Shown here piece by piece: positions 1-64,000 of a stretch of 64,000 bases of DNA. Position 1 is the stretch's first letter, and the number at the start of each line of letters is the position of its first letter. This DNA comes from Dehalococcoidia bacterium (GTDB taxonomy: Bacteria > Chloroflexota > Dehalococcoidia > SM23-28-2 > HRBIN24): contig JAVVHA010000011.1 of assembly GCA_032249735.1 (NCBI GenBank), positions 1 through 64,000 on the forward strand, given 5' to 3'. The position numbers were made by a program, and so were the translations under genes. The notes beneath the pieces are model-generated. The model made no database searches and had not been told where the DNA came from. It was given only the letters and a program-made list of their open reading frames with translations.

Positions 1-34
1 GTCCACCGAATCTGCCCGGGCCATCATCTTCAGG

Positions 35-40
35 TATACT
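35..40 (+). promoter_or_regulatory. Candidate -10 element upstream of the DUF3237 gene
   Basis: TATACT lies 29 nt upstream of the chosen start codon at 70. No good -35 hexamer is visible 16-18 nt further upstream, so this is a candidate only. The rest of bases 1-69 is leader, with the ribosome binding site AGGAGGTG at 53-60. Confidence 0.35.
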
Positions 41-69
41 ATCCCCGACTTCAGGAGGTGGGAAGCATC

Positions 70-528
70 ATGCAAGAGCCGCGACTGGAGTTCCTTTACG
101 AGATCCAAGTGGACTTGGAGGCGCCACAAGCTGTGGGCCGGAACCCCCACGGGGTGCGCAACATCTTCTACGTGCGCTCAGGGCGTTTCCAGGGCCCGCG
201 CCTCAGGGGTGAGGTGCTGCCTGGGGGTGGGGACTGGTTTCTGGTCCGCCCCGATGACGTTGGGGAGCTGGACGTCCGCATCACCCTGCGGACCGATGAT
301 GGGGCCCTTATCTACGTCACCTATCGCGGCCTCCTGCACCCGGTGAGCCAGGTGACCGCCGCCCTTGCCGAGGGCCGGGAGCTGCCCAGGGAAGGGTACT
401 ATTTCTACATCGCCCCCTTCTTTGAGACCGCCGACGAGCGTTACCAGTGGCTCAATGGCACCGTGGCGGTGGGGGTGGGCTATGCGGTGCCGGGAGGCGT
501 ACGCTACCGGGTGTTCGCCTTGGTCTAA
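70..528 (+). CDS. DUF3237 family protein
   Basis: A 152-residue protein resembling the DUF3237 family, small beta-barrel proteins of unknown biochemical function often found near catabolic genes. The family signature is a conserved N-terminal strand (LEFLYEIQVDLEAPQAVG) followed by a GPRLRGEVLPGGGDWF-type turn. A C-terminal stretch contains FETADERYQWLNG. The ATG at 70 is preferred over the in-frame GTG at 58, because AGGAGGTG at 53-60 overlaps that GTG and sits 9 nt before the ATG. It is convergent with the fumarylacetoacetase-family gene at 606-1598. No role can be assigned beyond the family. Confidence 0.75.
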   Translation: MQEPRLEFLYEIQVDLEAPQAVGRNPHGVRNIFYVRSGRFQGPRLRGEVLPGGGDWFLVRPDDVGELDVRITLRTDDGALIYVTYRGLLHPVSQVTAALAEGRELPREGYYFYIAPFFETADERYQWLNGTVAVGVGYAVPGGVRYRVFALV

Positions 529-605
529 GCTTATGCCCCCTTGCAGGAGTAAGAGCTGACGTCCCACCGCCCCCGGGACGCGGCCTTGCTTACCTCCGGT
601 GGGCC

Positions 606-1598
606 TTAGCCTGGGCGTGGACGGGGCGGGGGCTGCCAGCGCGGTGGGTGGGGCTGTCCCACCCTATTGCGCAGGACGCCGATGCCCGATACCTCCAACT
701 CCACCACGTCCCCAGGCTGGAGGAGACGGCCCAGCTCCAGGCCGCATCCCTTGCCCACCGTCCCAGAGCCTATGAGGTCCCCTGGGTGCACCGCCTCGTC
801 CTGGGAGATGTAGGCCACCAGCTCCTCTGGCCGCCACATGATGGTTCCTGAATTGCCCTGGGACCACAGCTCGCCATTGACCCTGGCCACCATCTCCAGG
901 TTCAGCAGGTCTAGCTCGTCCACGGTGGTCATCCAGGGCCCTAGGGCGGTGGCGAAGTCCTTGCCCTTGGCCGGTCCCAGCAGCCCGGCCATCTCCTCCC
1001 GCTGCAGGTCTCGGGCGCTGAAGTCGTTAAGGATGGTGACGGCGAAGATGTGCTCCTTGGCCTCGTCCGGGGTGAGGTCTTTGCCCCCCTTGCCGATGAT
1101 GAACCCCAGCTCCAGCTCGAAGTCCATCTCCTGGGCGCGGGAAGGCCAGGGGACCTCCGCCTCGTGGCCTATGAGGGTGGTGGGGTTCCCTTTGTAATAG
1201 ATGGGGAGGCGGTAGTAGACATCGGGCACTGGGCCCCAGCGGCCGATGGTGTTGCGCAGGTGCTCCTCGAAGGCCAGGCAGTCCCGCATCACCGGCGGGT
1301 CGACGGGTGGCAGCCAGTGTTGCCCCTGGAGGGGAAGGGCGGCATCGGCGTAGGGGCCGGCTAGCAAGCGCTCTACCGCCTCCAGGAAGGGCTCCCCCAG
1401 GGCGAGGGCGGCGGCCATACTGCCGGGGAAAAGAGCCCTAGCCAGGCGCCGGGCCGCCTCTGGGGAGGCGCCGCGTCTTTCCAAACGCAGGCGTTCGGCC
1501 CGCGCCAGGTCCACCACCAGCCCCTCCTCAGGGAGGACAGCGACAAGACGCGCCTCGTAGCCGTCGGGTCCTGCCAGCAGGATGCGTCCTAACTTCAT
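606..1598 (-). CDS. Fumarylacetoacetate hydrolase (FAH) family protein
   Basis: A 330-residue member of the FAH superfamily, enzymes that hydrolyse or decarboxylate C-C bonds of 3-oxo acids using a divalent metal. The metal-binding features are in the second half: ExE in DFELELGFIIGKGG, a downstream Asp in NDFSARDLQ, and a GSGTVGKGCGLELGR segment. The length fits fumarylpyruvate or acylpyruvase-like bacterial members. The ATG at 1598 is chosen because GAGGAGGGAGG lies just upstream; a longer reading into the divergent gene lacks homology-like sequence. A TATAAT at 1620-1625 probably drives it. The exact substrate cannot be read from the sequence. Confidence 0.85.
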   Translation of the reverse strand: MKLGRILLAGPDGYEARLVAVLPEEGLVVDLARAERLRLERRGASPEAARRLARALFPGSMAAALALGEPFLEAVERLLAGPYADAALPLQGQHWLPPVDPPVMRDCLAFEEHLRNTIGRWGPVPDVYYRLPIYYKGNPTTLIGHEAEVPWPSRAQEMDFELELGFIIGKGGKDLTPDEAKEHIFAVTILNDFSARDLQREEMAGLLGPAKGKDFATALGPWMTTVDELDLLNLEMVARVNGELWSQGNSGTIMWRPEELVAYISQDEAVHPGDLIGSGTVGKGCGLELGRLLQPGDVVELEVSGIGVLRNRVGQPHPPRWQPPPRPRPG

Positions 1599-1619
1599 GT
1601 CCTCCCTCCTCTTGGCTTT

Positions 1620-1653
1620 ATTATACGGGCCCGTGCCACCAACCCCTTGGTGG
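1620..1653 (-). promoter_or_regulatory. Promoter -10 with overlapping inverted repeat, FAH/GH25 divergent region
   Basis: Read on the minus strand, TATAAT occupies 1620-1625, about 22 nt from the FAH-family start. The expected -35 position (1643-1648) is not consensus. It falls inside a perfect inverted repeat, CCACCAA (1636-1642) and TTGGTGG (1647-1653), with a 4-nt spacer. The arrangement looks like an operator placed over a weak -35, but no regulator is encoded next to it. Confidence 0.5.
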
Positions 1654-1684
1654 TGGAGAGAGCCCAGGCCAACATGGAGACCAG

Positions 1685-2641
1685 ATGGCCTGGGTTTTGG
1701 GCTTCGATGTAAGCTTCTCGCGTCTGGATAGGGGGTGGTGGTCCCAGCTCCCCTCTTGGGGGCCCCTGGGCCCGCCAAGGGTGCTGGTCCAGAACCTGTG
1801 GCCCGGGGGATGGGCCGCATCTGATGTTCTGCAGGCGGTGGCGGAGGCCAACTTGCGCGATGCCCGCCTGGCCGGCATGATTACCGCTGCTTATCTGGTG
1901 GCCTCTCCCTGGTATGGGGCTGACCTGGCCTTGCGAGAGGCCCGCCGCAGAGCAGGCCACGAATGGCGACATCTCTCAGCTCTCTTTGTGGACGTGGAGA
2001 CATTGGAGTGGCAAGGCCGGACATATTTCCCATCCCAGGACCAGACCTGGGAGATGTTGGAGGCCTGCGCTGCCACTGGCCTGCCCGTGGGCCTATATAC
2101 GGGCCGTTGGTTCTGGGTCGGCTACTATGGCGACGATGCCCGTCCCTGGTGGCGTCATTGGCCCCTGTGGAACGCTCTTTACACGCCGGAGCCCCGGACA
2201 GGCGATCCGGGTTATGGGCCTTGGCGCTCTCAAGATGTGGTGGGCGTCCAGTTCCAGGGCGGCGTTAACATGGCCGGGGTGGAGGTGGACGTGAACGTGT
2301 TCAGGGAAGATTTCTTCCGCGGGGCAAGTAAAGTGCGTGTGCCTTGGCGTTCCCACCAAGGGGTGGAGGAGAAGGAGGTGGGCCTGGAGGAAGCGGTGAT
2401 GGGCATGGTGCGGGGAGAGGTGCCGCTGCCCTTAGACTGGGGACAGAAGGTGCCCCTCTGGCTGAATGGCACCCCCTGGGTGGAGGGAGACCAGGTGGAG
2501 GAGGCCGCGCGCCCCACTGTCCAGGAGGTGTTAGAGGCAGCCTTCTGGTTCCTGCGCCGGGAGCGACCCCGCCTCATACGTCACCTGGAGTCCCTGCAGG
2601 GGAGGGATGAGGATGTCCATGGCCACTCGTCTGGCCCTTAA
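1685..2641 (+). CDS. GH25-like lysozyme/endolysin domain protein
   Basis: A 318-residue protein whose first ~215 residues look like a glycoside hydrolase family 25 (Chalaropsis-type muramidase) barrel. It opens with GFDVS, continues with a beta-strand carrying the acidic pair LFVDVETLEW (D-x-E), then GLYTGRWFW and WPLWNA, and ends with VVGVQFQGG and VEVDVNVF, where GH25 proteins place QY and D-x-N. No signal peptide is visible, which fits a phage-type endolysin needing a holin. The last ~100 residues are not recognised. A holin-like gene overlaps its 3' end. ATG 1685 has a GGAGA element 5 nt upstream. It may be a domesticated phage lysis gene; family confidence is moderate because the match is by motif only. 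Confidence 0.65.
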   Translation: MAWVLGFDVSFSRLDRGWWSQLPSWGPLGPPRVLVQNLWPGGWAASDVLQAVAEANLRDARLAGMITAAYLVASPWYGADLALREARRRAGHEWRHLSALFVDVETLEWQGRTYFPSQDQTWEMLEACAATGLPVGLYTGRWFWVGYYGDDARPWWRHWPLWNALYTPEPRTGDPGYGPWRSQDVVGVQFQGGVNMAGVEVDVNVFREDFFRGASKVRVPWRSHQGVEEKEVGLEEAVMGMVRGEVPLPLDWGQKVPLWLNGTPWVEGDQVEEAARPTVQEVLEAAFWFLRRERPRLIRHLESLQGRDEDVHGHSSGP

Positions 2642-2816
2642 GAGGCTCCTTAAAGGGGCTTTGGCAGCGGCGGTGGCCGCTGCCGTGGCCTACCTCCTGG
2701 AACACCAGGCCGAGCTCTCGGAGCTGGTGCCGGTGGCCCTGGTGCCGCTTATCACAGGCCTCCTCTTGGCCCTGGAGAAGTGGCTGAAGGAGCTGGGCGC
2801 TAACAGGGAGCCCTGA
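2613..2816 (+). CDS. Small holin-like membrane protein
   Basis: A 67-residue protein with two predicted membrane helices (about residues 11-28 and 38-54) separated by a short acidic turn, and a charged C-terminus (EKWLKELGANREP). Size, two-helix topology and position overlapping the 3' end of the lysozyme gene match a phage holin, which would let a leaderless endolysin reach the peptidoglycan. ATG 2613 is chosen because GGAGGG lies 6 nt upstream; ATG 2607 would abut that site. No sequence family is recognised with certainty, so holin is inference from context. Confidence 0.55.
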   Translation: MSMATRLALKRLLKGALAAAVAAAVAYLLEHQAELSELVPVALVPLITGLLLALEKWLKELGANREP

Positions 2817-2882
2817 GGGCAGCGAGCCCCTCTTCACTGGAGCGTCTACGGCCCCCAAAAGAGGCAGCGGCACAAATAAAGT

Positions 2883-2958
2883 TGGCGGCCCCGACGGGAC
2901 TCGAACCCGCGATCTCCTCCTTGACAAGGAGGCATGTTGGCCGCTACACCACGGGGCC
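2883..2958 (-). tRNA. tRNA-Asp (anticodon GTC)
   Basis: A 76-nt cloverleaf on the minus strand. Acceptor arms GGCCCCG and CGGGGCC pair fully. The D stem is GTGT/ACAT. The anticodon stem CCTCC/GGAGG holds the loop TTGTCAA, giving anticodon GTC. The T arm is GCGGG-TTCGAGT-CCCGT. The discriminator is G and CCA is encoded. G73 and GUC are the expected aspartate identity elements. Confidence 0.95.
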
Positions 2959-2973
2959 GCTTGGCCATTTACC

Positions 2974-3002
2974 ATTGTCGTGGTCATGGGTTGGCAAGTC
3001 AA
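2974..3002 (-). promoter_or_regulatory. Promoter of tRNA-Asp
   Basis: On the minus strand the -35 TTGACT (2997-3002) and -10 GACAAT (2974-2979) are separated by exactly 17 nt. Initiation about 7 nt downstream would give a short leader before the tRNA 5' end at 2958. Confidence 0.7.
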
Positions 3003-3046
3003 TATCCCTTGGCCCCGCCCTGGGCTATAATGCCAGGGGGAAGGCC

Positions 3047-3271
3047 ATGGCCCGAAGGAAGCGGCGAAGGATGAGACCTCTCCCCCCCAGGAGGGAGACG
3101 GGCGCCTCGGTCGCTACTGCACCGGCCGAGGAGAAGACGCAAGCTGTCCCCACCAGGCGGCGTCGTCCCTTCCGCGATTGTAGCCACGTGCCTGGGGAGA
3201 TGGCTCAAGTGGCCATCCTCTCGGCGGTGATATTGGCGGGCCTGGTGGTGGCGAGGGTTATCCTGCGCTAG
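3047..3271 (+). CDS. Small basic protein with C-terminal membrane helix
   Basis: A 74-residue protein not assigned to a family. The N-terminus is very basic (MARRKRRRMRPLPPRRE), the middle is Ala/Thr/Pro-rich, and the last ~20 residues form one hydrophobic helix (AQVAILSAVILAGLVVARV). That arrangement is tail-anchored, with a cytoplasmic, possibly nucleic-acid- or ribosome-binding, head. A TATAAT lies at 3026-3031, 15 nt before the ATG, without a clear -35. Its stop interlocks with that of the convergent PHP gene (CTAG at 3268-3271). It could be a spurious reading frame, but the promoter element and exact 3' junction favour a real gene. Confidence 0.5.
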   Translation: MARRKRRRMRPLPPRRETGASVATAPAEEKTQAVPTRRRRPFRDCSHVPGEMAQVAILSAVILAGLVVARVILR

Positions 3272-4122
3272 GAGGGCAAGAGGCGCCCCCGCGCCCTAGC
3301 CAGCTCCAGCAGCTCTTGGACGGGCTCCTCGGGCAAGGGTATGTCGCCAGGCTCCCGCTGCTGGGGCCCTCCCAGGCCATGGTAATCGCTCCCTCCCAGG
3401 GGTAAGAGTCCGAAGCGGCGGGCCCAGCCTAGCAGCGTCTCTATCTCCTCAGGCCCGTAGTCCTGATAGTACACCTCCATGCCCGTAAGCCCCGCCTCCT
3501 TTAAGGGGGGCAGGAGGCTGTCCAGCTGATCCATAAGCTCCCGAGGGTGGGCGAGGACGGTGAGCCCTCCAAACCTTTGCAGCAGCTGGACCACCTCCAC
3601 AGGGGTGAGCTTTTCCCTCTCTACGTAGGCTGGCCCACGCCGGCCGATGTAGCGCTCGAAGGCCTCGTTGACGCTCTGGACATACCCTGCCTCCACCATG
3701 GCCCGGGCGATGTGGGGCCTGCCCACCGCTCCATCGCCGGCGATCTGCAACACCCTCTCCCATGATACGGGCATGCCGAGCTCCGCCAACTTGTCCACCA
3801 TACGGCGGGCGCGGGTGACGCGGGAGTCGCGCAGGCGGGCCAGCTCCCGCTGAAAAGCCACGTCCTGCCAGTCCATGAAATAGCCCAGGATGTGGACCTC
3901 GTTGCCCGGCACATCGGTGCTCATCTCCACGCCTGGGATGAGCAGAAGGTCGGGATAAAAGCGGGAGGCAGCCAAGGCCTCTGGGAGGCCGTCGGTGGTG
4001 TCGTGGTCGGTGAGGGCCAGGATCCGCACTCCCCGGCGATAGGCCAAGTCCACGAGCTCCCTGGGGGTGAGGACGCCATCGGAGTAGGTGCTGTGGGTGT
4101 GAAGGTCAGCACGGCTGGGCAT
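3268..4122 (-). CDS. PHP domain metal-dependent phosphoesterase (TrpH/RnmAMP-like)
   Basis: A 284-residue protein of the polymerase-and-histidinol-phosphatase fold. Metal ligands are visible in order: RADLHTHSTYSDG (HxH plus D), LTDHDTTDG, IPGVEMSTD (E), then HILGYF, TVLAHPREL (H) and GGSDYHG (DxH) near the C-terminus. Members such as E. coli RnmAMP/TrpH hydrolyse 3',5'-bisphosphonucleotides and degrade short RNAs 5' to 3'. The ATG at 4122 overlaps the TGA of the upstream phosphodiesterase gene (TGATG). With ymdB-like and rny it forms an operon whose theme appears to be RNA end turnover. The substrate is inferred from the family. Confidence 0.88.
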   Translation of the reverse strand: MPSRADLHTHSTYSDGVLTPRELVDLAYRRGVRILALTDHDTTDGLPEALAASRFYPDLLLIPGVEMSTDVPGNEVHILGYFMDWQDVAFQRELARLRDSRVTRARRMVDKLAELGMPVSWERVLQIAGDGAVGRPHIARAMVEAGYVQSVNEAFERYIGRRGPAYVEREKLTPVEVVQLLQRFGGLTVLAHPRELMDQLDSLLPPLKEAGLTGMEVYYQDYGPEEIETLLGWARRFGLLPLGGSDYHGLGGPQQREPGDIPLPEEPVQELLELARARGRLLPS

Positions 4123-4895
4123 CACTCCACCTCACAGTCCAGGCGCCGAATGGAGAGGGCGCGGCCAGTGGCGTCTTCCACCTCCACCAGCACGGCGTTG
4201 AAGATGGCGGGCCCCTTCTCCTGGGGCGAGAAGCGGGTGGGGAGTTGGGTGAGGAACCGCTCTATGACGGCCTCTGTCTCCATGCCGATGACGCTATCGC
4301 GGGCCCCTGTCATCCCCACGTCCGAGACATAAGCGGTGCCTTTGGGGAGGATGCGGGCGTCGGCGGTGGGGACGTGGGTGTGGGTGCCCAGAACGGCGCT
4401 GACGCGGCCGTCTAAGTACCAGCCTAGGGCCACCTTCTCGCTGGTGGCCTCGGCATGCACGTCCACGATGATGATGGGGGTGCCTTGCAGCTCCAGCAAA
4501 AGGCGGTCGGCGGTGCGGAAGGGGCACTCCACATCGTGGGGCATGAACACCCGCCCCTGCAGGTTGACCACCGCCACTCCGTCGCGGGCCCACACGCCCC
4601 GCCCAGGTGCCCCCTGGGGGTAGTTATGGGGCCTCAGGATGGGAAAGTGGCCCTCGTCCAGGGCCTGGTATATCTCCCGGTACTCCCATATGTGGTTGCC
4701 CGATGTGATGACGTCCACCCCGGCGGCTAACATCTCTTGGGCGGTGGCCAGGGTGAGCCCCTTGCCACCGGCGGCGTTCTCGCCATTGGCCACCACCAGG
4801 TCGATGCCATATTGGCGGCGCAGCTGGGGCAAGAGATGGGCGAGGGTCCTCCGCCCCAGCTTGCCCACCACGTCCCCTATCATGAGGACCTTCAA
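4122..4895 (-). CDS. ymdB: YmdB-type metallophosphoesterase / cyclic nucleotide phosphodiesterase
   Basis: A 257-residue protein matching the TIGR00282/YmdB family of binuclear-metal phosphoesterases, which in Bacillus hydrolyse 2',3'- and 3',5'-cyclic nucleotides and affect biofilm and nanotube formation. Motifs are GDVVGKLGRR near the start, VVANGENAAGGKG (N-G-E-N), TSGNHIWE (GNH), VDVHAEATSEK and LGTHTHVPTAD (GTHTHV). Length is typical. It follows rny by 20 nt and overlaps the PHP gene by one base, the rny-ymdB linkage also found in Firmicutes. ATG 4895 follows a GAGAGGA-rich stretch. Confidence 0.92.
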   Translation of the reverse strand: MKVLMIGDVVGKLGRRTLAHLLPQLRRQYGIDLVVANGENAAGGKGLTLATAQEMLAAGVDVITSGNHIWEYREIYQALDEGHFPILRPHNYPQGAPGRGVWARDGVAVVNLQGRVFMPHDVECPFRTADRLLLELQGTPIIIVDVHAEATSEKVALGWYLDGRVSAVLGTHTHVPTADARILPKGTAYVSDVGMTGARDSVIGMETEAVIERFLTQLPTRFSPQEKGPAIFNAVLVEVEDATGRALSIRRLDCEVE

Positions 4896-4915
4896 TGCGT
4901 CCTCTCCCTCAAAGG

Positions 4916-6448
4916 CTAGCGGGCGTACTCCACTACCCTCTTCTCACGGATGACCGTCACCTTGATCTGGCCCGGGTACTGCAGCGTCTCCTGTATCTTG
5001 CGGCTGAGGTCGCGGGCCAGACGGAAAGCTCCTAGGTCGTCTATCTCCTCGGGCTTGACGATGACCCGGATCTCACGCCCGGCCTGGATGGCGTAGGCCT
5101 TCTCCACCCCCGGCAGGGAATAGGCCAGGGCCTCCAGGGCCTCCAGACGTCGCAGATATTGCTCCAGGGACTCGCGACGAGCGCCGGGCCGGCCGCCGCT
5201 GAGGGCATCGGCCACGATGGTGATGACGGCCTCCACAGTGCTGGGCTCCACCTCCTCGTGGTGGGCCTCGATGCAGTGGACCACCGCCTCGGGCAGCCCA
5301 TACTTGCGGGCCATATCCGCCCCGATGCGGGCGTGGGTCCCCTCCATCTCGTGGTCCACGGCCTTGCCGATGTCGTGCAGGAGGCCTCCCAGGCGGGCCA
5401 CCTGAACATCGGCCCCCAGCTCGTGGGCGATGAGAGCGGCCAGGTGGGCCGTCTCCACGGCGTGTTTGAGCTGGTTCTGGCCGTAGGAGTAGCGGTACTT
5501 GAGGCGCCCTAGGAGCTTAATGATCTCGGGATGAAGGCCTGGGCAATTGGCCTCTATGGCCGCCTGCTCGCCTGCCTCCCTGATGGCGGCATCCACCTCC
5601 CGCCACGCCCTCTCCACCATCTCCTCAATACGCGCCGGGTGTATGCGCCCGTCGCTCATGAGCTTGGTGAGGGCGATGCGGGCCACCTCCCGCCGCACGG
5701 GATCGAAGGAGGAGAGGGTGACCGCGTCAGGGGTATCGTCGATGATGACGTCCACCCCTGTGAGGTGCTCCAGGGTGCGGATGTTGCGCCCCTCTCGCCC
5801 GATGATCCTCCCCTTCATGTCCTCCGATGGGAGGGGGACCACCGAAACGGTGGCCTCGGAGACCACATCGGTGGTGAGGCGCTGCATGACACCCACCAGG
5901 ATCTTACGCGCCCGCTCCTGGGCCTCCTCCTTTATGCGCTGTTCCAGCTCATAGGCGCGGCGGCTGGCCTCCTCCCTCACCTCCTGCTCCACCTGCGCCA
6001 AGATGAGCTGTCTGGCCTCGGGGATGCTTAGGCCTGCTATTCGCTCCAGTTCCCGCTGTCGCTCCTCTCCCAGCTTCTGGAGGCGGGCCTTCAGCTCCTC
6101 CAGCTGTGCCTCCCGCTGGGCGAGGGCCTGCTCCCTCCGCTCCAGGGCCTCCAGCTTCCGTTCCAGGGTCTCCTCCTTCTGGAGGAGGCGCCTCTCCAGC
6201 CGCTGGATCTCGTTGCGTTGCTCCTTAAGCTCCGCCTCCGCCTGGCTCTTGATCTTGACGGCCTCTTCCCGCGCCTCGATGACGATCTCCTTGTAGCGCC
6301 TCTCGGCCTCGTTGAGGAGGCGGGCGGCATTGCGCTCGGCAGTGATCATGCGGTTCCTGGTGAGCCAGTATTGGATAACAGCCCCCACAAAGATGCCGCC
6401 CACGATGCCGAGAAGGCCAAATAGGGCGATGAACACGCCTTCCGGCAT
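4916..6448 (-). CDS. rny: Ribonuclease Y
   Basis: A ~510-residue membrane-anchored endoribonuclease that starts mRNA decay. The order is an N-terminal membrane helix (FIALFGLLGIVGGIFVGAVI), a long Glu/Arg-rich coiled coil over about residues 30-180, a KH domain (SEDMKGRIIGREGRNIRTLE), and an HD domain with the metal motif LLHDIGKAVD and downstream H residues (EGTHARIG, IEAHHEE). ATG 6448 is chosen; GTG 6457 in frame is an alternative but lies only 3 nt from the AAAGGA site. First gene of the rny-ymdB-PHP operon, behind a promoter at 6523-6551. Confidence 0.96.
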   Translation of the reverse strand: MPEGVFIALFGLLGIVGGIFVGAVIQYWLTRNRMITAERNAARLLNEAERRYKEIVIEAREEAVKIKSQAEAELKEQRNEIQRLERRLLQKEETLERKLEALERREQALAQREAQLEELKARLQKLGEERQRELERIAGLSIPEARQLILAQVEQEVREEASRRAYELEQRIKEEAQERARKILVGVMQRLTTDVVSEATVSVVPLPSEDMKGRIIGREGRNIRTLEHLTGVDVIIDDTPDAVTLSSFDPVRREVARIALTKLMSDGRIHPARIEEMVERAWREVDAAIREAGEQAAIEANCPGLHPEIIKLLGRLKYRYSYGQNQLKHAVETAHLAALIAHELGADVQVARLGGLLHDIGKAVDHEMEGTHARIGADMARKYGLPEAVVHCIEAHHEEVEPSTVEAVITIVADALSGGRPGARRESLEQYLRRLEALEALAYSLPGVEKAYAIQAGREIRVIVKPEEIDDLGAFRLARDLSRKIQETLQYPGQIKVTVIREKRVVEYAR

Positions 6449-6522
6449 AGCTATCACGCTTCCTTTGCTCTGTCATTTCGGCCCCTATGGGCCCTGTTAA
6501 GGTTCTGGCCGACCTGTAATCC

Positions 6523-6551
6523 ATGATACCCCATGACAGGGGGGGAGTCAA
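6523..6551 (-). promoter_or_regulatory. Promoter of the rny operon
   Basis: On the minus strand, TTGACT (6546-6551), a 17-nt spacer and TATCAT (6523-6528) form a good sigma-70-type promoter. It gives a leader of roughly 68 nt before the rny start. Confidence 0.7.
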
Positions 6552-6585
6552 CGGAGGCCAATCCCCTTCTAGACGAGTTATAGGC

Positions 6586-6604
6586 AGGGCCTATGGGAGG
6601 CCCT
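6586..6604 (-). terminator. Hairpin at the 3' end of the Er-VIT1 gene
   Basis: AGGGCCT (6598-6604 read on the minus strand) pairs perfectly with AGGCCCT (6586-6592) across a 5-nt loop, starting at the stop codon. There is no U-run after it, so it may stabilise the 3' end rather than terminate on its own. Confidence 0.4.
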
Positions 6605-7770
6605 CATGCGGGCGCCAGGCGGCCCAGGAAGTAGGCAACGGTAGCCACTCCGGTGCCGATGGCCGTGATCTGCGCCCCTGAGAGGATGGGGTTGCGCCGC
6701 ACCAGCTTCCCCTTCACTGCCCCCATGACGAAGAGGGTGGCGGCGGCAGTGAGGATGGAGGCTAGTATGGCCAGGCCACTGACCCCCGCCAGGAAGGGGA
6801 GCAGGGGTAGGATGCCCCCTGCCAAGTAAGAGATGCCCATGGCCACGGCGTCTTTGGCGGGCTCGCTCAACACTTCAGGGCTTATGCCCAGCTCCTTCTC
6901 GGCCATGACGCGCAGCCAGGAGGCCTTATCGGCCGCTACCCGCTCGGCCATCTGCCGGGCCTGCTCATATGGGAACCCCTCCAGGCGGTAGAGTTCTATC
7001 AGCTCTGCCATCTCCTCCTCGGGCTTGGTCTCGATCTCCCACGCCTCGTGGGCCAGCTCCGCCTCCTGGACGTGTCTTTCGGCCTGGGAGCCGAGGAAGC
7101 TGCCGGCAGCCATGGACATGGTGCCGCCCAAGATGGCGGCCAGGCCGGCCACCAGCACGGTGGTCTTGGAGGCCGTGGCCGCTGCCACCGCCGGCCCCAC
7201 GGTGGCCGCTGTCACCAGCCCGTCCTGCATGCCGAAGATGACCTCCCGCAGGCGGGTGAGGGCGGCGATACGTTCTTTCTCCGTGGCCAGCTCCCTCATG
7301 GCTGGCGAAGGGGGCTCCATGGAAACAGCCGGCGTGGGCGGCGAGGCGGTCCTTTGGCGGCGCGGGGTGGTGGGGGCCCGCCGGCCTGTCTTGGCCTCCA
7401 AGTGGCGCAGGGCTTCCAAGAAGCGCCGCAGGTGCTCTTTCTCCCCCTCTAGGGCCAGGCGGAAGCTCTGGGCGGCATCGGGGCGGCCATCGGCTTCCGC
7501 CTCGGCGATGAACTTGGGGTACATGGTCTCGAACTCGTAGGCCTCCCCCTCGGTGACGGCCTGCAGGTTCTCTAGGGTGGAGCGCACCTCCCCAAGGGCC
7601 CGGAGGTGGCTGAGGGCGTGGATGGTCTCCGCCCCCGCCGCCTCCATGAAGACAGCGGCTACCTCCGGGTGTCCCTCCTCCAGTGCCTTCAGGGCATAGG
7701 CCAAATACATGCGGTTGGCCTTCGCCTCACCTAGGAAGGCCAGCCAGAGGTTGCGCTGGGTCCTGTCCAT
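6604..7770 (-). CDS. Er-VIT1 family protein: rubrerythrin/ferritin domain fused to VIT1 iron transporter (MbfA-like)
   Basis: A 388-residue fusion. Residues 1-135 form a ferritin-like four-helix domain with di-iron ligands E15, E48-x-x-H51, a Glu cluster near 79-92, and E110-x-x-H113. A Pro/Thr-rich linker (about 130-160) follows. Residues ~165-388 are a VIT1/CCC1 domain with FGMQDGLVTAATVGPAVA, a cytosolic Glu-rich metal-binding loop (EIETKPEEEMAELIELYRL) and C-terminal helices with GISYLAGGILPLLPFL. The architecture matches MbfA of alphaproteobacteria, an iron exporter whose Er domain senses or loads iron, protecting against peroxide stress. It starts 18 nt after recA and is probably co-transcribed with it, an intriguing link between iron/oxidative stress and DNA repair. 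Confidence 0.88.
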   Translation of the reverse strand: MDRTQRNLWLAFLGEAKANRMYLAYALKALEEGHPEVAAVFMEAAGAETIHALSHLRALGEVRSTLENLQAVTEGEAYEFETMYPKFIAEAEADGRPDAAQSFRLALEGEKEHLRRFLEALRHLEAKTGRRAPTTPRRQRTASPPTPAVSMEPPSPAMRELATEKERIAALTRLREVIFGMQDGLVTAATVGPAVAAATASKTTVLVAGLAAILGGTMSMAAGSFLGSQAERHVQEAELAHEAWEIETKPEEEMAELIELYRLEGFPYEQARQMAERVAADKASWLRVMAEKELGISPEVLSEPAKDAVAMGISYLAGGILPLLPFLAGVSGLAILASILTAAATLFVMGAVKGKLVRRNPILSGAQITAIGTGVATVAYFLGRLAPA

Positions 7771-7788
7771 GCCGATTCCGTTAATCCG

Positions 7789-8877
7789 TTAAATGGATTC
7801 TAAACTAGGGCCGTGGTGGGGTAAAAGGGGCTCGGCCTCGGCAGCCGAAGGGGCGAAGGCCAAGGCAGGTAGCCCCTCGGCCGCCTTTTGGCGGATGAGC
7901 TGCTCCAGGCTTTGGGCCAGCTGGGGGTTCTGACGCAGGAACTCCTTGGCCTGTTCACGCCCCTGCCCGAGGCGGGTCTCGCCGTAGGAATAGAAGGCCC
8001 CCTGCTTGCGGACGATGCCCATGGCCGTAGCCAGGTCCAGGATATCCCCTTCGCGGCTGATGCCCACTTTGGGCCCTTGGAAGATGATCTCGAACTCGGC
8101 GGTGCGGAAGGGGGGAGCCACCTTGTTCTTGACCACCCGCGCTCTTACGCGGTTGCCGATGATCTCGTTGCCGGCCTTGATGGCCTCCACCCGCCGCAGG
8201 TCGATACGCACCGAAGCATAGAACTTGAGGGCCCGCCCGCCAGGCGTCACTTCCGGGCTCCCAAAGACGATGCCTATCTTCTCCCGCAGCTGGTTTATGA
8301 ATATGACGGCGGTGCGGGTGCGGGATATGGCTGCCGTGAGCTTGCGCAGGGCCTGGGACATGAGGCGGGCCTGTAGGCCGGGCATGGACTCCCCCATATC
8401 CCCCTCCAGCTCGGCGCGGGGCACCAGGGCAGCCACCGAGTCCACCACGATGACGTCCACGGCGTTGGAGCGCACCAGCGCCTCGGCTATCTCCAGGGCC
8501 TGCTCGCCTGAGTCGGGCTGGGAGACCAACAAGTCCTCCACCTTGATGCCTAGGGCGGCGGCGAAGTTGGGGTCTAGGGCATGCTCAGCGTCAATGAAGG
8601 CGGCGATGCCCCCCGCCTGCTGGGCCTGGGCCACCACGCTCAGGGCCAAGGTGGACTTGCCAGACATCTCAGGGCCAAAGATCTCCGTCACCCTCCCCCT
8701 GGGGATGCCCCCCACCCCTAGGGCTAGGTCTAGGGCCAGGGAGCCAGTGGGGATGGCCTCCACGGCCAGCTTGGCCCCCGCCTCCCCCAGACGCATGATG
8801 GCCCCCTTGCCGAACTCCTTCTCAATCTGGCCGATGGCCATCTCCAGGGCCCGCAGACGCTCCGATGGCTGGGTCAT
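7789..8877 (-). CDS. recA: Recombinase RecA
   Basis: A 362-residue RecA, the ATP-dependent strand-exchange protein of homologous recombination and SOS induction. Visible features are the N-terminal [15 protein letters not shown], Walker A (GPEMSGKST; most RecAs have GPESSGKT), Walker B ([12 protein letters not shown]), loop L1 ([22 protein letters not shown], shortened here) and the INQLREKIG loop L2 region. The C-terminal tail is less acidic than usual. ATG 8877 is chosen because the longer in-frame starts at 8922 and 8946 lie inside the promoter. No complete Gram-positive-type SOS box was found; only a CGAAC half-site occurs in the leader. Confidence 0.97.
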
Positions 8878-8917
8878 ACGCTCACACGCCTTCTCGCTTA
8901 TTTGTTCGCCTGGCCCA

Positions 8918-8946
8918 ATCATAACACGACGCGTGGCCGGGGGCAA
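8918..8946 (-). promoter_or_regulatory. Promoter of recA
   Basis: On the minus strand, TTGCCC (8941-8946), a 17-nt spacer and TATGAT (8918-8923) form a promoter with a leader of about 34 nt. It sits directly after the yggT stop codon and rules out the upstream recA start codons. Confidence 0.65.
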
Positions 8947-8948
8947 GG

Positions 8949-9203
8949 CTAGGTGAGAGCCCGGATGGCCAGCTGGGCCACCAGCTGGATGAGGATGATG
9001 GCCACCAGAGGGGAGAGGTCCAACATGCCCAGGCGGGGCATCATCTGGCGGATGGGGGCCAGGATGGGTTCGGTGATGTCGTGGAGGAAGGCTGCCACAG
9101 GGTTGCGGGGGTCGATGGGAAACCAGGAGAGGATGGCCCGCAGGACGATGGCCACCGTCAGCACCTGGGCTACGGCCTGGATGATGGCTATGAGGACGTT
9201 AAT
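8949..9203 (-). CDS. yggT: YggT family integral membrane protein, probable ATT start
   Basis: An 84-residue protein with two hydrophobic segments and the YggT-family signature [21 protein letters not shown] after the first helix, then [28 protein letters not shown]. Members are linked to membrane stress and cell-division clusters. The first ATG/GTG start (GTG 9164) would cut away most of the first helix. The in-frame ATT at 9201-9203 gives a full helix ([19 protein letters not shown]) and sits 7 nt after the first GGAGG of GGAGGGAGG. The start is therefore inferred to be the rare codon ATT, overlapping the proC end by 16 nt. Third gene of yggS-proC-yggT. Confidence 0.8.
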
Positions 9204-10009
9204 GGTCCTCCCTCCGCTAGCTCTCGGGCCTTGCGATAGGCAGACTGGATGGCCTCCATGATGGCCCCGCGCACGGCCGCCTTCTCCAGGGCGAGGATGC
9301 CGGCGGCTGTTGTCCCCCCTGGGGAGGTGACCTGGGCCCGCAGCTCGGCCAGGTGGCGTCCTGTCTGTTGGGCGTAGCGCACGCTCCCGGCGAAGGTCTG
9401 CAGGACCAGCTGTACGGCCATGGCCCGGGGCATGCCTATGGCTACCGCCCCCTCCACAAACGCTTCCAACAAGAGGAAGACGAACCCAGGGCCGCTGCCA
9501 CTGACGGCTGTGGCCATGTCCACGTATTTCTCATTCTCCACCTCCATCTCCAGGCCCAGGGCTCCCAGCACGCGGCGGACCTCCTCCTTCTCTTGCGGCC
9601 CGACCGTGGGCGAGGCCACCCACACGGTGGCCCCGGCCCCGATCTGCGCTGGGGTGTTGGGCATGGCCCGCACCACCTTTTCGTGCCCAAGCCCTTGCAT
9701 GAGGGACGCCATAGGTACGCCGGCCATGATGGAGAGGACCGTCTGGCCAGGGCTGAGGCGACCCCGTAGGGAGGTGGCCAGGGCGGGGAACTCCTGGGGC
9801 TTGACGGCCAGGACGGCTATGTGCGCCCCCTCCAGGACAGCAGCCGCCTCTTGGTGAACGGCCACCCCGTAAGTAGAGGCCAGGTGCTGGCGGCGCTGCT
9901 CCAGCACATCGCACACGGCTACGTGGGACGGCTGAGCGACCCCTTTGGTCAGCAAAGCCGCCGTCAAGGCCTCCCCCATGACGCCCCCGCCGATGATGGC
10001 AACGCGCAT
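9188..10009 (-). CDS. proC: Pyrroline-5-carboxylate reductase
   Basis: A 273-residue enzyme reducing 1-pyrroline-5-carboxylate to proline with NAD(P)H. It opens with the Rossmann motif [13 protein letters not shown] and has VLAVKPQEF and SIMAGVP. The C-terminal dimerisation helix carries the family pattern around [17 protein letters not shown] and [13 protein letters not shown]. Length is standard. It lies 10 nt after yggS, a neighbour pair conserved in many bacteria, and upstream of yggT. Confidence 0.96.
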
Positions 10010-10019
10010 GGGCCTCCAC

Positions 10020-10691
10020 CTACGGGCCGGGCCTGGGGCCGAAGATGGCCCGCCCCAGGCGCACCATGGTAGCTCCTTCCTCGATGGCCACCTCGTAGTC
10101 GTCGCTCATGCCCATGGAGAGCTCCCGCAGCCCCAGGGCCCTGGCCAGCTCCCGCAGACGGCGGAATATGGGCCTCACCTCCTCCGGATGGGACGCCAGG
10201 GGGGCCACCGTCATGAGCCCCCGCACGTCCAGATGGGACAGGGAGGCCACCCTCTCCGCCTCCCGCAGCACCTCCTGGGGCGTGAAGCCAAACTTGCTGG
10301 CCTCTCCAGCCACGTTCACCTCCAGCAATATGGGCACCATGCTCTGGGCCCGCTTGCTTATCTCCTGGGCGAGATGGAAGGAGTCCACGCTGTCGATGGT
10401 GTGAAAGAGGGCCAGGGCCTTCTTCACCTTGTTGGTCTGCAGGTGCCCCACCATATGCCAGGTGGCGGAGAGGTGGGAGACCTGCGGTATCTTGATGGCT
10501 GCCTCCTGCACTCGGTTCTCGCCGAAGTGCCGTATGCCTGCCTCCCACGCCTCTATAATGGCCTGGGGGGGAAACCCCTTGGTGATGGCTACGATGGTGA
10601 CTTCCTGGGGTGACCTGCCGGCCCTTAGGCAGGCAGCAGCGATGCGCTTCCTCACTTCCTCCACTCTCTGGGCCACTGTTAGCGTCACCAC
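10020..10691 (-). CDS. yggS: YggS/PLPBP family pyridoxal phosphate homeostasis protein
   Basis: A 223-residue single-domain PLP-binding protein of the YggS/PROSC family, which buffers intracellular PLP and has no known catalysis. The PLP-lysine segment is TIVAITKGFPPQAI near residue 37. HFGENRVQEA, WHMVGHLQTNKVK and GLMTVAPL follow, and the C-terminal SMGMSDDYEVAIEEGATMVR and RAIFG are diagnostic. Translation starts at GTG 10691 or GTG 10688. Neither has a ribosome binding site, and the -10 element ends only 9 nt upstream, suggesting a nearly leaderless mRNA. First gene of yggS-proC-yggT. Confidence 0.95.
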   Translation of the reverse strand: MVTLTVAQRVEEVRKRIAAACLRAGRSPQEVTIVAITKGFPPQAIIEAWEAGIRHFGENRVQEAAIKIPQVSHLSATWHMVGHLQTNKVKKALALFHTIDSVDSFHLAQEISKRAQSMVPILLEVNVAGEASKFGFTPQEVLREAERVASLSHLDVRGLMTVAPLASHPEEVRPIFRRLRELARALGLRELSMGMSDDYEVAIEEGATMVRLGRAIFGPRPGP

Positions 10692-10700
10692 GGCTTTTCT

Positions 10701-10706
10701 AGTATA
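10701..10706 (-). promoter_or_regulatory. -10 element of the yggS operon
   Basis: TATACT on the minus strand ends 9 nt before the first GTG of yggS. The -35 region is poor. The spacing predicts a 5' leader of only a few nucleotides. Confidence 0.5.
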
Positions 10707-10747
10707 ACAGGGGTCTTGAGAGAAGAGCTTCCATTGGGAGGTGGCAA

Positions 10748-11074
10748 ATGGTGGTATCCATAGTCATCCGCAAGACGCGCATAGCCGACCGCCAGGAGTG
10801 GCAGCGGCGTCTGGAGGAGGCCCTGCCTCGCATCCGCGCTGTGCTAGAGGCGGAGCCTGGCTTCCTCTCCCTCCAATATCTGTGGAGGGTGGATGGGGAC
10901 GGACACATGGCGCAGGTGACCACCTGGAGAGAATGGGAGGACTGTCGCCGCCACATCTGGGAGGGGGGAGCGGCCACCGTGGCCGCCCTGGAGGATCGGG
11001 CCTTGCCTACCGCTCCCCATCCGGAGGGCACTTGGGTGAGGCACACCTTTGAGGTAGCCCTCACGGTACCCTAA
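10748..11074 (+). CDS. Antibiotic biosynthesis monooxygenase-like (dimeric alpha/beta barrel) protein
   Basis: A 108-residue protein with the pattern of a ferredoxin-like ABM domain: an initial strand SIVIRKTRIA, helix RQEWQRRLEEALPRIRAVLE, then EPGFLSLQYLWRVDGDGHMAQVTTW, which resembles the GF-x(n)-W/Y region of ABM proteins. Such proteins include small monooxygenases and haem-degrading enzymes, but no catalytic residues are diagnostic here. GGGAGGTG lies 6 nt before ATG 10748. It is divergent from yggS, and its stop interlocks with the convergent gene (CTAA at 11071-11074). Confidence 0.6.
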   Translation: MVVSIVIRKTRIADRQEWQRRLEEALPRIRAVLEAEPGFLSLQYLWRVDGDGHMAQVTTWREWEDCRRHIWEGGAATVAALEDRALPTAPHPEGTWVRHTFEVALTVP

Positions 11075-11313
11075 CAGGGGGGCAGGCGGCCCCTACCCCA
11101 CCACAAGGCGAGGGCCACGGCTGTGGCGGTGAGGCCCACCGCCATCAGCCCCCATGCCCAGTGAACAGCGAAGGCCACTACCAGGCCACCTATGGTCACC
11201 ACTAGGGCCGTGAAGGTCATCAGGGGCCAGAAAAGGATGGACAAGATGGCCCTTGTGATGGCCCAGGCCTCCCACCACCATGGGGGAGGGCGTGGGGGCT
11301 CATGGCGCCTCAT
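11071..11313 (-). CDS. Small two-helix membrane protein
   Basis: An 80-residue hydrophobic protein of no recognised family. The N-terminus is Pro/Trp-rich (PPRPPPWWWEAWAI). Two or three membrane segments follow (roughly residues 17-43 and 45-70), then a short basic tail. Its start overlaps the 3' end of pyrD by 14 nt, so it should be translationally coupled to pyrD. It might be a membrane partner of the pyrimidine enzyme, but nothing in the sequence supports that beyond position. Confidence 0.6.
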   Translation of the reverse strand: MRRHEPPRPPPWWWEAWAITRAILSILFWPLMTFTALVVTIGGLVVAFAVHWAWGLMAVGLTATAVALALWWGRGRLPPC

Positions 11314-12238
11314 GGCCAGGGGCTAATGCGGCGCCGATGAGGTGATGGACGTCCTCGATGCCCTCGCGGGCCAGGAACCCCTGCAGCCCTTCGAGCACTT
11401 CCCAAGGCGCGCGTGGGTTGCGGAAGATGGCAGTGCCGATCTGGACGGCGGTGGCCCCGGCCATAAGGTACTCTACGGCGTCTTGCCAGCCGACGATGCC
11501 CCCACAGCCGATGATGGGCACCCCCACCTGCGCCCGGGCCACGTCGTACACCAGCTTGAGGGTGAGGGGCTTGATGGCTGGCCCCGAGAGGCCGCCCCCT
11601 ATGGGCAGAGCCGGCCGCCCCCGCCAGATGTCGATGGCCAGGCCAGGGTAGGTGTTGGCGATGGTGAGGGCGTCGGCACCTGCCTCGGCCACTGCCCTGG
11701 CCACGGCCACCACGTCCGAGGCGGCGGGGCTTAACTTGACGATGATTGGCAGGGTTGTCTGCTCTCTCACAGCCCTGGTCACCTCGGCCGCCAAGGATGG
11801 GTCGCAGGCGAACTCCAGGCCACTCTCCACGTTGGGGCAGCTGATATTCAGCTCCAGGGCGCTGATGCCAGACACCCCATCCAGGGCCCGGGCCAGGGTG
11901 GCGTAGTCCTCCACCCTCTCAGCGGCGATGTTGGCCACCACCGGCACCCGCCACGTGGACCATATGGGGGCCAGCTCCTCCACCACCGCCTTAAGCCCCA
12001 CGTTCTGGAGGCCGATGGAGTTGAGAAGACCGGCGGGCGTCTCCACCAGCCGGGGCTGGGGATTGCCCCGGCGGGGCTGTAAGGTGATGCCTTTGCTCAC
12101 TATGGCTCCTAGGGCGTCCAGGTCGAAGAGGCGGCGGAACTCGATGCCGTTCCCGAAACACCCTGAGGCCACCATGATGGGGTTGGCAAGAATCAGGCTC
12201 CTCTTGCCCTTCCCGCCAATCTCCACCTGGAGTCGCAT
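11300..12238 (-). CDS. pyrD: Dihydroorotate dehydrogenase catalytic subunit, class 1B
   Basis: A 312-residue FMN-containing PyrD oxidising dihydroorotate to orotate. Features are NPIMVASGCFGNG at the start, KGITLQPRRGNPQPRL, a NSIGLQN segment, ELNISCPNV with the class 1 catalytic Cys, PIIVKLSPA, ALTIANTY, and the FMN phosphate site IIGCGGIVGWQDAVEYLMAGATAVQIGTA (given in part). A pyrK gene at 15504-16286 confirms class 1B, which uses NAD+. It stands apart from the main pyr operon. ATG 12238 is chosen; TATACT lies 10 nt upstream, implying an almost leaderless message. Confidence 0.95.
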   Translation of the reverse strand: MRLQVEIGGKGKRSLILANPIMVASGCFGNGIEFRRLFDLDALGAIVSKGITLQPRRGNPQPRLVETPAGLLNSIGLQNVGLKAVVEELAPIWSTWRVPVVANIAAERVEDYATLARALDGVSGISALELNISCPNVESGLEFACDPSLAAEVTRAVREQTTLPIIVKLSPAASDVVAVARAVAEAGADALTIANTYPGLAIDIWRGRPALPIGGGLSGPAIKPLTLKLVYDVARAQVGVPIIGCGGIVGWQDAVEYLMAGATAVQIGTAIFRNPRAPWEVLEGLQGFLAREGIEDVHHLIGAALAPGHEAP

Positions 12239-12277
12239 ATCCCTAACCAGTATAAGCCGGCGCAAAAAGGAGACGAT

Positions 12278-12304
12278 AAAAAAGGGCCGTCACCAAGACG
12301 GCCC
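12278..12304 (-). terminator. Intrinsic terminator of the zinc-ribbon gene
   Basis: On the minus strand, GGGCCGTC (12297-12304) pairs with GACGGCCC (12284-12291) around a 5-nt loop, followed immediately by six T (12278-12283). It is a classical intrinsic terminator, 22 nt after the stop of the 93-residue gene. Confidence 0.9.
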
Positions 12305-12325
12305 AGCAAGGGACGCTCTGTCACA

Positions 12326-12607
12326 TCAAAGGGCTATGGCCATCTCTCCCCTAGCTCCTTCAGCTAGGGAAAAGCCCTCCTCGTCCTCCTCTGCCACAGG
12401 GCGCCTCATCACCGTCTCAGAAGAAGGAGGCTCCTCACCCCAGTAGTAGTACTCCGGGGTGGAGTTGCGGAATTCCCGCACCGCCCCACAACGCCTGCAA
12501 CGCCCCACGCTCATGGTCCCACTGGGGCTGGCGATGACCCAGTGATGGCGGCAACGGGGAGCTCCCTCAAGGGCCTCCGCCCCCCTCTCCAGCACCGCCT
12601 CGCTCAT
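12326..12607 (-). CDS. Zinc-ribbon-like small protein of unknown function
   Basis: A 93-residue protein with putative zinc ligands C-R-H-H near residue 18 and GRCRRCG (CxxC) near residue 36, then GAVREFRNS and an aromatic EYYYWGEE segment, ending in an acidic tail. The paired ligand pattern suggests one small zinc ribbon. It stands alone between a perfect consensus promoter (12703-12731) and a strong terminator (12278-12304), so it should be a highly expressed single-gene transcript. GGAGGTG lies 8 nt before ATG 12607. Function is unknown; a nucleic-acid- or ribosome-associated role is only a guess. Confidence 0.7.
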   Translation of the reverse strand: MSEAVLERGAEALEGAPRCRHHWVIASPSGTMSVGRCRRCGAVREFRNSTPEYYYWGEEPPSSETVMRRPVAEEDEEGFSLAEGARGEMAIAL

Positions 12608-12702
12608 CTCCTCATCACCTCCACTATATAGATAACGTCCAAAGCCCCTCCGCTACACCGGCCCCGCGTAACCATCTCGTTACATTTTTCACCAGCACGG
12701 CC

Positions 12703-12731
12703 ATTATAGCAACCCCCCTCAGCCTTGTCAA
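12703..12731 (-). promoter_or_regulatory. Perfect consensus sigma-70 promoter
   Basis: On the minus strand, TTGACA (12726-12731), exactly 17 nt, then TATAAT (12703-12708): a full match at both hexamers. Predicted leader to ATG 12607 is about 89 nt and carries an inverted repeat GTAAC/GTTAC (12668-12672 and 12679-12683), a possible operator or RNA element. Confidence 0.85.
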
Positions 12732-12800
12732 GTCATGAACATAAAAACGCTTTGCACTACTCTAACCCTCTTTAACCTGGCCTGATGATGGGGGCCGTGT

Positions 12801-12806
12801 TATACT
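12801..12806 (+). promoter_or_regulatory. Candidate -10 of the SufR-like/mrp operon
   Basis: TATACT lies 35 nt before ATG 12841. The hexamer 17 nt further upstream (TGGCCT) is a poor -35, which fits a regulated or weak promoter. Confidence 0.4.
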
Positions 12807-12840
12807 GTGGGGCGGAGGGGCCTGAGGGCCAAGGGGTTTG

Positions 12841-13506
12841 ATGCACCCGACCAAGAGGCGCATCCTGGATCATCTGAAGAGGCGAGGGAAGGGGACCATC
12901 GATGAGCTAGCGCGGGATATGGCCCTGTCGCGGGCCACGGTGCGCCAGCATCTTATGGCCCTGGAGAGGGATGGCCTGGTGATGGCCAGGGAGGAGCGGG
13001 GGCCTAGTCGGCGCCCCCGCTACGTTTTTTATCTCGGTGCTGCCGGGCACGATGCCTATCCCAAGCGGTATGGCCAGCTGGCCCTCCTTCTCCTGGAGGA
13101 GGTGGGCAAGCTGGAGGCCCAAGAGCTGGAGGGCCTCTCGGCCGCCCAGAAGCGCGGCCTGGTGCTGGCCCGCGCCCTAGAGAGCATGGCCAGGACAGCC
13201 CTCATCAGCACCCAGGGCATGGGTCTGGGCCAGCGGGTTCGGCTGGTCACCAGGCTCTTACAAGAGCAAGGGGGACTGGCGGAGTGGCGGCGGGTGGAAG
13301 ATGGGTATGAGATCATCGACTACAACTGCGTCTTCCAGCGGGTGGCGGAGAGTTACCAGGAGGTTTGCCAATGGCATGTCCAGCTCCTGGCCCGCCTCCT
13401 GGGCTGCGCCGTCCGGTGCTTGGAGTACCAGAGCCAGGGGGCCAATGCCTGCAGGTTCGTAGTGCAAGCCTCGTCCCCTGGCCCGCAACAGGAGGTATCC
13501 ACATGA
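12841..13506 (+). CDS. SufR-like HTH transcriptional regulator with Fe-S-type cysteine motif
   Basis: A 221-residue regulator. Residues 1-60 are a winged helix (RRILDHLKRRGKGTIDELAR, SRATVRQHLMALERDGLV). The C-terminal third has four regularly spaced cysteines, C-x12-C-x12-C-x14-C plus one extra Cys, within IDYNCVFQRVAESYQEVCQW, LLGCAVRC and ANACRF. This closely resembles the cluster-binding motif of SufR, the repressor that senses Fe-S status. It overlaps the downstream mrp/ApbC gene by 4 nt (ATGA), so it probably controls Fe-S cluster assembly or trafficking. ATG 12841 is chosen over TTG 12838; AAGGGG is the ribosome site. Confidence 0.82.
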   Translation: MHPTKRRILDHLKRRGKGTIDELARDMALSRATVRQHLMALERDGLVMAREERGPSRRPRYVFYLGAAGHDAYPKRYGQLALLLLEEVGKLEAQELEGLSAAQKRGLVLARALESMARTALISTQGMGLGQRVRLVTRLLQEQGGLAEWRRVEDGYEIIDYNCVFQRVAESYQEVCQWHVQLLARLLGCAVRCLEYQSQGANACRFVVQASSPGPQQEVST

Positions 13507-14594
13507 GCAACGAAAGGCTCAGCAGGGAGGAAGTCCTAGAGGCCCTCAAGGCCATACGGGACCCAGACCTAGGACGGGACATCGTCTCCCTGGGCTTCGT
13601 GACCCTTGAAGACGTGGCCTTATGCGGCGACCGGGTTAAGGTGACCATAACCCTCACCACCCCCGCCTGTCCAGTGCGGGACGAGATGCGGCGGCAGGCG
13701 GAGGAGATCCTGCGCTCCCTGCCGGGCATCGCCCATGCCGAGGTGGAGATGAGGGCCCAGGTGCGCTCCACGGGCTTCCGTGGCCCGCGGCCTGTGGAGG
13801 GGGTGCGCAACCTCATCGCCGTGGCCTCCAACAAGGGAGGTGTGGGCAAGAGCACTGTGGCCGTCAACCTGGCCCTGGCGTTACGGGACTTCGGGGCCAG
13901 GGTGGGCCTTTTGGACGCCGACCTGACGGGGCCCAACGTCCCCACCATGCTGGGTCTCCCCCCAGGGTTCCAGGCCGACCGAGGGCTCTCCATTGTGGAG
14001 CGTTACGGCATTAAGGTGGTGTCCCTGGGGTTCCTCCTGCCGCCTGGCACGGCCGTCATCTGGCGGGGCCCTATGATAGGCACGGGCGTCCGCCAACTTT
14101 TGCACGACATCCCATGGGGAGAGGACGGGGAGTTGGACTATCTGGTGGTGGACTTGCCCCCTGGCACCAGCGACGCCTCCATGAGCCTGGCCCAGGATGC
14201 CACCGTCACTGGGGTGGTTATCGTCACCACCCCCAACCTGGTGTCCATCGAGGATGCGCTGAAGGCCGTATCCCTCTTCGAGCGGCTCCACGTCCCCATC
14301 TTCGGCGTCATCGAAAACATGAGCTACTTCATATGCCCCCACTGTGAAGGAAGGGTGGAGATATTTGGGCACGGGCGGGTGCAGGAGGTCTGTCGGGAGG
14401 CGGGGCTGGACTACCTAGGGGCCATCCCCCTGGACCCGCGGGTACGGGAAGGGGCGGACCGGGGGGTGCCCATAGTGGAGGCCGACCCCCATTCCCTCGT
14501 TGCCCAGGCCATAAGGGCCATCGCCCAGAAGGTGGCGGCCAAGGCCAGCATCCAGCACTTCGCCGTGCAGGCCCCTAGTGGCGAGAGGGGCTAA
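13503..14594 (+). CDS. mrp: Mrp/ApbC/NBP35-type Fe-S cluster carrier ATPase with N-terminal MIP18 domain
   Basis: A 363-residue protein. Residues ~1-95 are a MIP18/DUF59 domain (LKAIRDPDLGRDIVSLGFV, TTPACPVRDEM). Residues ~105-350 are a P-loop ATPase of the MinD/Mrp class with the deviant Walker A ASNKGGVGKSTVAVNLA, DADLTGPNVP, DYLVVDLPPGTSD and the cluster-binding FICPHC (CxxC). Mrp proteins bind a bridging [4Fe-4S] cluster at the dimer CxxC and hand it to apo-enzymes. CAGGAGG lies upstream of ATG 13503. Its partner is the SufR-like gene it overlaps. The stop interlocks with the convergent MBL gene at 14591-14594. Confidence 0.95.
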   Translation: MSNERLSREEVLEALKAIRDPDLGRDIVSLGFVTLEDVALCGDRVKVTITLTTPACPVRDEMRRQAEEILRSLPGIAHAEVEMRAQVRSTGFRGPRPVEGVRNLIAVASNKGGVGKSTVAVNLALALRDFGARVGLLDADLTGPNVPTMLGLPPGFQADRGLSIVERYGIKVVSLGFLLPPGTAVIWRGPMIGTGVRQLLHDIPWGEDGELDYLVVDLPPGTSDASMSLAQDATVTGVVIVTTPNLVSIEDALKAVSLFERLHVPIFGVIENMSYFICPHCEGRVEIFGHGRVQEVCREAGLDYLGAIPLDPRVREGADRGVPIVEADPHSLVAQAIRAIAQKVAAKASIQHFAVQAPSGERG

Positions 14595-15436
14595 AGGGCG
14601 CGAAAGACCCGCTTACCCTCCCAGCGGATGAGGCGGCCCAGGTTGGGCGGCGGGAAGTGGCCAAAGGCCACTATTACCCCTTCCCTCTCCAGGAAATCGA
14701 ACACGCGACGGCGGGTCTCCGCTGCCTGCGCCGCGTCTGTGTCGAAGCTGGAGGACCAGTCTGTCTTGTCCACCTGCAGAGGATGGTTGGCCAAGTCGCC
14801 AGCGATGAGGGCCCGCTCCCCCTGGGAGGCGATGAGGATGCTAGTATGGCCCGGGGTGTGGCCGGGGGTGGGCATGGTGGAGACACCCTCGGCCAGCGTC
14901 GTCTCCCCGCTGAAGAGCTCCAGCACCCCCAACTCCTTTAGGGGCAGGAGGCTCACCGTTCCCCCGGACTGCTGGATGCGTTCTGGGGCGGTGAAATAGT
15001 CCCAGTCGGCCTTGGGCAGGTAGTAGCGGGCGCGGGGGAAGGTGGGGCGGAGCGAGCCCGCCTCCTGCTGCACGTTCCAGCCTATGTGATCGATGTGGAG
15101 GTGGGTGCAGACCACCACATCGATGTCCTCAGGGCGCACCCCTTTCTCCCGCATATCGTCCAGCAGCCGTCCCTGGGCGCCCCCTAGCCATTCGGGAGCC
15201 CGAGGGCCCAGCCCTGTGTCCACCAGCACCGTCCTCCCCCCGGAGCGGATGACGTAGGCTGAGGCATAGGTTTGGTAGCGGCCCTCGGACGTATAGGACT
15301 GGGGATAGAGCTCCCGGTAGGCCAGGATCTCTTGTTGGTCCCGCCCCGGGAAGAGCATGGCGTGGTCAAGGACGAGGCTCAGGTCTAACAGCTCTATTAC
15401 CTCGGCGCTGCCCACCTTCACCACGTGCGTAGTCAT
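14591..15436 (-). CDS. MBL-fold metallo-hydrolase
   Basis: A 281-residue metallo-beta-lactamase-fold hydrolase, close in layout to N-acyl homoserine lactonase/AttM-like and related lactonases. Metal motifs are CTHLHIDHIGW (HxHxDH), PTPGHTPGHTSI (third His), AGDLANHP (bridging Asp) and FGHFPPPN (last His). An extended N-terminus with DHAMLFPGRDQQEI and a VLVDTGLGPRAPEWLG segment precedes the metal site. The substrate is not determinable; lactone hydrolysis is a family-level guess. It has its own TATACT promoter element at 15469-15474. Confidence 0.85.
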   Translation of the reverse strand: MTTHVVKVGSAEVIELLDLSLVLDHAMLFPGRDQQEILAYRELYPQSYTSEGRYQTYASAYVIRSGGRTVLVDTGLGPRAPEWLGGAQGRLLDDMREKGVRPEDIDVVVCTHLHIDHIGWNVQQEAGSLRPTFPRARYYLPKADWDYFTAPERIQQSGGTVSLLPLKELGVLELFSGETTLAEGVSTMPTPGHTPGHTSILIASQGERALIAGDLANHPLQVDKTDWSSSFDTDAAQAAETRRRVFDFLEREGVIVAFGHFPPPNLGRLIRWEGKRVFRAL

Positions 15437-15468
15437 GGCTCACCTCCCAAAAAGCAGGGCTCAGGAAG

Positions 15469-15494
15469 AGTATAACCCACTGGCTAGGCAGTGG
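15469..15494 (-). promoter_or_regulatory. Promoter element and inverted repeat upstream of the MBL gene
   Basis: On the minus strand TATACT (15469-15474) lies 33 nt before the MBL start. An inverted repeat CCACTG (15477-15482) and CAGTGG (15489-15494) with a 6-nt centre occupies the spacer between -10 and -35. It could be an operator, or a weak end-of-operon hairpin for the pyr transcript arriving from pyrK. Confidence 0.4.
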
Positions 15495-15503
15495 AATCCC
15501 CTC

Positions 15504-16286
15504 TTACACGACATCCCACAAGGCCATGCGGGGGCCATCGCGGCAGACCAGGCGCATGCCCCTGCGGGTGGGGACGGCACATCCATAGCAGATGCCGGTG
15601 CCACAGGCCATGTGCTCCTCCAGGAGGACCTGCGCTGGCCGCCTAAGGCCCTCCCGGCGCATGGCCTGGGCCAGGGCCTGGTACATCTCCCTGGGCCCGC
15701 AGGCGAATACCTGGTGGGCCCACGTTAAGTAGCGAGGCACTAGCTCAGTGACCGGGCCGTGGTGGCCACGGGTGCCATCGTCGGTGGCCACCACCACCTC
15801 CACCTCCTGTGGCACCAGGGAGATGGGTATCAGCCGCGCCTCTGTGCGGGCGCCGTAGAGGAGGGTCACGGCCCGTCCCTGGGCCACAGCCTCCTCCGCC
15901 AGAGCGATGAGGGGCGCGATGCCCAGACCTCCCGCCACCAGCAGAAGATGTTGGGCGCCGTGCTCTATGGCGTAGCCCCGCCCCAGGGGCCCGAAGGCCC
16001 AGAGGCGGTCTCCTGACCGACGCCGCGCCAGCCAGGCCGTCCCCCTCCCCCTAACGTCGTAGAGGATGGCGAACTGCCTCTCGTCCCCCGCCTCCCGGAA
16101 GCGGTGGTAGCTCATGGGCCTGGGCAGGAGGGGGTCCAGACCATCGCCACAGAGAAGCATGAGGAAGCGGCCAGGGGAGGCGCCCCTGGCCAGGGGGGGA
16201 GAGGAGAGCCACATGAGGTAAGTGTCCTGGCATACCTCTGTCTGGGAGATGACGAGGGCCTCCACCGGCCCCAGCGTGCCCGTCAT
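15504..16286 (-). CDS. pyrK: Dihydroorotate dehydrogenase electron transfer subunit
   Basis: A 260-residue FAD/[2Fe-2S] flavoprotein that passes electrons from PyrD to NAD+. The N-terminal FAD domain has the RPMSYHRF flavin motif. The NAD domain begins [19 protein letters not shown], and the C-terminal cluster site is [17 protein letters not shown] followed by VCRDGP, giving C-x4-C-x2-C-x(n)-C as in PyrK. ATG 16286 overlaps the carB stop (ATGA). Last gene of the pyr operon, with pyrD 3.3 kb away. Confidence 0.95.
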
Positions 16287-19200
16287 GGCCGCCTGTACTC
16301 GGGGAGGGGCTGCACCGAGAAGCGGTGCTGGTCCACCACCAGGGCCTCCACCGCCGCCCTGGCGGTATCGATGGAGGTAAAGCAGGGGATGCGTCGCTCC
16401 ACGGCCGCCCGCCGGATGTAGAAGCCGTCCTTTATGGTGGCCATCTGCGCCCCCTCCGGCGTATTGATGACGGCGTTCACCAGGCCCTGGCGGATGATGT
16501 CCACCACGTTGGGATGCCCCTGGCTGAGCCTCTTGGTCACCTCTGCCACCTCCAGCCCCAGCCCCCTTATGAGGGCCGCCGTCCCCTCAGTGGCGTAGAG
16601 GCGGTAGCCGGCCTGGGCCAAACGGCGGATGATGGGTATGGCCTCAGGCTTGGTGCGGTCGGCCAGGGAGAGGAGGATGGACCCCTTAGGGGGGAGGGCC
16701 ATGTCGGCGGCCAGAAGGGCCTTGGCCAGGGCGGCCCTGAAGTCCGTATCGATGCCCATCACTTCACCTGTGGACTTCATCTCCGGGCCCAGGTAGGTAT
16801 CCACCCCCGCCAGCTTCAGCATAGAGAAGACAGGGGCCTTGACGGCCACCAGATGCCCTGGCGGCCACAACCCATAGGGGTAGCCCATCTCCGGGATGGT
16901 CTTCCCCAGGAGGGTGCCCACCGCCAGCTTGACCAGGGGCACCCCCGTGGCCTTGGCGATGAAGGGCACGGTGCGGCTGGCACGGGGGTTCATCTCCAGC
17001 ACATAGACGGTGGACTGCCCTCCCTCGCGCAGGATGACGAACTGCACGTTGATGAGCCCCTTGATGGCCATGGCACGGGCCAGGCGCCGCGTATAATCCA
17101 CGATGGTCTCCACCTCCTGGGCCGTCAGGTTCAGGGGCGGGTAGACGGCCATGGAGTCGCCTGAGTGGACCCCAGCCCGCTCGATGTGCTGCATGACACC
17201 GGGGATCAGGACGTCGTGACCATCGCAGATGGCATCCACCTCCGCCTCGATGCCCTCCAGGTATTTATCGATGCGGATGGGCCGCCCCTCCCCCACCTGA
17301 GTCGCCTCCTGCACGAAGTGGATGAGCTGGTTGGTGCTCTCCACTATCTCCATAGCCCGCCCCCCTAGAACGTAGCTAGGGCGCACCAGGACGGGATAAC
17401 CCAGCACGGCTGCCGTATGCAACGCCTCCTCCAAGCTCTGCACGGAGGCGCCGGGGGGCTGGGGGATGCCCAGCTCGTACAGTAAGGCCTCGAAGCGGGC
17501 CCGGTCCTCGGCCAGGTCGATGGCTTCGGCGGTGGAACCCAGGAGGGGGAGGCCGGCCCGGGCCAGGGGCCAGGCCAGGTTGATGGCCGTCTGCCCACCG
17601 AACTGGACGATGACCGGCGGTGGCCCGTCCTCGCACGTCTCGTTCTCCAGGATGTCTCGCACCGATTCCTCGTCTAGGGGCTCGAAGTAAAGGCGGTCGC
17701 TGGTGTCGAAGTCGGTGGAGACTGTCTCGGGGTTGCAGTTGACCAGGATGGCCTTAAGGCCGTTTTCCTGAAGGGCCCAGACGGTGTGCACGGAGCAGTA
17801 GTCGAACTCTATGCCCTGACCGATGCGGATGGGCCCAGAGCCCAGGACTACGGCCTTGGGCCCCGGCAAAGGAGGGGCTTCGTTCTCCGCCTCCTCGTCC
17901 TCCTCGTAGGTGCTGTAGAAATAGGGGGTCTGGGCCTCGAACTCGGCAGCGCAGGTGTCCACCATCTTGTACACCGGCCTGATGCCCCACCGCTGGCGCA
18001 TCTGCCGCACCTGCTCCGGCAGCATGTCCGCCAAGGTGGCGATGTCGCGGTCAGCGAAGCCCTTAAGCTTGGCCTCCCGCAGGAGCTGGGGCGTGAGGGG
18101 CTCCGCCAGGAGGCGGCGCTCCATGGCCACAAGGCCAGACATCTTCTCCAGGAACCAGGGGTCGATGCCCGAAAGCCTGGCCAGCTCCATCACATCCGCC
18201 CCTCGGCGCAGGGCGGCCATGATAGCCCAAAGACGCAAGTCGTTGGGGGTGGCCACCAGGTGGCGGATCTCCTCCTCCGACCAGGAGGGATCCTCCCACA
18301 GCAGGGTGCGGTCGCTGAACTCCAGGGAGCGCACCGCCTTCTGCAGGGCTTGCTCGAAGGTGCGGGCGATGGCCATGGTCTCCCCGGTGGACTTCATCTG
18401 GGTGCTGAGGGTGCGTTCCCCCAGGGGGAACTTGTCGAAGGGCCAGCGGGGGATCTTGACCACCACGTAGTCCAGGGCCGGTTCGAAGGCGGCCGTGGTC
18501 TTGCCCGTCACCTGGTTCCGGATCTGGTCCAGGCGGAGCCCCACGGCGATCTTAGCGGCCACGCGGGCGATGGGGTATCCGGTGGCCTTGGAGGCGAGAG
18601 CGGAGGAGCGGGACACACGAGGGTTGACCTCGATAACGTAGTAGGGCGGGTGGCCGTCGGGGCGCAAGGCCCAGGGGGCGATCTCCTGTCTCGGGGCCAG
18701 GGCGAACTGGATGTTGCAGCCCCCCTCCACACCCAGGGCGCGGATGATCTTCAGGGCGGCGGTGCGCAGCATCTGGTACTCCTTATCGCTGAGCGTCTGG
18801 CTGGGGGCCACCACTATGCTATCGCCGGTATGGACTCCCATAGGGTCCATATTCTCTATGTTGCACACAATGATGCAGTTATCGGCCCCATCCCGCATCA
18901 CCTCATACTCCACCTCTTTCCAGCCCAGAAGGCACCGCTCCAGCAACACTTGGCCGATGGGGGAGACGCGGAGGCCTATGGAGACGATGTGTTCCAGTTC
19001 CTCCATAGTGCGGGCGATGCCGCCGCCGGTTCCCCCCAAGGTGTAGGCGGGGCGCACCACCAGGGGCAGGCCCAGCTCCCGGGCCACACGGCGGGCCTCC
19101 TCGACGGTGTGGACGGTCTCGCTCTCGGGCCTTGGCTCGCCGATATCGTCCAACAGGCTCTTGAACAGCTCTCGGTCCTCGGCGCGGCGGATGGCCTCCA

Positions 19201-19549
19201 CAGGGGTGCCCAGCACCTTCACCCCATACTCGTCCAGGACGCCGGCGTCGGCCAGGGCCACCGCCAGGTTTAGGGCAGTCTGCCCTCCCAGGGTGGCCAG
19301 AAGGCCATCGGGCCGCTCTCGACGGATGATCTGTCGCAGCACCTCCACTGTCAGGGGTTCGATGTATATTGTGTCGGCGATGCCTTCGTCGGTCATGATG
19401 GTGGCCGGGTTGGGGTTGACAAGGATGGTATGGATCCCTTCCTCGCGGAGGGCGCGGCAGGCCTGGGAGCCCGAGTAATCGAACTCGGCCGCTTGGCCGA
19501 TGACGATGGGCCCCGAGCCGATGATGAGGACTTTTTCGGGCCTGCCCAT
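16283..19549 (-). CDS. carB: Carbamoyl-phosphate synthase large subunit
   Basis: A 1088-residue synthetase that uses ammonia from CarA, bicarbonate and two ATP to make carbamoyl phosphate for pyrimidines and arginine. Two homologous halves are visible, each starting with a nucleotide-binding element: [20 protein letters not shown] at residue 6 and [20 protein letters not shown] near 575 (19-20 residues quoted). ATP-grasp segments include [11 protein letters not shown] and [12 protein letters not shown], with [12 protein letters not shown] and [14 protein letters not shown]-terminal MGS-like regulatory domain closes the protein. Length is standard. ATG 19549 lies 14 nt after the GNAT gene. Confidence 0.98.
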
Positions 19550-19563
19550 GGCTTTTTACACGT

Positions 19564-20022
19564 TCATAGCGGCAATTCGTATTGCATGCCGCGGCCCACA
19601 GCCTGGGCCAGGGCACCCAGCTCCCCGAAGAAGCTGAGGGCAGGCTCGTTATCCGGGGGTATGGTGCCCCGCAGGCGGCGGGCCCCTAGCCGACGGGCGT
19701 GCTCCATGGCCGCCAGGGCCAGCTGCGTCCCCACCCCACGGCGCCGGAACTTGGGCAACACCCATACCCCTAGCACCATGGTGTCCTGGGCCTCAGGGGA
19801 TGGCTCCAGGGCGGCGAAGCCCGCCGCCTCCTTCCCCCAAAGGGCCACGAACATGGCCCCCCGGCGGCGGTAACTGCGCAGACGGTGGGCTATGGCCTCG
19901 GCCGTCATGGGCTCCTGGAGGGCGGAGGACTCGCGCCCTAGCTCCTCTAGGATGAGTTTGCCTATTTGGGCGATGGCACCGGCATCGCGCACGGTGGCCC
20001 GACGCACCCTCAGCGTCTCCAT
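19564..20022 (-). CDS. GNAT family N-acetyltransferase inserted between carA and carB
   Basis: A 152-residue GCN5-related acetyltransferase. The acetyl-CoA site is LGVWVLPKFRRRGVGTQLALA (motif A, R-x-x-G-x-G/A) with a following AMEHARRLGARRLRG helix and PALSFFGELG near the end. It overlaps the carA stop by 13 nt and precedes carB by 14 nt, so it is translated within the pyr operon. carA and carB are normally adjacent, so this insertion is unusual. Substrate unknown; acetylation of a pyrimidine-pathway enzyme or metabolite is speculation. Confidence 0.88.
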   Translation of the reverse strand: METLRVRRATVRDAGAIAQIGKLILEELGRESSALQEPMTAEAIAHRLRSYRRRGAMFVALWGKEAAGFAALEPSPEAQDTMVLGVWVLPKFRRRGVGTQLALAAMEHARRLGARRLRGTIPPDNEPALSFFGELGALAQAVGRGMQYELPL

Positions 20023-21122
20023 CTTCCCTCCTTGTGGTGGCTGACCATCTCTAAGAAGCGCTGGAATACGTATTCATTGTCCCAGGGCCCCGGCGAGGCC
20101 TCTGAATGATACTGGATGCCCAGGATGGGTAGCTCCCGGTGGTAGAGACCCTCCACCGTGCCGTCGTTGAGGTGGACCTGCCACACCTCTAGCCCCCCGC
20201 GAAGCCCTTCGCCGTCCACCGCGTACCCATGGTTCTGGGCGGTGATGAACACCCTGCCCGAGAGGAGGTCCTTCACCGGGTGGTTGGCCCCCCGATGCCC
20301 AAACTTGAGCTTAAAGGTGCGGGCGCCGAAGGCGCGGGCGATGACCTGGTGTCCCAGGCAGATGCCCAACAAGGGTGTGCGGCCTACAAGCCCCTGGGCT
20401 GTGGCCACTAGGTAATCCAGGATGGCTGGGTCCCCTGGCCCTGGGGAGAGAATAACACCGTCGGGGTCCAGCCCCAACACATCCTCTGCTGTCGCCGTGC
20501 AGGGCACCACCGTCACCTGGCATCCCAGGCGGCGCAATATGCGCATGATGTTGAACTTGACGCCGCTGTCCACCACCACGATGCGGTGCTGTTCCTGCAG
20601 CGGCGGCTCCCAGAGGTAGGGAGCCGGGGAGCTCACCTCGCGCACCAGGTCGGTGGTGCCGTAGCGGGGCACATGCTGCAGCCGTTCAAGGGCCCGCAGT
20701 GGCGGCTCATCAAGGACGATGGCCCCCATCATGACCCCTTGTGTGCGCAGGCGGCGAGTGAGGGCGCGGGTGTCCACCCCTGCCAGGCCCGGCACGCCTT
20801 GAGAGGCGAGATACTCGTGGAGGCTCATCTCCGATGACCAATGGGAGGGGGCGGCACACGCCTCCCGCACCACCAAGGCCCGCACCTGGATGCGTCTGGA
20901 CTCCACATCATGGCGGTTGATGCCGTAGTTGCCCACGAGGGGATAGGTGAGGACCAAGATCTGTCCGGCGTAGGAGGGATCGGTAAGCATCTCCTGGTAG
21001 CCGGTCATGGCGGTGGAGAAGACCACCTCTCCGTAAGCGGGGCCCACGGCGCCAAAGGGCCGCCCAGGGAAGATGGAGCCATCTTCCAACACCAGGAAGG
21101 CCTTACCATCTACTCCCGCCAT
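20010..21122 (-). CDS. carA: Carbamoyl-phosphate synthase small (glutaminase) subunit
   Basis: A 370-residue class I glutamine amidotransferase subunit that releases ammonia from glutamine for CarB. The N-terminal domain has FLVLEDGSIFPGRPFG, FSTAMTGYQEMLTDPSY and GVDTRALTRRLR. The GATase domain has SPGPGDP, the nucleophile Cys in GICLGHQ, and the catalytic His/Glu in QYHSEASPGP. ATG 21122 is chosen because a GGGGGGAGGG site sits upstream and because it matches family N-termini. It overlaps pyrC by 13 nt. Confidence 0.97.
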   Translation of the reverse strand: MAGVDGKAFLVLEDGSIFPGRPFGAVGPAYGEVVFSTAMTGYQEMLTDPSYAGQILVLTYPLVGNYGINRHDVESRRIQVRALVVREACAAPSHWSSEMSLHEYLASQGVPGLAGVDTRALTRRLRTQGVMMGAIVLDEPPLRALERLQHVPRYGTTDLVREVSSPAPYLWEPPLQEQHRIVVVDSGVKFNIMRILRRLGCQVTVVPCTATAEDVLGLDPDGVILSPGPGDPAILDYLVATAQGLVGRTPLLGICLGHQVIARAFGARTFKLKFGHRGANHPVKDLLSGRVFITAQNHGYAVDGEGLRGGLEVWQVHLNDGTVEGLYHRELPILGIQYHSEASPGPWDNEYVFQRFLEMVSHHKEGRWRR

Positions 21123-22456
21123 ACCACCCTCCCCCCGGCTATGGTGAGCACTGCCCGGCCGCGCAGCCGTCGGCCGGCAAAGGGGGTGTTTTTGCCCCGG
21201 CTGGCGAAGGAGGCGGGGTCCACGGTCCACTCGCGTTCTAGATCGATGGCCGTCACGTCGGCGGGGGCGCCGGGGCGTAAGGTGCCGAGGCCAGGGATAC
21301 GGCGATCCAGGCCCAAGGCCCGCACCGGCGCTGCCGTCATCGCCTCGATGAGGCGGTGGAGGGACAAGCGCTCCTGGTGTACCAACTGGAGGCACAGCCC
21401 AAGGGCCGTCTCCAGCCCCGAGATGCCCGGCGCAGCCATATCGAACTCGCACAGCTTATCTTCCTGGGCGTGGGGAGCATGGTCGGTGGCGATGCAGTCG
21501 ATGGTACCCTGGGCTAGGGCCTGCTGACAGGCCGCCACGTCATCAGGTGTCCTCAAAGGTGGGCTCACCTTGGCGGAGGTGTTATAGGAGATAGCGCCCG
21601 GGCCCTCCCCCGAGGGGCACATGACCGCCTCATGGGTGAGGAGGAGATGGTGAGGGGTGACCTCAGCGGTAACAGGCAGGCCTTGGCCCTTGGCCCATGC
21701 CAGGTGGACCAGCGCCCACTTGGTGCTCACATGGGCGATGTGGACGTTGCCACCTGTCAGGCGGGCAAGGGCTATGTCCCGGGCCACCATCACCTCCTCG
21801 GCCTCCGCTGGCGCCCCTGCCAGCCCTAGGCGGGCGGAGACCCATCCCTCGTGCATGACGCCGCCGGCGGCCAAGCCCGGGTCTTCACAATGGTCGATGA
21901 CTGTCATCCCCAGCATGGAGGCGTACTCGAGGGCCCGTCGCATGAGGTGGGCATTGACCACGGGATTGCCGTCGTCACTGAAGGCCACGGCCCCTGCCTG
22001 CGCCAGCTCCGCCATGTCCACTAGCTCCTCCCCTCTCCTGCCCCTGGTGAGGGAGGCGATGGGCAGCACGCGCACCACTCCCACCTGGCCTGCCCTCTCC
22101 AGCACCCAGCGCACCAGGGCTGGGGAATCCAGCGGCGGCTCAGTGTTGGGCATGCAGCAGACGGTGGTGAACCCGCCACGGGCAGCGGCCATAGTGCCCG
22201 ATTGGATGGTCTCCTTGTGCTCCATGCCAGGCTCCCGCAGGTGGCAGTGGATGTCCACCAGGCCAGGGCAGACCACAAGGCCCCGGGCGTCGATGGCCTC
22301 CTCGGCCTCCCGGCCCACGTCGGGGCCCACTGCCACCACCCTGCCATGGGCCAGGAGGACGTCGCCCACCATGTCCAGCCCCTGGGAGGGGTCCACGATG
22401 CGCCCGCCACGGATGGCCAGCTGTTTACGTCCAGTCTGAAAACGGGCCCTATCCAC
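21110..22456 (-). CDS. pyrC: Dihydroorotase, class I
   Basis: A 448-residue amidohydrolase that cyclises carbamoyl aspartate to dihydroorotate. Zinc ligands are in VDIHCHLREPG (HxH). MERKE-type text around EHKETIQSGT, the metal-bridging DDG region AVAFSDDGNPV, later His residues VIDHCED and HIAHVSTK, and the catalytic Asp in IATDHAPH follow. The class I substrate loop FDMAAPGISGLETAL is present. The start is GTG 22456, preceded by GGGGAAGG and overlapping the pyrB 3' end by 8 nt. Confidence 0.96.
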   Translation of the reverse strand: MDRARFQTGRKQLAIRGGRIVDPSQGLDMVGDVLLAHGRVVAVGPDVGREAEEAIDARGLVVCPGLVDIHCHLREPGMEHKETIQSGTMAAARGGFTTVCCMPNTEPPLDSPALVRWVLERAGQVGVVRVLPIASLTRGRRGEELVDMAELAQAGAVAFSDDGNPVVNAHLMRRALEYASMLGMTVIDHCEDPGLAAGGVMHEGWVSARLGLAGAPAEAEEVMVARDIALARLTGGNVHIAHVSTKWALVHLAWAKGQGLPVTAEVTPHHLLLTHEAVMCPSGEGPGAISYNTSAKVSPPLRTPDDVAACQQALAQGTIDCIATDHAPHAQEDKLCEFDMAAPGISGLETALGLCLQLVHQERLSLHRLIEAMTAAPVRALGLDRRIPGLGTLRPGAPADVTAIDLEREWTVDPASFASRGKNTPFAGRRLRGRAVLTIAGGRVVWRE

Positions 22457-23420
22457 CTTCCCCTCCTCTCTGGGTGAGCAGGTAGAGGACGGCCATGCGC
22501 ACGGCCACTCCGTTGGTCACCTGTTCATCGATGACCGATTGGGCGCACCGCACCACCTCCGGTGCCAGCTCGATGCCCTCATTAACGGGGCCAGGGTGCA
22601 TGAGGAGGGCGGTGGGGCTGGCTCGCCTTAGCCTCTTCTCGTCCACCTGGTAGAGGCGGACGTATTCTCGCAGCGACGGCAGCAGCCCAGCCACCATCCG
22701 CTCCCTCTGGAGGCGGAGAGCCATCACCACATCTGCCCCCTCGATGGCCTCGTCCAGGTTGTAAGAGACCTCCACCGATGGCCACGACCCCTCCCTCAGG
22801 CCAGGGGGCATGAGGGTGGGGGGTCCACACAAAACCACCTGGGCCCCCAAGGCCGTGAGGGCCCAAAGATTGGAGCGGGCTACCCGGCTGTGGGCGATGT
22901 CCCCGACGATGACCACTTTCCGCCCATGCAGCTCGCCCAGGTGGCGGCGCATGGTGTATAGGTCCAGCAGCGCCTGGGTGGGGTGAGCGTGCCAGCCGTC
23001 GCCGGCGTTGATGACGTGCATGGTGGTATGGCCGGCCACCAGGTAGGGCGCTCCCGACTGCCAATGGCGAATCACCAGCACCCGCGCTCCTAGGGCCTCG
23101 ATGGTGCGCACAGTGTCCAGGAGGGATTCGCCTTTCCTAACGCTGCTCTGTTCCACGGCGATGTTGATGACATCGGCCCCTAGTGCCTTGGCCGCCAGCT
23201 CGAAGGAGGCGCGGGTGCGGGTGCTGGGCTCGTAAAACAGGTTGACCACCGTGGTGCCCCGCAGGGTAGGGACCCTCGGCACCTCCCGCGATAGCACCTC
23301 TCGCATGGCGTCTGCCGTGTCCAGCACCAGCATCAGCTCCTGGGGGGAGAGGACGTCCACGTCCAGCAGGTGCCGGTGGCGCCAGATGGCGGCCTGTGGC
23401 GTGGTGGCCTTCTCCTGCAT
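22449..23420 (-). CDS. pyrB: Aspartate carbamoyltransferase catalytic subunit
   Basis: A 323-residue ATCase condensing carbamoyl phosphate with aspartate. The carbamoyl-phosphate motif FYEPSTRTRASFELAAK is near residue 60. GARVLVIRHWQSGAP, VINAGDGWHAHPTQALLD and VVIVGDIAHSRVARSN follow, with HPGPVNEGIEL at the C-terminus. No pyrI is present, so it is probably the unregulated trimer or pairs with the neighbouring dihydroorotase. ATG 23420 is chosen; it lies one base after the pyrR stop (TGAGATG). A longer upstream reading would run inside pyrR. Confidence 0.97.
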   Translation of the reverse strand: MQEKATTPQAAIWRHRHLLDVDVLSPQELMLVLDTADAMREVLSREVPRVPTLRGTTVVNLFYEPSTRTRASFELAAKALGADVINIAVEQSSVRKGESLLDTVRTIEALGARVLVIRHWQSGAPYLVAGHTTMHVINAGDGWHAHPTQALLDLYTMRRHLGELHGRKVVIVGDIAHSRVARSNLWALTALGAQVVLCGPPTLMPPGLREGSWPSVEVSYNLDEAIEGADVVMALRLQRERMVAGLLPSLREYVRLYQVDEKRLRRASPTALLMHPGPVNEGIELAPEVVRCAQSVIDEQVTNGVAVRMAVLYLLTQRGGEGG

Positions 23421-23421
23421 C

Positions 23422-25009
<1,588 letters not shown>

Positions 25010-25021
25010 CCTCCTGGGGGT

Positions 25022-25051
25022 ATCATAGGAGTTTGGCCCTGCGGAGTGCAA
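25022..25051 (-). promoter_or_regulatory. Promoter of the crotonase gene
   Basis: On the minus strand, TTGCAC (25046-25051), 18 nt, TATGAT (25022-25027). The predicted transcript starts only about 7-8 nt before ATG 25009. Confidence 0.6.
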
Positions 25052-25134
25052 GGAGGGCTTCTACCTCCTCGGGGCAGCCTATGATATCATCTCTTGATGC
25101 AATGAAAACTTGAACTATTAGCAGGGAGGAGGCT

Positions 25135-25443
25135 ATGGCCCAGGAGGTAAAGGTGGCGAGGGTAAACGAGATCCCCCCGGGGGAGATGAAGCTGGTGGAG
25201 TTGGGCGAGGAGGAGGTGGTGGTGGCCAACGTGGGAGGGCAGTTCTTCGCCTTCGCCAACAAGTGTAGCCACCGGGGCGGCCCTCTGGCTGAGGGGGAGC
25301 TAGAGGGGGAACTGGTGCGGTGTCCCTGGCACGGCGGTCAGTTCAACGTCCGCACCGGGGAGGCGGTAGCCCCTCCCCCATCCAAGCCCATCCCCGTATA
25401 CCAGGTGCGGGTGGAGGGGGACGACGTATACCTGGTGCGCTAA
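25135..25443 (+). CDS. Rieske [2Fe-2S] ferredoxin-like protein
   Basis: A 102-residue stand-alone Rieske protein of the NirD/dioxygenase-ferredoxin type. Cluster ligands are NKCSHRGGPL (C-x-H) and RCPWHGGQFN (C-x2-H). No signal or membrane helix is present, so it is a soluble electron carrier. GGAGGAGG precedes ATG 25135. No oxygenase is adjacent, so its partner is unknown. Its stop interlocks with that of the convergent MoaD-like gene (CTAA, 25440-25443). Confidence 0.92.
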   Translation: MAQEVKVARVNEIPPGEMKLVELGEEEVVVANVGGQFFAFANKCSHRGGPLAEGELEGELVRCPWHGGQFNVRTGEAVAPPPSKPIPVYQVRVEGDDVYLVR

Positions 25444-25673
25444 CCACCGGCCAAGGGGGGTATGAGGATGACCCGATCGCCCTCCTTGAGGGGATGGTCG
25501 AAGTCGGCGTTTTCGTTGTTGACGATGATGACTTGGGTCATGTCATCGGGTATGCCCAGGCGGCGGAGCAGGTGGTCCACCGTGGCCCCCTCAGGTAGCT
25601 CCACCTCCACCACGGGGCGTCCATGGGGGGAGTAGCGCTCTAAATAGGCCTGCAGCTCTACGGAGACCTTCAT
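25440..25673 (-). CDS. MoaD/ThiS-like ubiquitin-fold sulfur carrier protein
   Basis: A 77-residue beta-grasp protein ending in PPLAGG, the di-glycine terminus that is adenylated and thiocarboxylated in MoaD/ThiS proteins. Other family marks are ELPEGATVDHLLRRLGIP and the VIIVNNENAD and EGDRVILIPP strands. It is the last gene of the AOR operon and overlaps the FAD oxidoreductase gene by 4 nt. Such MoaD-like genes commonly accompany aldehyde ferredoxin oxidoreductases, where they presumably serve pterin cofactor synthesis. Confidence 0.9.
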   Translation of the reverse strand: MKVSVELQAYLERYSPHGRPVVEVELPEGATVDHLLRRLGIPDDMTQVIIVNNENADFDHPLKEGDRVILIPPLAGG

Positions 25674-26950
25674 GCCTGTCGCCTCGCTAGCTGGGCCTTG
25701 AGGGCCTCGAGGCCCACGTGGCCCAGGGTCGTCCGCTCCCGCGCTAGGTGCTCCTTCCAGCGGGAGATGTCGGTGCCGCGGCGGATCATGGCCTGCAATA
25801 TGCCCAGCTCCTGGGCGTCCTGGGCCCGGCCTACGAGGACGACCCCTGCCACCTGGCCCTTATGGTCGACGAGGATTTTACGATAGATGTTGGCGATGGG
25901 GTCGTGAAAGATGATGGGCTCCGTCCCTGGCCCCTCCCGGAACTGCCCCACTGAGGCGCACGTGAGGCCGAAGAGCTCAGTCACGTTCCAGCTCAGGCTG
26001 CCGGGGTAAGTGAGGGAATCGCCGGCCATATTGGCCCCCGCCACCTTCCCCTGGTCCACGGCCGTGGGCCAGATGGCGTGGACCGCTGGCTGGCCCGTCT
26101 GTAGGTCGCGGGTCTCGGCGCAGTCGCCGGCGGCGTAGACGTCGGGAAGGTTGGTCTCCTGCCGCTGGTTAGTGCGAACCCCCAGCCCTAGGTCCAGGCC
26201 CGACCCCATGAGGAAGCCGATGTTAGGCTCCACCCCTGTGCCGCATATCACCATATCAGCCGTGTAGGTCTTGCCGCTACGCAATTGCACGGCGTAGCGA
26301 CCATCTTTTCCCCTCTCCATGGCTGCCACCGAATCCCCCAGCAGGAGGTCGATGCCCTGGCGGCGCATCTCTTCCTCCAGGATGTGGGCCCCACGCTGGT
26401 CCAGCAGCTGAGGCATCACCTGCTCAGCGATCTCCACCACCGTGTAGCGCAGGGGTACCCGCTTCATGAGGGCGGTGATGGTCAGGAGGCTTATGAAGCC
26501 GGCGCCGATGACGAAGCAGTCGGTGGCCCTTTGTGCCCTCTCCTCTATCTTGCGGGCGTCGGCCAGGGTCCAGTGATAGCAGACGTCGGCCTCCTGGATG
26601 CCTTGGATAGGGGGCACGCGGGGGCGGGAGCCGGTGGCGATGAGGAGCTTATCGTAGCCCAGGGTGCTCCCGTCTTCCAGCCGGACTTCCTTCCGCTGCC
26701 GGTCTAGGGCTGTGGCCCCCACTCCCCAGATGGTCTCCACCCTCTTGGTGCGGAAGTAGTCCTGCCCGTACAGGGTGATCTGGGCCAAGTTCTTTTCCCC
26801 AGATAGCAGGTAAGGGAGGGCCACCCGGGAGTAGCACGGCTCCCCCTCCTTGGAGACCAGTACCACCTCCCCATCGGGATCCCGTTCCCGAATGGCCTCC
26901 AGGGCGGCCAGCCCTGCTGCCGAGGCCCCCAATATGACGTACCTGGTCAT
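25670..26950 (-). CDS. FAD-dependent NAD(P)H oxidoreductase of the AOR operon
   Basis: A 426-residue pyridine-nucleotide-disulfide-type flavoprotein. The FAD-binding N-terminus is YVILGASAAGLAALEAIRE; LLIATGSRPRVPP follows. The NAD domain has DCFVIGAGFISLLTITAL, and YAAGDCAET is the second FAD motif. A conserved Cys in EPCYSRVALP resembles the redox Cys of NADH oxidase/CoA-disulfide reductase-like proteins. In the operon with ferredoxin and AOR it probably moves electrons between NAD(P)(H) and the AOR/ferredoxin pair. ATG 26950 is chosen over GTG 26956 because GGAGG lies 5 nt before it. Confidence 0.88.
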   Translation of the reverse strand: MTRYVILGASAAGLAALEAIRERDPDGEVVLVSKEGEPCYSRVALPYLLSGEKNLAQITLYGQDYFRTKRVETIWGVGATALDRQRKEVRLEDGSTLGYDKLLIATGSRPRVPPIQGIQEADVCYHWTLADARKIEERAQRATDCFVIGAGFISLLTITALMKRVPLRYTVVEIAEQVMPQLLDQRGAHILEEEMRRQGIDLLLGDSVAAMERGKDGRYAVQLRSGKTYTADMVICGTGVEPNIGFLMGSGLDLGLGVRTNQRQETNLPDVYAAGDCAETRDLQTGQPAVHAIWPTAVDQGKVAGANMAGDSLTYPGSLSWNVTELFGLTCASVGQFREGPGTEPIIFHDPIANIYRKILVDHKGQVAGVVLVGRAQDAQELGILQAMIRRGTDISRWKEHLARERTTLGHVGLEALKAQLARRQA

Positions 26951-26959
26951 GGCCACCTC

Positions 26960-28783
26960 CTAGGAAAGGCCCAGCCGGGCCAGGGTCTCCTGCTTAGGCC
27001 GGCCCTCCTCGTCCCAGCCGCGGATACGGTAGTACTCCTCCAGCATGGGCTCCAGCTCCACCACCTGCCCCTGGACCATCCCACCGGAGAGGGGTTCCTT
27101 GAGCATGCGGGGGGGAAGGGTATCGTCCTTGCGCCCCAGGCCGGCCCGCAGGTTGAACATGCGCTCCAGGTTCCAGATGCGTTCGCCAGCCAGGTTCCAG
27201 TCCTCCAGGGTCAGGTTCTCCCCGGTGGCGGCGTTGAACAGGGCGCACACCTTATCAGGGGTGAGGGCAAAGGTCACGAAGGTGCAGATGCCCGAGGAGT
27301 CCTCGCATGCTGCCTTGTCCTGGAGCATCTTCTGGGCCGCTGCCTTCCCCTGAATGGAGAAGGGATCCAGGCGCTGGTTGGGAGGTGCGAACCACTCCAG
27401 GGACATGGAGTAGCCCCGTAGGTGGCAGGCCCCTCTGTTGGAGGTGGCATAGCCCAGGCCCATGCCCTTGGCACCCCTGGGGTCATAGGCGGCGAAGTCC
27501 TGCTTCTTGACGCCCATGAAGAGCTCCGGGTGCCCATAGTGCTCGGCGAGGCGGTATCCCCCCTCCGCCAAGAGGTGGCCGAACCGGCCCCGGCGGTAGG
27601 CCATCATCTCCAAGCAGCCGATGACGGCCTCAGGGTTGCCGAACTTAAGCTCGAAGGGGAGCTCGGCCAAGTCCTCTTTAGGGATGTAGCCCTTTTCGGC
27701 CAGCTCCATAGCAGCGGCGATGGTGCCGCCGGCGGAGATGGTGTCCAGGCCGTAGAGATTGCATAGGTAATTGGCGTAGAGGACGGCGTTGAGGTCGCCC
27801 ACGCCGCAGTCGGACCCCAGGCCGAAGATGGTCTCGTACTCTGGGCCTTCGCCCTTCCCTTGCCACCTGGCGGGGCCCTTGATCTCCGTTACCCGTGCGC
27901 AGCCGATGGGGCAGGAGTAACACCCCTTGTTGCGCACCAATACTGATTTGGCTATGGCCTGGCCGGAGATGTCGTTGGCTGCCTCGAACTGGCCCTGCTG
28001 GAAGTTGCGGGTGGGCAAGATGCCCACACCGTTGGCAAAGCCCACAGTGGACGCCGTTCCCAGCCCCCTCAAAGCGTGGGCTGTCACCGGTGACTGGTTC
28101 ACTACCTGCAGGGACTCCATCACCAGCTCGGAGAAGCGCAAGGGGTCGGCCACGGCCACAGCTCCTGTGCCGCGCACCACTATGGCCTTCACGTTCTTGG
28201 CCCCCATAGCCGCTCCTACCCCAGAGCGTCCGGCCGCCCGCGACTTGTCGTTGATGACGCAGGCATTGCGGCACAGGTTCTCGCCGGCGGGGCCGATGCC
28301 CGCCACCCGTGCCTGGGGGTCCGTCTCCCCGCGAAGGATGTCCTCCGTCTCCGCGGTGGTCTTGCCCCAAACGTGGGAGGCGTCCCTTATCTCCACCTGG
28401 TCGTTATAGATCCAGATGTAGACGGGCCTGGGCGCCCTCCCCTCTAGGATGACCATGTCGTAGCCGGCGAACTTCAACTCTGGCCCCCAGTAGCCGCCCG
28501 AATTGGAACAGGCGATGGCATCGGTGAGGGGACTTTTGCATAACACCATGTAGCGGCCGCCTGTGGGCGCATAAGTGCCCGTGAGGGGGCCGGTGGCGAA
28601 GATGACCTTGTTCTCTGGGCCCAGGGGGTCGCAGCGGGGGTCAATCTCCTCGTATAAGTACTTGGTGCCCAGGCCCCGGCCGCCGATGAACTGGCGGGCC
28701 CATTGCATGTTCAGCGGCTCCTTGACCACCTTGCCCGCGCTGAGGTCGATGCGCAGCACCTGACCGACCCATCCGTACGGCAT
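26960..28783 (-). CDS. Aldehyde ferredoxin oxidoreductase (tungsten-type)
   Basis: A 607-residue AOR-family enzyme; the family oxidises aldehydes to acids (or reduces acids) with a tungsto-bispterin and one [4Fe-4S] cluster. The N-terminal domain has GWVGQVLRIDLSAGKV, FIGGRGLGTKYLYEE and FATGPLTGTYAPTGGRY. The cluster ligands are C288-x2-C291-x3-C295 in CYSCPIGC, plus a late Cys in EDSSGICTF. Pterin-domain text includes YDPRGAKGMGLGYATSNRG. Subfamily and substrate are not certain. Upstream is a four-cluster ferredoxin, downstream a flavoprotein and a MoaD-like protein, giving a complete redox module. Confidence 0.95.
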   Translation of the reverse strand: MPYGWVGQVLRIDLSAGKVVKEPLNMQWARQFIGGRGLGTKYLYEEIDPRCDPLGPENKVIFATGPLTGTYAPTGGRYMVLCKSPLTDAIACSNSGGYWGPELKFAGYDMVILEGRAPRPVYIWIYNDQVEIRDASHVWGKTTAETEDILRGETDPQARVAGIGPAGENLCRNACVINDKSRAAGRSGVGAAMGAKNVKAIVVRGTGAVAVADPLRFSELVMESLQVVNQSPVTAHALRGLGTASTVGFANGVGILPTRNFQQGQFEAANDISGQAIAKSVLVRNKGCYSCPIGCARVTEIKGPARWQGKGEGPEYETIFGLGSDCGVGDLNAVLYANYLCNLYGLDTISAGGTIAAAMELAEKGYIPKEDLAELPFELKFGNPEAVIGCLEMMAYRRGRFGHLLAEGGYRLAEHYGHPELFMGVKKQDFAAYDPRGAKGMGLGYATSNRGACHLRGYSMSLEWFAPPNQRLDPFSIQGKAAAQKMLQDKAACEDSSGICTFVTFALTPDKVCALFNAATGENLTLEDWNLAGERIWNLERMFNLRAGLGRKDDTLPPRMLKEPLSGGMVQGQVVELEPMLEEYYRIRGWDEEGRPKQETLARLGLS

Positions 28784-28804
28784 GGCCTCCCTCCTCCTGG
28801 CTCT

Positions 28805-29260
28805 TTAGGCGCCCCTTTCCATAGCCGCTAGACGCTCCGCCCACGGCATGGGCTCCACTTCTGCAAATTCCAGCGCCCCATACACACATACCTTGACGCA
28901 CTGGGGCTCTCCTTCGCACAGGTCACAGTTCTGGGCCACCTTCTTGTCCCCATGGAAGCCCATGACCCCGAAGGGACAGGCCACCATGCACATCTTGCAG
29001 CCGATGCACCTCTCCTCTTGGACGTAGACCTGACCGGTGTCCGCGCGTCGGGATATGGCATGGGTGGGGCAATGGGCCAGACAGGGGGCATCGGAGCAGT
29101 GGAAGCAAGCGTAGGCCCCATAGACCTGCTCGTCCACCAGGTCGAAGACCCAGATGCGGGTCCTGGCCGGCATGAAGAGTCCCTCGTGTCGGAAGGAGCA
29201 AGCTCCCTCACACAGGTGGCAGGACACACACTTCTCCGGGTGCGAGACGATCATCTTCAT
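28805..29260 (-). CDS. Polyferredoxin-like protein with four [4Fe-4S] sites (AOR electron-transfer subunit)
   Basis: A 151-residue iron-sulfur protein with 16 cysteines in four groups: CVSCHLCEGAC, CFHCSDAPCLAHC, CIGCKMCMVAC and CDLCEGEPQCVKVC, the pattern of DMSO-reductase-B/HycB-like subunits with four cubane clusters. It would carry electrons between AOR and its flavoprotein or another acceptor. ATG 29260 is chosen (GAGG 6 nt upstream); the reading frame extends 12 codons further but lacks a site. First gene of the operon, behind a strong promoter at 29296-29324. Confidence 0.92.
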   Translation of the reverse strand: MKMIVSHPEKCVSCHLCEGACSFRHEGLFMPARTRIWVFDLVDEQVYGAYACFHCSDAPCLAHCPTHAISRRADTGQVYVQEERCIGCKMCMVACPFGVMGFHGDKKVAQNCDLCEGEPQCVKVCVYGALEFAEVEPMPWAERLAAMERGA

Positions 29261-29295
29261 GGCCAACCTCTGCTCCGTCTTTATGTGCATCCCCA

Positions 29296-29324
29296 CATAT
29301 ACGCCCTCGGTTTGCCAATGTCAA
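29296..29324 (-). promoter_or_regulatory. Promoter of the ferredoxin-AOR operon
   Basis: On the minus strand, TTGACA (29319-29324), 17 nt, TATATG (29296-29301). The leader is about 29 nt. A near-consensus promoter suggests substantial constitutive expression. Confidence 0.78.
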
Positions 29325-29403
29325 TGTGCTGATAATACGAAAATTAGGGATGGGTCTCATCTGGCGCCCACCGCTACGGCGGCGGGTGGGCCTGGGTCTA
29401 CAT

Positions 29404-29409
29404 TATAAT
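29404..29409 (+). promoter_or_regulatory. -10 element of the alpha/beta hydrolase gene
   Basis: TATAAT ends 35 nt before ATG 29445. The -35 region is G-rich and not consensus. Confidence 0.5.
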
Positions 29410-29444
29410 GGCCTACGGTAAGGACGCTTGGCGGAGGCTAGAAT

Positions 29445-30254
29445 ATGGCTGTCATCACCATAAACGGGCTGGACATCCATTACCGGGAAGCGGGCCAGGG
29501 ACGGCCCGTGGTGCTGGTCCACGGATTTACAGGGAACTCCCGCAACTGGGCCCTGACGGTGCCTGCCCTGAGGCCCTATTACCGCCTCCTCTCGCCCGAC
29601 CTGCGGGGCCACGGCCTTTCCGCCAAACCCGTCCTTCCTGAGGACTATGCTCTGGAGGCCATGGCCGATGATATTGTCGCCTTCGTCGGGCTGCTGGGCC
29701 TGGAGGGGTGCCACCTGGTGGGGCACTCCATGGGGGGCATGATCGCTCAGTTGGTGGCCCTAAAGGCCCCCCATCTCCTCCGCTCCCTGGTGCTGGTGGA
29801 CACATCGGCCGAGCCCCCCGGGGCCCTGCGCACTGAGGAGCGGGCCCGCCTGGTGAGGGTAGCCATGGAGCAAGGCATGGAGGCGGTGTGGGAGGCCCAG
29901 CTGGCCCTCAACCCCATGGCCGAGGAGCTCCGATCCCAGCCCGAGCTGCTTCAGACGTGGAAGGAACAGTTCCTTATGACCTCCAGGGAGGCCTACATCT
30001 ACTGTGCACAACATATAGCCAATCGGCGCCCCGTCCTGGATGAGCTGAAGGGCCTCAGAATGCCCGTTCTCATCGTGTGCGGGGAGCTGGACGAACCCTT
30101 TGTGGGCCCCTCCCGCCGCATGCACGAGGCCATTCCTGGCAGCCGCTTGGAGATCATCGCTGGCTGTGGGCACTCACCCCAGATAGAGCGCCCCCAAGAG
30201 TTCAACCGCCTCCTACTGTCCTTCCTGTGGGAGGTAGACGGCGTTACTCCCTAG
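29445..30254 (+). CDS. Alpha/beta fold hydrolase
   Basis: A 269-residue alpha/beta hydrolase. The oxyanion HGFTGNSRNW lies near residue 25, the nucleophile elbow GHSMGGMIAQ near 95, the acid in VCGELDEPF and the catalytic His in AGCGHSPQIERP. Layout resembles MhpC/RsbQ-type esterases and C-C hydrolases. A GGAGGC site precedes ATG 29445. It is convergent with, and overlaps by 11 nt, the FNR-like gene. Substrate unknown. Confidence 0.92.
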   Translation: MAVITINGLDIHYREAGQGRPVVLVHGFTGNSRNWALTVPALRPYYRLLSPDLRGHGLSAKPVLPEDYALEAMADDIVAFVGLLGLEGCHLVGHSMGGMIAQLVALKAPHLLRSLVLVDTSAEPPGALRTEERARLVRVAMEQGMEAVWEAQLALNPMAEELRSQPELLQTWKEQFLMTSREAYIYCAQHIANRRPVLDELKGLRMPVLIVCGELDEPFVGPSRRMHEAIPGSRLEIIAGCGHSPQIERPQEFNRLLLSFLWEVDGVTP

Positions 30255-31026
30255 GAGGTTTCCAGGGCTTAGGGGGCCAAAAATAGTGCTCTTCCCTCAT
30301 CTGCCAGCCCTTGGGCTTCAGTTGGCTCTTCACATCGGCGATCATGCCGGCATGGCCGCATAGGTAGACCACCGTGTCTTCGGGGTTCAGCTGGAACTTT
30401 TGGATGTACCTCCCCACGATGGTGTTGACACGCCCTGTCTCCCCTGTCCAACCCTGGTTGCGCTCCTCCTGGGGGCGGCTTACCGTGGGCACGTATTCCA
30501 AGATGTGGGGGTAGCGCTGGGCGAGGGCTTTGAGCTCGGAATCGTAGACCAGCTCGTCCCAGTAGCTGGCCCCATGGAGGATGTAGAAGCGGTGCCCCTC
30601 CTGCCCACGGTGCAGGTAGTCCCGCACCATGCTCACAAAGGGGGCGATGCCTGTCACCGTGGCCACCATCAAGTGGCGGCTAAAGCGGTGGTCCAGGGTG
30701 AAAAGGCCCTTGGCCCGCGGACGCAGGCTCACCACGTCGCCCTCCCGTAGGCGCCAGAGGCGGGGTGTCAGCTGACCATGGGGCACCAGCTCTATGAACA
30801 GCTCCAGATAAGGCTCGTGAGGGGCGGAGACGATGGAATAGGGACGTTCTACCCCTTCCAGACCGATGGTGCAATACTGCCCCGGCCGGAATGGGAAGGG
30901 GACGGAGGGCTCTAACCAGAGGGTCATCAGGTCGGGGGTGTGGTCCTTACGTCTGATCACCCGGGCGGTGGCTGCGGGGGCCTTAGGGACGCCCTTGGGG
31001 GTAACAGTAAGCGGGTCTTCGCGCAT
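30244..31026 (-). CDS. Ferredoxin--NADP+ reductase-like oxidoreductase
   Basis: A 260-residue FAD/NAD(P) reductase of the FNR superfamily. FAD motif: VERPYSIVSAPHE (RxYS). NAD(P)-binding part: MVATVTGIAPFVSMVRDYL, with YILHGASYWDELVY and TVVYLCGHAGMIADVKSQL. It ends in a short aromatic tail after REEHYFW, as in bacterial ferredoxin/flavodoxin reductases. ATG 31026 follows GGAGGG closely. It has no ferredoxin partner adjacent except the Rieske and four-cluster proteins 2-6 kb away, with which it might work. Confidence 0.88.
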   Translation of the reverse strand: MREDPLTVTPKGVPKAPAATARVIRRKDHTPDLMTLWLEPSVPFPFRPGQYCTIGLEGVERPYSIVSAPHEPYLELFIELVPHGQLTPRLWRLREGDVVSLRPRAKGLFTLDHRFSRHLMVATVTGIAPFVSMVRDYLHRGQEGHRFYILHGASYWDELVYDSELKALAQRYPHILEYVPTVSRPQEERNQGWTGETGRVNTIVGRYIQKFQLNPEDTVVYLCGHAGMIADVKSQLKPKGWQMREEHYFWPPKPWKPPRE

Positions 31027-31064
31027 CTCTTCCCTCCTTGGCCTGCCCCCTTCTATTCTCCCGC

Positions 31065-31094
31065 TTGCTACCTCTTGAGGGCAAGGCTCATAAT
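31065..31094 (+). promoter_or_regulatory. Promoter of the MaoC gene pair
   Basis: TTGCTA (31065-31070), 18 nt, CATAAT (31089-31094). Transcription would start near 31101, about 19 nt before the GTG start. Confidence 0.55.
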
Positions 31095-31119
31095 CTAGAC
31101 CGAGGAAAGGGGGGAGGCC

Positions 31120-31656
31120 GTGGCCCAGGAATACGACATAGAGGAGGTGCGTCGGCGGTATGTGGGGATGGAGACGGCGGAGACCCAGGGCCGCTATCCT
31201 GTGGAGCACGACCCTATCCGCCGTCACTGCCACATGGTGGACGATACCAACCCCCTCTTCCTGGACCCTGATTACGCTAAGAACACCAAGTATGGTGAGG
31301 TCATCTGCCCACCCTCGGGCTGGCTAGCCATATACTTTGCCAGCTTGGGCCCTTGGCCACCGGTATTCGAGCCGTTGGTGCCCGTGGTGCCTGCACCGGG
31401 GAAGCGCATCATCAACATGGCCCAGGAGGTGGAGTGGTTCGACGTCATTCGCGTCGGCGACCGCCTCTCCATCAAGCGGCGCATCGCCGATGTCTTCCAG
31501 CGTCCCATCAGCATCGACCCCCAGGCGGTGTGGGTGATAAGTGAGCTCATCATCAAGAACCAGCATGGCAAGGTGGTATGTGTGGTGCGCAACACCCTCC
31601 TCTTCCACCGTTCGCCAGAGGAGGTGGCGGCCGATAAGGCGGGGGCAGAGGGATGA
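31120..31656 (+). CDS. MaoC-like dehydratase, N-terminal (FAS1_DH) hotdog protein
   Basis: A 178-residue hotdog-fold protein of the MaoC_dehydrat_N/FAS1_DH type. It contains EHDPIRRHCHMVDDTNPLFLD and YGEVICPPSGW, where the active MaoC partner would carry its hydratase motif, and VEWFDVIRVGDRLSIKRRIADVF, typical of the second hotdog half. It starts at GTG 31120 with GGGGGGAGG upstream. It overlaps the next MaoC gene by 4 nt (ATGA), so the two probably form a heteromer like the mycobacterial HadAB pair, acting on enoyl-thioesters. Confidence 0.85.
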   Translation: MAQEYDIEEVRRRYVGMETAETQGRYPVEHDPIRRHCHMVDDTNPLFLDPDYAKNTKYGEVICPPSGWLAIYFASLGPWPPVFEPLVPVVPAPGKRIINMAQEVEWFDVIRVGDRLSIKRRIADVFQRPISIDPQAVWVISELIIKNQHGKVVCVVRNTLLFHRSPEEVAADKAGAEG

Positions 31657-32111
31657 GGAAGCGGCCACAGCGATACTGGGAGGACGTGGAGATAGGGGAG
31701 GAGCTGGCGGGCTTCTCCCTGGAGATCAACACTCGGCGTGTGTTCCTCCAGATAAGCGGCACCCAGGACTGGTACCCCTTGCACTTCGACCCCCAGTTCG
31801 CTCGTCGCTCCGGCCACCAGGACATCTTCATGAACACGGGCTTCCTGCAGGCTGCCCTGGTGAGGGTCATCACCGACTGGATGGGAGACGAGGGTTTTCT
31901 CAAGAAGCTCTACTTCGAGATGCGCCGCCAGCAAAGGCCAGGTGACATCATGACGTGCAAGGGGCGCGTGGTGGACAAGTACGTCCGCGATGGCCAGCAC
32001 TATGTGGAGTGCGAGGTTTGGGCGGAGAACGAGAGGGAGGGCATCACCACGCCAGGTCGGGCCTGGGTCATCCTCCCATCACGCCAGGGGAGGCCTCCAG
32101 AAGAGACTTAA
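31653..32111 (+). CDS. MaoC family (R)-specific dehydratase-like protein
   Basis: A 152-residue hotdog protein with ISGTQDWYPLHFDPQFAR, which corresponds to the hydratase motif (D-x4-H/N) of MaoC proteins, followed by GHQDIFMNTGFLQAALVRVITDWMG. It is the likely catalytic partner of the upstream hotdog gene. Its 3' end overlaps the convergent patatin gene by 44 nt, the largest convergent overlap in the window. Substrate is not determinable; acyl-CoA or acyl-ACP is expected. Confidence 0.86.
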   Translation: MRKRPQRYWEDVEIGEELAGFSLEINTRRVFLQISGTQDWYPLHFDPQFARRSGHQDIFMNTGFLQAALVRVITDWMGDEGFLKKLYFEMRRQQRPGDIMTCKGRVVDKYVRDGQHYVECEVWAENEREGITTPGRAWVILPSRQGRPPEET

Positions 32112-32910
32112 TGGCCGGCAGGGCGGCGCGGGCTGCCCTCTCCCCGCGGCGGACGGCTTCCTGTATACGCATCGGCAGGGCAGCCATGATGCCATGTAAG
32201 CGGGGCCTTACTGTGGCCGCCGCCGGCGGGCGTGGCGGCGGCCCCTCCCCCACGAGGCATGCCAGTAGGGCCAGCCCCCCGAGGCGCGATGGGGGCGTGG
32301 CCCCCAAGGCCCACAGCAGGTTCCCCAGCCTACGGGAGGCTGGGCGGAGGGGTGGCGGCAAGAGGAAGAACTCGCCCACTGGCACCGCCACCACCGGTAG
32401 GCCGGGGAACGCCACCTGGGCCAGCCCCACGGGGACTGTGTCGTGCAGGCCTCCATCCACGAACCATCGCCCCTGTAGCTTCACGGGAGGTAGGAGCCCT
32501 GGTGGACGGATACTGGCCTCCACTGCTCTACCCACGTTGCCCTCCCTCACCAGCAGGTGTTGCCCAGATGCCGCATCCAAAACGGTGGCAGCAAAAGGCA
32601 AGGCCAGCTCCTGGAAATCCAGGTGCCCGTAGCAGCGCCACAGCTTTTGGCCGAAGCCCCAGGCCTCCGGCCCGATGCGCAGCCCCCCCAGGAACCAAGC
32701 GGTGAGGGAGGCCATGTTGGCCGAGAGGGCCACCTCTACCATCTCCCGGACATCGCGATGGGCGGCATACAGGGGGCCTATCAGGGAGCCGGCGCTGGCC
32801 CCCACCAGGCCAGCGATGGGCACCCCCGCCTCGTGTAGGGCCTTGATGACGCCCACGTGCGCCCACCCTCTTATGCCTCCTGCTCCCAAGGCCAGCACGA
32901 TGCCCCGCAT
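32068..32910 (-). CDS. Patatin-like phospholipase
   Basis: A 280-residue patatin-family lipid acyl hydrolase with a Ser-Asp dyad. The oxyanion loop is LALGAGGIRGWAH, the nucleophile Ser lies in VGASAGSLIG and the catalytic Asp in VDGGLHDTVPV. A Pro-rich C-terminal third is weakly conserved. ATG 32910 lies 5 nt after the methyltransferase stop, so the two form an operon. It is cytoplasmic or membrane-associated by lack of a signal peptide. Confidence 0.9.
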   Translation of the reverse strand: MRGIVLALGAGGIRGWAHVGVIKALHEAGVPIAGLVGASAGSLIGPLYAAHRDVREMVEVALSANMASLTAWFLGGLRIGPEAWGFGQKLWRCYGHLDFQELALPFAATVLDAASGQHLLVREGNVGRAVEASIRPPGLLPPVKLQGRWFVDGGLHDTVPVGLAQVAFPGLPVVAVPVGEFFLLPPPLRPASRRLGNLLWALGATPPSRLGGLALLACLVGEGPPPRPPAAATVRPRLHGIMAALPMRIQEAVRRGERAARAALPAIKSLLEASPGVMGG

Positions 32911-32915
32911 AGGCC

Positions 32916-33563
32916 CTACACCGGCCTGGCCACCCCCAGAGCCTGAGGCCTTATGAACACCGTGGGGGGCAGAGGTGGGACGGGGGTAAGTATCTCCAGG
33001 CGCACCAGGCGAAACCCTGCTTTCTCCATCAGGCGAGGGGTATCGCGGTTGGGATGACAGCCAGCGGCCAGCCACCGCCAGAGGGGTGTGATGGCGTCCT
33101 GGGCCCAGGCGCCCAGGCGATGGTGGTAGCGCACATGCTCGAAGAAGCGCAGCTCACCGCCAGGACGTAGGACCCGCCTCACCTCCATTAGGGCACGGCC
33201 CACGTCTTCCACGCTACAGAAGACAAAGGTGGCCACTACGGTATCGAAATAGCCGGTGGGGAAGGGCAGGTCTTCAGCGCGGGCCTGCAGGATGGTGATG
33301 GGGAGGCCCAAGGCGCGGGCCCGTCTCTTGGCCCGGGCCAGCATGTAAGGGTCGGGCTCTGTGGCCACCACGGCTGCGGGGTCCTGGTAGTATGGAAAGC
33401 TGGCGCCCGTGCCACAGCCCACCTCCAGGACGCGTCCGCGCGCCTGGCCCACCACCTCATGGCGCACGCGGCGCATGAAGGTGCTCTCAGCTCCGGCCAT
33501 CAAGAAGTCATAGAAGGCGGCAAACCACTTGTGGCCCTTCATAGTGTCAGGGGGTTGGCCCAT
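32916..33563 (-). CDS. Class I SAM-dependent methyltransferase
   Basis: A ~215-residue methyltransferase. SAM motif I is RVLEVGCGTGASFPYY; an acidic post-motif follows in VVATEPDPYMLARAKRR, motif II is YFDTVVATFVFCSVEDV and motif III LRPGGELRFFEHV. The N-terminal AAFYDFLMAGAES and the C-terminal WRWLAAGCHPNRDTPRLMEKAGF resemble METTL7/UbiE-like proteins acting on lipids or thiols. The start is uncertain (ATG 33563 or 33542; neither has a good site). It is divergent from the MATE gene across a 12-bp palindrome. Confidence 0.88.
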   Translation of the reverse strand: MGQPPDTMKGHKWFAAFYDFLMAGAESTFMRRVRHEVVGQARGRVLEVGCGTGASFPYYQDPAAVVATEPDPYMLARAKRRARALGLPITILQARAEDLPFPTGYFDTVVATFVFCSVEDVGRALMEVRRVLRPGGELRFFEHVRYHHRLGAWAQDAITPLWRWLAAGCHPNRDTPRLMEKAGFRLVRLEILTPVPPLPPTVFIRPQALGVARPV

Positions 33564-33569
33564 ATCATC

Positions 33570-33581
33570 GTAAGATCTTAC
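33570..33581. promoter_or_regulatory. 12-bp perfect palindrome between divergent methyltransferase and MATE genes
   Basis: GTAAGATCTTAC sits in the 33-nt gap between the two start codons, 6 nt from one and 15 nt from the other. Its position is where a regulator would control both genes. No regulator gene is adjacent. Confidence 0.45.
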
Positions 33582-33596
33582 CCTCTCATTAGGCCC

Positions 33597-34985
33597 ATGA
33601 GGAGGGAATCGGCGTCGGCCCGGCCTTTGGCCGTATCCACCCTGGACGAGGCTCACCTGGGGCGCTCGGTGCTGCGGCTGGCGTGGCCAGTGATGGTCCA
33701 GCAGACCAGCTACTCCATGGTTCAACTGGTGGACACCTTTTTGGTGGGCCATCTTGGAGAGGATGCGCTGGCGGGGCTGCGTTTGGGCGCCCAGATCTTC
33801 TGGTTCGCCTTCGCTGGCATGACGGCGGTGGGGGTGGGGGCTATAGCTGTGGTCTCCCGCAGCGTTGGGGCGCAGCAATGGGCTCGGGCGCGGCGGGCGG
33901 TGGGCAGTGCCCTGGCCCTGGCCCTGGTTTGGGGGCTGCTGGTGGGGGTCAGCATGTGGGCCCTGGGCGGGTGGGCCTTGGGCATGCTGGGAGCCGAGCC
34001 AGAGGCCCGTCGCTTGGGGGGGCAGTATCTGCAGGCGGCGGCCTTTGGGATGCCGTTCTGGTCGCTCCTTTATGCTGCCAACGCCGTCCTGCAAGGGGCC
34101 GGGGATACCCGCACTCCCATGGCCGTGGGGGTGTTCATCAACGTGGTGAACATGGTCATGGCCTATTCGCTAATCAATGGTGTTGGGCCTTTTCCGTGGT
34201 TGGGGGTGGCAGGTTCGGGGGCGGGCTTCACCATCGCTGCTTTCCTGGGGGCTGTGGTCATCTTGTGGCTTCTGGCATCCGGCCGCCTCCTCCTAAGGTG
34301 GTCGCCCTCATCGTGGCCGCTATTTCATCGTTCGGAGGCGGCCAGGGTGGTGCAGGTAGGGCTGCCCACGGCCCTGGAGCAGGCCCAGTTCAACATGGCC
34401 TTCATGCTGTACACCCGCATCGTGGCCTCCCTGGGCACCACGGCGGTGGCCGCCCATGGGGTGGCCTTGGCTGTCCAAAGTTTGGCCTTCAACGCTGGTA
34501 TGGGCATAAGCGTGGCCACGTCCGCCCTGGCTGGGCAGGGGCTGGGGGCAGGCCGCCCCGACTTGTCGGAGCGGGCGGTGTATGCTGCTGCCCGGTATGC
34601 GTCCTTGGTCATGGGCAGCGTGGGGCTGGTGTTGATGGTGTTGGGACATCCCATCGTCTCCCTCTTTGTGGGCGGGGAGGGGGCAGAGGAGGTGGTGGAC
34701 ATCGGGAGCCGCCTCATGTTCATCTTCGGGTTTGCCATGCCCGTGCTGGGGGCCAACCTGGCCTTCAGCGGTGGCCTGCGGGGGGCAGGCGATACACGGG
34801 CGGTCATGCTCATCATGGCCTTTGGCACGTGGGTAGTACGCCTGGGCCCCGCCTACCTTTTGGCCATCACAGCCGGGTTGGGGGCGCCGGGGGCTTGGGC
34901 GGCTGCCGTGATGGACATAAGTGCCCGCACCTTCCTCATGTGGTGGCGGTTCCGCAGCGGCCGCTGGAAGCAGATTCGCGTGTAG
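33597..34985 (+). CDS. MATE family efflux transporter
   Basis: A 462-residue, 12-helix multidrug/toxin exporter of the MatE family, using a Na+ or H+ gradient. Two MatE halves are recognisable: LRLAWPVMVQQTSYSMVQLV with VDTFLVGHLG in the first and VGLPTALEQAQFNMAFMLY in the second. GDTRTPM and GDTRAVM repeat motifs occur near the ends of the two halves. The first ~17 residues are a hydrophilic N-terminus. ATG 33597 has only a weak site (TTAGG). Substrate unknown. Confidence 0.93.
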   Translation: MRRESASARPLAVSTLDEAHLGRSVLRLAWPVMVQQTSYSMVQLVDTFLVGHLGEDALAGLRLGAQIFWFAFAGMTAVGVGAIAVVSRSVGAQQWARARRAVGSALALALVWGLLVGVSMWALGGWALGMLGAEPEARRLGGQYLQAAAFGMPFWSLLYAANAVLQGAGDTRTPMAVGVFINVVNMVMAYSLINGVGPFPWLGVAGSGAGFTIAAFLGAVVILWLLASGRLLLRWSPSSWPLFHRSEAARVVQVGLPTALEQAQFNMAFMLYTRIVASLGTTAVAAHGVALAVQSLAFNAGMGISVATSALAGQGLGAGRPDLSERAVYAAARYASLVMGSVGLVLMVLGHPIVSLFVGGEGAEEVVDIGSRLMFIFGFAMPVLGANLAFSGGLRGAGDTRAVMLIMAFGTWVVRLGPAYLLAITAGLGAPGAWAAAVMDISARTFLMWWRFRSGRWKQIRV

Positions 34986-35039
34986 TCGGGCGATGACAGC
35001 GCCCGCCATGACTGCTACCATAGGGGCGAGGGCAGGCCC

Positions 35040-35252
35040 ATGAGTAAGGTCATCATCTACACCCTGGCCGGCTGCCCCACCAGCCAGAAGGCCTTGCGGG
35101 CCTTGCGGGAGCGGGGCATCGACTTCGAGGAGCGGCGGGTGGACGAGGACCCCCGCTGGTGGGAGGAGGCCCTTAAGTACTCGGTCACCGTGCCCATCAT
35201 CATCTGGGGCGAGGGCGATGTGGAGATAGGCTGGGAGGGAGAGCACGGCTGA
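35040..35252 (+). CDS. Glutaredoxin-like protein
   Basis: A 70-residue thioredoxin-fold protein: strand KVIIYTLAG, active site CPTS (one Cys), helix QKALRALRERGIDFEERRVDED, then TVPIIIW with the cis-Pro. The final segment is shorter than in typical glutaredoxins. A single Cys at the first active-site position suggests a monothiol mechanism or Cys-based carrier. It ends 19 nt before the cysS fusion and may share its transcript. Thiol-related genes follow (cysteinyl-tRNA synthetase, ccdA, tlpA). Confidence 0.82.
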   Translation: MSKVIIYTLAGCPTSQKALRALRERGIDFEERRVDEDPRWWEEALKYSVTVPIIIWGEGDVEIGWEGEHG

Positions 35253-35271
35253 GAGATCACGTGAGGGCCGG

Positions 35272-37452
35272 GTGCCGGCCCACCCCCTCTGGCTTTATAA
35301 CACCCTGAGCCGCCGCAAGGAGATGTTCCACCCTCTGCAAGAGGGGAGGGTGGGCATATACTCCTGCGGCCCCACTGTGTACCGCTTCGCCCACATCGGC
35401 AACCTGCGAACCTACCTGATGGCCGACTGGCTGCGGCGGACGTTGGAGGCCCTGGGCTACCAGGTGGTGCACGTCAAGAACATCACCGATGTAGGACACA
35501 TGCGCCAGGAGCAGCTGGAGCGTGGGGAAGACAAGGTGGTGGCCGCTGCCCTGGCCGAGGGCAAGACCCCCCAGGAGATCGCCCAATTCTACACCGCTGC
35601 TTTCCTGCGGGATGAGGCCCGTTTGGGCATCCTCCCCGCCCATGTTTACCCCAAGGCCACCGAACACGTGGAGGATATGATCGGCCTCATATCTCGCCTC
35701 CTGGAGCGGGGCTACGCCTATGTGCGGCAAGGGAATGTATACTTCGATGTGTCCAAGTTCCCCCGCTATGGCCAGCTATCGGGGCAGATGGGCCTAGGCC
35801 TCCTGGCAGGGGTGCGGGTAGAGACTGATCCTCTCAAAGATGACCCCCGCGATTTCACCCTCTGGAAGGCGGCGGAGCCTGGCCGTGTCCTTAAGTGGCC
35901 GAGCCCCTGGGGTGAGGGGTTCCCAGGCTGGCACATCGAGTGTTCGGCCATGGCCATCCGCTATCTGGGCCCCCATCTGGACATCCATACAGGTGGGGTG
36001 GACAACATCTTCCCCCATCATGAGGACGAGATAGCCCAGAGCGAGGCCGCCTACGGTGCCCCGTTCGTGCGGTACTGGGTGCACGGCCAACACCTGCTGG
36101 TGGACGGGGTGAAGATGGCCAAGTCCACAGGCAACGTTTACACCCTGGACCATCTGGAGATGCGGGGGTTCGAGCCCCTGGCCTTCCGCTACTTATGCGC
36201 CACTGTGCACTACCGCCGCCGCATGAACTTCACGTGGGAAGCCCTCGCTGCTGCCCAAAGAGGCCTGCTGCGTCTGCGGCTACACGCCCAGGGCGAGGGG
36301 AAAGGCTCTTCCAACCCCTCCCTAGCGCAAAGGCTGCGTCTTCTCTTTTGGGAGGCGGTGTGCGACGACCTCAACATACCGCGAGCGCTGGCGGTAGCCT
36401 GGATGGTGGCTCGCTCGGGGCTCCCTGGCCCCCTCAGGCGCCAGCTGCTTTTGGAGTTCGACCGCGTGCTGGGCCTGGGGCTTGACAGGGAGGCGGAGCC
36501 CTGCGAGCTGCCGCAAGAGGTGCGTCGCCTGGTGCAGAGGCGGCGGAGCCTCCGGCGGCAGGGCCGCTTTGCAGAGGCCGATGCCATCAGGGCAGAACTG
36601 CTGGGCCGCGGCTACGAGGTGCGGGACGAGGGCCCCGTCACCCACGTCCTGCCGCGACCCCGTTGGGCCCAGCGGCCGGCCACGATAGCCCGCAGCCAGG
36701 ATGTCCCTCTGCTGCTGGAGCGGCCCGCCGAGCGCCGCATCACCGTTAGCCTGCTGGCTAGGGACGATCGCCCCCATCTGGAGGAGTGCCTGGCCCACCT
36801 CTTGCCATATCTGGGGGAAGAAGACGAGGTCATCGTGGTCGATAACGGCTCCGACGACGACACCGGCCCCTGGCTGGACACCATCTCCGCCAGGGATGGG
36901 CGGGTGAAGGTAGTGCATGCTGACCACTTCTTGGGGGCGGCTGCTGCCCGTAACATCACCATGCGCCTGGCCCGTGGGCGCTGGTTCCTGTGGCTGGACA
37001 GCAGCGTGCGTCTGACAGGCGACATATCTCCAGCTCTGGAGAAGGCCTTCGCCGATGCCTCGGTGGGGATGGTGGGGCGATGGGGCCTATGTACCTCTGA
37101 CCTGCGCCACTTTCAAGAAGTCGAAGCCCATGGCGAGGTGGACGCTCTGGCGGGGTACCTTATGGCCCTGCCGCGGGAGGTTGTGGCTCAGCTGTTCCCC
37201 CTGGACGAGAGGTTCCGCTTCTATCGACATCTGGACCTGGACGTGAGCCTGCGCGTAAGGGCCCTGGGGCGCCGCCTTCTGTGTGACCCCTCGCTGCCTG
37301 CCCACCGCACCGTCCATTGGGAATGGGAGAGGACGCCCCCCGAAGAGCGGGATCGCCTCAGCAAGGCCAACTTCTATCGCTTTCTGCGGCGCTGGGGGCA
37401 CAGGGTTGACCTTTTGGTCTCCAGATGCGCCCCCGACTCCTCCATTGTATGA
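35272..37452 (+). CDS. cysS: Cysteinyl-tRNA synthetase fused to a family 2 glycosyltransferase domain
   Basis: A 726-residue fusion. Residues 1-465 are a complete class I CysRS: zinc ligands C32, C224, H249 and acidic neighbours in HHEDE; HIGN at 41-44; KMAKS at 281-285; and a normal C-terminal helical domain ending near LPRPRW. A ~25-residue linker follows. Residues ~490-726 are a GT-A (GT2) domain with ITVSLLARDD, VIVVDNGSDDDT, AAAARNITMRLARGRW, FLWLDSS in the place of DxD, and a late FYRHLDLDVSLRVRALG that resembles the GT2 catalytic ED region. The frame is continuous with no stop at the junction. CysRS is normally 450-480 residues. GTG 35272 has GAGG 6-7 nt upstream. The appended enzyme's acceptor is unknown. 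Confidence 0.93.
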   Translation: MPAHPLWLYNTLSRRKEMFHPLQEGRVGIYSCGPTVYRFAHIGNLRTYLMADWLRRTLEALGYQVVHVKNITDVGHMRQEQLERGEDKVVAAALAEGKTPQEIAQFYTAAFLRDEARLGILPAHVYPKATEHVEDMIGLISRLLERGYAYVRQGNVYFDVSKFPRYGQLSGQMGLGLLAGVRVETDPLKDDPRDFTLWKAAEPGRVLKWPSPWGEGFPGWHIECSAMAIRYLGPHLDIHTGGVDNIFPHHEDEIAQSEAAYGAPFVRYWVHGQHLLVDGVKMAKSTGNVYTLDHLEMRGFEPLAFRYLCATVHYRRRMNFTWEALAAAQRGLLRLRLHAQGEGKGSSNPSLAQRLRLLFWEAVCDDLNIPRALAVAWMVARSGLPGPLRRQLLLEFDRVLGLGLDREAEPCELPQEVRRLVQRRRSLRRQGRFAEADAIRAELLGRGYEVRDEGPVTHVLPRPRWAQRPATIARSQDVPLLLERPAERRITVSLLARDDRPHLEECLAHLLPYLGEEDEVIVVDNGSDDDTGPWLDTISARDGRVKVVHADHFLGAAAARNITMRLARGRWFLWLDSSVRLTGDISPALEKAFADASVGMVGRWGLCTSDLRHFQEVEAHGEVDALAGYLMALPREVVAQLFPLDERFRFYRHLDLDVSLRVRALGRRLLCDPSLPAHRTVHWEWERTPPEERDRLSKANFYRFLRRWGHRVDLLVSRCAPDSSIV

Positions 37453-37474
37453 TGGGAGCGGGGAAAGGTAGGAG

Positions 37475-38248
37475 ATGGAGATAGGTGGGGTAGGCCTCGG
37501 CGTGGCCTTTGCCGCCGGTGTCCTATCATGTCTTTCGCCGTGCCTCCTCCCTTTGGTGCCCTCTTACATCGCCTACCTGATGGGCACATCGGCCCAGGGG
37601 AAGCCAGCGGCCGCCATGGCGCCCGGGGGGACGGTGGTGGCCATACGGCCGGTGGCCATTACCTCTGGTAGTCCCCTAGGGCATGCCCTTGGGTTTGTGA
37701 GCGGGTTCTCGCTGGTGTTCATCGCCTTTGGTGCCTCCTTGGGGCTCTTGGGGTACTTCTTGCGCCAGCACCGCGATGTAGTGCAGAAGGTGGCGGGCTC
37801 CCTGCTCATATTGCTGGGCCTGCACCTGGCGGGCGTCATCACCATCCCGTTTTTGGAGCAGGAGCGGCGCCTAGGTGTGGATGCGGCCCGGGGATATATT
37901 CGCTCCTTCTTGGTGGGGGCGTCCTTCGCTGCGGGGTGGAGCCCTTGCATAGGCCCCACATTGGGGGCCATCTTGGCTGTGGCGGTATCTGGGGGCAGCG
38001 TCATGGAGGCCGTCCTATTGCTGGCGGCCTATTCGGCGGGGCTGGCCATCCCCTTCCTGGTCATGGGCCTGGCCTTTAACGCTCTCCTGCCCGTTTACCG
38101 ATGGCTGAAGAGGGCTGGGGGTGTCATCAACTATGTGAGCGGGGCCATGTTAGTGGTGGTAGGGATCCTCATATTCACTGGTAGCCTTATCAATCTCAAT
38201 AGCCTCTTCAACTGGGGCCCCCTGTCCGACCTGGGCTCCAAGCTGTGA
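37475..38248 (+). CDS. ccdA: Cytochrome c biogenesis / thiol transporter CcdA
   Basis: A 257-residue membrane protein with six predicted helices that carries reducing equivalents from cytoplasmic thioredoxin to the outside. Redox cysteines are in VLSCLSPCLLPLVPSY (helix 1) and AAGWSPCIGPTLGAIL (helix 4). It starts at ATG 37475, 22 nt after the cysS fusion, and precedes a TlpA/ResA-like gene by 7 nt, its natural partner for maintaining reduced extracytoplasmic thiols, for example apocytochrome c. Confidence 0.95.
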   Translation: MEIGGVGLGVAFAAGVLSCLSPCLLPLVPSYIAYLMGTSAQGKPAAAMAPGGTVVAIRPVAITSGSPLGHALGFVSGFSLVFIAFGASLGLLGYFLRQHRDVVQKVAGSLLILLGLHLAGVITIPFLEQERRLGVDAARGYIRSFLVGASFAAGWSPCIGPTLGAILAVAVSGGSVMEAVLLLAAYSAGLAIPFLVMGLAFNALLPVYRWLKRAGGVINYVSGAMLVVVGILIFTGSLINLNSLFNWGPLSDLGSKL

Positions 38249-38255
38249 CGGCGTC

Positions 38256-38870
38256 ATGAGGTGGGACCTGCGGAGCAGGCTTCTGGCCCTTGTGGGCGTA
38301 GCGGTGATTGTGGCGGTGGTTTTGTTACCGTTAAAGGTGCTGGGGCTTCTGGGGCGGCAAGGGGGGCTGGAGGAGGCCCGACTGGTGGAGACAGGCCCAC
38401 CAGCTGGGGTGGGGGGTTATTCCGTGGGGCCGGAGCGAGGGCAATTCGCCCCCGATTTTGAGGCGCCCACCTTAGAAGGGGGCCAGAAGGTGCGCCTAAG
38501 CGATTTTCGTGGTCGCCCCGTCTACCTCAACTTCTGGGCCACGTGGTGCGGGCCCTGTGAGCGGGAGCTCCCGGACATCGCTCGCCTGCGGCGTTCTCAC
38601 CCCGACCTTGTGGTGATAGGCATCAACCGGGCCGAGCCGCCGGAGCGGGCTCTTCGGTTCCTGAAGAACCTCGGGCTTTCGGGGAGCAGCTCCCCCTTCA
38701 CGGCCTCTGTAGCCGACCCCACTGACGTGCTATTCCCTGCTTATAGGGGCATCGGCATGCCCTTCAGCGTTTTCCTCAACCGTCAGGGGCGGGTAGTAGC
38801 CGTGTATAATGGCCTCCTCCCTCTGGAGAAGATGGAGGAGATGTACCGCTTGGCGGCAGAGACGGACTGA
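38256..38870 (+). CDS. TlpA/ResA-like membrane-anchored thioredoxin
   Basis: A 204-residue thiol-disulfide oxidoreductase. An N-terminal membrane anchor (LLALVGVAVIVAVVLLPLKV) is followed by a linker and an AhpC-TSA/Redoxin domain with APDFEAPTLEGG, the active site WATWCGPCERELP (CGPC) and the cis-Pro in GIGMPFSVFLN. The domain should face the outside and receive electrons from CcdA. Probable end of the Grx-cysS-ccdA-tlpA transcript. Confidence 0.94.
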   Translation: MRWDLRSRLLALVGVAVIVAVVLLPLKVLGLLGRQGGLEEARLVETGPPAGVGGYSVGPERGQFAPDFEAPTLEGGQKVRLSDFRGRPVYLNFWATWCGPCERELPDIARLRRSHPDLVVIGINRAEPPERALRFLKNLGLSGSSSPFTASVADPTDVLFPAYRGIGMPFSVFLNRQGRVVAVYNGLLPLEKMEEMYRLAAETD

Positions 38871-38947
38871 GCTGGGCCATCACCAGGGAAGTGGGAGGGC
38901 GGGGGGCTGATATATGCGGGGAACGGGCTCCTAAGGCGGCTGGGCCT

Positions 38948-38977
38948 TTGACGAGGGTTAGGCCCTCATCATACCAT
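38948..38977 (+). promoter_or_regulatory. Promoter of tRNA-Lys
   Basis: TTGACG (38948-38953), 18 nt, TACCAT (38972-38977). The predicted start at about 38984 coincides with the tRNA 5' end, as if little or no 5' leader were made. Confidence 0.6.
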
Positions 38978-38983
38978 GATGTT

Positions 38984-39058
38984 GGGCCCGTAGCTCAGCG
39001 GAAGAGCGGGGGACTTTTAATCCCAGGGCCGTGGGTTCGAATCCCACCGGGCCCTCCA
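38984..39058 (+). tRNA. tRNA-Lys (anticodon TTT)
   Basis: A 75-nt cloverleaf. Acceptor GGGCCCG/CGGGCCC; D arm GCTC-AGCGGAA-GAGC; anticodon loop CTTTTAA giving TTT; T arm GTGGG-TTCGAAT-CCCAC; encoded CCA. Two oddities: the discriminator base is T (bacterial tRNA-Lys usually has A), and the top pair of the anticodon stem (27-43) is a G-A mismatch. It is probably functional, since all other pairs are intact. Confidence 0.88.
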
Positions 39059-39478
39059 GGACTCCATACAGAGGCGTGGTCATCTCCTTTGTGCCCAGAC
39101 TGTACCCAGCGCATGCCCGGGTCTTGGTCACGATGATGCCTGGATCTCCATGCGTGTGTGTGATAGCAGGGAGCACATGTCCCCCCTCTCATCAAGGGTG
39201 TGGGCGCGATGCCCTGGGCGCTGGCGTGAGGATACCTGCGGGCTGTTGTGTTGGCAGCGCTCCCTCCAGGGTATAGGGGAGGCGTGTGAGGACGCTACCC
39301 GGCTCGGCCTCGGTCACAGGTGTTAGCGCCGAGGCAAGTCGTCCCACGCCCAGCCTGTCGAGGCGCCTTCGGGTCCAGGGGGCGCGCCCCAGCCGGACTT
39401 CCAACGCCTGGGCCTGCGTTAAGAAGCGCACAAAGGCCACGGACGGCCCCGGCCTGCCCCCTAGGGCGTGCCAGGGTG
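39059..39478. other. 420-bp region without a recognised gene
   Basis: Between tRNA-Lys and the end of the subtilisin gene. Short reading frames occur on both strands, but none has a ribosome site with recognisable protein features; the longest (39192-39536, minus) is Arg/Gly/Pro-rich and overlaps the subtilisin end. No repeats, hairpin terminator or RNA gene were recognised. It could be decayed coding sequence. Confidence 0.5.
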
Positions 39479-40726
39479 CTAAGGACAGGAGCCCCCCACC
39501 GCCCTGCAGGCGTTGAGGCGGCCACCGCTGGGCCACTGACCAACCAGGCCAGAGGGCGTATCCGCGTTCCCTTCCACGGCCGTGCGCACACAGGTGTTGT
39601 TATCGCAGGCGCCCCTCGCCCACACCAGCCCCGCCACCCCTGAGACGAAGGGGGTGGCCATGGAGGTGCCGCTGCCGTAGGCGTACTTAACGCCCCATAT
39701 CCAGAGGCGGTTTCGGTGGTCGGGGGCAGTGGAGAGGATGCTCACCCCCGGCGCGCCGATGTCCACCCAGTCGCCGTAGTTGGAGAAGCTGGCCTTCTGG
39801 TCCTTGTTGTCGGTGGCGCCGACGGCGATGACCTTCCCATAGGCGGCGGGGTAGAGCGGGCTGTCGGTGTTGTCGTTGCCGGCCGCCGCCACCAGCACCG
39901 CCCCCTTGTCCCAGGCGTAGTTCACGGCCTCCTCCACAGTCTTGGAAGCCGAGTAGCCCCCCAGGCTCATGTTGATGACCTTGGCGCCGGCATCGGCAGC
40001 CGCCACGATGCCATTGGCGATGGCGTCCCAGGAGCCGAAGCCGTTGTCGTTCAGCACCTTTACGTTCAGCAGCCTGCAGGCTGGGCAGGTGCCCGCCACC
40101 CCCAGACGGTTGTCGGTGACGGCGGCGGCGATGCCGGCCACGTGGGTGCCGTGGCCGTAGCGGTCGTCCACCGTCTTGCTGCCGCTGAAGTTCAGGTTGT
40201 CGGCCAGCAGCTTGTCCTTCAGGTCCTCGTGACTCTGGTCGATGCCCGTGTCCAGGATGGCAACGACGATACCCGTGCTGTCCGTGCTGATGACCCATGC
40301 CTCGGGGGCGTCGATGTCGGCATCGGCGGTGCCGCCGTTCTGGCCGGTGTTGTGCAGCCCCCACTGGTCGCCAAAACGGGGGTCGTTGGGGAAGCCCACC
40401 GCCTGCCAGATGCCGTTGGGCTCGGCGAACAGTACGTGAGGGTTGCGGGCATAAGCGGCGGCGCGGGCCCGCTCCTGCCCTGGCGGCACCAGGACCACCT
40501 GCACGGCGATGCCGGGTATCTCCTCCTTTACCCGACCCCCGTTCTGTCGGTGCACCTCGGCCACGACCTGGGCGGGAGTGCCGGGCCGGAACTTGACCAG
40601 CACCTCGCCGGGGACGATGTCGGCCTCGGCGGACGTTGTGAAGGCGCGGGGCTGGCCCAGGAGGAGCAGCGCCAACACCCCCACGCCACCAGCAAGGATG
40701 AGCAATCGCCTGACCAGCCCTACCAT
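39479..40726 (-). CDS. Secreted S8 family serine peptidase (subtilisin/thermitase-like)
   Basis: A 415-residue secreted protease. It has a signal peptide (RRLLILAGGVGVLALLLLG, cleavage near residue 30-35) and a fervidolysin-like propeptide (PGEVLVKFRPGTPAQVVAEV). The catalytic domain has Asp in VAILDTGIDQSHED, His in GHGTHVAGIAAAVTD, the oxyanion Asn in AAAGNDN and Ser in GSGTSMATPFVSG. Cys pairs (CPAC; ACDNNTC; NAC..GSC) could form disulfides outside the cell. Thermitase/proteinase-like architecture. It is oriented away from the ribosomal operon; a TTGACA on its strand at 40785-40790 has only a 14-nt spacing to a -10-like TACACT. Confidence 0.95.
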   Translation of the reverse strand: MVGLVRRLLILAGGVGVLALLLLGQPRAFTTSAEADIVPGEVLVKFRPGTPAQVVAEVHRQNGGRVKEEIPGIAVQVVLVPPGQERARAAAYARNPHVLFAEPNGIWQAVGFPNDPRFGDQWGLHNTGQNGGTADADIDAPEAWVISTDSTGIVVAILDTGIDQSHEDLKDKLLADNLNFSGSKTVDDRYGHGTHVAGIAAAVTDNRLGVAGTCPACRLLNVKVLNDNGFGSWDAIANGIVAAADAGAKVINMSLGGYSASKTVEEAVNYAWDKGAVLVAAAGNDNTDSPLYPAAYGKVIAVGATDNKDQKASFSNYGDWVDIGAPGVSILSTAPDHRNRLWIWGVKYAYGSGTSMATPFVSGVAGLVWARGACDNNTCVRTAVEGNADTPSGLVGQWPSGGRLNACRAVGGSCP

Positions 40727-40850
40727 CCCCTACCTCCCCTTCCGGCTCGCCATCTGGTGCCCCCAGTGTAGGCGGCGCCCCCCTTGTCAACGTTTCCCGG
40801 GGCTGGCCCCAGAGACAAGGGCCCTCATTGCGGGACGAGGCCACGCCTCG

Positions 40851-40879
40851 TTGACAATATAGGGTGGGCACCGTAAACT
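40851..40879 (+). promoter_or_regulatory. Promoter of the str/S10/spc/alpha ribosomal operon
   Basis: TTGACA (40851-40856), 17 nt, TAAACT (40874-40879). It gives an 80-nt leader before rpsL. The CGTTGACAA box here is mirrored by TTGTCAACG at 40784-40792, the -35 of the divergent subtilisin gene. Confidence 0.78.
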
Positions 40880-40911
40880 AACATGTTGGCTTCGCTTACA
40901 GGAGGGGCAGC

Positions 40912-40944
40912 GCCGAGGGCCCCTTGTAGGTTTGGCCTCTCGGC
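40912..40944 (+). promoter_or_regulatory. Leader hairpin upstream of rpsL
   Basis: GCCGAGGGCC (40912-40921) pairs with GGCC-T-CTCGGC (40934-40944), ten pairs with one bulged T around a 12-nt loop, in the 5' leader 22 nt before rpsL. A candidate site for autoregulation by a ribosomal protein; no known motif is matched. Confidence 0.4.
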
Positions 40945-40966
40945 CATTTATTTTGGGGTGAGTGTT

Positions 40967-41380
40967 ATGCCGACCATAAACCAGCTGGTGCGAAAGGGGC
41001 GGCGGCCGGTGAAGAAGAAGTCTAAGGCCCCCGCTCTCCTATACAGCTTCAATAGCCTGAAGGGCACACTGCGGGTGGTGCCTTCCCCCCAGAAGAGGGG
41101 GGTCTGCACCGCTGTGCGCACCATGACCCCTAAGAAGCCCAACTCCGCCCTGCGCAAGATAGCCAAGGTGCGCCTCACCAATGGCATCGAGGTGACGGCT
41201 TACATCCCTGGGGAGGGGCACAACCTGCAGGAGCACTCCATCGTCCTGGTGCGGGGGGGCAGGGTCAAGGACCTGCCCGGTGTCCGCTACCACATCGTGC
41301 GGGGAGCCCTGGACTGCGCCGGCGTGAGCGGGCGCCGTCAGCAGCGCAGCAAGTACGGGGCGCGGCGTCCCTCCAGCTAA
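40967..41380 (+). CDS. rpsL: Small subunit ribosomal protein S12
   Basis: A 137-residue uS12, a decoding-centre protein. The start is [35 protein letters not shown] holds the conserved streptomycin-sensitivity lysine and [11 protein letters not shown] the second. The ATG at 40967 has GGGGTGAG upstream; an upstream in-frame start at 40883 is rejected since it would add residues foreign to S12. First gene of the super-operon. Confidence 0.98.
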
Positions 41381-41395
41381 TGAAGGTGCTTCACC

Positions 41396-41869
41396 ATGCC
41401 TAGACGCAGAGGTCGTGTAGTTAGGCGTGAGGTCCCGCCAGACCCCAAGTACGGGAGCGTCTGGGTGCAGAAGATGATCAACCACATCATGTGGAAGGGA
41501 AAGAAGAGCAAGGCCGAGAAGATCGTCTATAAGGCCCTTGAGCTGGTGCGTCAGCGCACCGGGGAGGACCCTGTTAAGGTCTTCGAGCAAGCGGTGCGCA
41601 ACTGCATGCCGGTGCTGGAGGTGCGCCCACGGCGGGTGGGCGGGGCCACCTATCAGATCCCCATAGAGGTGCGGCCCGAGCGTCAGCTCTCCTTGGCTAT
41701 GCGCTGGCTGCGCGATGCTGCCCGCTCCCGCAAGGGCCGCCCCATGTTCGAGCGGCTGGCGGCCGAGATCTTGGACGCCTCCCGAGGCACGGGGGCGGCC
41801 GTCAAGCGGCGCGACGATGTCCACCGCATGGCCGAGGCCAATAGGGCTTTTGTGCACTACCGGTGGTAG
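41396..41869 (+). CDS. rpsG: Small subunit ribosomal protein S7
   Basis: A 157-residue uS7, which nucleates the 30S head and contacts the E site. It starts [13 protein letters not shown] and contains [31 protein letters not shown] and [12 protein letters not shown]. Standard length; 15 nt after rpsL. Confidence 0.98.
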
Positions 41870-41888
41870 TAGGAGGCCTGGGAGGTCT

Positions 41889-43976
41889 ATGTTGGAGCAG
41901 GTATCCATCGAACGACTACGTAACATCGGCATCATCGCCCATATAGATGCCGGCAAGACCACCGTCACCGAGCGTATCCTCTATTTCACCGGCCGCACCT
42001 ACAAGATAGGGGAGGTGGACGAGGGGACGGCCACCATGGACTATCTGCCCCAGGAGAAGGAGCGGGGCATCACCATCACCGCTGCTGCCACCACCTGCCT
42101 CTGGCGCGACCATGTGATCAACATCGTCGACACCCCTGGGCATGTGGACTTCACGGTGGAGGTGGAGCGGAGCCTGCGCATCCTGGATGGCGGGGTGGTG
42201 GTGTTCGAATCTGTCCATGGCGTGCAGAGCCAGTCGGAGACGGTGTGGCGGCAGGCCGACCGCTATAAGGTGCCTCGCATCTGTTTCGTCAACAAGATGG
42301 ACCGGATGGGTGCCGACTTCTGGCGCACGGTGAACATGATCAGGGAGCGGCTGGGGGCGCGCCCGGTGGCCATCCAGATACCCATAGGGGCTGAGGGCTC
42401 CTTCCAAGGGGTGGTCGACCTGGTGGAGGAGGTGGCCTGGGTCTTCTCTGACGACCCCACGGTCCCCCCGCAGCGCCTTCCCATCCCCTTCGAGCTCAGG
42501 GAGGAGGCCCGCCGCCGCCGCGAGCAGATGATCGAGGCCCTGGCGGAGGTGGACGACCAGATCCTCATGAGCTATGTAGAGGGGCATCCCCTCACGCCAG
42601 CGGAGATCAAGAAGGCCATCCGGCGGGCCACCATCGCTTATCTCATCACCCCCGTCCTATGTGGGGCGGCCCTGCGCAACAAAGGCATTCAGCCCCTCCT
42701 GGATGCCATCGTGGACTACCTCCCCTCCCCCGTGGACCTGCCGCCGGTAAGGGGCATCGACCCCCGCACGGGGGAGGAGGTAGAGCGGCATCCCAGCGCC
42801 GATGAGCCCTTCAGCGCCCTGGCCTTCAAGGTGGTGGCCGACCCCTATGTGGGGCGTCTGGTGTACTTCCGGGTCTATTCCGGCCGCCTGCGCCAGGGCA
42901 CCAACGTCTACAACGCCAGTCGCCGGCAGCGGGAGCGGATGGGGCGCATCATGCGCATGCACGCCAATCGGCGGGAGGACATACCGGAGGTGACGGCGGG
43001 GATGATCGCCGCTACCGTGGGCCTCAAGAACACCTTCACCGGGGACACCCTCTGCGCCGAGGAGGCCCCTATCCTCCTGGAGGCCATCAAGTTCCCCGAG
43101 CCGGTGGTCTCGGTGGCCATCGAGCCCCGGGCCAAGGACGACCAGGAGAGATTGGCCGTCACCCTGGCTCGCATGTCGGAGGAGGACCCCACCTTCCGCT
43201 ACCGCTACGACCCGGAGACGGGCCAGACCATTATCTCGGGCATGGGGGAGCTGCACCTGGAGATCGTGGTGGACCGCATGCGGCGAGAGTTCGGGGTGGA
43301 GGCGCGTGTGGGGCGGCCCGAGGTGGCCTACAAGGAGACCATCACCCGCCCCGCGCGGGCTGAGGGGCGCTTCATCCGCCAGACGGGCGGTCGCGGCCAG
43401 TACGGAGTGGTGGTGGTGGAGGTGGAGCCCCTGCCCCGCGGCTCCGGCTTCCAGTTCGAGGACCGCACCGTGGGGGGCGTCATCCCCAAGGAGTTCATAC
43501 CAGCGGTGGAGAAGGGCGCCCGCCAGGCCCTGGAGGCGGGGGTGTTGGCCCACTACCCCGTCATCGATGTCAAGGTGACCCTGGTGGATGGCCAGCACCA
43601 CCCGGTGGACTCCTCCACCTTCGCCTTCGAGATGGCTGGGTCTATGGCTGTCCAGGAGGCCCTCAAGCAGGCAGCGCCGGTGCTCCTGGAACCCATCATG
43701 AAGTTGGAGATCGCCACCCCGGAGGAGTTCTTCGGCGACATTTTGGGCGACATCACCGCCCGCCGGGGCCATGTGGTGCAAGTGGACCATCAGGGGCACC
43801 TACGCATCGTCACCGCCCTGGTACCCCTGGCTGAGCTCTTCAATTACGCCACCGACTTGCGCTCCCTCTCCCAGGGCCGCGCTACCTACACCTTGGAATT
43901 CCACCACTACGAGCCCGTGCCCCAGCAGCTGGCGGAGGCCATCATCGGCCGCGCCCGCGGGGCAGTGCGGAGGTGA
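41889..43976 (+). CDS. fusA: Elongation factor G
   Basis: A 695-residue translocase GTPase. G motifs: [15 protein letters not shown] (P-loop), [28 protein letters not shown]. Domain IV and V motifs follow. ATG 41889 lies 3 nt after GGGAGGTCT; a longer frame into rpsG is a shadow. No tuf gene follows; the next gene is rpsJ, so EF-Tu is encoded elsewhere. Confidence 0.98.
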
Positions 43977-43981
43977 GGGAC

Positions 43982-44290
43982 GTGGCCCGCCAGAAGATAC
44001 GCATCAAGCTTAAGGCATATGACCACCGCATCTTGGACCAGTCGGCCCAGATGATCGTGGAGGCCGCTGAGCGCACAGGGGCGGTGGTGGCCGGGCCTGT
44101 CCCATTGCCCACCGAGATCAAGCGCTTTTGCGTCCTCCGTTCCCCTCACATCGACAAGGACTCTCGTGAGCACTTCGAGATCCGTACCCATAAGCGGCTC
44201 ATCGACATCCTAGACCCCACCTCCAAGACGGTGGACGCCTTAATGCGGCTGCAGCTACCGGCGGGGGTGGACATCGAGATAAAGCTATGA
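43982..44290 (+). CDS. rpsJ: Small subunit ribosomal protein S10
   Basis: A 102-residue uS10, also NusE, an antitermination partner of NusB. It starts at GTG 43982 ([18 protein letters not shown]) with AGGTGAGGG upstream, giving the standard length. The GTG at 43973 would add three residues and overlap fusA. Contains [20 protein letters not shown]. Confidence 0.97.
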
Positions 44291-44955
44291 AGGTGGAAGG
44301 AATCCTAGGCCGCAAGCTGGGCATGACCCAGCTCTTCGCCCCCGACGGGACGGCTCGTCCCGTCACCGTCCTAGAGGTGCTGCCGTCCACAGTGGTGCAA
44401 GTCAAGACGGTGGAGAAGGACGGCTATGCCGCCGTCCAGCTGGGCTATGGCTGGCGCAAGCGGCTCAACAAGCCCCTTAAGGGCCACGTCAAGGGGTTGG
44501 GGAGCTTCCGCTACCTCCGAGAATTCCGAGTGGATGATCCTAAGGAGTGGCAGGTGGGCCAGAAGGTGGGGTGCGAGCTCTTCCAGCCGGGCGACCTGGT
44601 GGACATCACTGGCATCTCCAAGGGAAAGGGGTTCGCTGGTGTGGTGAAGCGCCACGGCTTTGCCGGCGGGCCCAAGAGCCATGGCCAGTCGGACCGGTGG
44701 CGGGCCCCGGGGTCCATCGGCGCCGGCACCGACCCCGGCCGGGTCATCAAGGGGCTGCGCATGGCAGGGCACATGGGGGCCCGCCAAGTGACGGTCAAGA
44801 ACCTGCTGGTGGTGCATGTGGACCCAGCCAAGGGCATCATGATGGTGCAGGGGGCTGTGCCCGGCCACAAGGGGAGCCTCCTGAAGATCAAGTTCGCCAA
44901 GTCCGCCGACGACCTGAAGCGGAGGAGGGCCAAGGCCCGTGTTGCTGGTGGTTAA
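44287..44955 (+). CDS. rplC: Large subunit ribosomal protein L3
   Basis: A 222-residue uL3, an early-assembly protein near the peptidyl transferase centre. [13 protein letters not shown] opens it; [16 protein letters not shown] and [14 protein letters not shown] are conserved. It overlaps rpsJ by 4 nt. Confidence 0.98.
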
Positions 44956-45607
44956 GAACATCGAAGGCCAAGAGGTGGGCACCATCGAGGTGGAGGACTA
45001 CGTATTTGGCCTCCGCCCCAACAAGGCTGTCCTCCACCAGGCCTATGTGGCCCAACGGGCCAACCAGCGGCGGGGGACGGCCAGCACCAAGACCCGCGGC
45101 GAGGTCAAGGGGAGCACCCGCAAGGTGCGCCCCCAGAAGTACACCGGCCGCTCCCGCCAGGGGAGCATCCGCGCCCCCCACTGGCGGCACGGAGGGGTGG
45201 TCTTTGGCCCCAAGCCCCGCGACTATTCGCAGCGGCTGCCCAAGAAGATGCGGCGCCTAGCTATCCGCTCTGCCCTCTCGGGCAAGGTGGCCGATGGCGA
45301 GCTGGTGGTGGTGGACAAGCTGGAGATGGAGCGCCCCAACACCAAGGAGATGGCCCGCATCCTCCGCAACCTGGGGGTGGAACGCTCGGCCCTGGTGGTG
45401 ACGGGTGAGCCCGACCGCAACGTCTACCTCTCGGTGCGCAACCTGGAGGGGAAGAAGTGGCTGCCCGCCGCCTACCTCAACGTGGTGGACCTCCTGCACC
45501 ACCGCCATGTGGTGATGACGGAGGCGGCAGTGCGCAAGGCCGAGGAGCTCTGGGGCCAGGAGGCGGAGCGGCGGCGGGCGCTGAGGAGGTGTGGCATCCG
45601 TGAGTAA
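44939..45607 (+). CDS. rplD: Large subunit ribosomal protein L4
   Basis: A 222-residue uL4, an exit-tunnel protein; in E. coli it autoregulates the S10 operon. Starts at GTG 44939 within rplC (17-nt overlap). Contains [19 protein letters not shown] (basic loop), [14 protein letters not shown] and [10 protein letters not shown]. Standard length. Confidence 0.97.
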
Positions 45608-45899
45608 GGCCCTCCACCCCACCCAGGTCATCATCCGGCCCATCGTGACCGAGAAGGCCACCTACCTGGCCGAGCAGAACAAGTACGTCTTTGAAGTGCA
45701 CCCCGATGCCAACAAGACCCTTGTCAAAGAGGCGGTGGAGAAGGGGTTCGGGGTGAAGGTCAGGAAGGTCAACATCATCCGCCTGCAGCGGCGGGCCCGC
45801 CGCACCGCCAGGGGCCATCTGTTGGAGGGCCGGCGGTGGAAGAAGGCCATCGTCACCCTGGCCGAGGGCTATAGGATAGAGCTGTTCGAGGGCGTGTGA
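45600..45899 (+). CDS. rplW: Large subunit ribosomal protein L23
   Basis: A 99-residue uL23 at the tunnel exit, docking SRP and trigger factor. GTG 45600 is chosen because GAGGAGGT lies 9 nt upstream; GTG 45591 would abut that site. Contains [17 protein letters not shown]. Overlaps rplD by 8 nt. Confidence 0.96.
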
Positions 45900-45904
45900 T
45901 AGCC

Positions 45905-46735
45905 ATGGGCGTTAAGGTTTACAAGCCCACCTCCCCCGGCCGGCGCAATGCCACCGGATACACCTTCGAGGAGATCACCAAGAAGGAGCCGGAGAAGGCC
46001 CTCACCGTCCCCAAGAAGGGCACGGGGGGCCGCAACAACCAAGGGAAGATCACCGTGCGCCACCGCGGGGGCGGCGTTAAGCGGCGCATCCGCATCATCG
46101 ACTTCAAGCGGGACAAGTGGGGGGTGCCGGGCCGGGTGGCGGCTATCGAGTACGACCCCAACCGCTCGGCCCGCATCGCCCTCATCCATTACGCCGACGG
46201 TGACAAGCGGTACATCCTCTGCCCCCTGGGGCTGCAGGTGGGGGACACCGTCATGTCCGGGCCGGGGGCGGAGGTCAAGCCAGGCAACGCCCTCCCGTTG
46301 AAGGAGATACCGGTGGGCACCCTGGTGCACAACATCGAGCTGCACAAGGGTAAGGGAGGGCAGGTGGTGCGGGCGGCCGGGGCGGCGGCCCAGGTGCTGG
46401 GGCGGGAGGAGCGCTACGTTTTGGTGCGCCTGCCATCGGGAGAGGTGCGCCGCATCTTCGGGGAGTGCATGGCCACCATAGGCCAGGTGGGCAACGTGGA
46501 ACACGACCAGATCCGACTGGGGAAGGCTGGCCGCCGCCGCCTCTTGGGATGGCGGCCGGCGGTGCGGGGCTCGGCCATGACGCCCCGTGACCATCCCCAC
46601 GGTGGGGGAGAGGGTCGGGCCCCAGTGGGGCTGCCCCACCCCAAGACCCCATGGGGCAAACCAGCCCTGGGGGTGCGCACCCGCCGTCGCAAGGACACCG
46701 ATAAGTACATCGTCCGCCGGCGCTATGAGCAGTAG
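45905..46735 (+). CDS. rplB: Large subunit ribosomal protein L2
   Basis: A 276-residue uL2, essential for subunit joining and near the peptidyl transferase centre. [15 protein letters not shown] opens it; the conserved [19 protein letters not shown] (His loop) is intact near the C-terminus. ATG 45905 is chosen over GTG 45896. Confidence 0.98.
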
Positions 46736-46750
46736 GGAGGTGACGCTGTC

Positions 46751-47041
46751 TTGTCGCGCTCGCGCAAGAAGGGCCCGTACGTGGACCCTAAGCTGATGGA
46801 GAAGGTGCGCAAGGTCCGCAGCTCGGGGCAGCGGATGGTCATCAAGACTTGGTCGCGGCGCTCCACTATCGTGCCGGAGATGGTGGGGCTCACCATCGCT
46901 GTGCACGACGGGCGGCGGCACGTCCCCATCTACATAACCGAGAACATGGTGGGGCACAAGCTAGGGGAGTTCGCCCCCACCCGCACCTTCCGTGGTCACA
47001 GCGGCAAGACGGCCCAAGTGGCGCGCATGAAGAAGAAGTAG
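46751..47041 (+). CDS. rpsS: Small subunit ribosomal protein S19
   Basis: A 96-residue uS19 of the 30S head. It starts at TTG 46751 with GGAGGTGA 7 nt upstream, giving [18 protein letters not shown]. Also present: [20 protein letters not shown] and [13 protein letters not shown]. Confidence 0.97.
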
Positions 47042-47043
47042 CC

Positions 47044-47376
47044 ATGCAGGTGAAGGCCTTTGTCCGCAACGTCCCCATCTCCCCTAAGAAGGCCCGTCTC
47101 ATCCTGGACGAGATCCGCGGTAGGCGGGTGGACGAGGCCTTGACCATCCTGCGCTTCATGACCACTCCCAAGGCCAAGATAGTGGCCAAGGCCGTGCGAT
47201 CGGCGGCAGCCAACGCCGAGAACAACTATCATATGGACCCCCGCCGCCTGCAGGTGGTGGCGTGCTGGGTGGGGGACGGTATCCGGCTCAAGCGGCTCAA
47301 CCCGCGGGCGCGGGGCCGGGCGGACATCATCCGCCGCCGTCGCTCCAACATCACCATCGTGGTGGACGAGGTGTAG
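47044..47376 (+). CDS. rplV: Large subunit ribosomal protein L22
   Basis: A 110-residue uL22 whose loop lines the exit tunnel. Starts MQVKAFVRNVPISPKKARLI; contains KSAAANAENN-like text and RRLQVVACWVGDG. ATG 47044, 2 nt after rpsS. A longer frame upstream lies within rpsS and is rejected. Confidence 0.97.
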   Translation: MQVKAFVRNVPISPKKARLILDEIRGRRVDEALTILRFMTTPKAKIVAKAVRSAAANAENNYHMDPRRLQVVACWVGDGIRLKRLNPRARGRADIIRRRRSNITIVVDEV

Positions 47377-47379
47377 GAC

Positions 47380-48096
47380 ATGGGGCATAAGATCCATCCC
47401 ATAGGGCTGCGCATCGGCGTCATCTACGGTTGGCAGAGCAAGTGGTTCACCGACCGCAAGCCCGTATATACGGAGCTGCTGCACGAGGACCTGGCCATAC
47501 GCCGCGCCATTCTAGAGGCGCTGCCCGATGCCGCCATCTCCAAGATAGAGATCGAGCGTAACGCCAACCAGGTGACGGTCACCATCCACACCGCCCGCCC
47601 GGGCATCGTCATCGGCCGTGGTGGGCAGCGGGTGGACGAACTCCGCTCCCAGCTGGAGGGCCTCACCGGCAAACGGGTGCGAGTCAACATCCAGGAGGTG
47701 GCGGTGCCGGAGCTGGACGCGCGGCTGGTGGCCCAGACCATCGCCAGCCAGATAGAGCGCCGCGTCTCCCACCGGCGGGCCATGAAACAGGCGGTGGCCA
47801 GGGCCATGCAACGCGGGGCCAAGGGCATCAAGATCCGGGTGGCCGGCCGCCTGGGAGGGGCGGAGATGAGCCGCAAGGCGGTGGAGTTGGTGGGCCGCGT
47901 CCCCCTCCACACCCTGCGGGCGGACATCGACTACGGATTTGCCGAGGCGGTGATACCTCAGGGGGTCATCGGGGTCAAGGTGTGGATCTACAAGGGCGAC
48001 GTCTTGCCCGAGAGGGAGGAGAGGGTGGAGGAGGCCGTCCCTGTCGCGGAGGCCCCAGCGGAGGTGACAGGTGATGTTGCAGCCCAGGAGGGTTAA
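47380..48096 (+). CDS. rpsC: Small subunit ribosomal protein S3
   Basis: A 238-residue uS3 at the mRNA entry. [18 protein letters not shown] opens it. The KH motif is [19 protein letters not shown], and the C-terminal domain has [19 protein letters not shown] ~20-residue acidic/Ala tail follows. Confidence 0.98.
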
Positions 48097-48487
48097 GTAC
48101 CGTAAGCAACAGCGAGGCCGCCTCAAGGGCCGGGCTAACTCTGGCAACCGCGTGGCCTTTGGTGAGTACGGCTTGCAGGCCCTAGGGGCGTGTTGGCTCA
48201 CCGCCCGCCAAATAGAGGCCGCCCGCCGCGTCATCGTGCGGGCCGTCCGCCGCGGGGGGAAGATGTGGATCCGCGTCTTCCCCGACAAGCCCATTACCAA
48301 GAAGCCATTGGAGACGCGTATGGGTGGGGGCAAAGGGCCCGTAGACCACTGGGCGGCGGTGGTCAAGCCCGGGCGCATCCTCTTTGAGGTGGCGGGCGTA
48401 AAGGAGGACGTGGCCCAGGAGGCCCTTACCCAGGCGGCGCACAAACTCCCCATCCCCTGCCGCATCGTCAGACGGGAGGTGGCTTGA
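48074..48487 (+). CDS. rplP: Large subunit ribosomal protein L16
   Basis: A 137-residue uL16 near the A site. [19 protein letters not shown] opens it; [18 protein letters not shown] is the conserved segment. Overlaps rpsC by 23 nt; ATG 48074 is preferred over GTG 48071. Confidence 0.97.
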
Positions 48488-48491
48488 GTTC

Positions 48492-48701
48492 ATGGGGCGT
48501 TACATCATGACGATGGGACAGATCCGCCGCCTCTCCGACCAAGAGCTGGCGAAGGAGATAGAGGAGGCGTACAGGCGCCTCTTCCAGCTCCGGCTCCAGA
48601 AGGAGCTACGCCAGCTGCAGAACCACCGTGAAATCTGGAAGCTGCGGCGTCACCTGGCCCGCCTCAAGACGGAGCAGCGGGCCCGCCAGGAGGTCAGATA
48701 G
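48492..48701 (+). CDS. rpmC: Large subunit ribosomal protein L29
   Basis: A 69-residue uL29 at the tunnel exit. Core motif [20 protein letters not shown], then a second helix [17 protein letters not shown]. Internal ATGs at 48507 and 48513 are alternative starts giving lengths nearer the family norm. Confidence 0.95.
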
Positions 48702-48703
48702 CC

Positions 48704-49048
48704 ATGGCTGTGGAGCGGGGCTACGGCCGCCGCAAGGTCCTGGAGGGGGTGGTGGTGAGCGATAAGATGCAGAAGACGGTGGTGGTAGCCGTGGAGCGGC
48801 TTACCCGCCACCCCATCTACAAGAAGACCATTCGCAAGGTCAAGAAGTATAAGGCCCACGACGAGGAGAACGCCTGTAGGGTAGGGGACAGGGTGCGCAT
48901 TGTAGAGACCCGCCCCCTCTCTAAAACCAAACGGTGGCGGGTGGTGGAGATCTTGCAGCGGGCGGAGCTGGTGGAGGTGCCCGCCGAGGCGGTGGACCTG
49001 GAGCTGCTGGGGGAGAAGGAGGAGGGCAAGGGAGGTGAGGGCCCATGA
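48704..49048 (+). CDS. rpsQ: Small subunit ribosomal protein S17 with C-terminal extension
   Basis: A 114-residue uS17. Core: [39 protein letters not shown] and [15 protein letters not shown]. About 25-30 extra residues, acidic and Gly/Glu-rich, follow the usual end. Confidence 0.96.
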
Positions 49049-49416
49049 TCCAGAACTATACCCGGCTGAAGGTGGCCGACAACTCTGGCGCCCGTGAGAT
49101 CATGTGCTTCCGCGTCCTCGGCGGCTCCGCCAAGAGGTATGCCGGCCTGGGTGATATCATCGTCGCCTCCGTCAAGGACGCCCTCCCCAATGCCCCCATC
49201 AAGAAGGGGGACGTGGTGCGGGCGGTGGTGGTGAGGGTGGCCAAGACCACCCGCCGCCGTGATGGCACCTACATCAAGTTCGACGACAACGCAGCCGTCA
49301 TCCTCTCCCAGGACGGCCGCAACCCCCGTGGCACCCGCGTCTTCGGGCCCGTGGCCCGTGAGCTGCGGGAGAAGGGGTTCATGAAGATCATCTCCCTCGC
49401 TCCGGAGGTGGTGTAG
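49045..49416 (+). CDS. rplN: Large subunit ribosomal protein L14
   Basis: A 123-residue uL14. [20 protein letters not shown] opens it, with [27 protein letters not shown] and [15 protein letters not shown]. Overlaps rpsQ by 4 nt. Confidence 0.98.
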
Positions 49417-49419
49417 CCT

Positions 49420-49734
49420 ATGGCCCAGAAGATCAGGCGGGAAGACCGGGTGGTGGTCATCCGGGGGCGCGACCGGGGCAAGGTGGGGACGGTGCGGCAG
49501 GTCAAGCCGCGGGAGCAGCGCATCGTGGTGGAGGGGGTAAATGTCATCAAGCGCCACCTGCGCAGCCTGCCCAACCGCCCTGGGGGCATAGTGGAGCGGG
49601 AGTCCCCCATTCACTGGTCCAAGGTGAAGCTCATCTGCCCCGCCTGCCAGAAGGCCACCAGGGTGGGGTTCCGCCGTCTGGAGGATGGGCGGAAGGTGCG
49701 CTATTGTAAGAAGTGCAACGCCAACATCGATTGA
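49420..49734 (+). CDS. rplX: Large subunit ribosomal protein L24
   Basis: A 104-residue uL24. KOW motif [19 protein letters not shown]; the C-terminal part has [13 protein letters not shown] and CKKCNANID, two CxxC pairs giving a probable zinc site. Confidence 0.97.
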
Positions 49735-49738
49735 GGCC

Positions 49739-50299
49739 ATGCAGGACGGATACGTGCCCCGGCTCAAACAGTTATATAGGGAGCAGGTGGTGCCCGCCCT
49801 CATGCGGGAGTTCGGGTATCGCAACGTCATGGAGGTGCCCCGCCTGGTGAAGATATCGGTCAATGTGGGGTTGGGGGAGGCGGTCCAGAACCCCAAGGCG
49901 GTGGAGGCGGCCACCAACGATATCGCCCTCATCACGGGCCAGAAGCCGGTGGTCACCCGGGCCAAGAAGTCCATAGCTGCCTTCAAGGTGCGCCGAGGGA
50001 TGCCCATTGGCATCATGGTCACCCTGCGCGGCGACCGCATGTGGGAGTTCCTGGACCGGCTCATCAACGCCGCCCTGCCGCGCATCCGCGACTTCCCGGG
50101 GGTGCCGCCCGACTCCTTCGATGGGCGCGGCAACTACTCCTTAGGCATAAGGGAGCAGATCATCTTCCCCGAGATCGAGTATGACAAGATCGATAAGGTG
50201 CGGGGGCTGCAGGTGAACATCATCACCACCGCCCGCACCGACGAGGAGGGGAAGAGGCTGCTGGAGCTTTTGGGCATGCCCTTCGCCAGGAGGCGCTAG
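49739..50299 (+). CDS. rplE: Large subunit ribosomal protein L5
   Basis: A 186-residue uL5 that binds 5S rRNA and contacts the P-site tRNA. It contains [35 protein letters not shown] and [21 protein letters not shown] 49739 follows the rplX stop by 4 nt. Confidence 0.97.
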
Positions 50300-50300
50300 G

Positions 50301-50489
50301 ATGACCAGGAAGGCGCTTTATATCAAGACCTTCATGAGGGAGCCCAAGTTCCGGGTGCGGCACCGCAACCGCTGTCGGCTGTGTGGCCGCCCCCGGGCGT
50401 ACATGCGCATGTTCGGGCTCTGTCGCATCTGCTTCCGCAAGCTGGCCCACGAGGGGCAGCTGCCAGGAGTCCAGAAGGCGAGCTGGTGA
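50301..50489 (+). CDS. rpsN: Small subunit ribosomal protein S14, type Z (zinc-binding)
   Basis: A 62-residue uS14 of the short zinc form, with CRLCGRP and [18 protein letters not shown] (two CxxC). Its stop overlaps the rpsH start (ATGA). Confidence 0.97.
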
Positions 50490-50893
50490 TGCTTACCATG
50501 ATGACCGACCCCATAGCTGATATGCTGGCCCGCATCCGCAATGCGGTGATGGCCAGGCACGACTATGTGGATGTGCCTGCCTCCCGCATCAAGTTGGAGA
50601 TGGTGCGTATCCTCAAGCGGGAGGGGTTCATAAAGGGTTACGAGGTGCGGGAGGAGGGGCCCAAGAAGACCATCCGCATCCACCTGGCCTACACCGAGAA
50701 TGGGGAGCCTCTCATCACCGGGCTGCAGCGAGTGAGCAAACCGGGGCTTCGTGTCTACGTCAAAAGGGGCCAGATCCCCAGGGTGTATGGTGGCTTGGGC
50801 ATCGCCATCCTCTCCACCTCCCAGGGGGTGATGACCGGGCAGGAGGCCTGGCGCCGCCGCCTGGGAGGGGAGGTCCTCTGCTACGTTTGGTAG
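50489..50893 (+). CDS. rpsH: Small subunit ribosomal protein S8
   Basis: A 134-residue uS8; in E. coli it represses the spc operon. [20 protein letters not shown] is the conserved start region and [20 protein letters not shown] the C-terminus. ATG 50489 overlaps the rpsN stop; ATGs at 50498 and 50501 are alternatives. Confidence 0.97.
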
Positions 50894-50902
50894 GTGAGGG
50901 AG

Positions 50903-51445
50903 ATGTCGCGCGTAGGGCGTAAGCCGGTGCCCATCCCAGCAGGGGTACAGGTGCAGGTGGAAGGCCAGCGCGTCACGGTGCGCGGACCTAAGGGAGAGCT
51001 CTCCTGGGAGGTGGACCCATCCATAGAGGTGCAGGTGGAGGACGGGCGGGTAGTGGTGCGCCGCTCCGGGGATCAGCCCCGCCTAAGGGCCTTGCACGGC
51101 CTCACCCGTGCCCTCATCAACAACATGGTCATCGGCGTCTCCCAGGGCTTCGAGAAGAGGCTGGAGCTGGTGGGTGTGGGCTACCGGGCCCAGATGCAGG
51201 GGCGCAAGCTGGTTCTCAGCGTAGGCTACTCACACCCCGTGGAGATAGAGCCGCCCCCCGATGTGGATATAAGGGTGGAGGGCACCACCCAGATCGTGGT
51301 CAGCGGCATCGATAAACAGAAGGTAGGACAGGTGGCAGCCGACATCCGCGCCGTGCGCCCGCCGGAACCCTACAAAGGCAAGGGCATCCTTTACGTGGGC
51401 GAGGTCATCAGGCGGAAGGCTGGGAAGGGGGCCCGCGGCCGATGA
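50903..51445 (+). CDS. rplF: Large subunit ribosomal protein L6
   Basis: A 180-residue uL6 near the factor-binding site. [17 protein letters not shown] opens it; the C-terminus is [23 protein letters not shown] 50903 has GGTGAGGGAG upstream and is preferred over GTG 50894. Confidence 0.98.
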
Positions 51446-51807
51446 AGGTGAAGACCAGACGAGAGGCGCGCATCAGACGCCACCTGCGGGTGCGGAAGAA
51501 GGTGGTGGGCACCCCCCAGCGTCCCCGCCTCTGTGTCTTTCGCAGCCACAAGCACATATACGCCCAGATCATCGATGACACCCGTGGCCACACCCTGGTA
51601 GCGGCCTCCGATTTGGATCCAGGCCTTCGCACCCAGGTGGCGGGCATGCCCAAGAGGGAGCGGGCGGCCCTAGTGGGCCAGCTGGTGGCCCGCCGCGCCC
51701 TGGAGAAAGGCATCTCCCAGGTGGTGTTCGACCGCGGCGGCTATAAGTATCATGGACGGGTGAAGGCCCTGGCCGAGGCGGCCCGCCAGGCGGGGCTCCA
51801 GTTCTAG
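51442..51807 (+). CDS. rplR: Large subunit ribosomal protein L18
   Basis: A 121-residue uL18 binding 5S r[22 protein letters not shown] and [19 protein letters not shown] are diagnostic. Overlaps rplF by 4 nt. Confidence 0.97.
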
Positions 51808-51819
51808 GGGGAAGAGAGG

Positions 51820-52371
51820 ATGGGGATACCTCTTAGGTACATCGCCAACCGCGACCGCGTAGTGAAGGATGCCTCGGGCCTGGAGCTGCAGGAGCGGACC
51901 ATCCATATCAACCGGGTGGCCAAGATGATGGCCGGAGGGCGCCGCTTCCACTTCACGGCCCTGGTGGTGGTGGGCGATGGCCAGGGGCACGTGGGGGTGG
52001 CCATGGGCAAGGCCACAGAGGTGCCGGAGGCCATCAGGAAGGCCTCCACCATGGCGCGCAAGTATCTCATCCGTGTCCCCCTCAAGGACGGCACCGTGCC
52101 CCACCCCCTGTTGGTGAAATATGGCGCCTCCAAGGTGCTCATCAAGCCAGCGCCTCCCGGTACCGGCCTCATCGCTGGGGGGGCTATGCGCCCTGTCCTG
52201 GAGCTGGCGGGCGTGAAGGATGCCGTATGCAAGGCCTTAGGCAGCACCAACCCCATAAACCTGGCCAAGGCCACTATCCTCGCCCTTAGCAGCATCAAGG
52301 AGCCGGAGGAGGTAAAGGCCCAGCGGGCCAGGGTGGCGAGCGAGGCCATCCCCACACAGGTGGAGGGCTGA
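51820..52371 (+). CDS. rpsE: Small subunit ribosomal protein S5
   Basis: A 183-residue uS5, important for decoding fidelity. Features: [69 protein letters not shown]. Confidence 0.98.
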
Positions 52372-52372
52372 G

Positions 52373-52558
52373 ATGGGCAAGCTACGCATCACCTGGCGCA
52401 AGAGCGCCATCGGCTACTCAAGCGATCAGAAGGCCACCGTGCGGGCATTGGGGCTCAAGCGCCTGGGTCATCAGGTGGTGCATGAGGACACCCCGGCCAT
52501 AAGGGGGATGGTCTTCAAGGTACGCCATCTGGTGACGGTGGAGGAGGTGGAGGAGTAA
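52373..52558 (+). CDS. rpmD: Large subunit ribosomal protein L30
   Basis: A 61-residue uL30: [52 protein letters not shown]. One base after rpsE; its stop overlaps the rplO start. Confidence 0.97.
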
Positions 52559-53007
52559 TGCAGGCCCATCAGCTGCGCCCGCCGGCGGGGGCCAAACACC
52601 GCCGCAAGAGGGTGGGCAGGGGCGATGCCTCTGGCCACGGCAGCTACTCGGGGCGCGGCATCAAGGGGCAGAAGGCACGCACCGGCGCTGGCGTCCCCCC
52701 TTGGTTCGAGGGTGGGCAGACCCGTCTGGTGAAGCGACTCCCCCATAAGAAGGGGTTCGTCAACATCTTCCGCGTCCAGTTCCAAGTGGTCAATGTGCGA
52801 GACCTCAACCGCTTCCCGCCGGGGACGGAGGTCACCCCCCAGCTGCTACGTCAGCACCGCCTCATCGCCGACCCGCGCAAGCCGGTGAAGGTGCTGGGGG
52901 ACGGGGAGTTGAAGGTGCCCCTGATGGTGAGGGCCCATCGGTTCACGGCCACAGCCAAGGAGAAGATCGAGGCTGCTGGTGGGCAGGCCATGGAGGTGGA
53001 AGGATGA
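52558..53007 (+). CDS. rplO: Large subunit ribosomal protein L15
   Basis: A 149-residue uL15. Conserved: RVGRGDASGHGSYSGRGIKG, GQKARTGAGVPPWFEGGQT. It overlaps rpmD by one base (TAATG) and secY by 4 nt. Confidence 0.97.
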   Translation: MQAHQLRPPAGAKHRRKRVGRGDASGHGSYSGRGIKGQKARTGAGVPPWFEGGQTRLVKRLPHKKGFVNIFRVQFQVVNVRDLNRFPPGTEVTPQLLRQHRLIADPRKPVKVLGDGELKVPLMVRAHRFTATAKEKIEAAGGQAMEVEG

Positions 53008-54359
53008 CGGCCACCGCCACCCGCCAGCCCCAGCTTTTGCGGGCTGCGGTGGAGGCCCTCCTCCAGCCCGACCTGCGCCGGCGCCTCCTGTTCGTCATGG
53101 CCATGCTGGTGGTGTTCCGCTTTCTGGCCAACCTGCCCGTCCCGGGCGCCAACCCGGCGGTGTTCCAGGAGCTGTTCCGTGGCAACGCCATCCTGGGCTT
53201 CCTCAACCTCTTCTCGGGGGGCGCCCTGCAGCACATGAGCGTGGCCTCCATGGGTGTCTACCCCTATGTGACGGCGGCCATCGTCATGCAGCTCCTGGTG
53301 CCTTTGGTGCCCACCCTGCGGGCCCTGGCCCAGGAGGGGGAATACGGGCGGCGCCAGATCGAGATCTATACCCACTGGCTGACGGTACCCATGGCCCTGG
53401 TGCAGGGCTACGGCCAGCTCATCCTCATCCAGAGCCTAGCGCCGGGGGCTATCCAGGTGGGGTTCACGGGCGACAAGGCCCTGCCCACCGTCACCATCCT
53501 CGCCACCATGACCGCTGGCACCATGTTCCTGGTGTGGCTGGGGGAACTCATCACTGAGAAGGGGATCGGCAACGGCATCTCCATCATCATCTTCGCCGGT
53601 ATCGTGGCCGGATTGCCCGAGTACGTGGGGACCCGCTTGTTCGCTGGCCTTGGGGGCACCATCCTGAGCACCCTAGGGCTGGGCCTTTTCATCGTGGGCC
53701 TTGTGTACCTCATTGTGGTGTTCCAGGAGGCCCAGAGGCGCATACCGGTGCAGTACTCGCGCAGCGTGTTCCGGGGCGGGCGCATGTACCGCCAGTCGGG
53801 CCAGACGTATATCCCCTTGCGGGTCAACTCGGTGGGGATGATACCGCTCATCTTCGCCTTCTCCATGGTCCTGCTGCCCGCTTATGGGGGGCAGGTGTTG
53901 GCTCAGAACAACAACCAGGTCATCGCCAAGATGGGCCAATGGCTTCAGGACGTCTTCTCTCCTAGCAACCCCCTGTACTGGCTGCTGGTGTTCTTCAGCG
54001 TGGTCATCTTCACCTTCTTCTACACGCTGGTCATCTTCCAGCAGCAGAACCTGGCCGAGAACCTGCAGCGCCAGGGGGGCTTTATCCCTGGCATCCGGCC
54101 TGGGAAGCCCACCGAGGAGTACATAAACCGGGTGCTCATGCGCATCACATGGGCGGGGGCCCTCTTTTTGGGCTTTGTAGCCGTCTCCCCCTTCATTGCC
54201 GCCCTTCTCTTCGGTGCGGACGTGAGCCTGCGGGGGCGGAGCTTCGCCTTCGGCATCAGCGCCAGCGGGCTCATCATCGTGGTGGGGGTGGCCTTGGACA
54301 TGATGCGCCAGCTGGAGGCCCATGTGCTGATGCGCCGCTACGAAGGGTTCATCCGGTAG
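53004..54359 (+). CDS. secY: Protein translocase subunit SecY
   Basis: A 451-residue, ten-helix channel of the Sec translocon. FRFLANLPVPGANPAVF lies in helix 1, NLFSGGALQHMSVASMGVYP is the plug region, EKGIGNGISIIIFAGI helix 4, and PLRVNSVGMIPLIFAFSMVL helix 7. Standard placement after rplO. Confidence 0.98.
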   Translation: MTATATRQPQLLRAAVEALLQPDLRRRLLFVMAMLVVFRFLANLPVPGANPAVFQELFRGNAILGFLNLFSGGALQHMSVASMGVYPYVTAAIVMQLLVPLVPTLRALAQEGEYGRRQIEIYTHWLTVPMALVQGYGQLILIQSLAPGAIQVGFTGDKALPTVTILATMTAGTMFLVWLGELITEKGIGNGISIIIFAGIVAGLPEYVGTRLFAGLGGTILSTLGLGLFIVGLVYLIVVFQEAQRRIPVQYSRSVFRGGRMYRQSGQTYIPLRVNSVGMIPLIFAFSMVLLPAYGGQVLAQNNNQVIAKMGQWLQDVFSPSNPLYWLLVFFSVVIFTFFYTLVIFQQQNLAENLQRQGGFIPGIRPGKPTEEYINRVLMRITWAGALFLGFVAVSPFIAALLFGADVSLRGRSFAFGISASGLIIVVGVALDMMRQLEAHVLMRRYEGFIR

Positions 54360-54365
54360 GGGGCC

Positions 54366-55022
54366 ATGTACGTAGTGCTTCTGGGCTTGCCGGGGGCGGG
54401 GAAGGGAACGCAGGCTGAGTTCCTCTGCCGTCGCTTGGGTATTGGCCACCTGACCACGGGCGAGATGTTCCGCGACCATATCCGCCGCCGCACCCCTTTG
54501 GGGCAGATGGCCCAGCCCTACGTGGAGGGAGGGCAGCTGGTGCCCGATGAGGTCACCATCGCCATGGTGGTGGAGGAGTTGGAGGGCCCGCGGTGCGGCA
54601 GCGGCTGCCTCTTGGACGGCTTCCCTCGCACCCTGGCCCAGGCGCGGGCCTTGGACGAGGCCCTGGCCCGGCGGGGGAAGGCCATCGACGCCGTCATATA
54701 CCTGAGGGTGCCCGAGGAGGAGGTGGTGCGCCGCCTCTCCGGACGCTGGACGTGCTCCCAGTGTGGCGCCGTCTACCACGAGGTCAATTCGCCACCTGCT
54801 ACCCCTGGGGTCTGTGACGCCTGTGGCGCCCCCCTCTACCAGCGGGAGGACGACCGCCCGGAGGTGGTGCGCCGCCGGCTGGAAGTCAACCGCCGCCAGC
54901 TGGAGGAGCTGCTGGACTACTATCGTCGCCAGGGCAAGCTGCGGGAGGTGGACGGCTTCAAGAGCATCGAGGAGGTGCAGGCGGAGCTTCTAGAGGTGCT
55001 GATGGGGGCTCGGAGGGGATAG
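54366..55022 (+). CDS. adk: Adenylate kinase with zinc-binding lid
   Basis: A 218-residue kinase interconverting ATP, ADP and AMP. P-loop LLGLPGAGKGTQAEFL; AMP site TTGEMFRD and LLDGFPRTLAQA; a zinc lid with CSQCGAVYH and CDACGAPL (four Cys), typical of Gram-positive-like and thermophilic enzymes. Confidence 0.98.
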   Translation: MYVVLLGLPGAGKGTQAEFLCRRLGIGHLTTGEMFRDHIRRRTPLGQMAQPYVEGGQLVPDEVTIAMVVEELEGPRCGSGCLLDGFPRTLAQARALDEALARRGKAIDAVIYLRVPEEEVVRRLSGRWTCSQCGAVYHEVNSPPATPGVCDACGAPLYQREDDRPEVVRRRLEVNRRQLEELLDYYRRQGKLREVDGFKSIEEVQAELLEVLMGARRG

Positions 55023-55030
55023 GGCGGGCC

Positions 55031-55780
55031 ATGCCCATCGTCATCAAGTCCGATGAGGAGATAGCCATCATGCGGAAGGCGGGTCGGTGTGTGGCCCAGG
55101 TGCTCCAGCTTTTAGTGGAGCATGTGCGTCCTGGCGTGCGGGAGAAGGAGTTGGATGAGATCGTACGCCGGGAATTCGCCCGCCGTGGCGTCATCCCCAC
55201 CTTTCTGGGCTACAGGGGCTATCCGGCCACTGTTTGCGTATCCGTTAACGACGAGGTGGTCCACGGCATACCTGGAGACCGCCCCTTCCAGGAAGGGGAC
55301 ATCGTCAGCATAGACCTGGGGTGCACCTACAAAGGTTTTGTGGCCGATGCCGCCGTCACCGTGGGGGTGGGGCGCATAAGCCCTGAGGCGCAACGGCTTA
55401 TCGACGTGACCCGGGAAGCCCTGTGGCGGGGCATCCGGGCAGCCAAGGCAGGGGCGCGGGTGGGGGCCATTGGCCATGCCATCCAGAGCTATGTGGAATC
55501 GCAGGGGTTCTCGGTGGTGCGGGAGTACGTGGGACACGGCGTGGGGAGGGAGATGCACGAGGACCCGCAGGTGCCTAACTATGGCGAACCCCATTGGGGC
55601 CCCGTCCTCCGCAAGGGGATGGTCATCGCCATCGAGCCCATGGTGAATATGGGCCACTGGCGCACCCGCCGCGACCCCGATGGCTGGACGGTGCGCACCG
55701 CCGATGGCAGCCTCTCGGCCCATTTCGAGCACACCATCGCCATCACCGATGGGGAGCCGCTAGTCCTCACCTTGCCATGA
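55031..55780 (+). CDS. map: Methionine aminopeptidase, type I
   Basis: A 249-residue enzyme removing initiator methionine. Metal ligands: DLGCTYKGFVADAAVT (D, D), GHGVGREMHEDPQVPNYG (H), IEPMVNMG (E) and HFEHTIAITD (E). It starts at ATG 55031, 8 nt after adk. Confidence 0.98.
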   Translation: MPIVIKSDEEIAIMRKAGRCVAQVLQLLVEHVRPGVREKELDEIVRREFARRGVIPTFLGYRGYPATVCVSVNDEVVHGIPGDRPFQEGDIVSIDLGCTYKGFVADAAVTVGVGRISPEAQRLIDVTREALWRGIRAAKAGARVGAIGHAIQSYVESQGFSVVREYVGHGVGREMHEDPQVPNYGEPHWGPVLRKGMVIAIEPMVNMGHWRTRRDPDGWTVRTADGSLSAHFEHTIAITDGEPLVLTLP

Positions 55781-55796
55781 GGGGGGCATGGAGGCG

Positions 55797-55802
55797 TATA
55801 AT
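55797..55802 (+). promoter_or_regulatory. Internal promoter -10 before infA
   Basis: TATAAT in an AT-rich island between map and infA. TTGCCA at 55772-55777 is a possible -35 with a long 19-nt spacer. It may boost infA-rpmJ-rpsM-rpsK-rpsD-rpoA expression. Confidence 0.5.
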
Positions 55803-55840
55803 TAATATTTGGCTGTCGCTGGGAGGGGAATAGGCAAGGC

Positions 55841-56077
55841 ATGGCCAAAAAGGAGACTATCGAGGTAGAGGGCATCGTGAAGGAGGCCCTTCCCAATGCC
55901 ATGTTCCGTGTGGAGCTCCCCAATGGGCATATGGTGCTGGCCCACGCCTCGGGCAAGATGCGCATGCACTTCATACGCGTCCTGCCGGGAGACCGGGTGC
56001 TGGTGGAGCTCTCCCCATATGACCTGAGCCGGGGGCGTATCACCTATCGCTTCCGCAGTGGTGAGGAGCAGTCATGA
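55841..56077 (+). CDS. infA: Translation initiation factor IF-1
   Basis: A 78-residue S1-like OB-fold factor that blocks the A site during initiation: [62 protein letters not shown] lies upstream of ATG 55841. Confidence 0.98.
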
Positions 56078-56187
56078 AGGTGCGGCCATCGGTGAAACGC
56101 CGCTGCGCCAAGTGCAAGGTGGTACGGCGCAAGGGCGTGGTATACATCGTGTGCGAGAACCCGCGTCATAAGCAGAGGCAGGGATAG
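56074..56187 (+). CDS. rpmJ: Large subunit ribosomal protein L36
   Basis: A 37-residue bL36 of the zinc-binding type: [20 protein letters not shown], then [15 protein letters not shown], with ligands C-x2-C-x12-C-x4-H. The start overlaps the infA stop by 4 nt (ATGA); the stop TAG is at 56185-56187. Fits the conserved infA-rpmJ-rpsM order. Confidence 0.96.
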
Positions 56188-56195
56188 GAGGAGTT

Positions 56196-56579
56196 ATGCC
56201 GCGCATCGCAGGCGTTGACGTCCCCAGTGATAAGCGGGTGGACGTAGCCCTAAGCTACATCTACGGCATCGGCCGCAGCCGTGCCCTGGAGATATGCCGG
56301 GGCACGGGGGTGGACCCGGCCAAGAAGATGCGCGATCTATCGGACGAGGAGCTCTCCCGCATCCGCGAGTTCATCGACCGCAACTACAAGGTAGAGGGGG
56401 AGCTGAGGGCGGAGATCCGCCAGAATATACAGCGGCTCATTGAGATCAACTGTTATAGGGGCATCAGGCACCGCCGTGGCCTGCCGGTGCGGGGGCAGAG
56501 GACGCGCACCAACGCCCGCACCCGGAAGGGGCCCCGCAAGACGGTGGCAGGGAAGCGGCGGGCTAAGGTCAGGAAGTAG
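56196..56579 (+). CDS. rpsM: Small subunit ribosomal protein S13
   Basis: A 127-residue uS13 at the head-to-50S bridge. [19 protein letters not shown] opens it; [20 protein letters not shown] lies near the C-terminus. Confidence 0.98.
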
Positions 56580-56588
56580 GGTGAGGAC

Positions 56589-56978
56589 ATGGCACAGCGC
56601 AAGACGGGCGGTCGCAGGCGCGAGCGCAAGAACGTCCCTGTGGGCCGGGCGTACATACAGTCCACCTTCAACAACACCATCGTCACCCTCACCGATTTGC
56701 AGGGAAACGTCATCGCCTGGGCCAGCGGGGGCACGGTGGGCTTTAAGGGGTCGCGCAAGGGCACGCCCTATGCTGCCAGTCTGGCTGCCGAGGCGGCGGC
56801 CCGCAAGGCCATGGAGCACGGCATGCGCCAGGTGGAGGTGCTGGTCAAGGGGCCGGGGGGCGGGCGGGAGCCCGCCATCCGCGCCCTGCAGGCGGCTGGG
56901 CTCCAGATCACGGCCATCAGGGATGTGACCCCTATCCCCCACAACGGTTGCCGACCGCCCAAGCGGCGTCGCATTTAG
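56589..56978 (+). CDS. rpsK: Small subunit ribosomal protein S11
   Basis: A 129-residue uS11 of the platform. [33 protein letters not shown], and [18 protein letters not shown] at the end. Confidence 0.98.
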
Positions 56979-56999
56979 GGCAGGGGAGGAGCAAAGAGG

Positions 57000-57629
57000 A
57001 TGGCCAGATACACCGGACCCGTGTGCCGCCTCTGTCGTCGCGTGGGCCAGAAGCTCTACCTGAAAGGGGAGAAATGCTATACAGCCAAGTGCCCCTTCGA
57101 GAAGAGGCCTTACTGGCCGGGCCAGCATGGACCCCAGCGGCGCCAGCGGCTCTCTGACCGCGGCATCCAGTTACGGGAGAAGCAAAAGGCCCGCTACATC
57201 TACGGCATGCTGGAGAGGCAGTTCCGTCGTTTCTTCGCCGAGGCCCGCCGGCAGAAGGGGCCCACGGGAGAGAACCTCATCAAGCTCCTGGAGAGGCGAC
57301 TGGACAACATCGTGTACCGTCTGGGGTGGGCCTCCTCAAGGGCCCAGGCCCGGCAGATGGTGCGCCACGGCCACATCGCCGTCAATGGCCGAAAGTGCGA
57401 CATACCGTCCATGATGCTGCGGCCGGGGGACGTAGTCTCCTGGACGCCTAAGGGCCAGATAACTGCCCTCTTCCAGGAGGCCAAGGAGCTTATGGGCTCC
57501 CGTGCCCTTCCCTCGTGGCTGAGCCTGGACGAGGCCCAGATGGTAGGGCGTGTGGTGGGGGAGCCGCGGCCGGAGGAGATACCCGTCCCCTTCAACACGT
57601 CCTCCATCGTGGAGTACTACTCGCGATAG
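57000..57629 (+). CDS. rpsD: Small subunit ribosomal protein S4
   Basis: A 209-residue uS4, a primary 16S binder. An N-terminal zinc-type cluster (VCRLCRRVGQKLYL, KCYTAKCPF) precedes the S4 domain RRLDNIVYRLGWASSRAQAR. In many bacteria it autoregulates the alpha operon. Confidence 0.98.
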   Translation: MARYTGPVCRLCRRVGQKLYLKGEKCYTAKCPFEKRPYWPGQHGPQRRQRLSDRGIQLREKQKARYIYGMLERQFRRFFAEARRQKGPTGENLIKLLERRLDNIVYRLGWASSRAQARQMVRHGHIAVNGRKCDIPSMMLRPGDVVSWTPKGQITALFQEAKELMGSRALPSWLSLDEAQMVGRVVGEPRPEEIPVPFNTSSIVEYYSR

Positions 57630-57656
57630 TCAGGTGCAAGTGGAGGTGGGTGTGCC

Positions 57657-58856
57657 TTGGCCCAGCAAGAGCTTCTGGAGCTGCCGGAGATCGAGGTAAA
57701 GGAGGACAGGGCGTCCTACGCACGGGTGGAGGTGGCCCCCCTGATGCCTGGCTTTGGCATCACCCTGGGCAATGCCCTGCGCCGCGTCCTCCTAAGCTCC
57801 CTACCCGGGGCGGCTGTCACCAGGGTGCGCATCGAGGGCCTTCTGCACGAGTTCTCCACCATACGCCATGTGAAGGAGGACGCCATCGAGTTCCTCCTCA
57901 ACGTCAAGCAGCTGCGTATCCGGGCTTTGGCTCCTCGCCCTGGCACCATCATCCTAGACGTGGGGGGACGCGAGGGGGAGGTTACCGCTGCCGAGCTCCG
58001 GCTGCCGGAGCACCTGGAGATAGTCAACCCCGAACAGCACCTGCTGACCCTGGACTCGCCCGAGGCGCATGTGTATGCGGAGATGACGGTGGAGATTGGG
58101 CGCGGCTTTCGCCCCGCCAGCCAGCAGAACGGCCTGCCTATCGGCGTCATCGCCGTGGACGCCGTCTTCTCCCCCGTGAGGAAGGTCAGCTATCAGGTGG
58201 AGCCTATGCGTGTGGGGCAGGCCGCCAACTACGACCGCCTCATCCTGGAGGTGTGGACGGATGGCACCATCGAGGCGGTGGAGGCCATAAGGAAGGCGGC
58301 GGACATCCTCATAGATCATTTGCGCATCGTGTCCCGCCTCGGGCGGTTTTCGGCCCCTATGGTCTCTCGTGGCATCGGCGCTGGCCTCCTCCTGACCGAT
58401 GAGCAGCGCAACATGCCCATAAGCGAGCTGCGCCTCTCCATCCGTACCTATAATGCCCTCCGCCGCACAGGCATCGAGACGGTGGGCCAGCTATTGGAGC
58501 GGACGGAGGAGGAGATCCTCTCCTTGCGCAACTTCGGCCCCAAGTCCTACGAGGAGTTGCGCCAGCGGCTGGAGGAGTTGGGCATCTTGCCGGCCAGGGG
58601 GAAGGTCTCCTATGCACCTTCGGAGGGTGCCCCTGAGGTAGCCGAAGAGATGCCATTGGAGACGATGGCTGAGGAGGAGGCCGAGGAAGAGCTCCCGGCG
58701 ACAGCGGCTGAGGAGGCGACAGTGGCCTCCTCGCAAGAGGTGGAGGCCGGGGCGCCAGCGGAGGCAGCGGCCCAGGTCTCCCAGGAAGAGCAGGAGGTGG
58801 ACCCCCGCCTGGCCAAACTGCAGGAGCTGAAGGCCAAACTAGAGCGGGAGGAGTAG
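57657..58856 (+). CDS. rpoA: RNA polymerase alpha subunit with long acidic C-terminal tail
   Basis: A 399-residue alpha subunit. The N-terminal domain has TLGNALRRVLLSSLPGAAV and dimerisation segments; the C-terminal domain (about 240-315) has ISELRLSIRTYNALRRTGI and SLRNFGPKSYEELRQRLEE. An unusual Glu/Ala-rich tail of about 75 residues (EMPLETMAEEEAEEE and following) is appended, ending in a short coiled segment RLAKLQELKAKLE. Start TTG 57657, with GGAGGTGG 8-9 nt upstream. Confidence 0.97.
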   Translation: MAQQELLELPEIEVKEDRASYARVEVAPLMPGFGITLGNALRRVLLSSLPGAAVTRVRIEGLLHEFSTIRHVKEDAIEFLLNVKQLRIRALAPRPGTIILDVGGREGEVTAAELRLPEHLEIVNPEQHLLTLDSPEAHVYAEMTVEIGRGFRPASQQNGLPIGVIAVDAVFSPVRKVSYQVEPMRVGQAANYDRLILEVWTDGTIEAVEAIRKAADILIDHLRIVSRLGRFSAPMVSRGIGAGLLLTDEQRNMPISELRLSIRTYNALRRTGIETVGQLLERTEEEILSLRNFGPKSYEELRQRLEELGILPARGKVSYAPSEGAPEVAEEMPLETMAEEEAEEELPATAAEEATVASSQEVEAGAPAEAAAQVSQEEQEVDPRLAKLQELKAKLEREE

Positions 58857-58859
58857 CTG

Positions 58860-59240
58860 ATGGCCCACCAGATCGATGGCCGCAAGCTGGGGCGGCCCAC
58901 CGACCACCGCCTGGCCCTCTTCCGTAACCAGGTCACCGAGCTATTGCGCCACGAGAAGATCGTGACCACTGAAGCCAAGGCCAAGGAAGTAAGGGGCCTG
59001 GCCGAGAAGATGATCACTCTGGGCAAGCGGGGCGACCTAAACGCCCGTAGGCAGGCCTTAGGCTTCATCTACGACAAGAAGGTGGTGCGCAAGCTCTTCG
59101 GGGAGCTGGCCCAGCGGTATGCTAACCGCACAGGTGGGTATACGCGCATCATCAAGCTAGGTCATCGCCAGGGAGACGGGGCCCGCCTAGTCCAGCTGGA
59201 GCTGGTGGACTCGCCTCATTCCTCCCAGAACGTCACCTGA
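58860..59240 (+). CDS. rplQ: Large subunit ribosomal protein L17
   Basis: A 126-residue bL17: [58 protein letters not shown]. It ends 1 nt before the truA GTG. Confidence 0.98.
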
Positions 59241-59241
59241 G

Positions 59242-60030
59242 GTGGACGAACGCCGTATCGCCCTTCTCCTAGAGTATGAAGGAACCGCTTACGCCGGCTC
59301 CCAGCTTCAGGCCAATGCACCCACCGTGCAGGGGGCCTTGGAGGAAGCCATCTTCCGCCTCACGGGAGAGAGGACACGTATAGCCATGGCCGGACGGACC
59401 GACGCCGGGGTGCATGCCAAGGGGCAAGTGGCCTCCTTCCGCACGGGAAAACCGTTGCCCCTGCGGGCCTTCGTAGAGGGGCTCAACCACTACCTGCCCG
59501 AGGATATAGCGGTGGTGGAGGCGGCATATGTACCCCTCTCCTTCGATGTGCGACGTCGGGCCCGCCGGCGGTGGTACAGGTACTCCATCATCCTGCGTCC
59601 TGCTCGCTCCCCCCTGTGGCGACGTTTCGCTTGGCACCTGCCGGGGCCTCTGGACCTGGAGTCCATGGCCCGTGCGGCCCCCGCCGTGGAGGGGGAGCAC
59701 GATTTCGCTGCCTTCACCCACCCAGCCATGGCTGGCAGGACGGTGCGACGCGTCTTCCGCTGTCGCTTATGGTGGCGTGGGGAGAAGGTTTTCCTGGACA
59801 TGGAGGCTAACGCCTTCCTCCCCCAGCAGGTGCGACGGACAGTGGGGGCCCTGGTGGAGGTGGGGAGGGGGCGCCTTTCCCCCCAGGCCTTTGAGGAGAT
59901 GGTGCGCAAAGGGCCACCGGGGGCTGCCTCCTGGGCTGCCCCCCCTCACGGACTGTGCCTCATGCGGATATACTATGACGAGGAGATATTCGGCCATGAA
60001 CCTCAAGCGAGCCAAGACATATCAGCCTAA
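59242..60030 (+). CDS. truA: tRNA pseudouridine(38-40) synthase
   Basis: A 262-residue TruA modifying U38-U40 of tRNAs. Catalytic Asp in [28 protein letters not shown] at the start (F/Y-G-G-x-Q-like); [22 protein letters not shown] 59242 has a weak GAGG site. Its end overlaps rplM by 35 nt. Confidence 0.96.
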
Positions 60031-60472
60031 GGAGAGGGAGCTGGTGCCCTACTGGCATGTGGTGGACGCCCAGGGGCAGGTCTTGGGCCGCCTAGCCAGC
60101 CATGTGGCCCGTCTCCTAATGGGCAAGCACAAGCCCATCTATACACCTCACCTGCCGGTGGGGGACTACGTGGTGGTCATCAACGCTGCTAAGGTGCGCG
60201 TCACGGGAAGGAAGCTGACCCAGAAGCTTTATCGGCGGCATTCGGGCTATATGGGGGGGCTGAAGGAGATATCTCTGCGGGATATGCTAGCCCGTCACCC
60301 GGAGCGAGTCATCGAGCTGGCGGTGAAGCGCATGCTCCCCAAGAACCGCCTGGGGCGGAAGCTCCTGCGACGTCTGAAGGTATATGCCGGGCCCCAGCAT
60401 CCGCACGAGGCCCAGGTGAGGTGGAGCCAGAGGCGGCTGGCCACCTCCGCCGGAGGTGAGCAGGGAGGATAG
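59996..60472 (+). CDS. rplM: Large subunit ribosomal protein L13
   Basis: A 158-residue uL13. [51 protein letters not shown] and [21 protein letters not shown] 59996 lies inside the end of truA; GAGGAGAT is upstream. Confidence 0.97.
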
Positions 60473-60475
60473 ACC

Positions 60476-60907
60476 ATGACGGTGGAGACCACTAGCGAGC
60501 TCTTCCGCGGCCCCTATGTGGAAGGGGTAGGGCGGCGGAAGACCGCCACTGCCCGGGTACGCATCTTCGAGGTCATGGGGGGCCAAGGAGGCCACATCAT
60601 CGTCAATGGCCGCCCCTTCACAGAGGTGTTCCCCCGCCTGCTGCACCAGCTGCAGATCCGCCGCCCCCTGGAGCTCACGGGGACCAGCCAGCGCTTTAAC
60701 GTTAGTGTGCAGGTGCGCGGCGGGGGCATATCTGGCTGGGCAGGGGCCATAGCCCACGGCCTAGCACGGGCCCTGGTGCGGTGGAATAGCGAGCTCCGAC
60801 CCATCCTCAAGCAGGCGGGGCTCCTCACTCGCGACCCGCGGGTCAAGGAGCGTCAGAAGTACGGGCTCAAGCGGGCCCGCAAGGCGCCCCAGTACAGCAA
60901 GCGGTAG
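60476..60907 (+). CDS. rpsI: Small subunit ribosomal protein S9
   Basis: A 143-residue uS9 whose C-terminal tail reaches the P-site t[34 protein letters not shown], and a basic end RKAPQYSKR. Last gene of the super-operon. A weak hairpin after it (around 60906-60925) and CCTTTTATT do not make a convincing terminator. Confidence 0.98.
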
Positions 60908-60947
60908 CCCCAATAGCCTGGGGTGCTGGCTCGCCCCCCTTTTATTG

Positions 60948-61991
60948 CTATTGCGGGTACTGGGCCATCCAGCTCTTGAGGCGGTCGATCTCCGGCACCG
61001 GGGTGGGGTCCACATCATTGAGGAACGACAGGTAGCAGCTGGCCAGGTCGCACAGGACGGTGGCCGAGAGCATCTGGGCGAGGGGCGAGGTTCCAGGCGC
61101 TGTCAACTCTATGGTCTCTACCCCGGCCTCCTCCGCCAGCCGACGGGTGAGGCGGTAGCGCAACTCCACGCGCGGATGGAGCCCTTCTGCCCTTATAAAG
61201 ACCAAAAGGGCTAGTCTGGCCACCGCCTGGGGGATGCGGTAAGCGAGGACGGCGTTGTGGTCGGCCTCCGGCAGCTCCTCGAAGAAGGCCCAAGCCTTGG
61301 CGTTCTCGTTGAGCTGGGTCTTGAAGCGGCGGGCCACAGGGACCAGGTGTTGGGCGGCGTAGGCCGCGGGCAGCCGGCCGTGGAGGCGGCGCGCCAGGTC
61401 GCGGGCGCGGGGGTCGGGGCCGCCGGGGCCTAGGGCCTTGGCCTCCCGCTCCGCCAGGGTCAGCGCCTCTTCCACCTGGGGGCCTAGGTCGTCCAAAAGC
61501 CCCGCCTTTTGGGCTATAGCCAGCAGAGGCATAAGGCTATAGCCCAGGGCGGCGCGGGGCTGGCCCTTATAGGAGATGACGAAGGCGGGGATGCCATGCT
61601 CCTGGGCCAGGGAGAGGAGATGGCCTCCCGAGGTGATGACCACCTTGGGGACTGGAGAGGCCAAGGCCTCCTGAAAGGCGGAGATGGTCTCCTCCGTCTG
61701 GCCGGAATAGCTGGAGGCCACCACCAGCGTCGTCTCGTCCACCCATGGGGGGAGGTGGTAGCCCCGCACAGCCACCACCGGCCGCTGGCAGATGGCCGCC
61801 AGATAATCGGCGGCGATGGCGGAGCCCCCCATACCCAGGACGACCATCCCCTCCAGCCCTTTGTAGGGGAGGTGCAGGGCCAAGGCCTCTTGCCAGGCCC
61901 GCCGGCACTGGGCTGGCAGGTCCAAGATGGCCTGCAGCATGCCCCCAGGGTCGCGGGCGCCCAGGGCCTGAGGGTCGTCCAGCAGGTCCAC
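60948..61991 (-). CDS. Bifunctional phosphoglucose/phosphomannose isomerase
   Basis: A 347-residue SIS-domain isomerase of the TIGR02128 type, interconverting fructose-6-P with glucose-6-P and mannose-6-P. Motifs: MVVLGMGGSAIAADYLAAI, VVASSYSGQTEETISAF, and the catalytic-type Glu/His in EELPEADHNAVLAY. The start is GTG 61991, 2 nt after the stop of the upstream hexomutase gene; the frame is open further upstream but inside that gene. Feeds mannose-6-P to the neighbouring mutase. Confidence 0.9.
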   Translation of the reverse strand: MDLLDDPQALGARDPGGMLQAILDLPAQCRRAWQEALALHLPYKGLEGMVVLGMGGSAIAADYLAAICQRPVVAVRGYHLPPWVDETTLVVASSYSGQTEETISAFQEALASPVPKVVITSGGHLLSLAQEHGIPAFVISYKGQPRAALGYSLMPLLAIAQKAGLLDDLGPQVEEALTLAEREAKALGPGGPDPRARDLARRLHGRLPAAYAAQHLVPVARRFKTQLNENAKAWAFFEELPEADHNAVLAYRIPQAVARLALLVFIRAEGLHPRVELRYRLTRRLAEEAGVETIELTAPGTSPLAQMLSATVLCDLASCYLSFLNDVDPTPVPEIDRLKSWMAQYPQ

Positions 61992-61993
61992 CC

Positions 61994-63415
61994 TTACACC
62001 CCCACCAGACGGCGGGCGTCGGCCAGCACCCTCTGCACCTCCGCTGCCTCTCCCCGGACCTCGCTGTAGATGCGCAGAAGGGGCTCGGTGCCCGAGAGGC
62101 GGAAGATGACCCATCCCCTGTCCAGGAGAAGGCGGACACCGTCGATGGTGTCCCTCCCCACCACTTGCAGCCCTCCCACGCTAGAGGGGGAGAGGGCGTC
62201 CAGGCAGGCCTTTAGCGCCTCCCTTCGCCCTTCATCTATCTCCACATCGATGCGGTCGTAGTGGTGGGGGCCGATGCGGGAGAACAGCTCCTCCACCAGC
62301 TGGGAGGGCGTCTTCCCCCGCTTGACCATCAGATCCAAGAAGCAGAGGGCGGAGAAGATGCCGTCCCGCTCCGGCAGGTGGCCACGGAAGGCGCACCCGC
62401 CCGACTCCTCGCCGGCGATGATGGCGTCTACCTCCATCATCTTAGGCCCCAGGAACTTGAACCCCACCCCTGTTTCGTATATGGGGAGTGAGTAAGGCTG
62501 GGCCAGAGGGAAGACCATGCGGGTGGCGGTGACGGACTTGACGATGGGCCCCCGTAATCCCCGCACCTCCAGCAGGTAATAGGTGAGGAGGGCGAAGGTG
62601 CGCTGGTTGTCCAGGAAGCGACCGTTCTCGTCCACTACCCCGAGGCGGTCGCCATCGCCATCGGTGGCCAGGCCCACATGGGCGTCGTGGCGGCGGATGG
62701 CCCTGGAAAGGGGCTTTAGGTTGCGAGCTATGGGCTCGGGGTTGGCCATGCCTGGGAAGATGGGGTTACGCCCGCCCCTTATCTGCCACACCTTGGTGCG
62801 ACTGCCGGCCAGGAGGCGAAGAAGGTAGCCAGCGGCGGCGCCGTGCATGGGGTCCACCACCACGCGCAGGCCGGCCCCTCTTATAGCCTCCATATCCAGG
62901 AGTTCCTCCACATGGCGGATGTAGCCGGGGGTAGGGTCGAAGTCCTGCAAAAGGCCATGGCGACGCGCCTCGTCCTGCCGGAGGCGGGGTATGCGTGCCC
63001 ACTCTTCGGCAGCGGGAATGAGGGCCTCGATGCGCTGCAGGACGGGCGGGGGCGCGCTTCCGCCGTAGGAGGGGCGCACCTTAAAGCCCAGCCACCGCCA
63101 GGGGTTGTGGCTGGCTGTGATGACCACTGCCCCATCGGCACCCAACTGGAGGATGCCGTGGGCCACCACCGGCGTAGGGGTGGGGTGGGGGGTGAGGAAG
63201 ACAGGTATCTGGTGGGCACAGAGGACCTCAGCCGCAGCCAGGGCGAAGTCCTCGGCGGCGAAGCGGGTGTCGTAGCCCACCACCACGCCTCGCTTTACAC
63301 CCGTCTCCTCCAGATATCGGGCGAACCCTTCGGCGCAGGCGCGGACGGCATCAAAGGTATAGTCGGCGGCGATGATGCCCCGCCAACCGTCGGTGCCAAA
63401 GCGTATCCGCGTCAT
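61994..63415 (-). CDS. Phosphoglucomutase/phosphomannomutase family protein
   Basis: A 473-residue alpha-D-phosphohexomutase. N-terminal IRFGTDGWRGIIA; the phosphoserine loop VITASHNPWRWLG; the metal loop TDGDGDRLGVVD; the sugar loop GEESGGCAF; and the phosphate-binding loop RLSGTEPLLRIY. It interconverts hexose-1- and hexose-6-phosphates. It overlaps the upstream nucleotidyltransferase gene by 4 nt. Confidence 0.95.
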   Translation of the reverse strand: MTRIRFGTDGWRGIIAADYTFDAVRACAEGFARYLEETGVKRGVVVGYDTRFAAEDFALAAAEVLCAHQIPVFLTPHPTPTPVVAHGILQLGADGAVVITASHNPWRWLGFKVRPSYGGSAPPPVLQRIEALIPAAEEWARIPRLRQDEARRHGLLQDFDPTPGYIRHVEELLDMEAIRGAGLRVVVDPMHGAAAGYLLRLLAGSRTKVWQIRGGRNPIFPGMANPEPIARNLKPLSRAIRRHDAHVGLATDGDGDRLGVVDENGRFLDNQRTFALLTYYLLEVRGLRGPIVKSVTATRMVFPLAQPYSLPIYETGVGFKFLGPKMMEVDAIIAGEESGGCAFRGHLPERDGIFSALCFLDLMVKRGKTPSQLVEELFSRIGPHHYDRIDVEIDEGRREALKACLDALSPSSVGGLQVVGRDTIDGVRLLLDRGWVIFRLSGTEPLLRIYSEVRGEAAEVQRVLADARRLVGV

Positions 63416-64000
63416 AGCCCTAGGGCCCTCACTTCTTCATCGGCCTCCCGGAGATCCTTTATAGTGTCCACTGCCCGCCAATAGGCGCGGCTGCGGTAGC
63501 CGTAAAGCTTGCCCTCTTGTGCCAGCAATGGGAAGGTAGTGGTCTCATGGTCACCCCGGTCGGGCAGTAGAGGGAAGATGGCAGGAGAGAGGACATAGAC
63601 GCCACCGTTGATCCAAAAGGAAAGGCGGGGCTTCTCCACAAATTCCCGGATGCGGCCCTCCCGTCCCATGCGAACGATGCCGTAAGGGCTTTTAAGGGGC
63701 ACTAGCATGATGGTGGCCACCGCCCCTTTGCGCCGATGGTAGGCCACCAGTCGGTCCAGGGGCTGGTTGGTGAGGATATCGCCGTTAAGGGCCACGATGG
63801 GGTCGGCGTCTGAGGGGAGGAGGGTGTGCCCCAGCTTAAGGGCTCCTCCCCGGCCCAAGGGCTTCTCCTCCACCGTGTAGCTGATGCGCAGGCCGAAGCG
63901 GGAGCCATCGCCAAAGTAGTCCTGGACCACCTCCGCCTTATAGTGGCAGAGGATGACGACGTGGGTGACGCCATACTGCTTCAGCCACCGCACCTGGTGC
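63412..64000 (-). CDS. Sugar-phosphate nucleotidyltransferase, 5' end beyond the window
   Basis: Partial: about 196 C-terminal residues of a nucleotidyltransferase, probably mannose-1-phosphate guanylyltransferase or glucose-1-phosphate thymidylyl/uridylyltransferase-like. Visible parts are VVILCHYKAEVVQDYFGDG, EEKPLGRGGALKLG, IVALNGDILTNQPL (the metal-binding Asp), FVEKPRLSFWINGGVYVLSP and WRAVDTIKDLREAD. The N-terminal GxGTRLxPLT loop lies outside the window. It leads an operon with the mutase and isomerase. Confidence 0.9.
   Translation of the reverse strand, partial: HQVRWLKQYGVTHVVILCHYKAEVVQDYFGDGSRFGLRISYTVEEKPLGRGGALKLGHTLLPSDADPIVALNGDILTNQPLDRLVAYHRRKGAVATIMLVPLKSPYGIVRMGREGRIREFVEKPRLSFWINGGVYVLSPAIFPLLPDRGDHETTTFPLLAQEGKLYGYRSRAYWRAVDTIKDLREADEEVRALGL

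Follow-up and report, generated by a model that had tools for sequence, protein, structure and literature searches.

A zinc-ribbon gene of Dehalococcoidia with a conserved near-consensus promoter and, in most relatives, a putative ECF-type promoter shared with Tad-pilus and c-di-GMP genes

Introduction

For ECF sigma factors such as ECF41, bipartite promoters are known that have a spacer of 16 ± 1 nucleotides and a -10 element of the CGTC type (PMC3426412). In Pseudomonas aeruginosa, loss of the ECF sigma factor SigX lowers the expression of flp and tad (PMC3832394), and in Haloferax volcanii several deletions of one-domain zinc-finger micro-proteins raise biofilm formation and abolish swarming (PMC6562870).

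In this work we analyzed a stretch of 64,000 nucleotides from a Dehalococcoidia bacterium (the window), in which a small zinc-ribbon protein is encoded under a sigma70-type promoter (P1). In most relatives within the order, the leader of this gene contains a second promoter-like motif (P2). This motif resembles the ECF41 promoters in its bipartite structure, its spacer of 16 ± 1 and its CGTC-type -10, and differs from them, as they are given in the cited part of that work, in its -35 ([TC]GTAAC[GA], followed by the -10 C[AG]TCT, vs. TGTCACA in ECF41), which places it outside the ECF41 group (PMC3426412); its target set, made up of Tad-pilus and c-di-GMP genes, is also different. An ECF sigma factor encoded in the Tad locus of these bacteria is comparable to SigX, likewise an ECF sigma factor tied to flp/tad, whereas the cited part of the SigX report neither places its gene within the tad locus nor names a zinc-ribbon target (PMC3832394). 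The Haloferax micro-proteins are also small proteins of a single zinc-finger type; in contrast, they are archaeal and shorter than 70 amino acids, and an ECF promoter is not described for them in the cited part of that study (PMC6562870). The new point is a predicted P2 regulon, specific to the order, in which Tad pili, c-di-GMP enzymes and the zinc-ribbon protein come together. An uncharacterized, class-wide protein family thereby gains its first regulatory context, and its role becomes testable in a mostly uncultured bacterial group; a search of the open-access literature listed no paper on the zinc-ribbon family or on any ECF sigma factor of a Chloroflexota Tad locus.

Gene Layout and Conserved Neighbors

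The open reading frame of 93 residues with the motifs CRHH and CRRCG, reported in the initial annotation, was confirmed at 12326..12607 on the minus strand, and so was the terminator at its 3' side, an intrinsic one at 12278..12304 (-) with a stem of 8 pairs (12304-12284) followed by TTTTTT. The conserved zinc-ribbon core (residues 19-50, with C19, H21, C37, and C40) corresponds to 12458..12553 (-), and GGAGG at 12618..12622 (-) is, judging from the sequence, the likely Shine-Dalgarno sequence. Downstream lies pyrD, coding for dihydroorotate dehydrogenase (11300..12265, -); on the other side there are a divergent SufR-like HTH regulator (12838..13506, +), matched below the NCBIfam cut-off, and the ORF of a P-loop ATPase (13365..14594, +), which we take to be Mrp/ApbC-like. 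These neighbors are conserved. In 23 of the 25 genomes of the order the homologue adjoins the pair formed by the Mrp-like ATPase and the SufR-like regulator and/or, on its other side, pyrD; the remaining two genomes (G006 and G019) have only a non-syntenic copy. The neighbor genes of the syntenic homologues grouped as protein clusters c0, c1, and c2; several of the loci showed clusters c4 and c5 instead, which we read as ORFs antisense to these neighbor genes. In three loci of other families (L119, L121, and L128) the gene follows an ORF that presumably represents the end of a citrate synthase gene.

Protein Family and Predicted Fold

A single copy of the zinc-ribbon gene was found in the window's own genome. 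Homologues were present in all 25 genomes of the order (E ≤ 0.01), often several per genome, and the profile built from alignment A1 matched 241 out of 393 genomes of the class (E ≤ 0.001), so that the protein can no longer be called an orphan, as had been done from the window alone. Among named genomes, the matches belonged only to Chloroflexota and Dehalococcoidia MAGs.

Alignment A1 comprised 25 sequences chosen without motif selection, and 13 positions were invariant in it (C19, H21, W23, I25, P28, G30, S33, G35, C37, C40, F46, N48, and W56; 25/25). The initial annotation had named loss of the Cys/His residues among homologues as an observation that would speak against it; the putative zinc ligands were kept in 25/25 sequences. 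C19, H21, W23, C37, C40, and F46 were also invariant in all 67 sequences of the larger alignment A2, where conservation is biased because most of the class and viral members were selected by their C/H motif. Among the five loci not captured by that filter, R or K replaces the second H (H22) in three, all with C19 intact; a fourth carries H at the position of C19, and the fifth retains all the residues. Two putative metal-binding knuckles (C.H and C..C) are conserved among the homologues, as expected of a single-domain zinc ribbon. The C-termini of many homologues of the order are short hydrophobic tails (AIAL, ALAL, ALAV; region 12326-12350 in the window). Such tails, in our assumption, recall the ssrA-type degradation tag, and regulated proteolysis would be possible.

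The AlphaFold model contained a confident ribbon at residues 21-50 (block means of pLDDT 89-93), with strands at 23-25, 32-37, and 43-47 (pLDDT about 90), and low confidence elsewhere; pTM of the whole model was 0.38. Fold searches gave zero significant structural matches; the weak Foldseek matches, none of them significant, were to the zinc ribbons of XPA, Rpp21, Rpb9, and Elf1. A profile search of solved structures yielded one match at chance level (E 0.71), and NCBIfam and PHROGs yielded nothing of note for this protein. Weak similarity to PF19134 (DUF5817, Pfam) spanned residues 17-47, and 22 of the 25 members matched it at E ≤ 0.1; the window protein scored 18.2 bits, below the gathering cut-off of 31, and by this measure stays outside that family.

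Relatives are also encoded in 20 IMG/VR loci, and in one of them (L260:889-3207) the homologue comes directly after the genes for the small and large terminase subunits. This would be consistent with a gene of phage origin retained in the host, a history that we consider very unlikely given the order-wide synteny with core genes and the lack of a match in the phage and plasmid record collections; moreover, the gene could equally well have passed from host to phage.

The Sigma70-Type Promoter

P1 (TTGACAAGGCTGAGGGGGGTTGCTATAAT, 12731-12703, i.e., 12703..12731 on the minus strand) matches the consensus at 12/12 positions, with a spacer of 17 and TG preceding the -10. TTGACA-N16-18-TATAAT occurred once in the 64 kb window (mean of 0.01 across 100 shuffles), and its description as the only perfect consensus promoter holds at that scale; in the whole genome (1.73 Mb) it is one of five perfect sites, three of them with spacer 17 (0 in the reversed-pattern control). 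Regarding the other four (L033, L034, L036, and L037), one presumably precedes an Hsp20-like gene and another an enoyl-CoA hydratase-like gene.

Conservation of P1 was assessed through the best sigma70 score in the 250 nt that precede the first matched residue, as compared with dinucleotide shuffles. Scores of at least 11/12 were obtained in 16 of the 23 syntenic orthologues (shuffle mean 0.015) and 12/12 in 10 of them (shuffle mean 0), although for these counts, as for those of P2, the shuffles overstate independence because the 23 orthologues are related. A near-perfect P1 is, at the level of predicted promoter sequence, conserved across the order. Outside the order, 0/34 loci of the class scored above 10/12 (40 loci were fetched, and 6 were left out as they had no motif match). 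The initial annotation had deduced an abundant protein from this arrangement; a consensus promoter is by itself no proof of high output.

Three of the loci outside the order (L100, L107, and L109) have in common TTGACA-AAGACGAAATC-like -35/-10 spacers, which represent another conserved promoter type.

A Second, ECF-Type Promoter Motif in the Leader

The leader of the window gene carries the box TGTAACG at 12678..12684 (-). What the initial annotation overlooked is that most relatives have, at the place of this GTAAC box, the -35 of a further, putative ECF-type promoter. P2, defined as [TC]GTAAC[GA]-N16-C[AG]TCT, was found in 17 of the 23 syntenic leaders, in all cases with a spacer of 16 (shuffle mean 0.005), and in 0/7 non-syntenic (paralogous) copies. 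In most of the order it is located inside the P1 leader, just downstream of P1, and in the relatives it combines an AAC-containing -35, a CGTC-like -10 and a spacer of about 16, as ECF-type promoters do. A stricter pattern (TGTAACG-N15-17-CRTCTWA) gave 45 sites in the 25 genomes of the order vs. 1 in the reversed control, and 2 vs. 7 in 113 genomes of the class outside the order. This indicated a genuine motif, confined to the order.

Since genomes of the class outside the order have the protein without P2, its basic function cannot depend on P2. The same distribution fits a constitutive housekeeping zinc ribbon, associated with the ribosome or RNA polymerase, for which P1 would suffice and P2 would be an addition of this lineage without meaning for surface life. 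The retention of P1 where P2 has been lost (family f1 and locus L013, see below) and the weak, non-significant Foldseek matches to the zinc ribbons mentioned above also point in that direction. Against it, P2 spacing is exactly 16 nt in 17/23 leaders, even where P1 has changed: three orthologues from one genus (L008-L010) have a P1 without TTGACA and an intact P2. This constancy points to selection on P2, and we regard the purely housekeeping explanation as possible and rather doubtful.

Extension of P2 to Tad-Pilus and c-di-GMP Genes

P2 was not confined to the zinc-ribbon gene. According to Pfam, one locus codes for TadE, CpaB/RcpC, a TadZ-like protein, a TadA-type ATPase and TadB/C-type proteins, and an ECF sigma gene ends this Tad-pilus locus on the opposite strand; the sigma factor of L240 matched PF04542 and PF08281 (Sigma70 regions 2 and 4) above the cut-off. 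P2 occurred upstream of all 17 close orthologues of this sigma gene (59-100% identity), a pattern indicative of autoregulation, and of 0/13 more distant ECF sigma matches (for the distant matches in the window's own genome, the upstream region examined was that of L292). The gene that follows the sigma gene (L240:1190-2437, L248:12425-13273) matched nothing in Pfam and contained a single hydrophobic stretch, which would fit a membrane anti-sigma factor and make it a candidate for a new anti-sigma family.

Flp pilins of the QA[LM][AT]EYG type had P2 in 15 of 16 loci vs. 0/10 for other pilin types, counts that leave out 5 of 31 loci mis-centered on a neighbor gene (L219, L220, L226, L228, and L230). 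Further P2 targets coded for response regulators and for proteins with GGDEF, EAL, and HD_5 domains; in this survey the loci of 30 of the 45 strict sites were examined, two of them covering the same region, and some sites had no clear target gene.

A repressor bound immediately after P1 could exert its effect there, and the location of the motif would also suit an operator for a DNA-binding regulator instead of a promoter. Such a role is unlikely considering that [TC]GTAAC[GA]-N16-C[AG]TCT consists of two different hexamers at a fixed spacing of 15-16 nt with an ECF-like -10, and that it precedes the gene of its own candidate sigma factor in 17/17 loci and is absent outside the order.

With a little less than even confidence, we favor a single-domain zinc-ribbon regulator that would be expressed from a housekeeping promoter and would, in most relatives, also belong to a pilus/surface regulon. 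The protein would be cytosolic, with a single zinc-ribbon domain and disordered tails, and P1 would maintain it at a steady housekeeping level. The sigma factor of the Tad locus would read P2, a pairing suggested by the shared motif, and P2 may add zinc-ribbon protein when the surface-attachment programme (pilus and c-di-GMP) is on. More speculatively, the zinc ribbon might contact nucleic acid, the ribosome or RNA polymerase and in this way tune the switch to the sessile state. A narrower proposal, which we find somewhat unlikely, is that in this order of Chloroflexota the protein could be a dedicated intracellular output of a previously undescribed ECF sigma regulon of the Tad locus (pilus and c-di-GMP turnover), supplied by tandem housekeeping and ECF promoters; through an effect on how the regulon is transcribed or translated, it would connect basal growth with the switch to sessile life. 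A role in the sessile switch might parallel that of the Haloferax micro-proteins, likened here by their description.

Leader Repeat and RNA Structure

The GTAAC/GTTAC inverted repeat noted in the initial annotation is present in the window (12668..12683, -; GTAAC at 12683-12679 and GTTAC at 12672-12668), but it does not stand as a meaningful element: the leaders of the three closest relatives contained no copy of it, and the predicted leader fold had a z of -1.24, with 22 of 200 shuffles folding equally well. It is probably incidental. The suggestion that the leader forms a small RNA of its own, or a structured cis-regulator, drew on this repeat in the window copy; the values above, together with the absence of an Rfam match at the gathering score and the fact that the conserved parts of the leader are explained as P2, render it highly implausible.

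Two other interpretations of leader boxes were dropped. CATCTT as an anti-Shine-Dalgarno sequence was discarded on account of its constant 16-nt gap from TGTAACG and of the motif being common to sigma and pilin genes, and ATGTAA as an AUG-UAA start-stop because the base preceding TGTAAC varies.

P2 in the Window's Own Family

The families of the order differed in P2. In the window's own family (f1), [TC]GTAAC[GA] is retained 18-19 nt downstream of the P1 -10, and C[AG]TCT at the spacing of P2 was found in 0/4 f1 genomes, with none in the window at 15-17 nt from TGTAACG. No close orthologue of the Tad sigma factor was detected in f1 (best identity 37-39%); the single f5 genome lacked P2, a close sigma orthologue and a Flp pilin match, and P2 was not recognizable in the leader of L013. 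In both f1 and L013, P1 was retained. P2 membership thus belongs to families f2-f4, and the box of the window would be at most a remnant. Having lost a recognizable P2 -10, the gene of the window, and of its family, is probably transcribed from P1 alone. Elsewhere in the window's own genome, a Flp pilin gene of the QALAEYG type is preceded by TGTAACA-16-CGTCT.

Follow-up and report, generated by a model that had tools for sequence, protein, structure and literature searches.

Bacterial cysteinyl-tRNA synthetases (CysRSs; TIGR00435; structures 1li5 and 1u0b from E. coli and 3sp1 from Borrelia) combine a catalytic core, a zinc site, and an anticodon-binding domain. In the E. coli CysRS complex, G34 forms hydrogen bonds with R427 and D436 and is stacked upon by W432, and R423 lies in the G34 water network (PMC12684709). 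E. coli CysRS also synthesizes CysSSH by means of the lysines of its KIIK and KMSK motifs, and a K76A substitution markedly lowers persulfide synthesis (PMC5660078). The CysRS relative MshC acts in mycothiol synthesis (PMC9736012); it (TIGR03447; 3c8z and 8hfm) has a CysRS-derived fold and lacks the anticodon-binding domain. A cysteine-tRNA enzyme with an extra domain has been described in bacterial SepRS, which carries an N-terminal ThrRS-like editing domain (PMC8762117) but has no glycosyltransferase (GT) and belongs to a different synthetase family. Glycosylation of tRNA is known from QTGAL and QTMAN, animal queuosine-tRNA glycosyltransferases that act on Q34, in the anticodon loop, of tRNA-Tyr and tRNA-Asp (PMC12313893). 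No publication on a CysRS-glycosyltransferase fusion was found in the open-access literature by title and abstract (papers on cysteine coding included), nor was any on another synthetase joined to a glycosyltransferase in the literature searched. To our knowledge, QTGAL and QTMAN contain no aminoacyl-tRNA synthetase (aaRS) domain.

The window analyzed here is a 64,000-nt stretch from a Dehalococcoidia bacterium (GCA_032249735.1, contig JAVVHA010000011.1, positions 1 to 64,000, forward strand). At positions 35272 to 37452 of its + strand lies a frame of 726 amino acids that begins with GTG, runs without interruption, and encodes a CysRS followed by a GT-A glycosyltransferase domain. The parts of this frame and the genes around it are as follows.

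33459..34985, + strand: MATE-family transporter, further upstream of the fusion; a neighbor across much of the order, and only within the order
35040..35252, + strand: Uxx-star glutaredoxin (Grx)-like gene, 70 residues; its end lies 19 nt before the fusion
35272..36486, + strand: CysRS catalytic and helical core, residues 1-405, with C32/C224/H249/E253, HIGN at 41-44, NITDVGH at 70-76, and KMAKS at 281-285
36505..36633, + strand: CysS_C anticodon-binding mini-domain, residues 412-454, with R424, R428, F433, D437, and D452
36634..36732, + strand: linker, about residues 455-487, including a conserved SxDVxSLLxEP-like stretch
36733..37395, + strand: GT-A (GT2-like) domain, residues 488-708, with VDNGS at 523-527, ARN at 559-561, DSS at 576-578, and DERFRFYRHLDLDVS at 645-659
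37475..38248, + strand: CcdA/DsbD-like membrane protein; in the window's family alone, it immediately follows the fusion
38256..38870, + strand: TlpA-like protein with a thioredoxin fold; it lies behind the fusion in the window's family alone

Pfam assigned tRNA-synt_1e (PF01406) to residues 19-329 (E 7e-98), CysS_C (PF23493) to residues 412-454 (E 1.4e-6, above the gathering score), and Glycos_transf_2 (PF00535) to residues 501-613 (E 3e-16; 60.2 bits against a gathering score of 23.3). The model of the full-length fusion had a pLDDT of 88 and a pTM of 0.85, and its match to CysRS in 1u0b, a complex with tRNA-Cys, spanned 479 columns (TM by target, 0.85). An initial annotation, made from the window alone, had proposed a single uninterrupted frame of CysRS plus GT, in an unusual architecture that leaves the CysRS intact; the open frame, the Pfam domains, the TIGR00435 score given below, and the GT-A fold all agree with that proposal. 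The linker that it described is present, but its estimate of ~25 residues is not correct, as CysS_C reaches residue 454. A frameshift between residues 465 and 490, which it had named as the outcome that would undo the fusion, as well as any other frame error or an assembly chimera, is excluded because the same one-frame fusion recurs in dozens of independent genomes.

The CysRS part of the fusion looks active and tRNA competent. It scored 408.5 bits against TIGR00435 cysS (cutoff, 340), which by score makes it a CysRS, and C32, C224, H249, and E253 aligned with the zinc ligands C28, C209, H234, and E238 of E. coli CysRS, whose reference sequence was verified against 1li5 and 1u0b. HIGN, KMAKS, and the first three of these ligands were thus found where the initial annotation had placed them, with E253 now added as a ligand. 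According to the alignment, HIGN replaces HIGH and KMAKS replaces KMSKS of the E. coli enzyme; the NITDVGH insert, the C-terminal GT-A domain, and the status as a second genome copy further distinguish the fusion from bacterial CysRSs. Among 48 fused proteins compared, the zinc ligands, H41, G43, N44, M282, K284, and S285 were invariant and K281 was present in 47. The anticodon-binding domain, recognized by PF23493 above its gathering score, also retains its contact residues: R424, R428, F433, D437, and D452 align with E. coli R423, R427, W432, D436, and D451, and R428, D437, R440, and D452 were found in all 48 fused proteins. As regards a role like that of QTGAL, a tRNA glycosyltransferase, what the fusion shows is that the residues that read G34 are kept. 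The earlier statement that this CysRS has a full C-terminal domain, unlike MshC, holds in that CysS_C is present.

An AlphaFold2 model of CysS_C plus the GT domain (pLDDT 93.7) gave a clear GT-A fold, with a VIA-align Z score of about 20 to GalNAc-T2 and Z scores of 18 to 21 to GT2/GT27 enzymes (GalNAc-T2, PcManGT, WrtF, and RmlT). PF00535, the predicted model, and the fold search hence all speak for the GT-A domain that had been proposed, and the non-GT fold that would have contradicted it was not seen. With GT2/GT27 enzymes (PF00535), the domain shares the fold, a VDNGS-like motif, an ARN motif, and a conserved late Asp; unlike them, it lacks the second Asp of DxD and has CysS_C in front. 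The DxD metal motif is usual, though not universal, in GT2. Its replacement by DSS, which the initial annotation had pointed out, extends to the whole group: D576 was present in 45 of the 48 fused proteins, the third position was never Asp in any of the 48, and the second Asp was absent from fused and stand-alone members alike. Because every member lacks this residue, the GT may be inactive. The residues H552, G555, N561, G569, D610, F614, Y629, R635, D645, and E646, together with R649-R652, D655, W685, R693, S697, and N700, were nevertheless invariant among the 48 fused proteins, and D655 was also found in 25 of 25 stand-alone GTs, although the GT part has fewer invariant columns than the CysRS part. 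Judged by this pattern, the putative GT pocket is under constraint, with an altered metal site. The domain scored below the cutoff of every specific NCBIfam GT family listed (e.g., MftF).

Within the order, 21 of 25 genomes carry the fusion, a few copies in fragmentary assemblies being interrupted by a frameshift or the end of a contig. All four genomes that lack it belong to one family (f2), and three other families of the class have it as well. A scan of named genomes for loci matching two GT peptide patterns, the counts from which are accordingly lower bounds, returned at least 80 GT-domain loci, at least 47 of them intact fused frames. Carriers of fused frames include Dehalococcoidia, Ktedonobacteria (Thermogemmatispora, the named carrier strains of which are isolates), Thermoflexales, a Chloroflexales metagenome-assembled genome (MAG), and Dormibacterota, plus MAGs labeled Thermodesulfobacteriota (one of them Desulfarculaceae) and Nitrospinota, labels that may be wrong. 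Another unusual CysRS fusion was seen in MAGs labeled Thermodesulfobacteriota (L236, at G070:C12:38000-44000, and L237, at G071:C279), in which an N-terminal cysteine-synthase-like part (CysK/CysM, by eye) precedes a degenerate CysRS without HIGH and KMSKS.

The idea that this gene might be the sole cysS of its genome did not hold: a canonical CysRS is encoded at G000:C3:73376-74761 of the same genome. Another CysRS is present in each of the nine fused genomes with a completeness of at least 90% (G000-G003, G005, G013, G015, G046, and G049), genome completeness being what limits such co-occurrence counts, and in quick tree searches the canonical Dehalococcoidia CysRSs formed a clade apart from the fusions. 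We conclude that the fusion is not the housekeeping copy but a second, apparently working CysRS. In one genome (G039), a member of the fusion clade without a GT (L057:4457-5833) lies directly behind the canonical CysRS gene; one of its zinc ligands is changed from C to D and its KMSKS is gone, so such a copy can decay while translation is maintained. A single ordinary tRNA-Cys (GCA) is present in the window's genome. An orthogonal second tRNA-Cys was sought in a genome scan and none was found; two weak RF00005 matches were not called tRNA by ARAGORN. We read these matches (G000:C10:828-903 and G000:C26:15375-15446) as half-tRNA relics; they have related GC-rich flanks, may be integration remnants, and one is ~80 bp from the only tRNA-Cys gene.

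The GT domain also occurs in stand-alone relatives that lack the synthetase core yet keep the CysRS anticodon mini-domain before the GT, an observation that is new. All 25 intact stand-alone proteins are without the core, and all 25 begin with CysS_C (of five tested against the Pfam model, two fell just below the gathering score). Their median pairwise identity is 42%. R424, R428, D437, and D452 are present in all 25, and position 433 is always aromatic. Of 42 columns, 6 are near-invariant, and these include the three contact positions that are identically conserved (p 0.0017). The conserved anticodon residues may in part mirror the fold, since canonical CysRSs share them. On the GT tree (unrooted, from a quick search), at least three changes separate fused from stand-alone forms, and one stand-alone protein (L103) groups with the Thermoflexales fusions; this suggests, as far as an unrooted quick tree can, that loss of the synthetase core happened on more than one occasion and that CysS_C and the GT were kept together. 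Seven of the 10 stand-alone genomes examined (G066, G079, G080, G081, G083, G088, and G090) encode a sister CysRS as a separate gene, and these separate sister CysRSs group with the fusions in a single clade (support, 100/100). No sister CysRS was found in the other three (G078, G082, and G084), genomes that may be incomplete.

We favor, with a probability of roughly 0.4, the reading that the fusion is a second, intact CysRS whose anticodon mini-domain would act as a fixed handle, holding the GT-A domain on tRNA-Cys. This role is favored because the CysRS looks tRNA competent and because the GT is inherited together with the anticodon-reading domain even where the core is missing. The mini-domain would dock tRNA-Cys through its GCA anticodon, and the GT-A domain would then act on the bound RNA or on its charged form, most likely by transferring a sugar to a tRNA-Cys nucleoside via an active site that is altered and poor in DxD. 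Charging of the tRNA with cysteine would also fall to this protein where CysRS and GT are fused, and to the separately encoded sister CysRS where they are split. QTGAL and QTMAN resemble this proposed tRNA-directed role in their described function. Against it stands the ordinary, single tRNA-Cys of the window's genome, which has no partner tRNA, and among the fusion loci compared, no neighbor conserved across phyla supports RNA modification. The full claim, namely, that a bacterial GT finds tRNA-Cys by means of a CysRS anticodon domain and glycosylates it, whether fused or standing alone beside a sister CysRS, is somewhat unlikely in our estimate. If it were true, glycosylation would be added to bacterial tRNA chemistry, in the form of a hitherto unknown glycosylated tRNA in bacteria. 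The fusion is conserved across several phyla, both of its halves are strongly constrained, and loss of the core with retention of the anticodon mini-domain makes for a sharp prediction, i.e., that the GT works on tRNA-Cys, which the cultured carriers Thermogemmatispora and Ktedonobacter make testable.

The gene that precedes the fusion in the window scored 54.4 bits against the Uxx-star model NF041212, which is below the cutoff of 66 and is the best score among all NCBIfam models, and it matched PF00462 above the cutoff. By tblastn, every one of the 22 Dehalococcoidia-type fused loci had a Grx-like gene 23 to 95 nt upstream of the aligned fusion start, and the other 25 fused loci, one of them labeled Dehalococcoidia (L106), had none. 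Because this split follows lineages, it counts as a single association passed on by descent, rather than as 22 separate ones. The Uxx-star Grx-like protein is probably coexpressed with the fusion in Dehalococcoidia. The initial annotation had counted the Grx-like gene among the next genes, together with ccdA and tlpA, and had described all as thiol genes; in fact the Grx-like gene sits upstream, ccdA and tlpA lie downstream, and of this thiol neighborhood the Grx-like gene is conserved in its lineage, whereas ccdA-tlpA adjoins the fusion in the window's family alone. In L051/L093 and L095, the first redox cysteine codon of the Grx-like gene (L051:8696-8905 and L095:4248-4454) is UGA, as in a selenoprotein member, and it probably specifies selenocysteine; folding of the RNA downstream of these UGA-bearing genes gave no convincing SECIS element.

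The same Grx-like gene, immediately upstream in all 22 loci, is what keeps alive a reading in which the fusion produces or alters a low-molecular-weight thiol: its CysRS part would supply activated cysteine, as MshC does, or Cys-tRNA, the GT would add a sugar, and the Uxx-star Grx would use the product. Mycoredoxin uses mycothiol, and mycothiol synthesis employs both a CysRS relative and a GT. The MshC-like version of this reading, as thiol ligase or thiol glycosylation, was put forward in the initial annotation and has been weakened by the scores, the missing Msh genes, and the retained tRNA-reading domain. Although both proteins have a CysRS-derived fold, the fusion scored only 215.7 to 217.6 bits against the MshC model TIGR03447 (cutoff, 485.1), its CysS_C is a domain that MshC lacks, and its anticodon-reading residues are invariant. 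In the window's genome, there is no MshC-like gene and no MshB-like protein above 20 bits, and the MshA-like match (360 bits) is below its cutoff of 462.5, so the MshA and MshB scores do not show the co-occurrence with MshA, MshB, and MshD that accompanies MshC; with MshB and MshC missing, the mycothiol pathway was rejected for this genome. Several fused relatives carry, in addition, a separate truncated MshC-like paralogue (~400 amino acids) that falls in its own clade, and the other 25 fused loci have no Grx. Since the GT keeps the tRNA-reading domain after loss of the core, a function on or through tRNA-Cys is favored over the cysteinyl-AMP or thiol idea, and we regard the thiol reading as improbable, with a redox link still entertained because the Uxx-star Grx-like gene precedes the fusion in every Dehalococcoidia-type locus. 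A cysteine persulfide synthase with a glutaredoxin-like partner would be consistent with the KMAKS lysines kept in the fusion; however, none of the 48 fused proteins has Lys at the position equivalent to K76 of KIIK (42 have Ala), and because this residue is missing, we consider a persulfide function very improbable indeed.

Two further explanations were considered. The GT-A domain could be a pseudo-enzyme that transfers no sugar and gives the second CysRS affinity for tRNA-Cys, dimerization, or regulation, an arrangement for which the loss of DxD in all members and the smaller number of invariant columns in the GT part would speak. It is well known that domains appended to an aaRS can alter the handling of tRNA, and one catalytic example has been described (PMC7694997). 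A pseudo-enzyme accounts less well for the pocket-like pattern formed by D655, Y629, R635, D645, E646, R649-R652, W685, and R693 (48 of 48 fused proteins, D655 also in 25 of 25 stand-alone ones) and for the persistence of the GT domain without the synthetase core, and we judge it somewhat unlikely; were it correct, the fusion would still represent a novel means of tuning a synthetase that has been duplicated. Alternatively, the protein could be a spare CysRS that serves in resistance to stress or inhibitors, with the GT as an incidental passenger. The other CysRS present in every genome at least 90% complete would fit such a spare, as would the G039 member without GT, zinc ligand, or KMSKS, which marks the copy as dispensable for translation; a passenger, however, would keep neither invariant residues across phyla nor its place after loss of the synthetase core, which makes this explanation quite improbable.

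Truncated MshC-like paralogues of ~400 amino acids proved to be common in Chloroflexota (L060-L069, L071-L073, L215-L219, L225, L226, L238, and L239); they grouped in a clade of their own and were below the MshC cutoff where scored. In four Ktedonobacteraceae loci (L143, L154, L156, and L157), the stand-alone CysS_C-GT gene follows a ManC-like (mannose-1-phosphate guanylyltransferase-like) gene, named by eye, which offers a hint, from this single lineage, of a GDP-mannose donor. Other neighbors, likewise named by eye, were a GatB/YqeY-like gene beside the Thermogemmatispora gene (a lead from a single lineage), a QueA-like (queuosine) gene directly upstream of one fusion (L125; a single case), and a FemX-like gene upstream of one stand-alone gene (L103; also a single case). 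Downstream of the locus, the window contains a tRNA-Lys gene near 38984 (38984-39055) and rpsL, rpsG, and fusA at 40883-43976.
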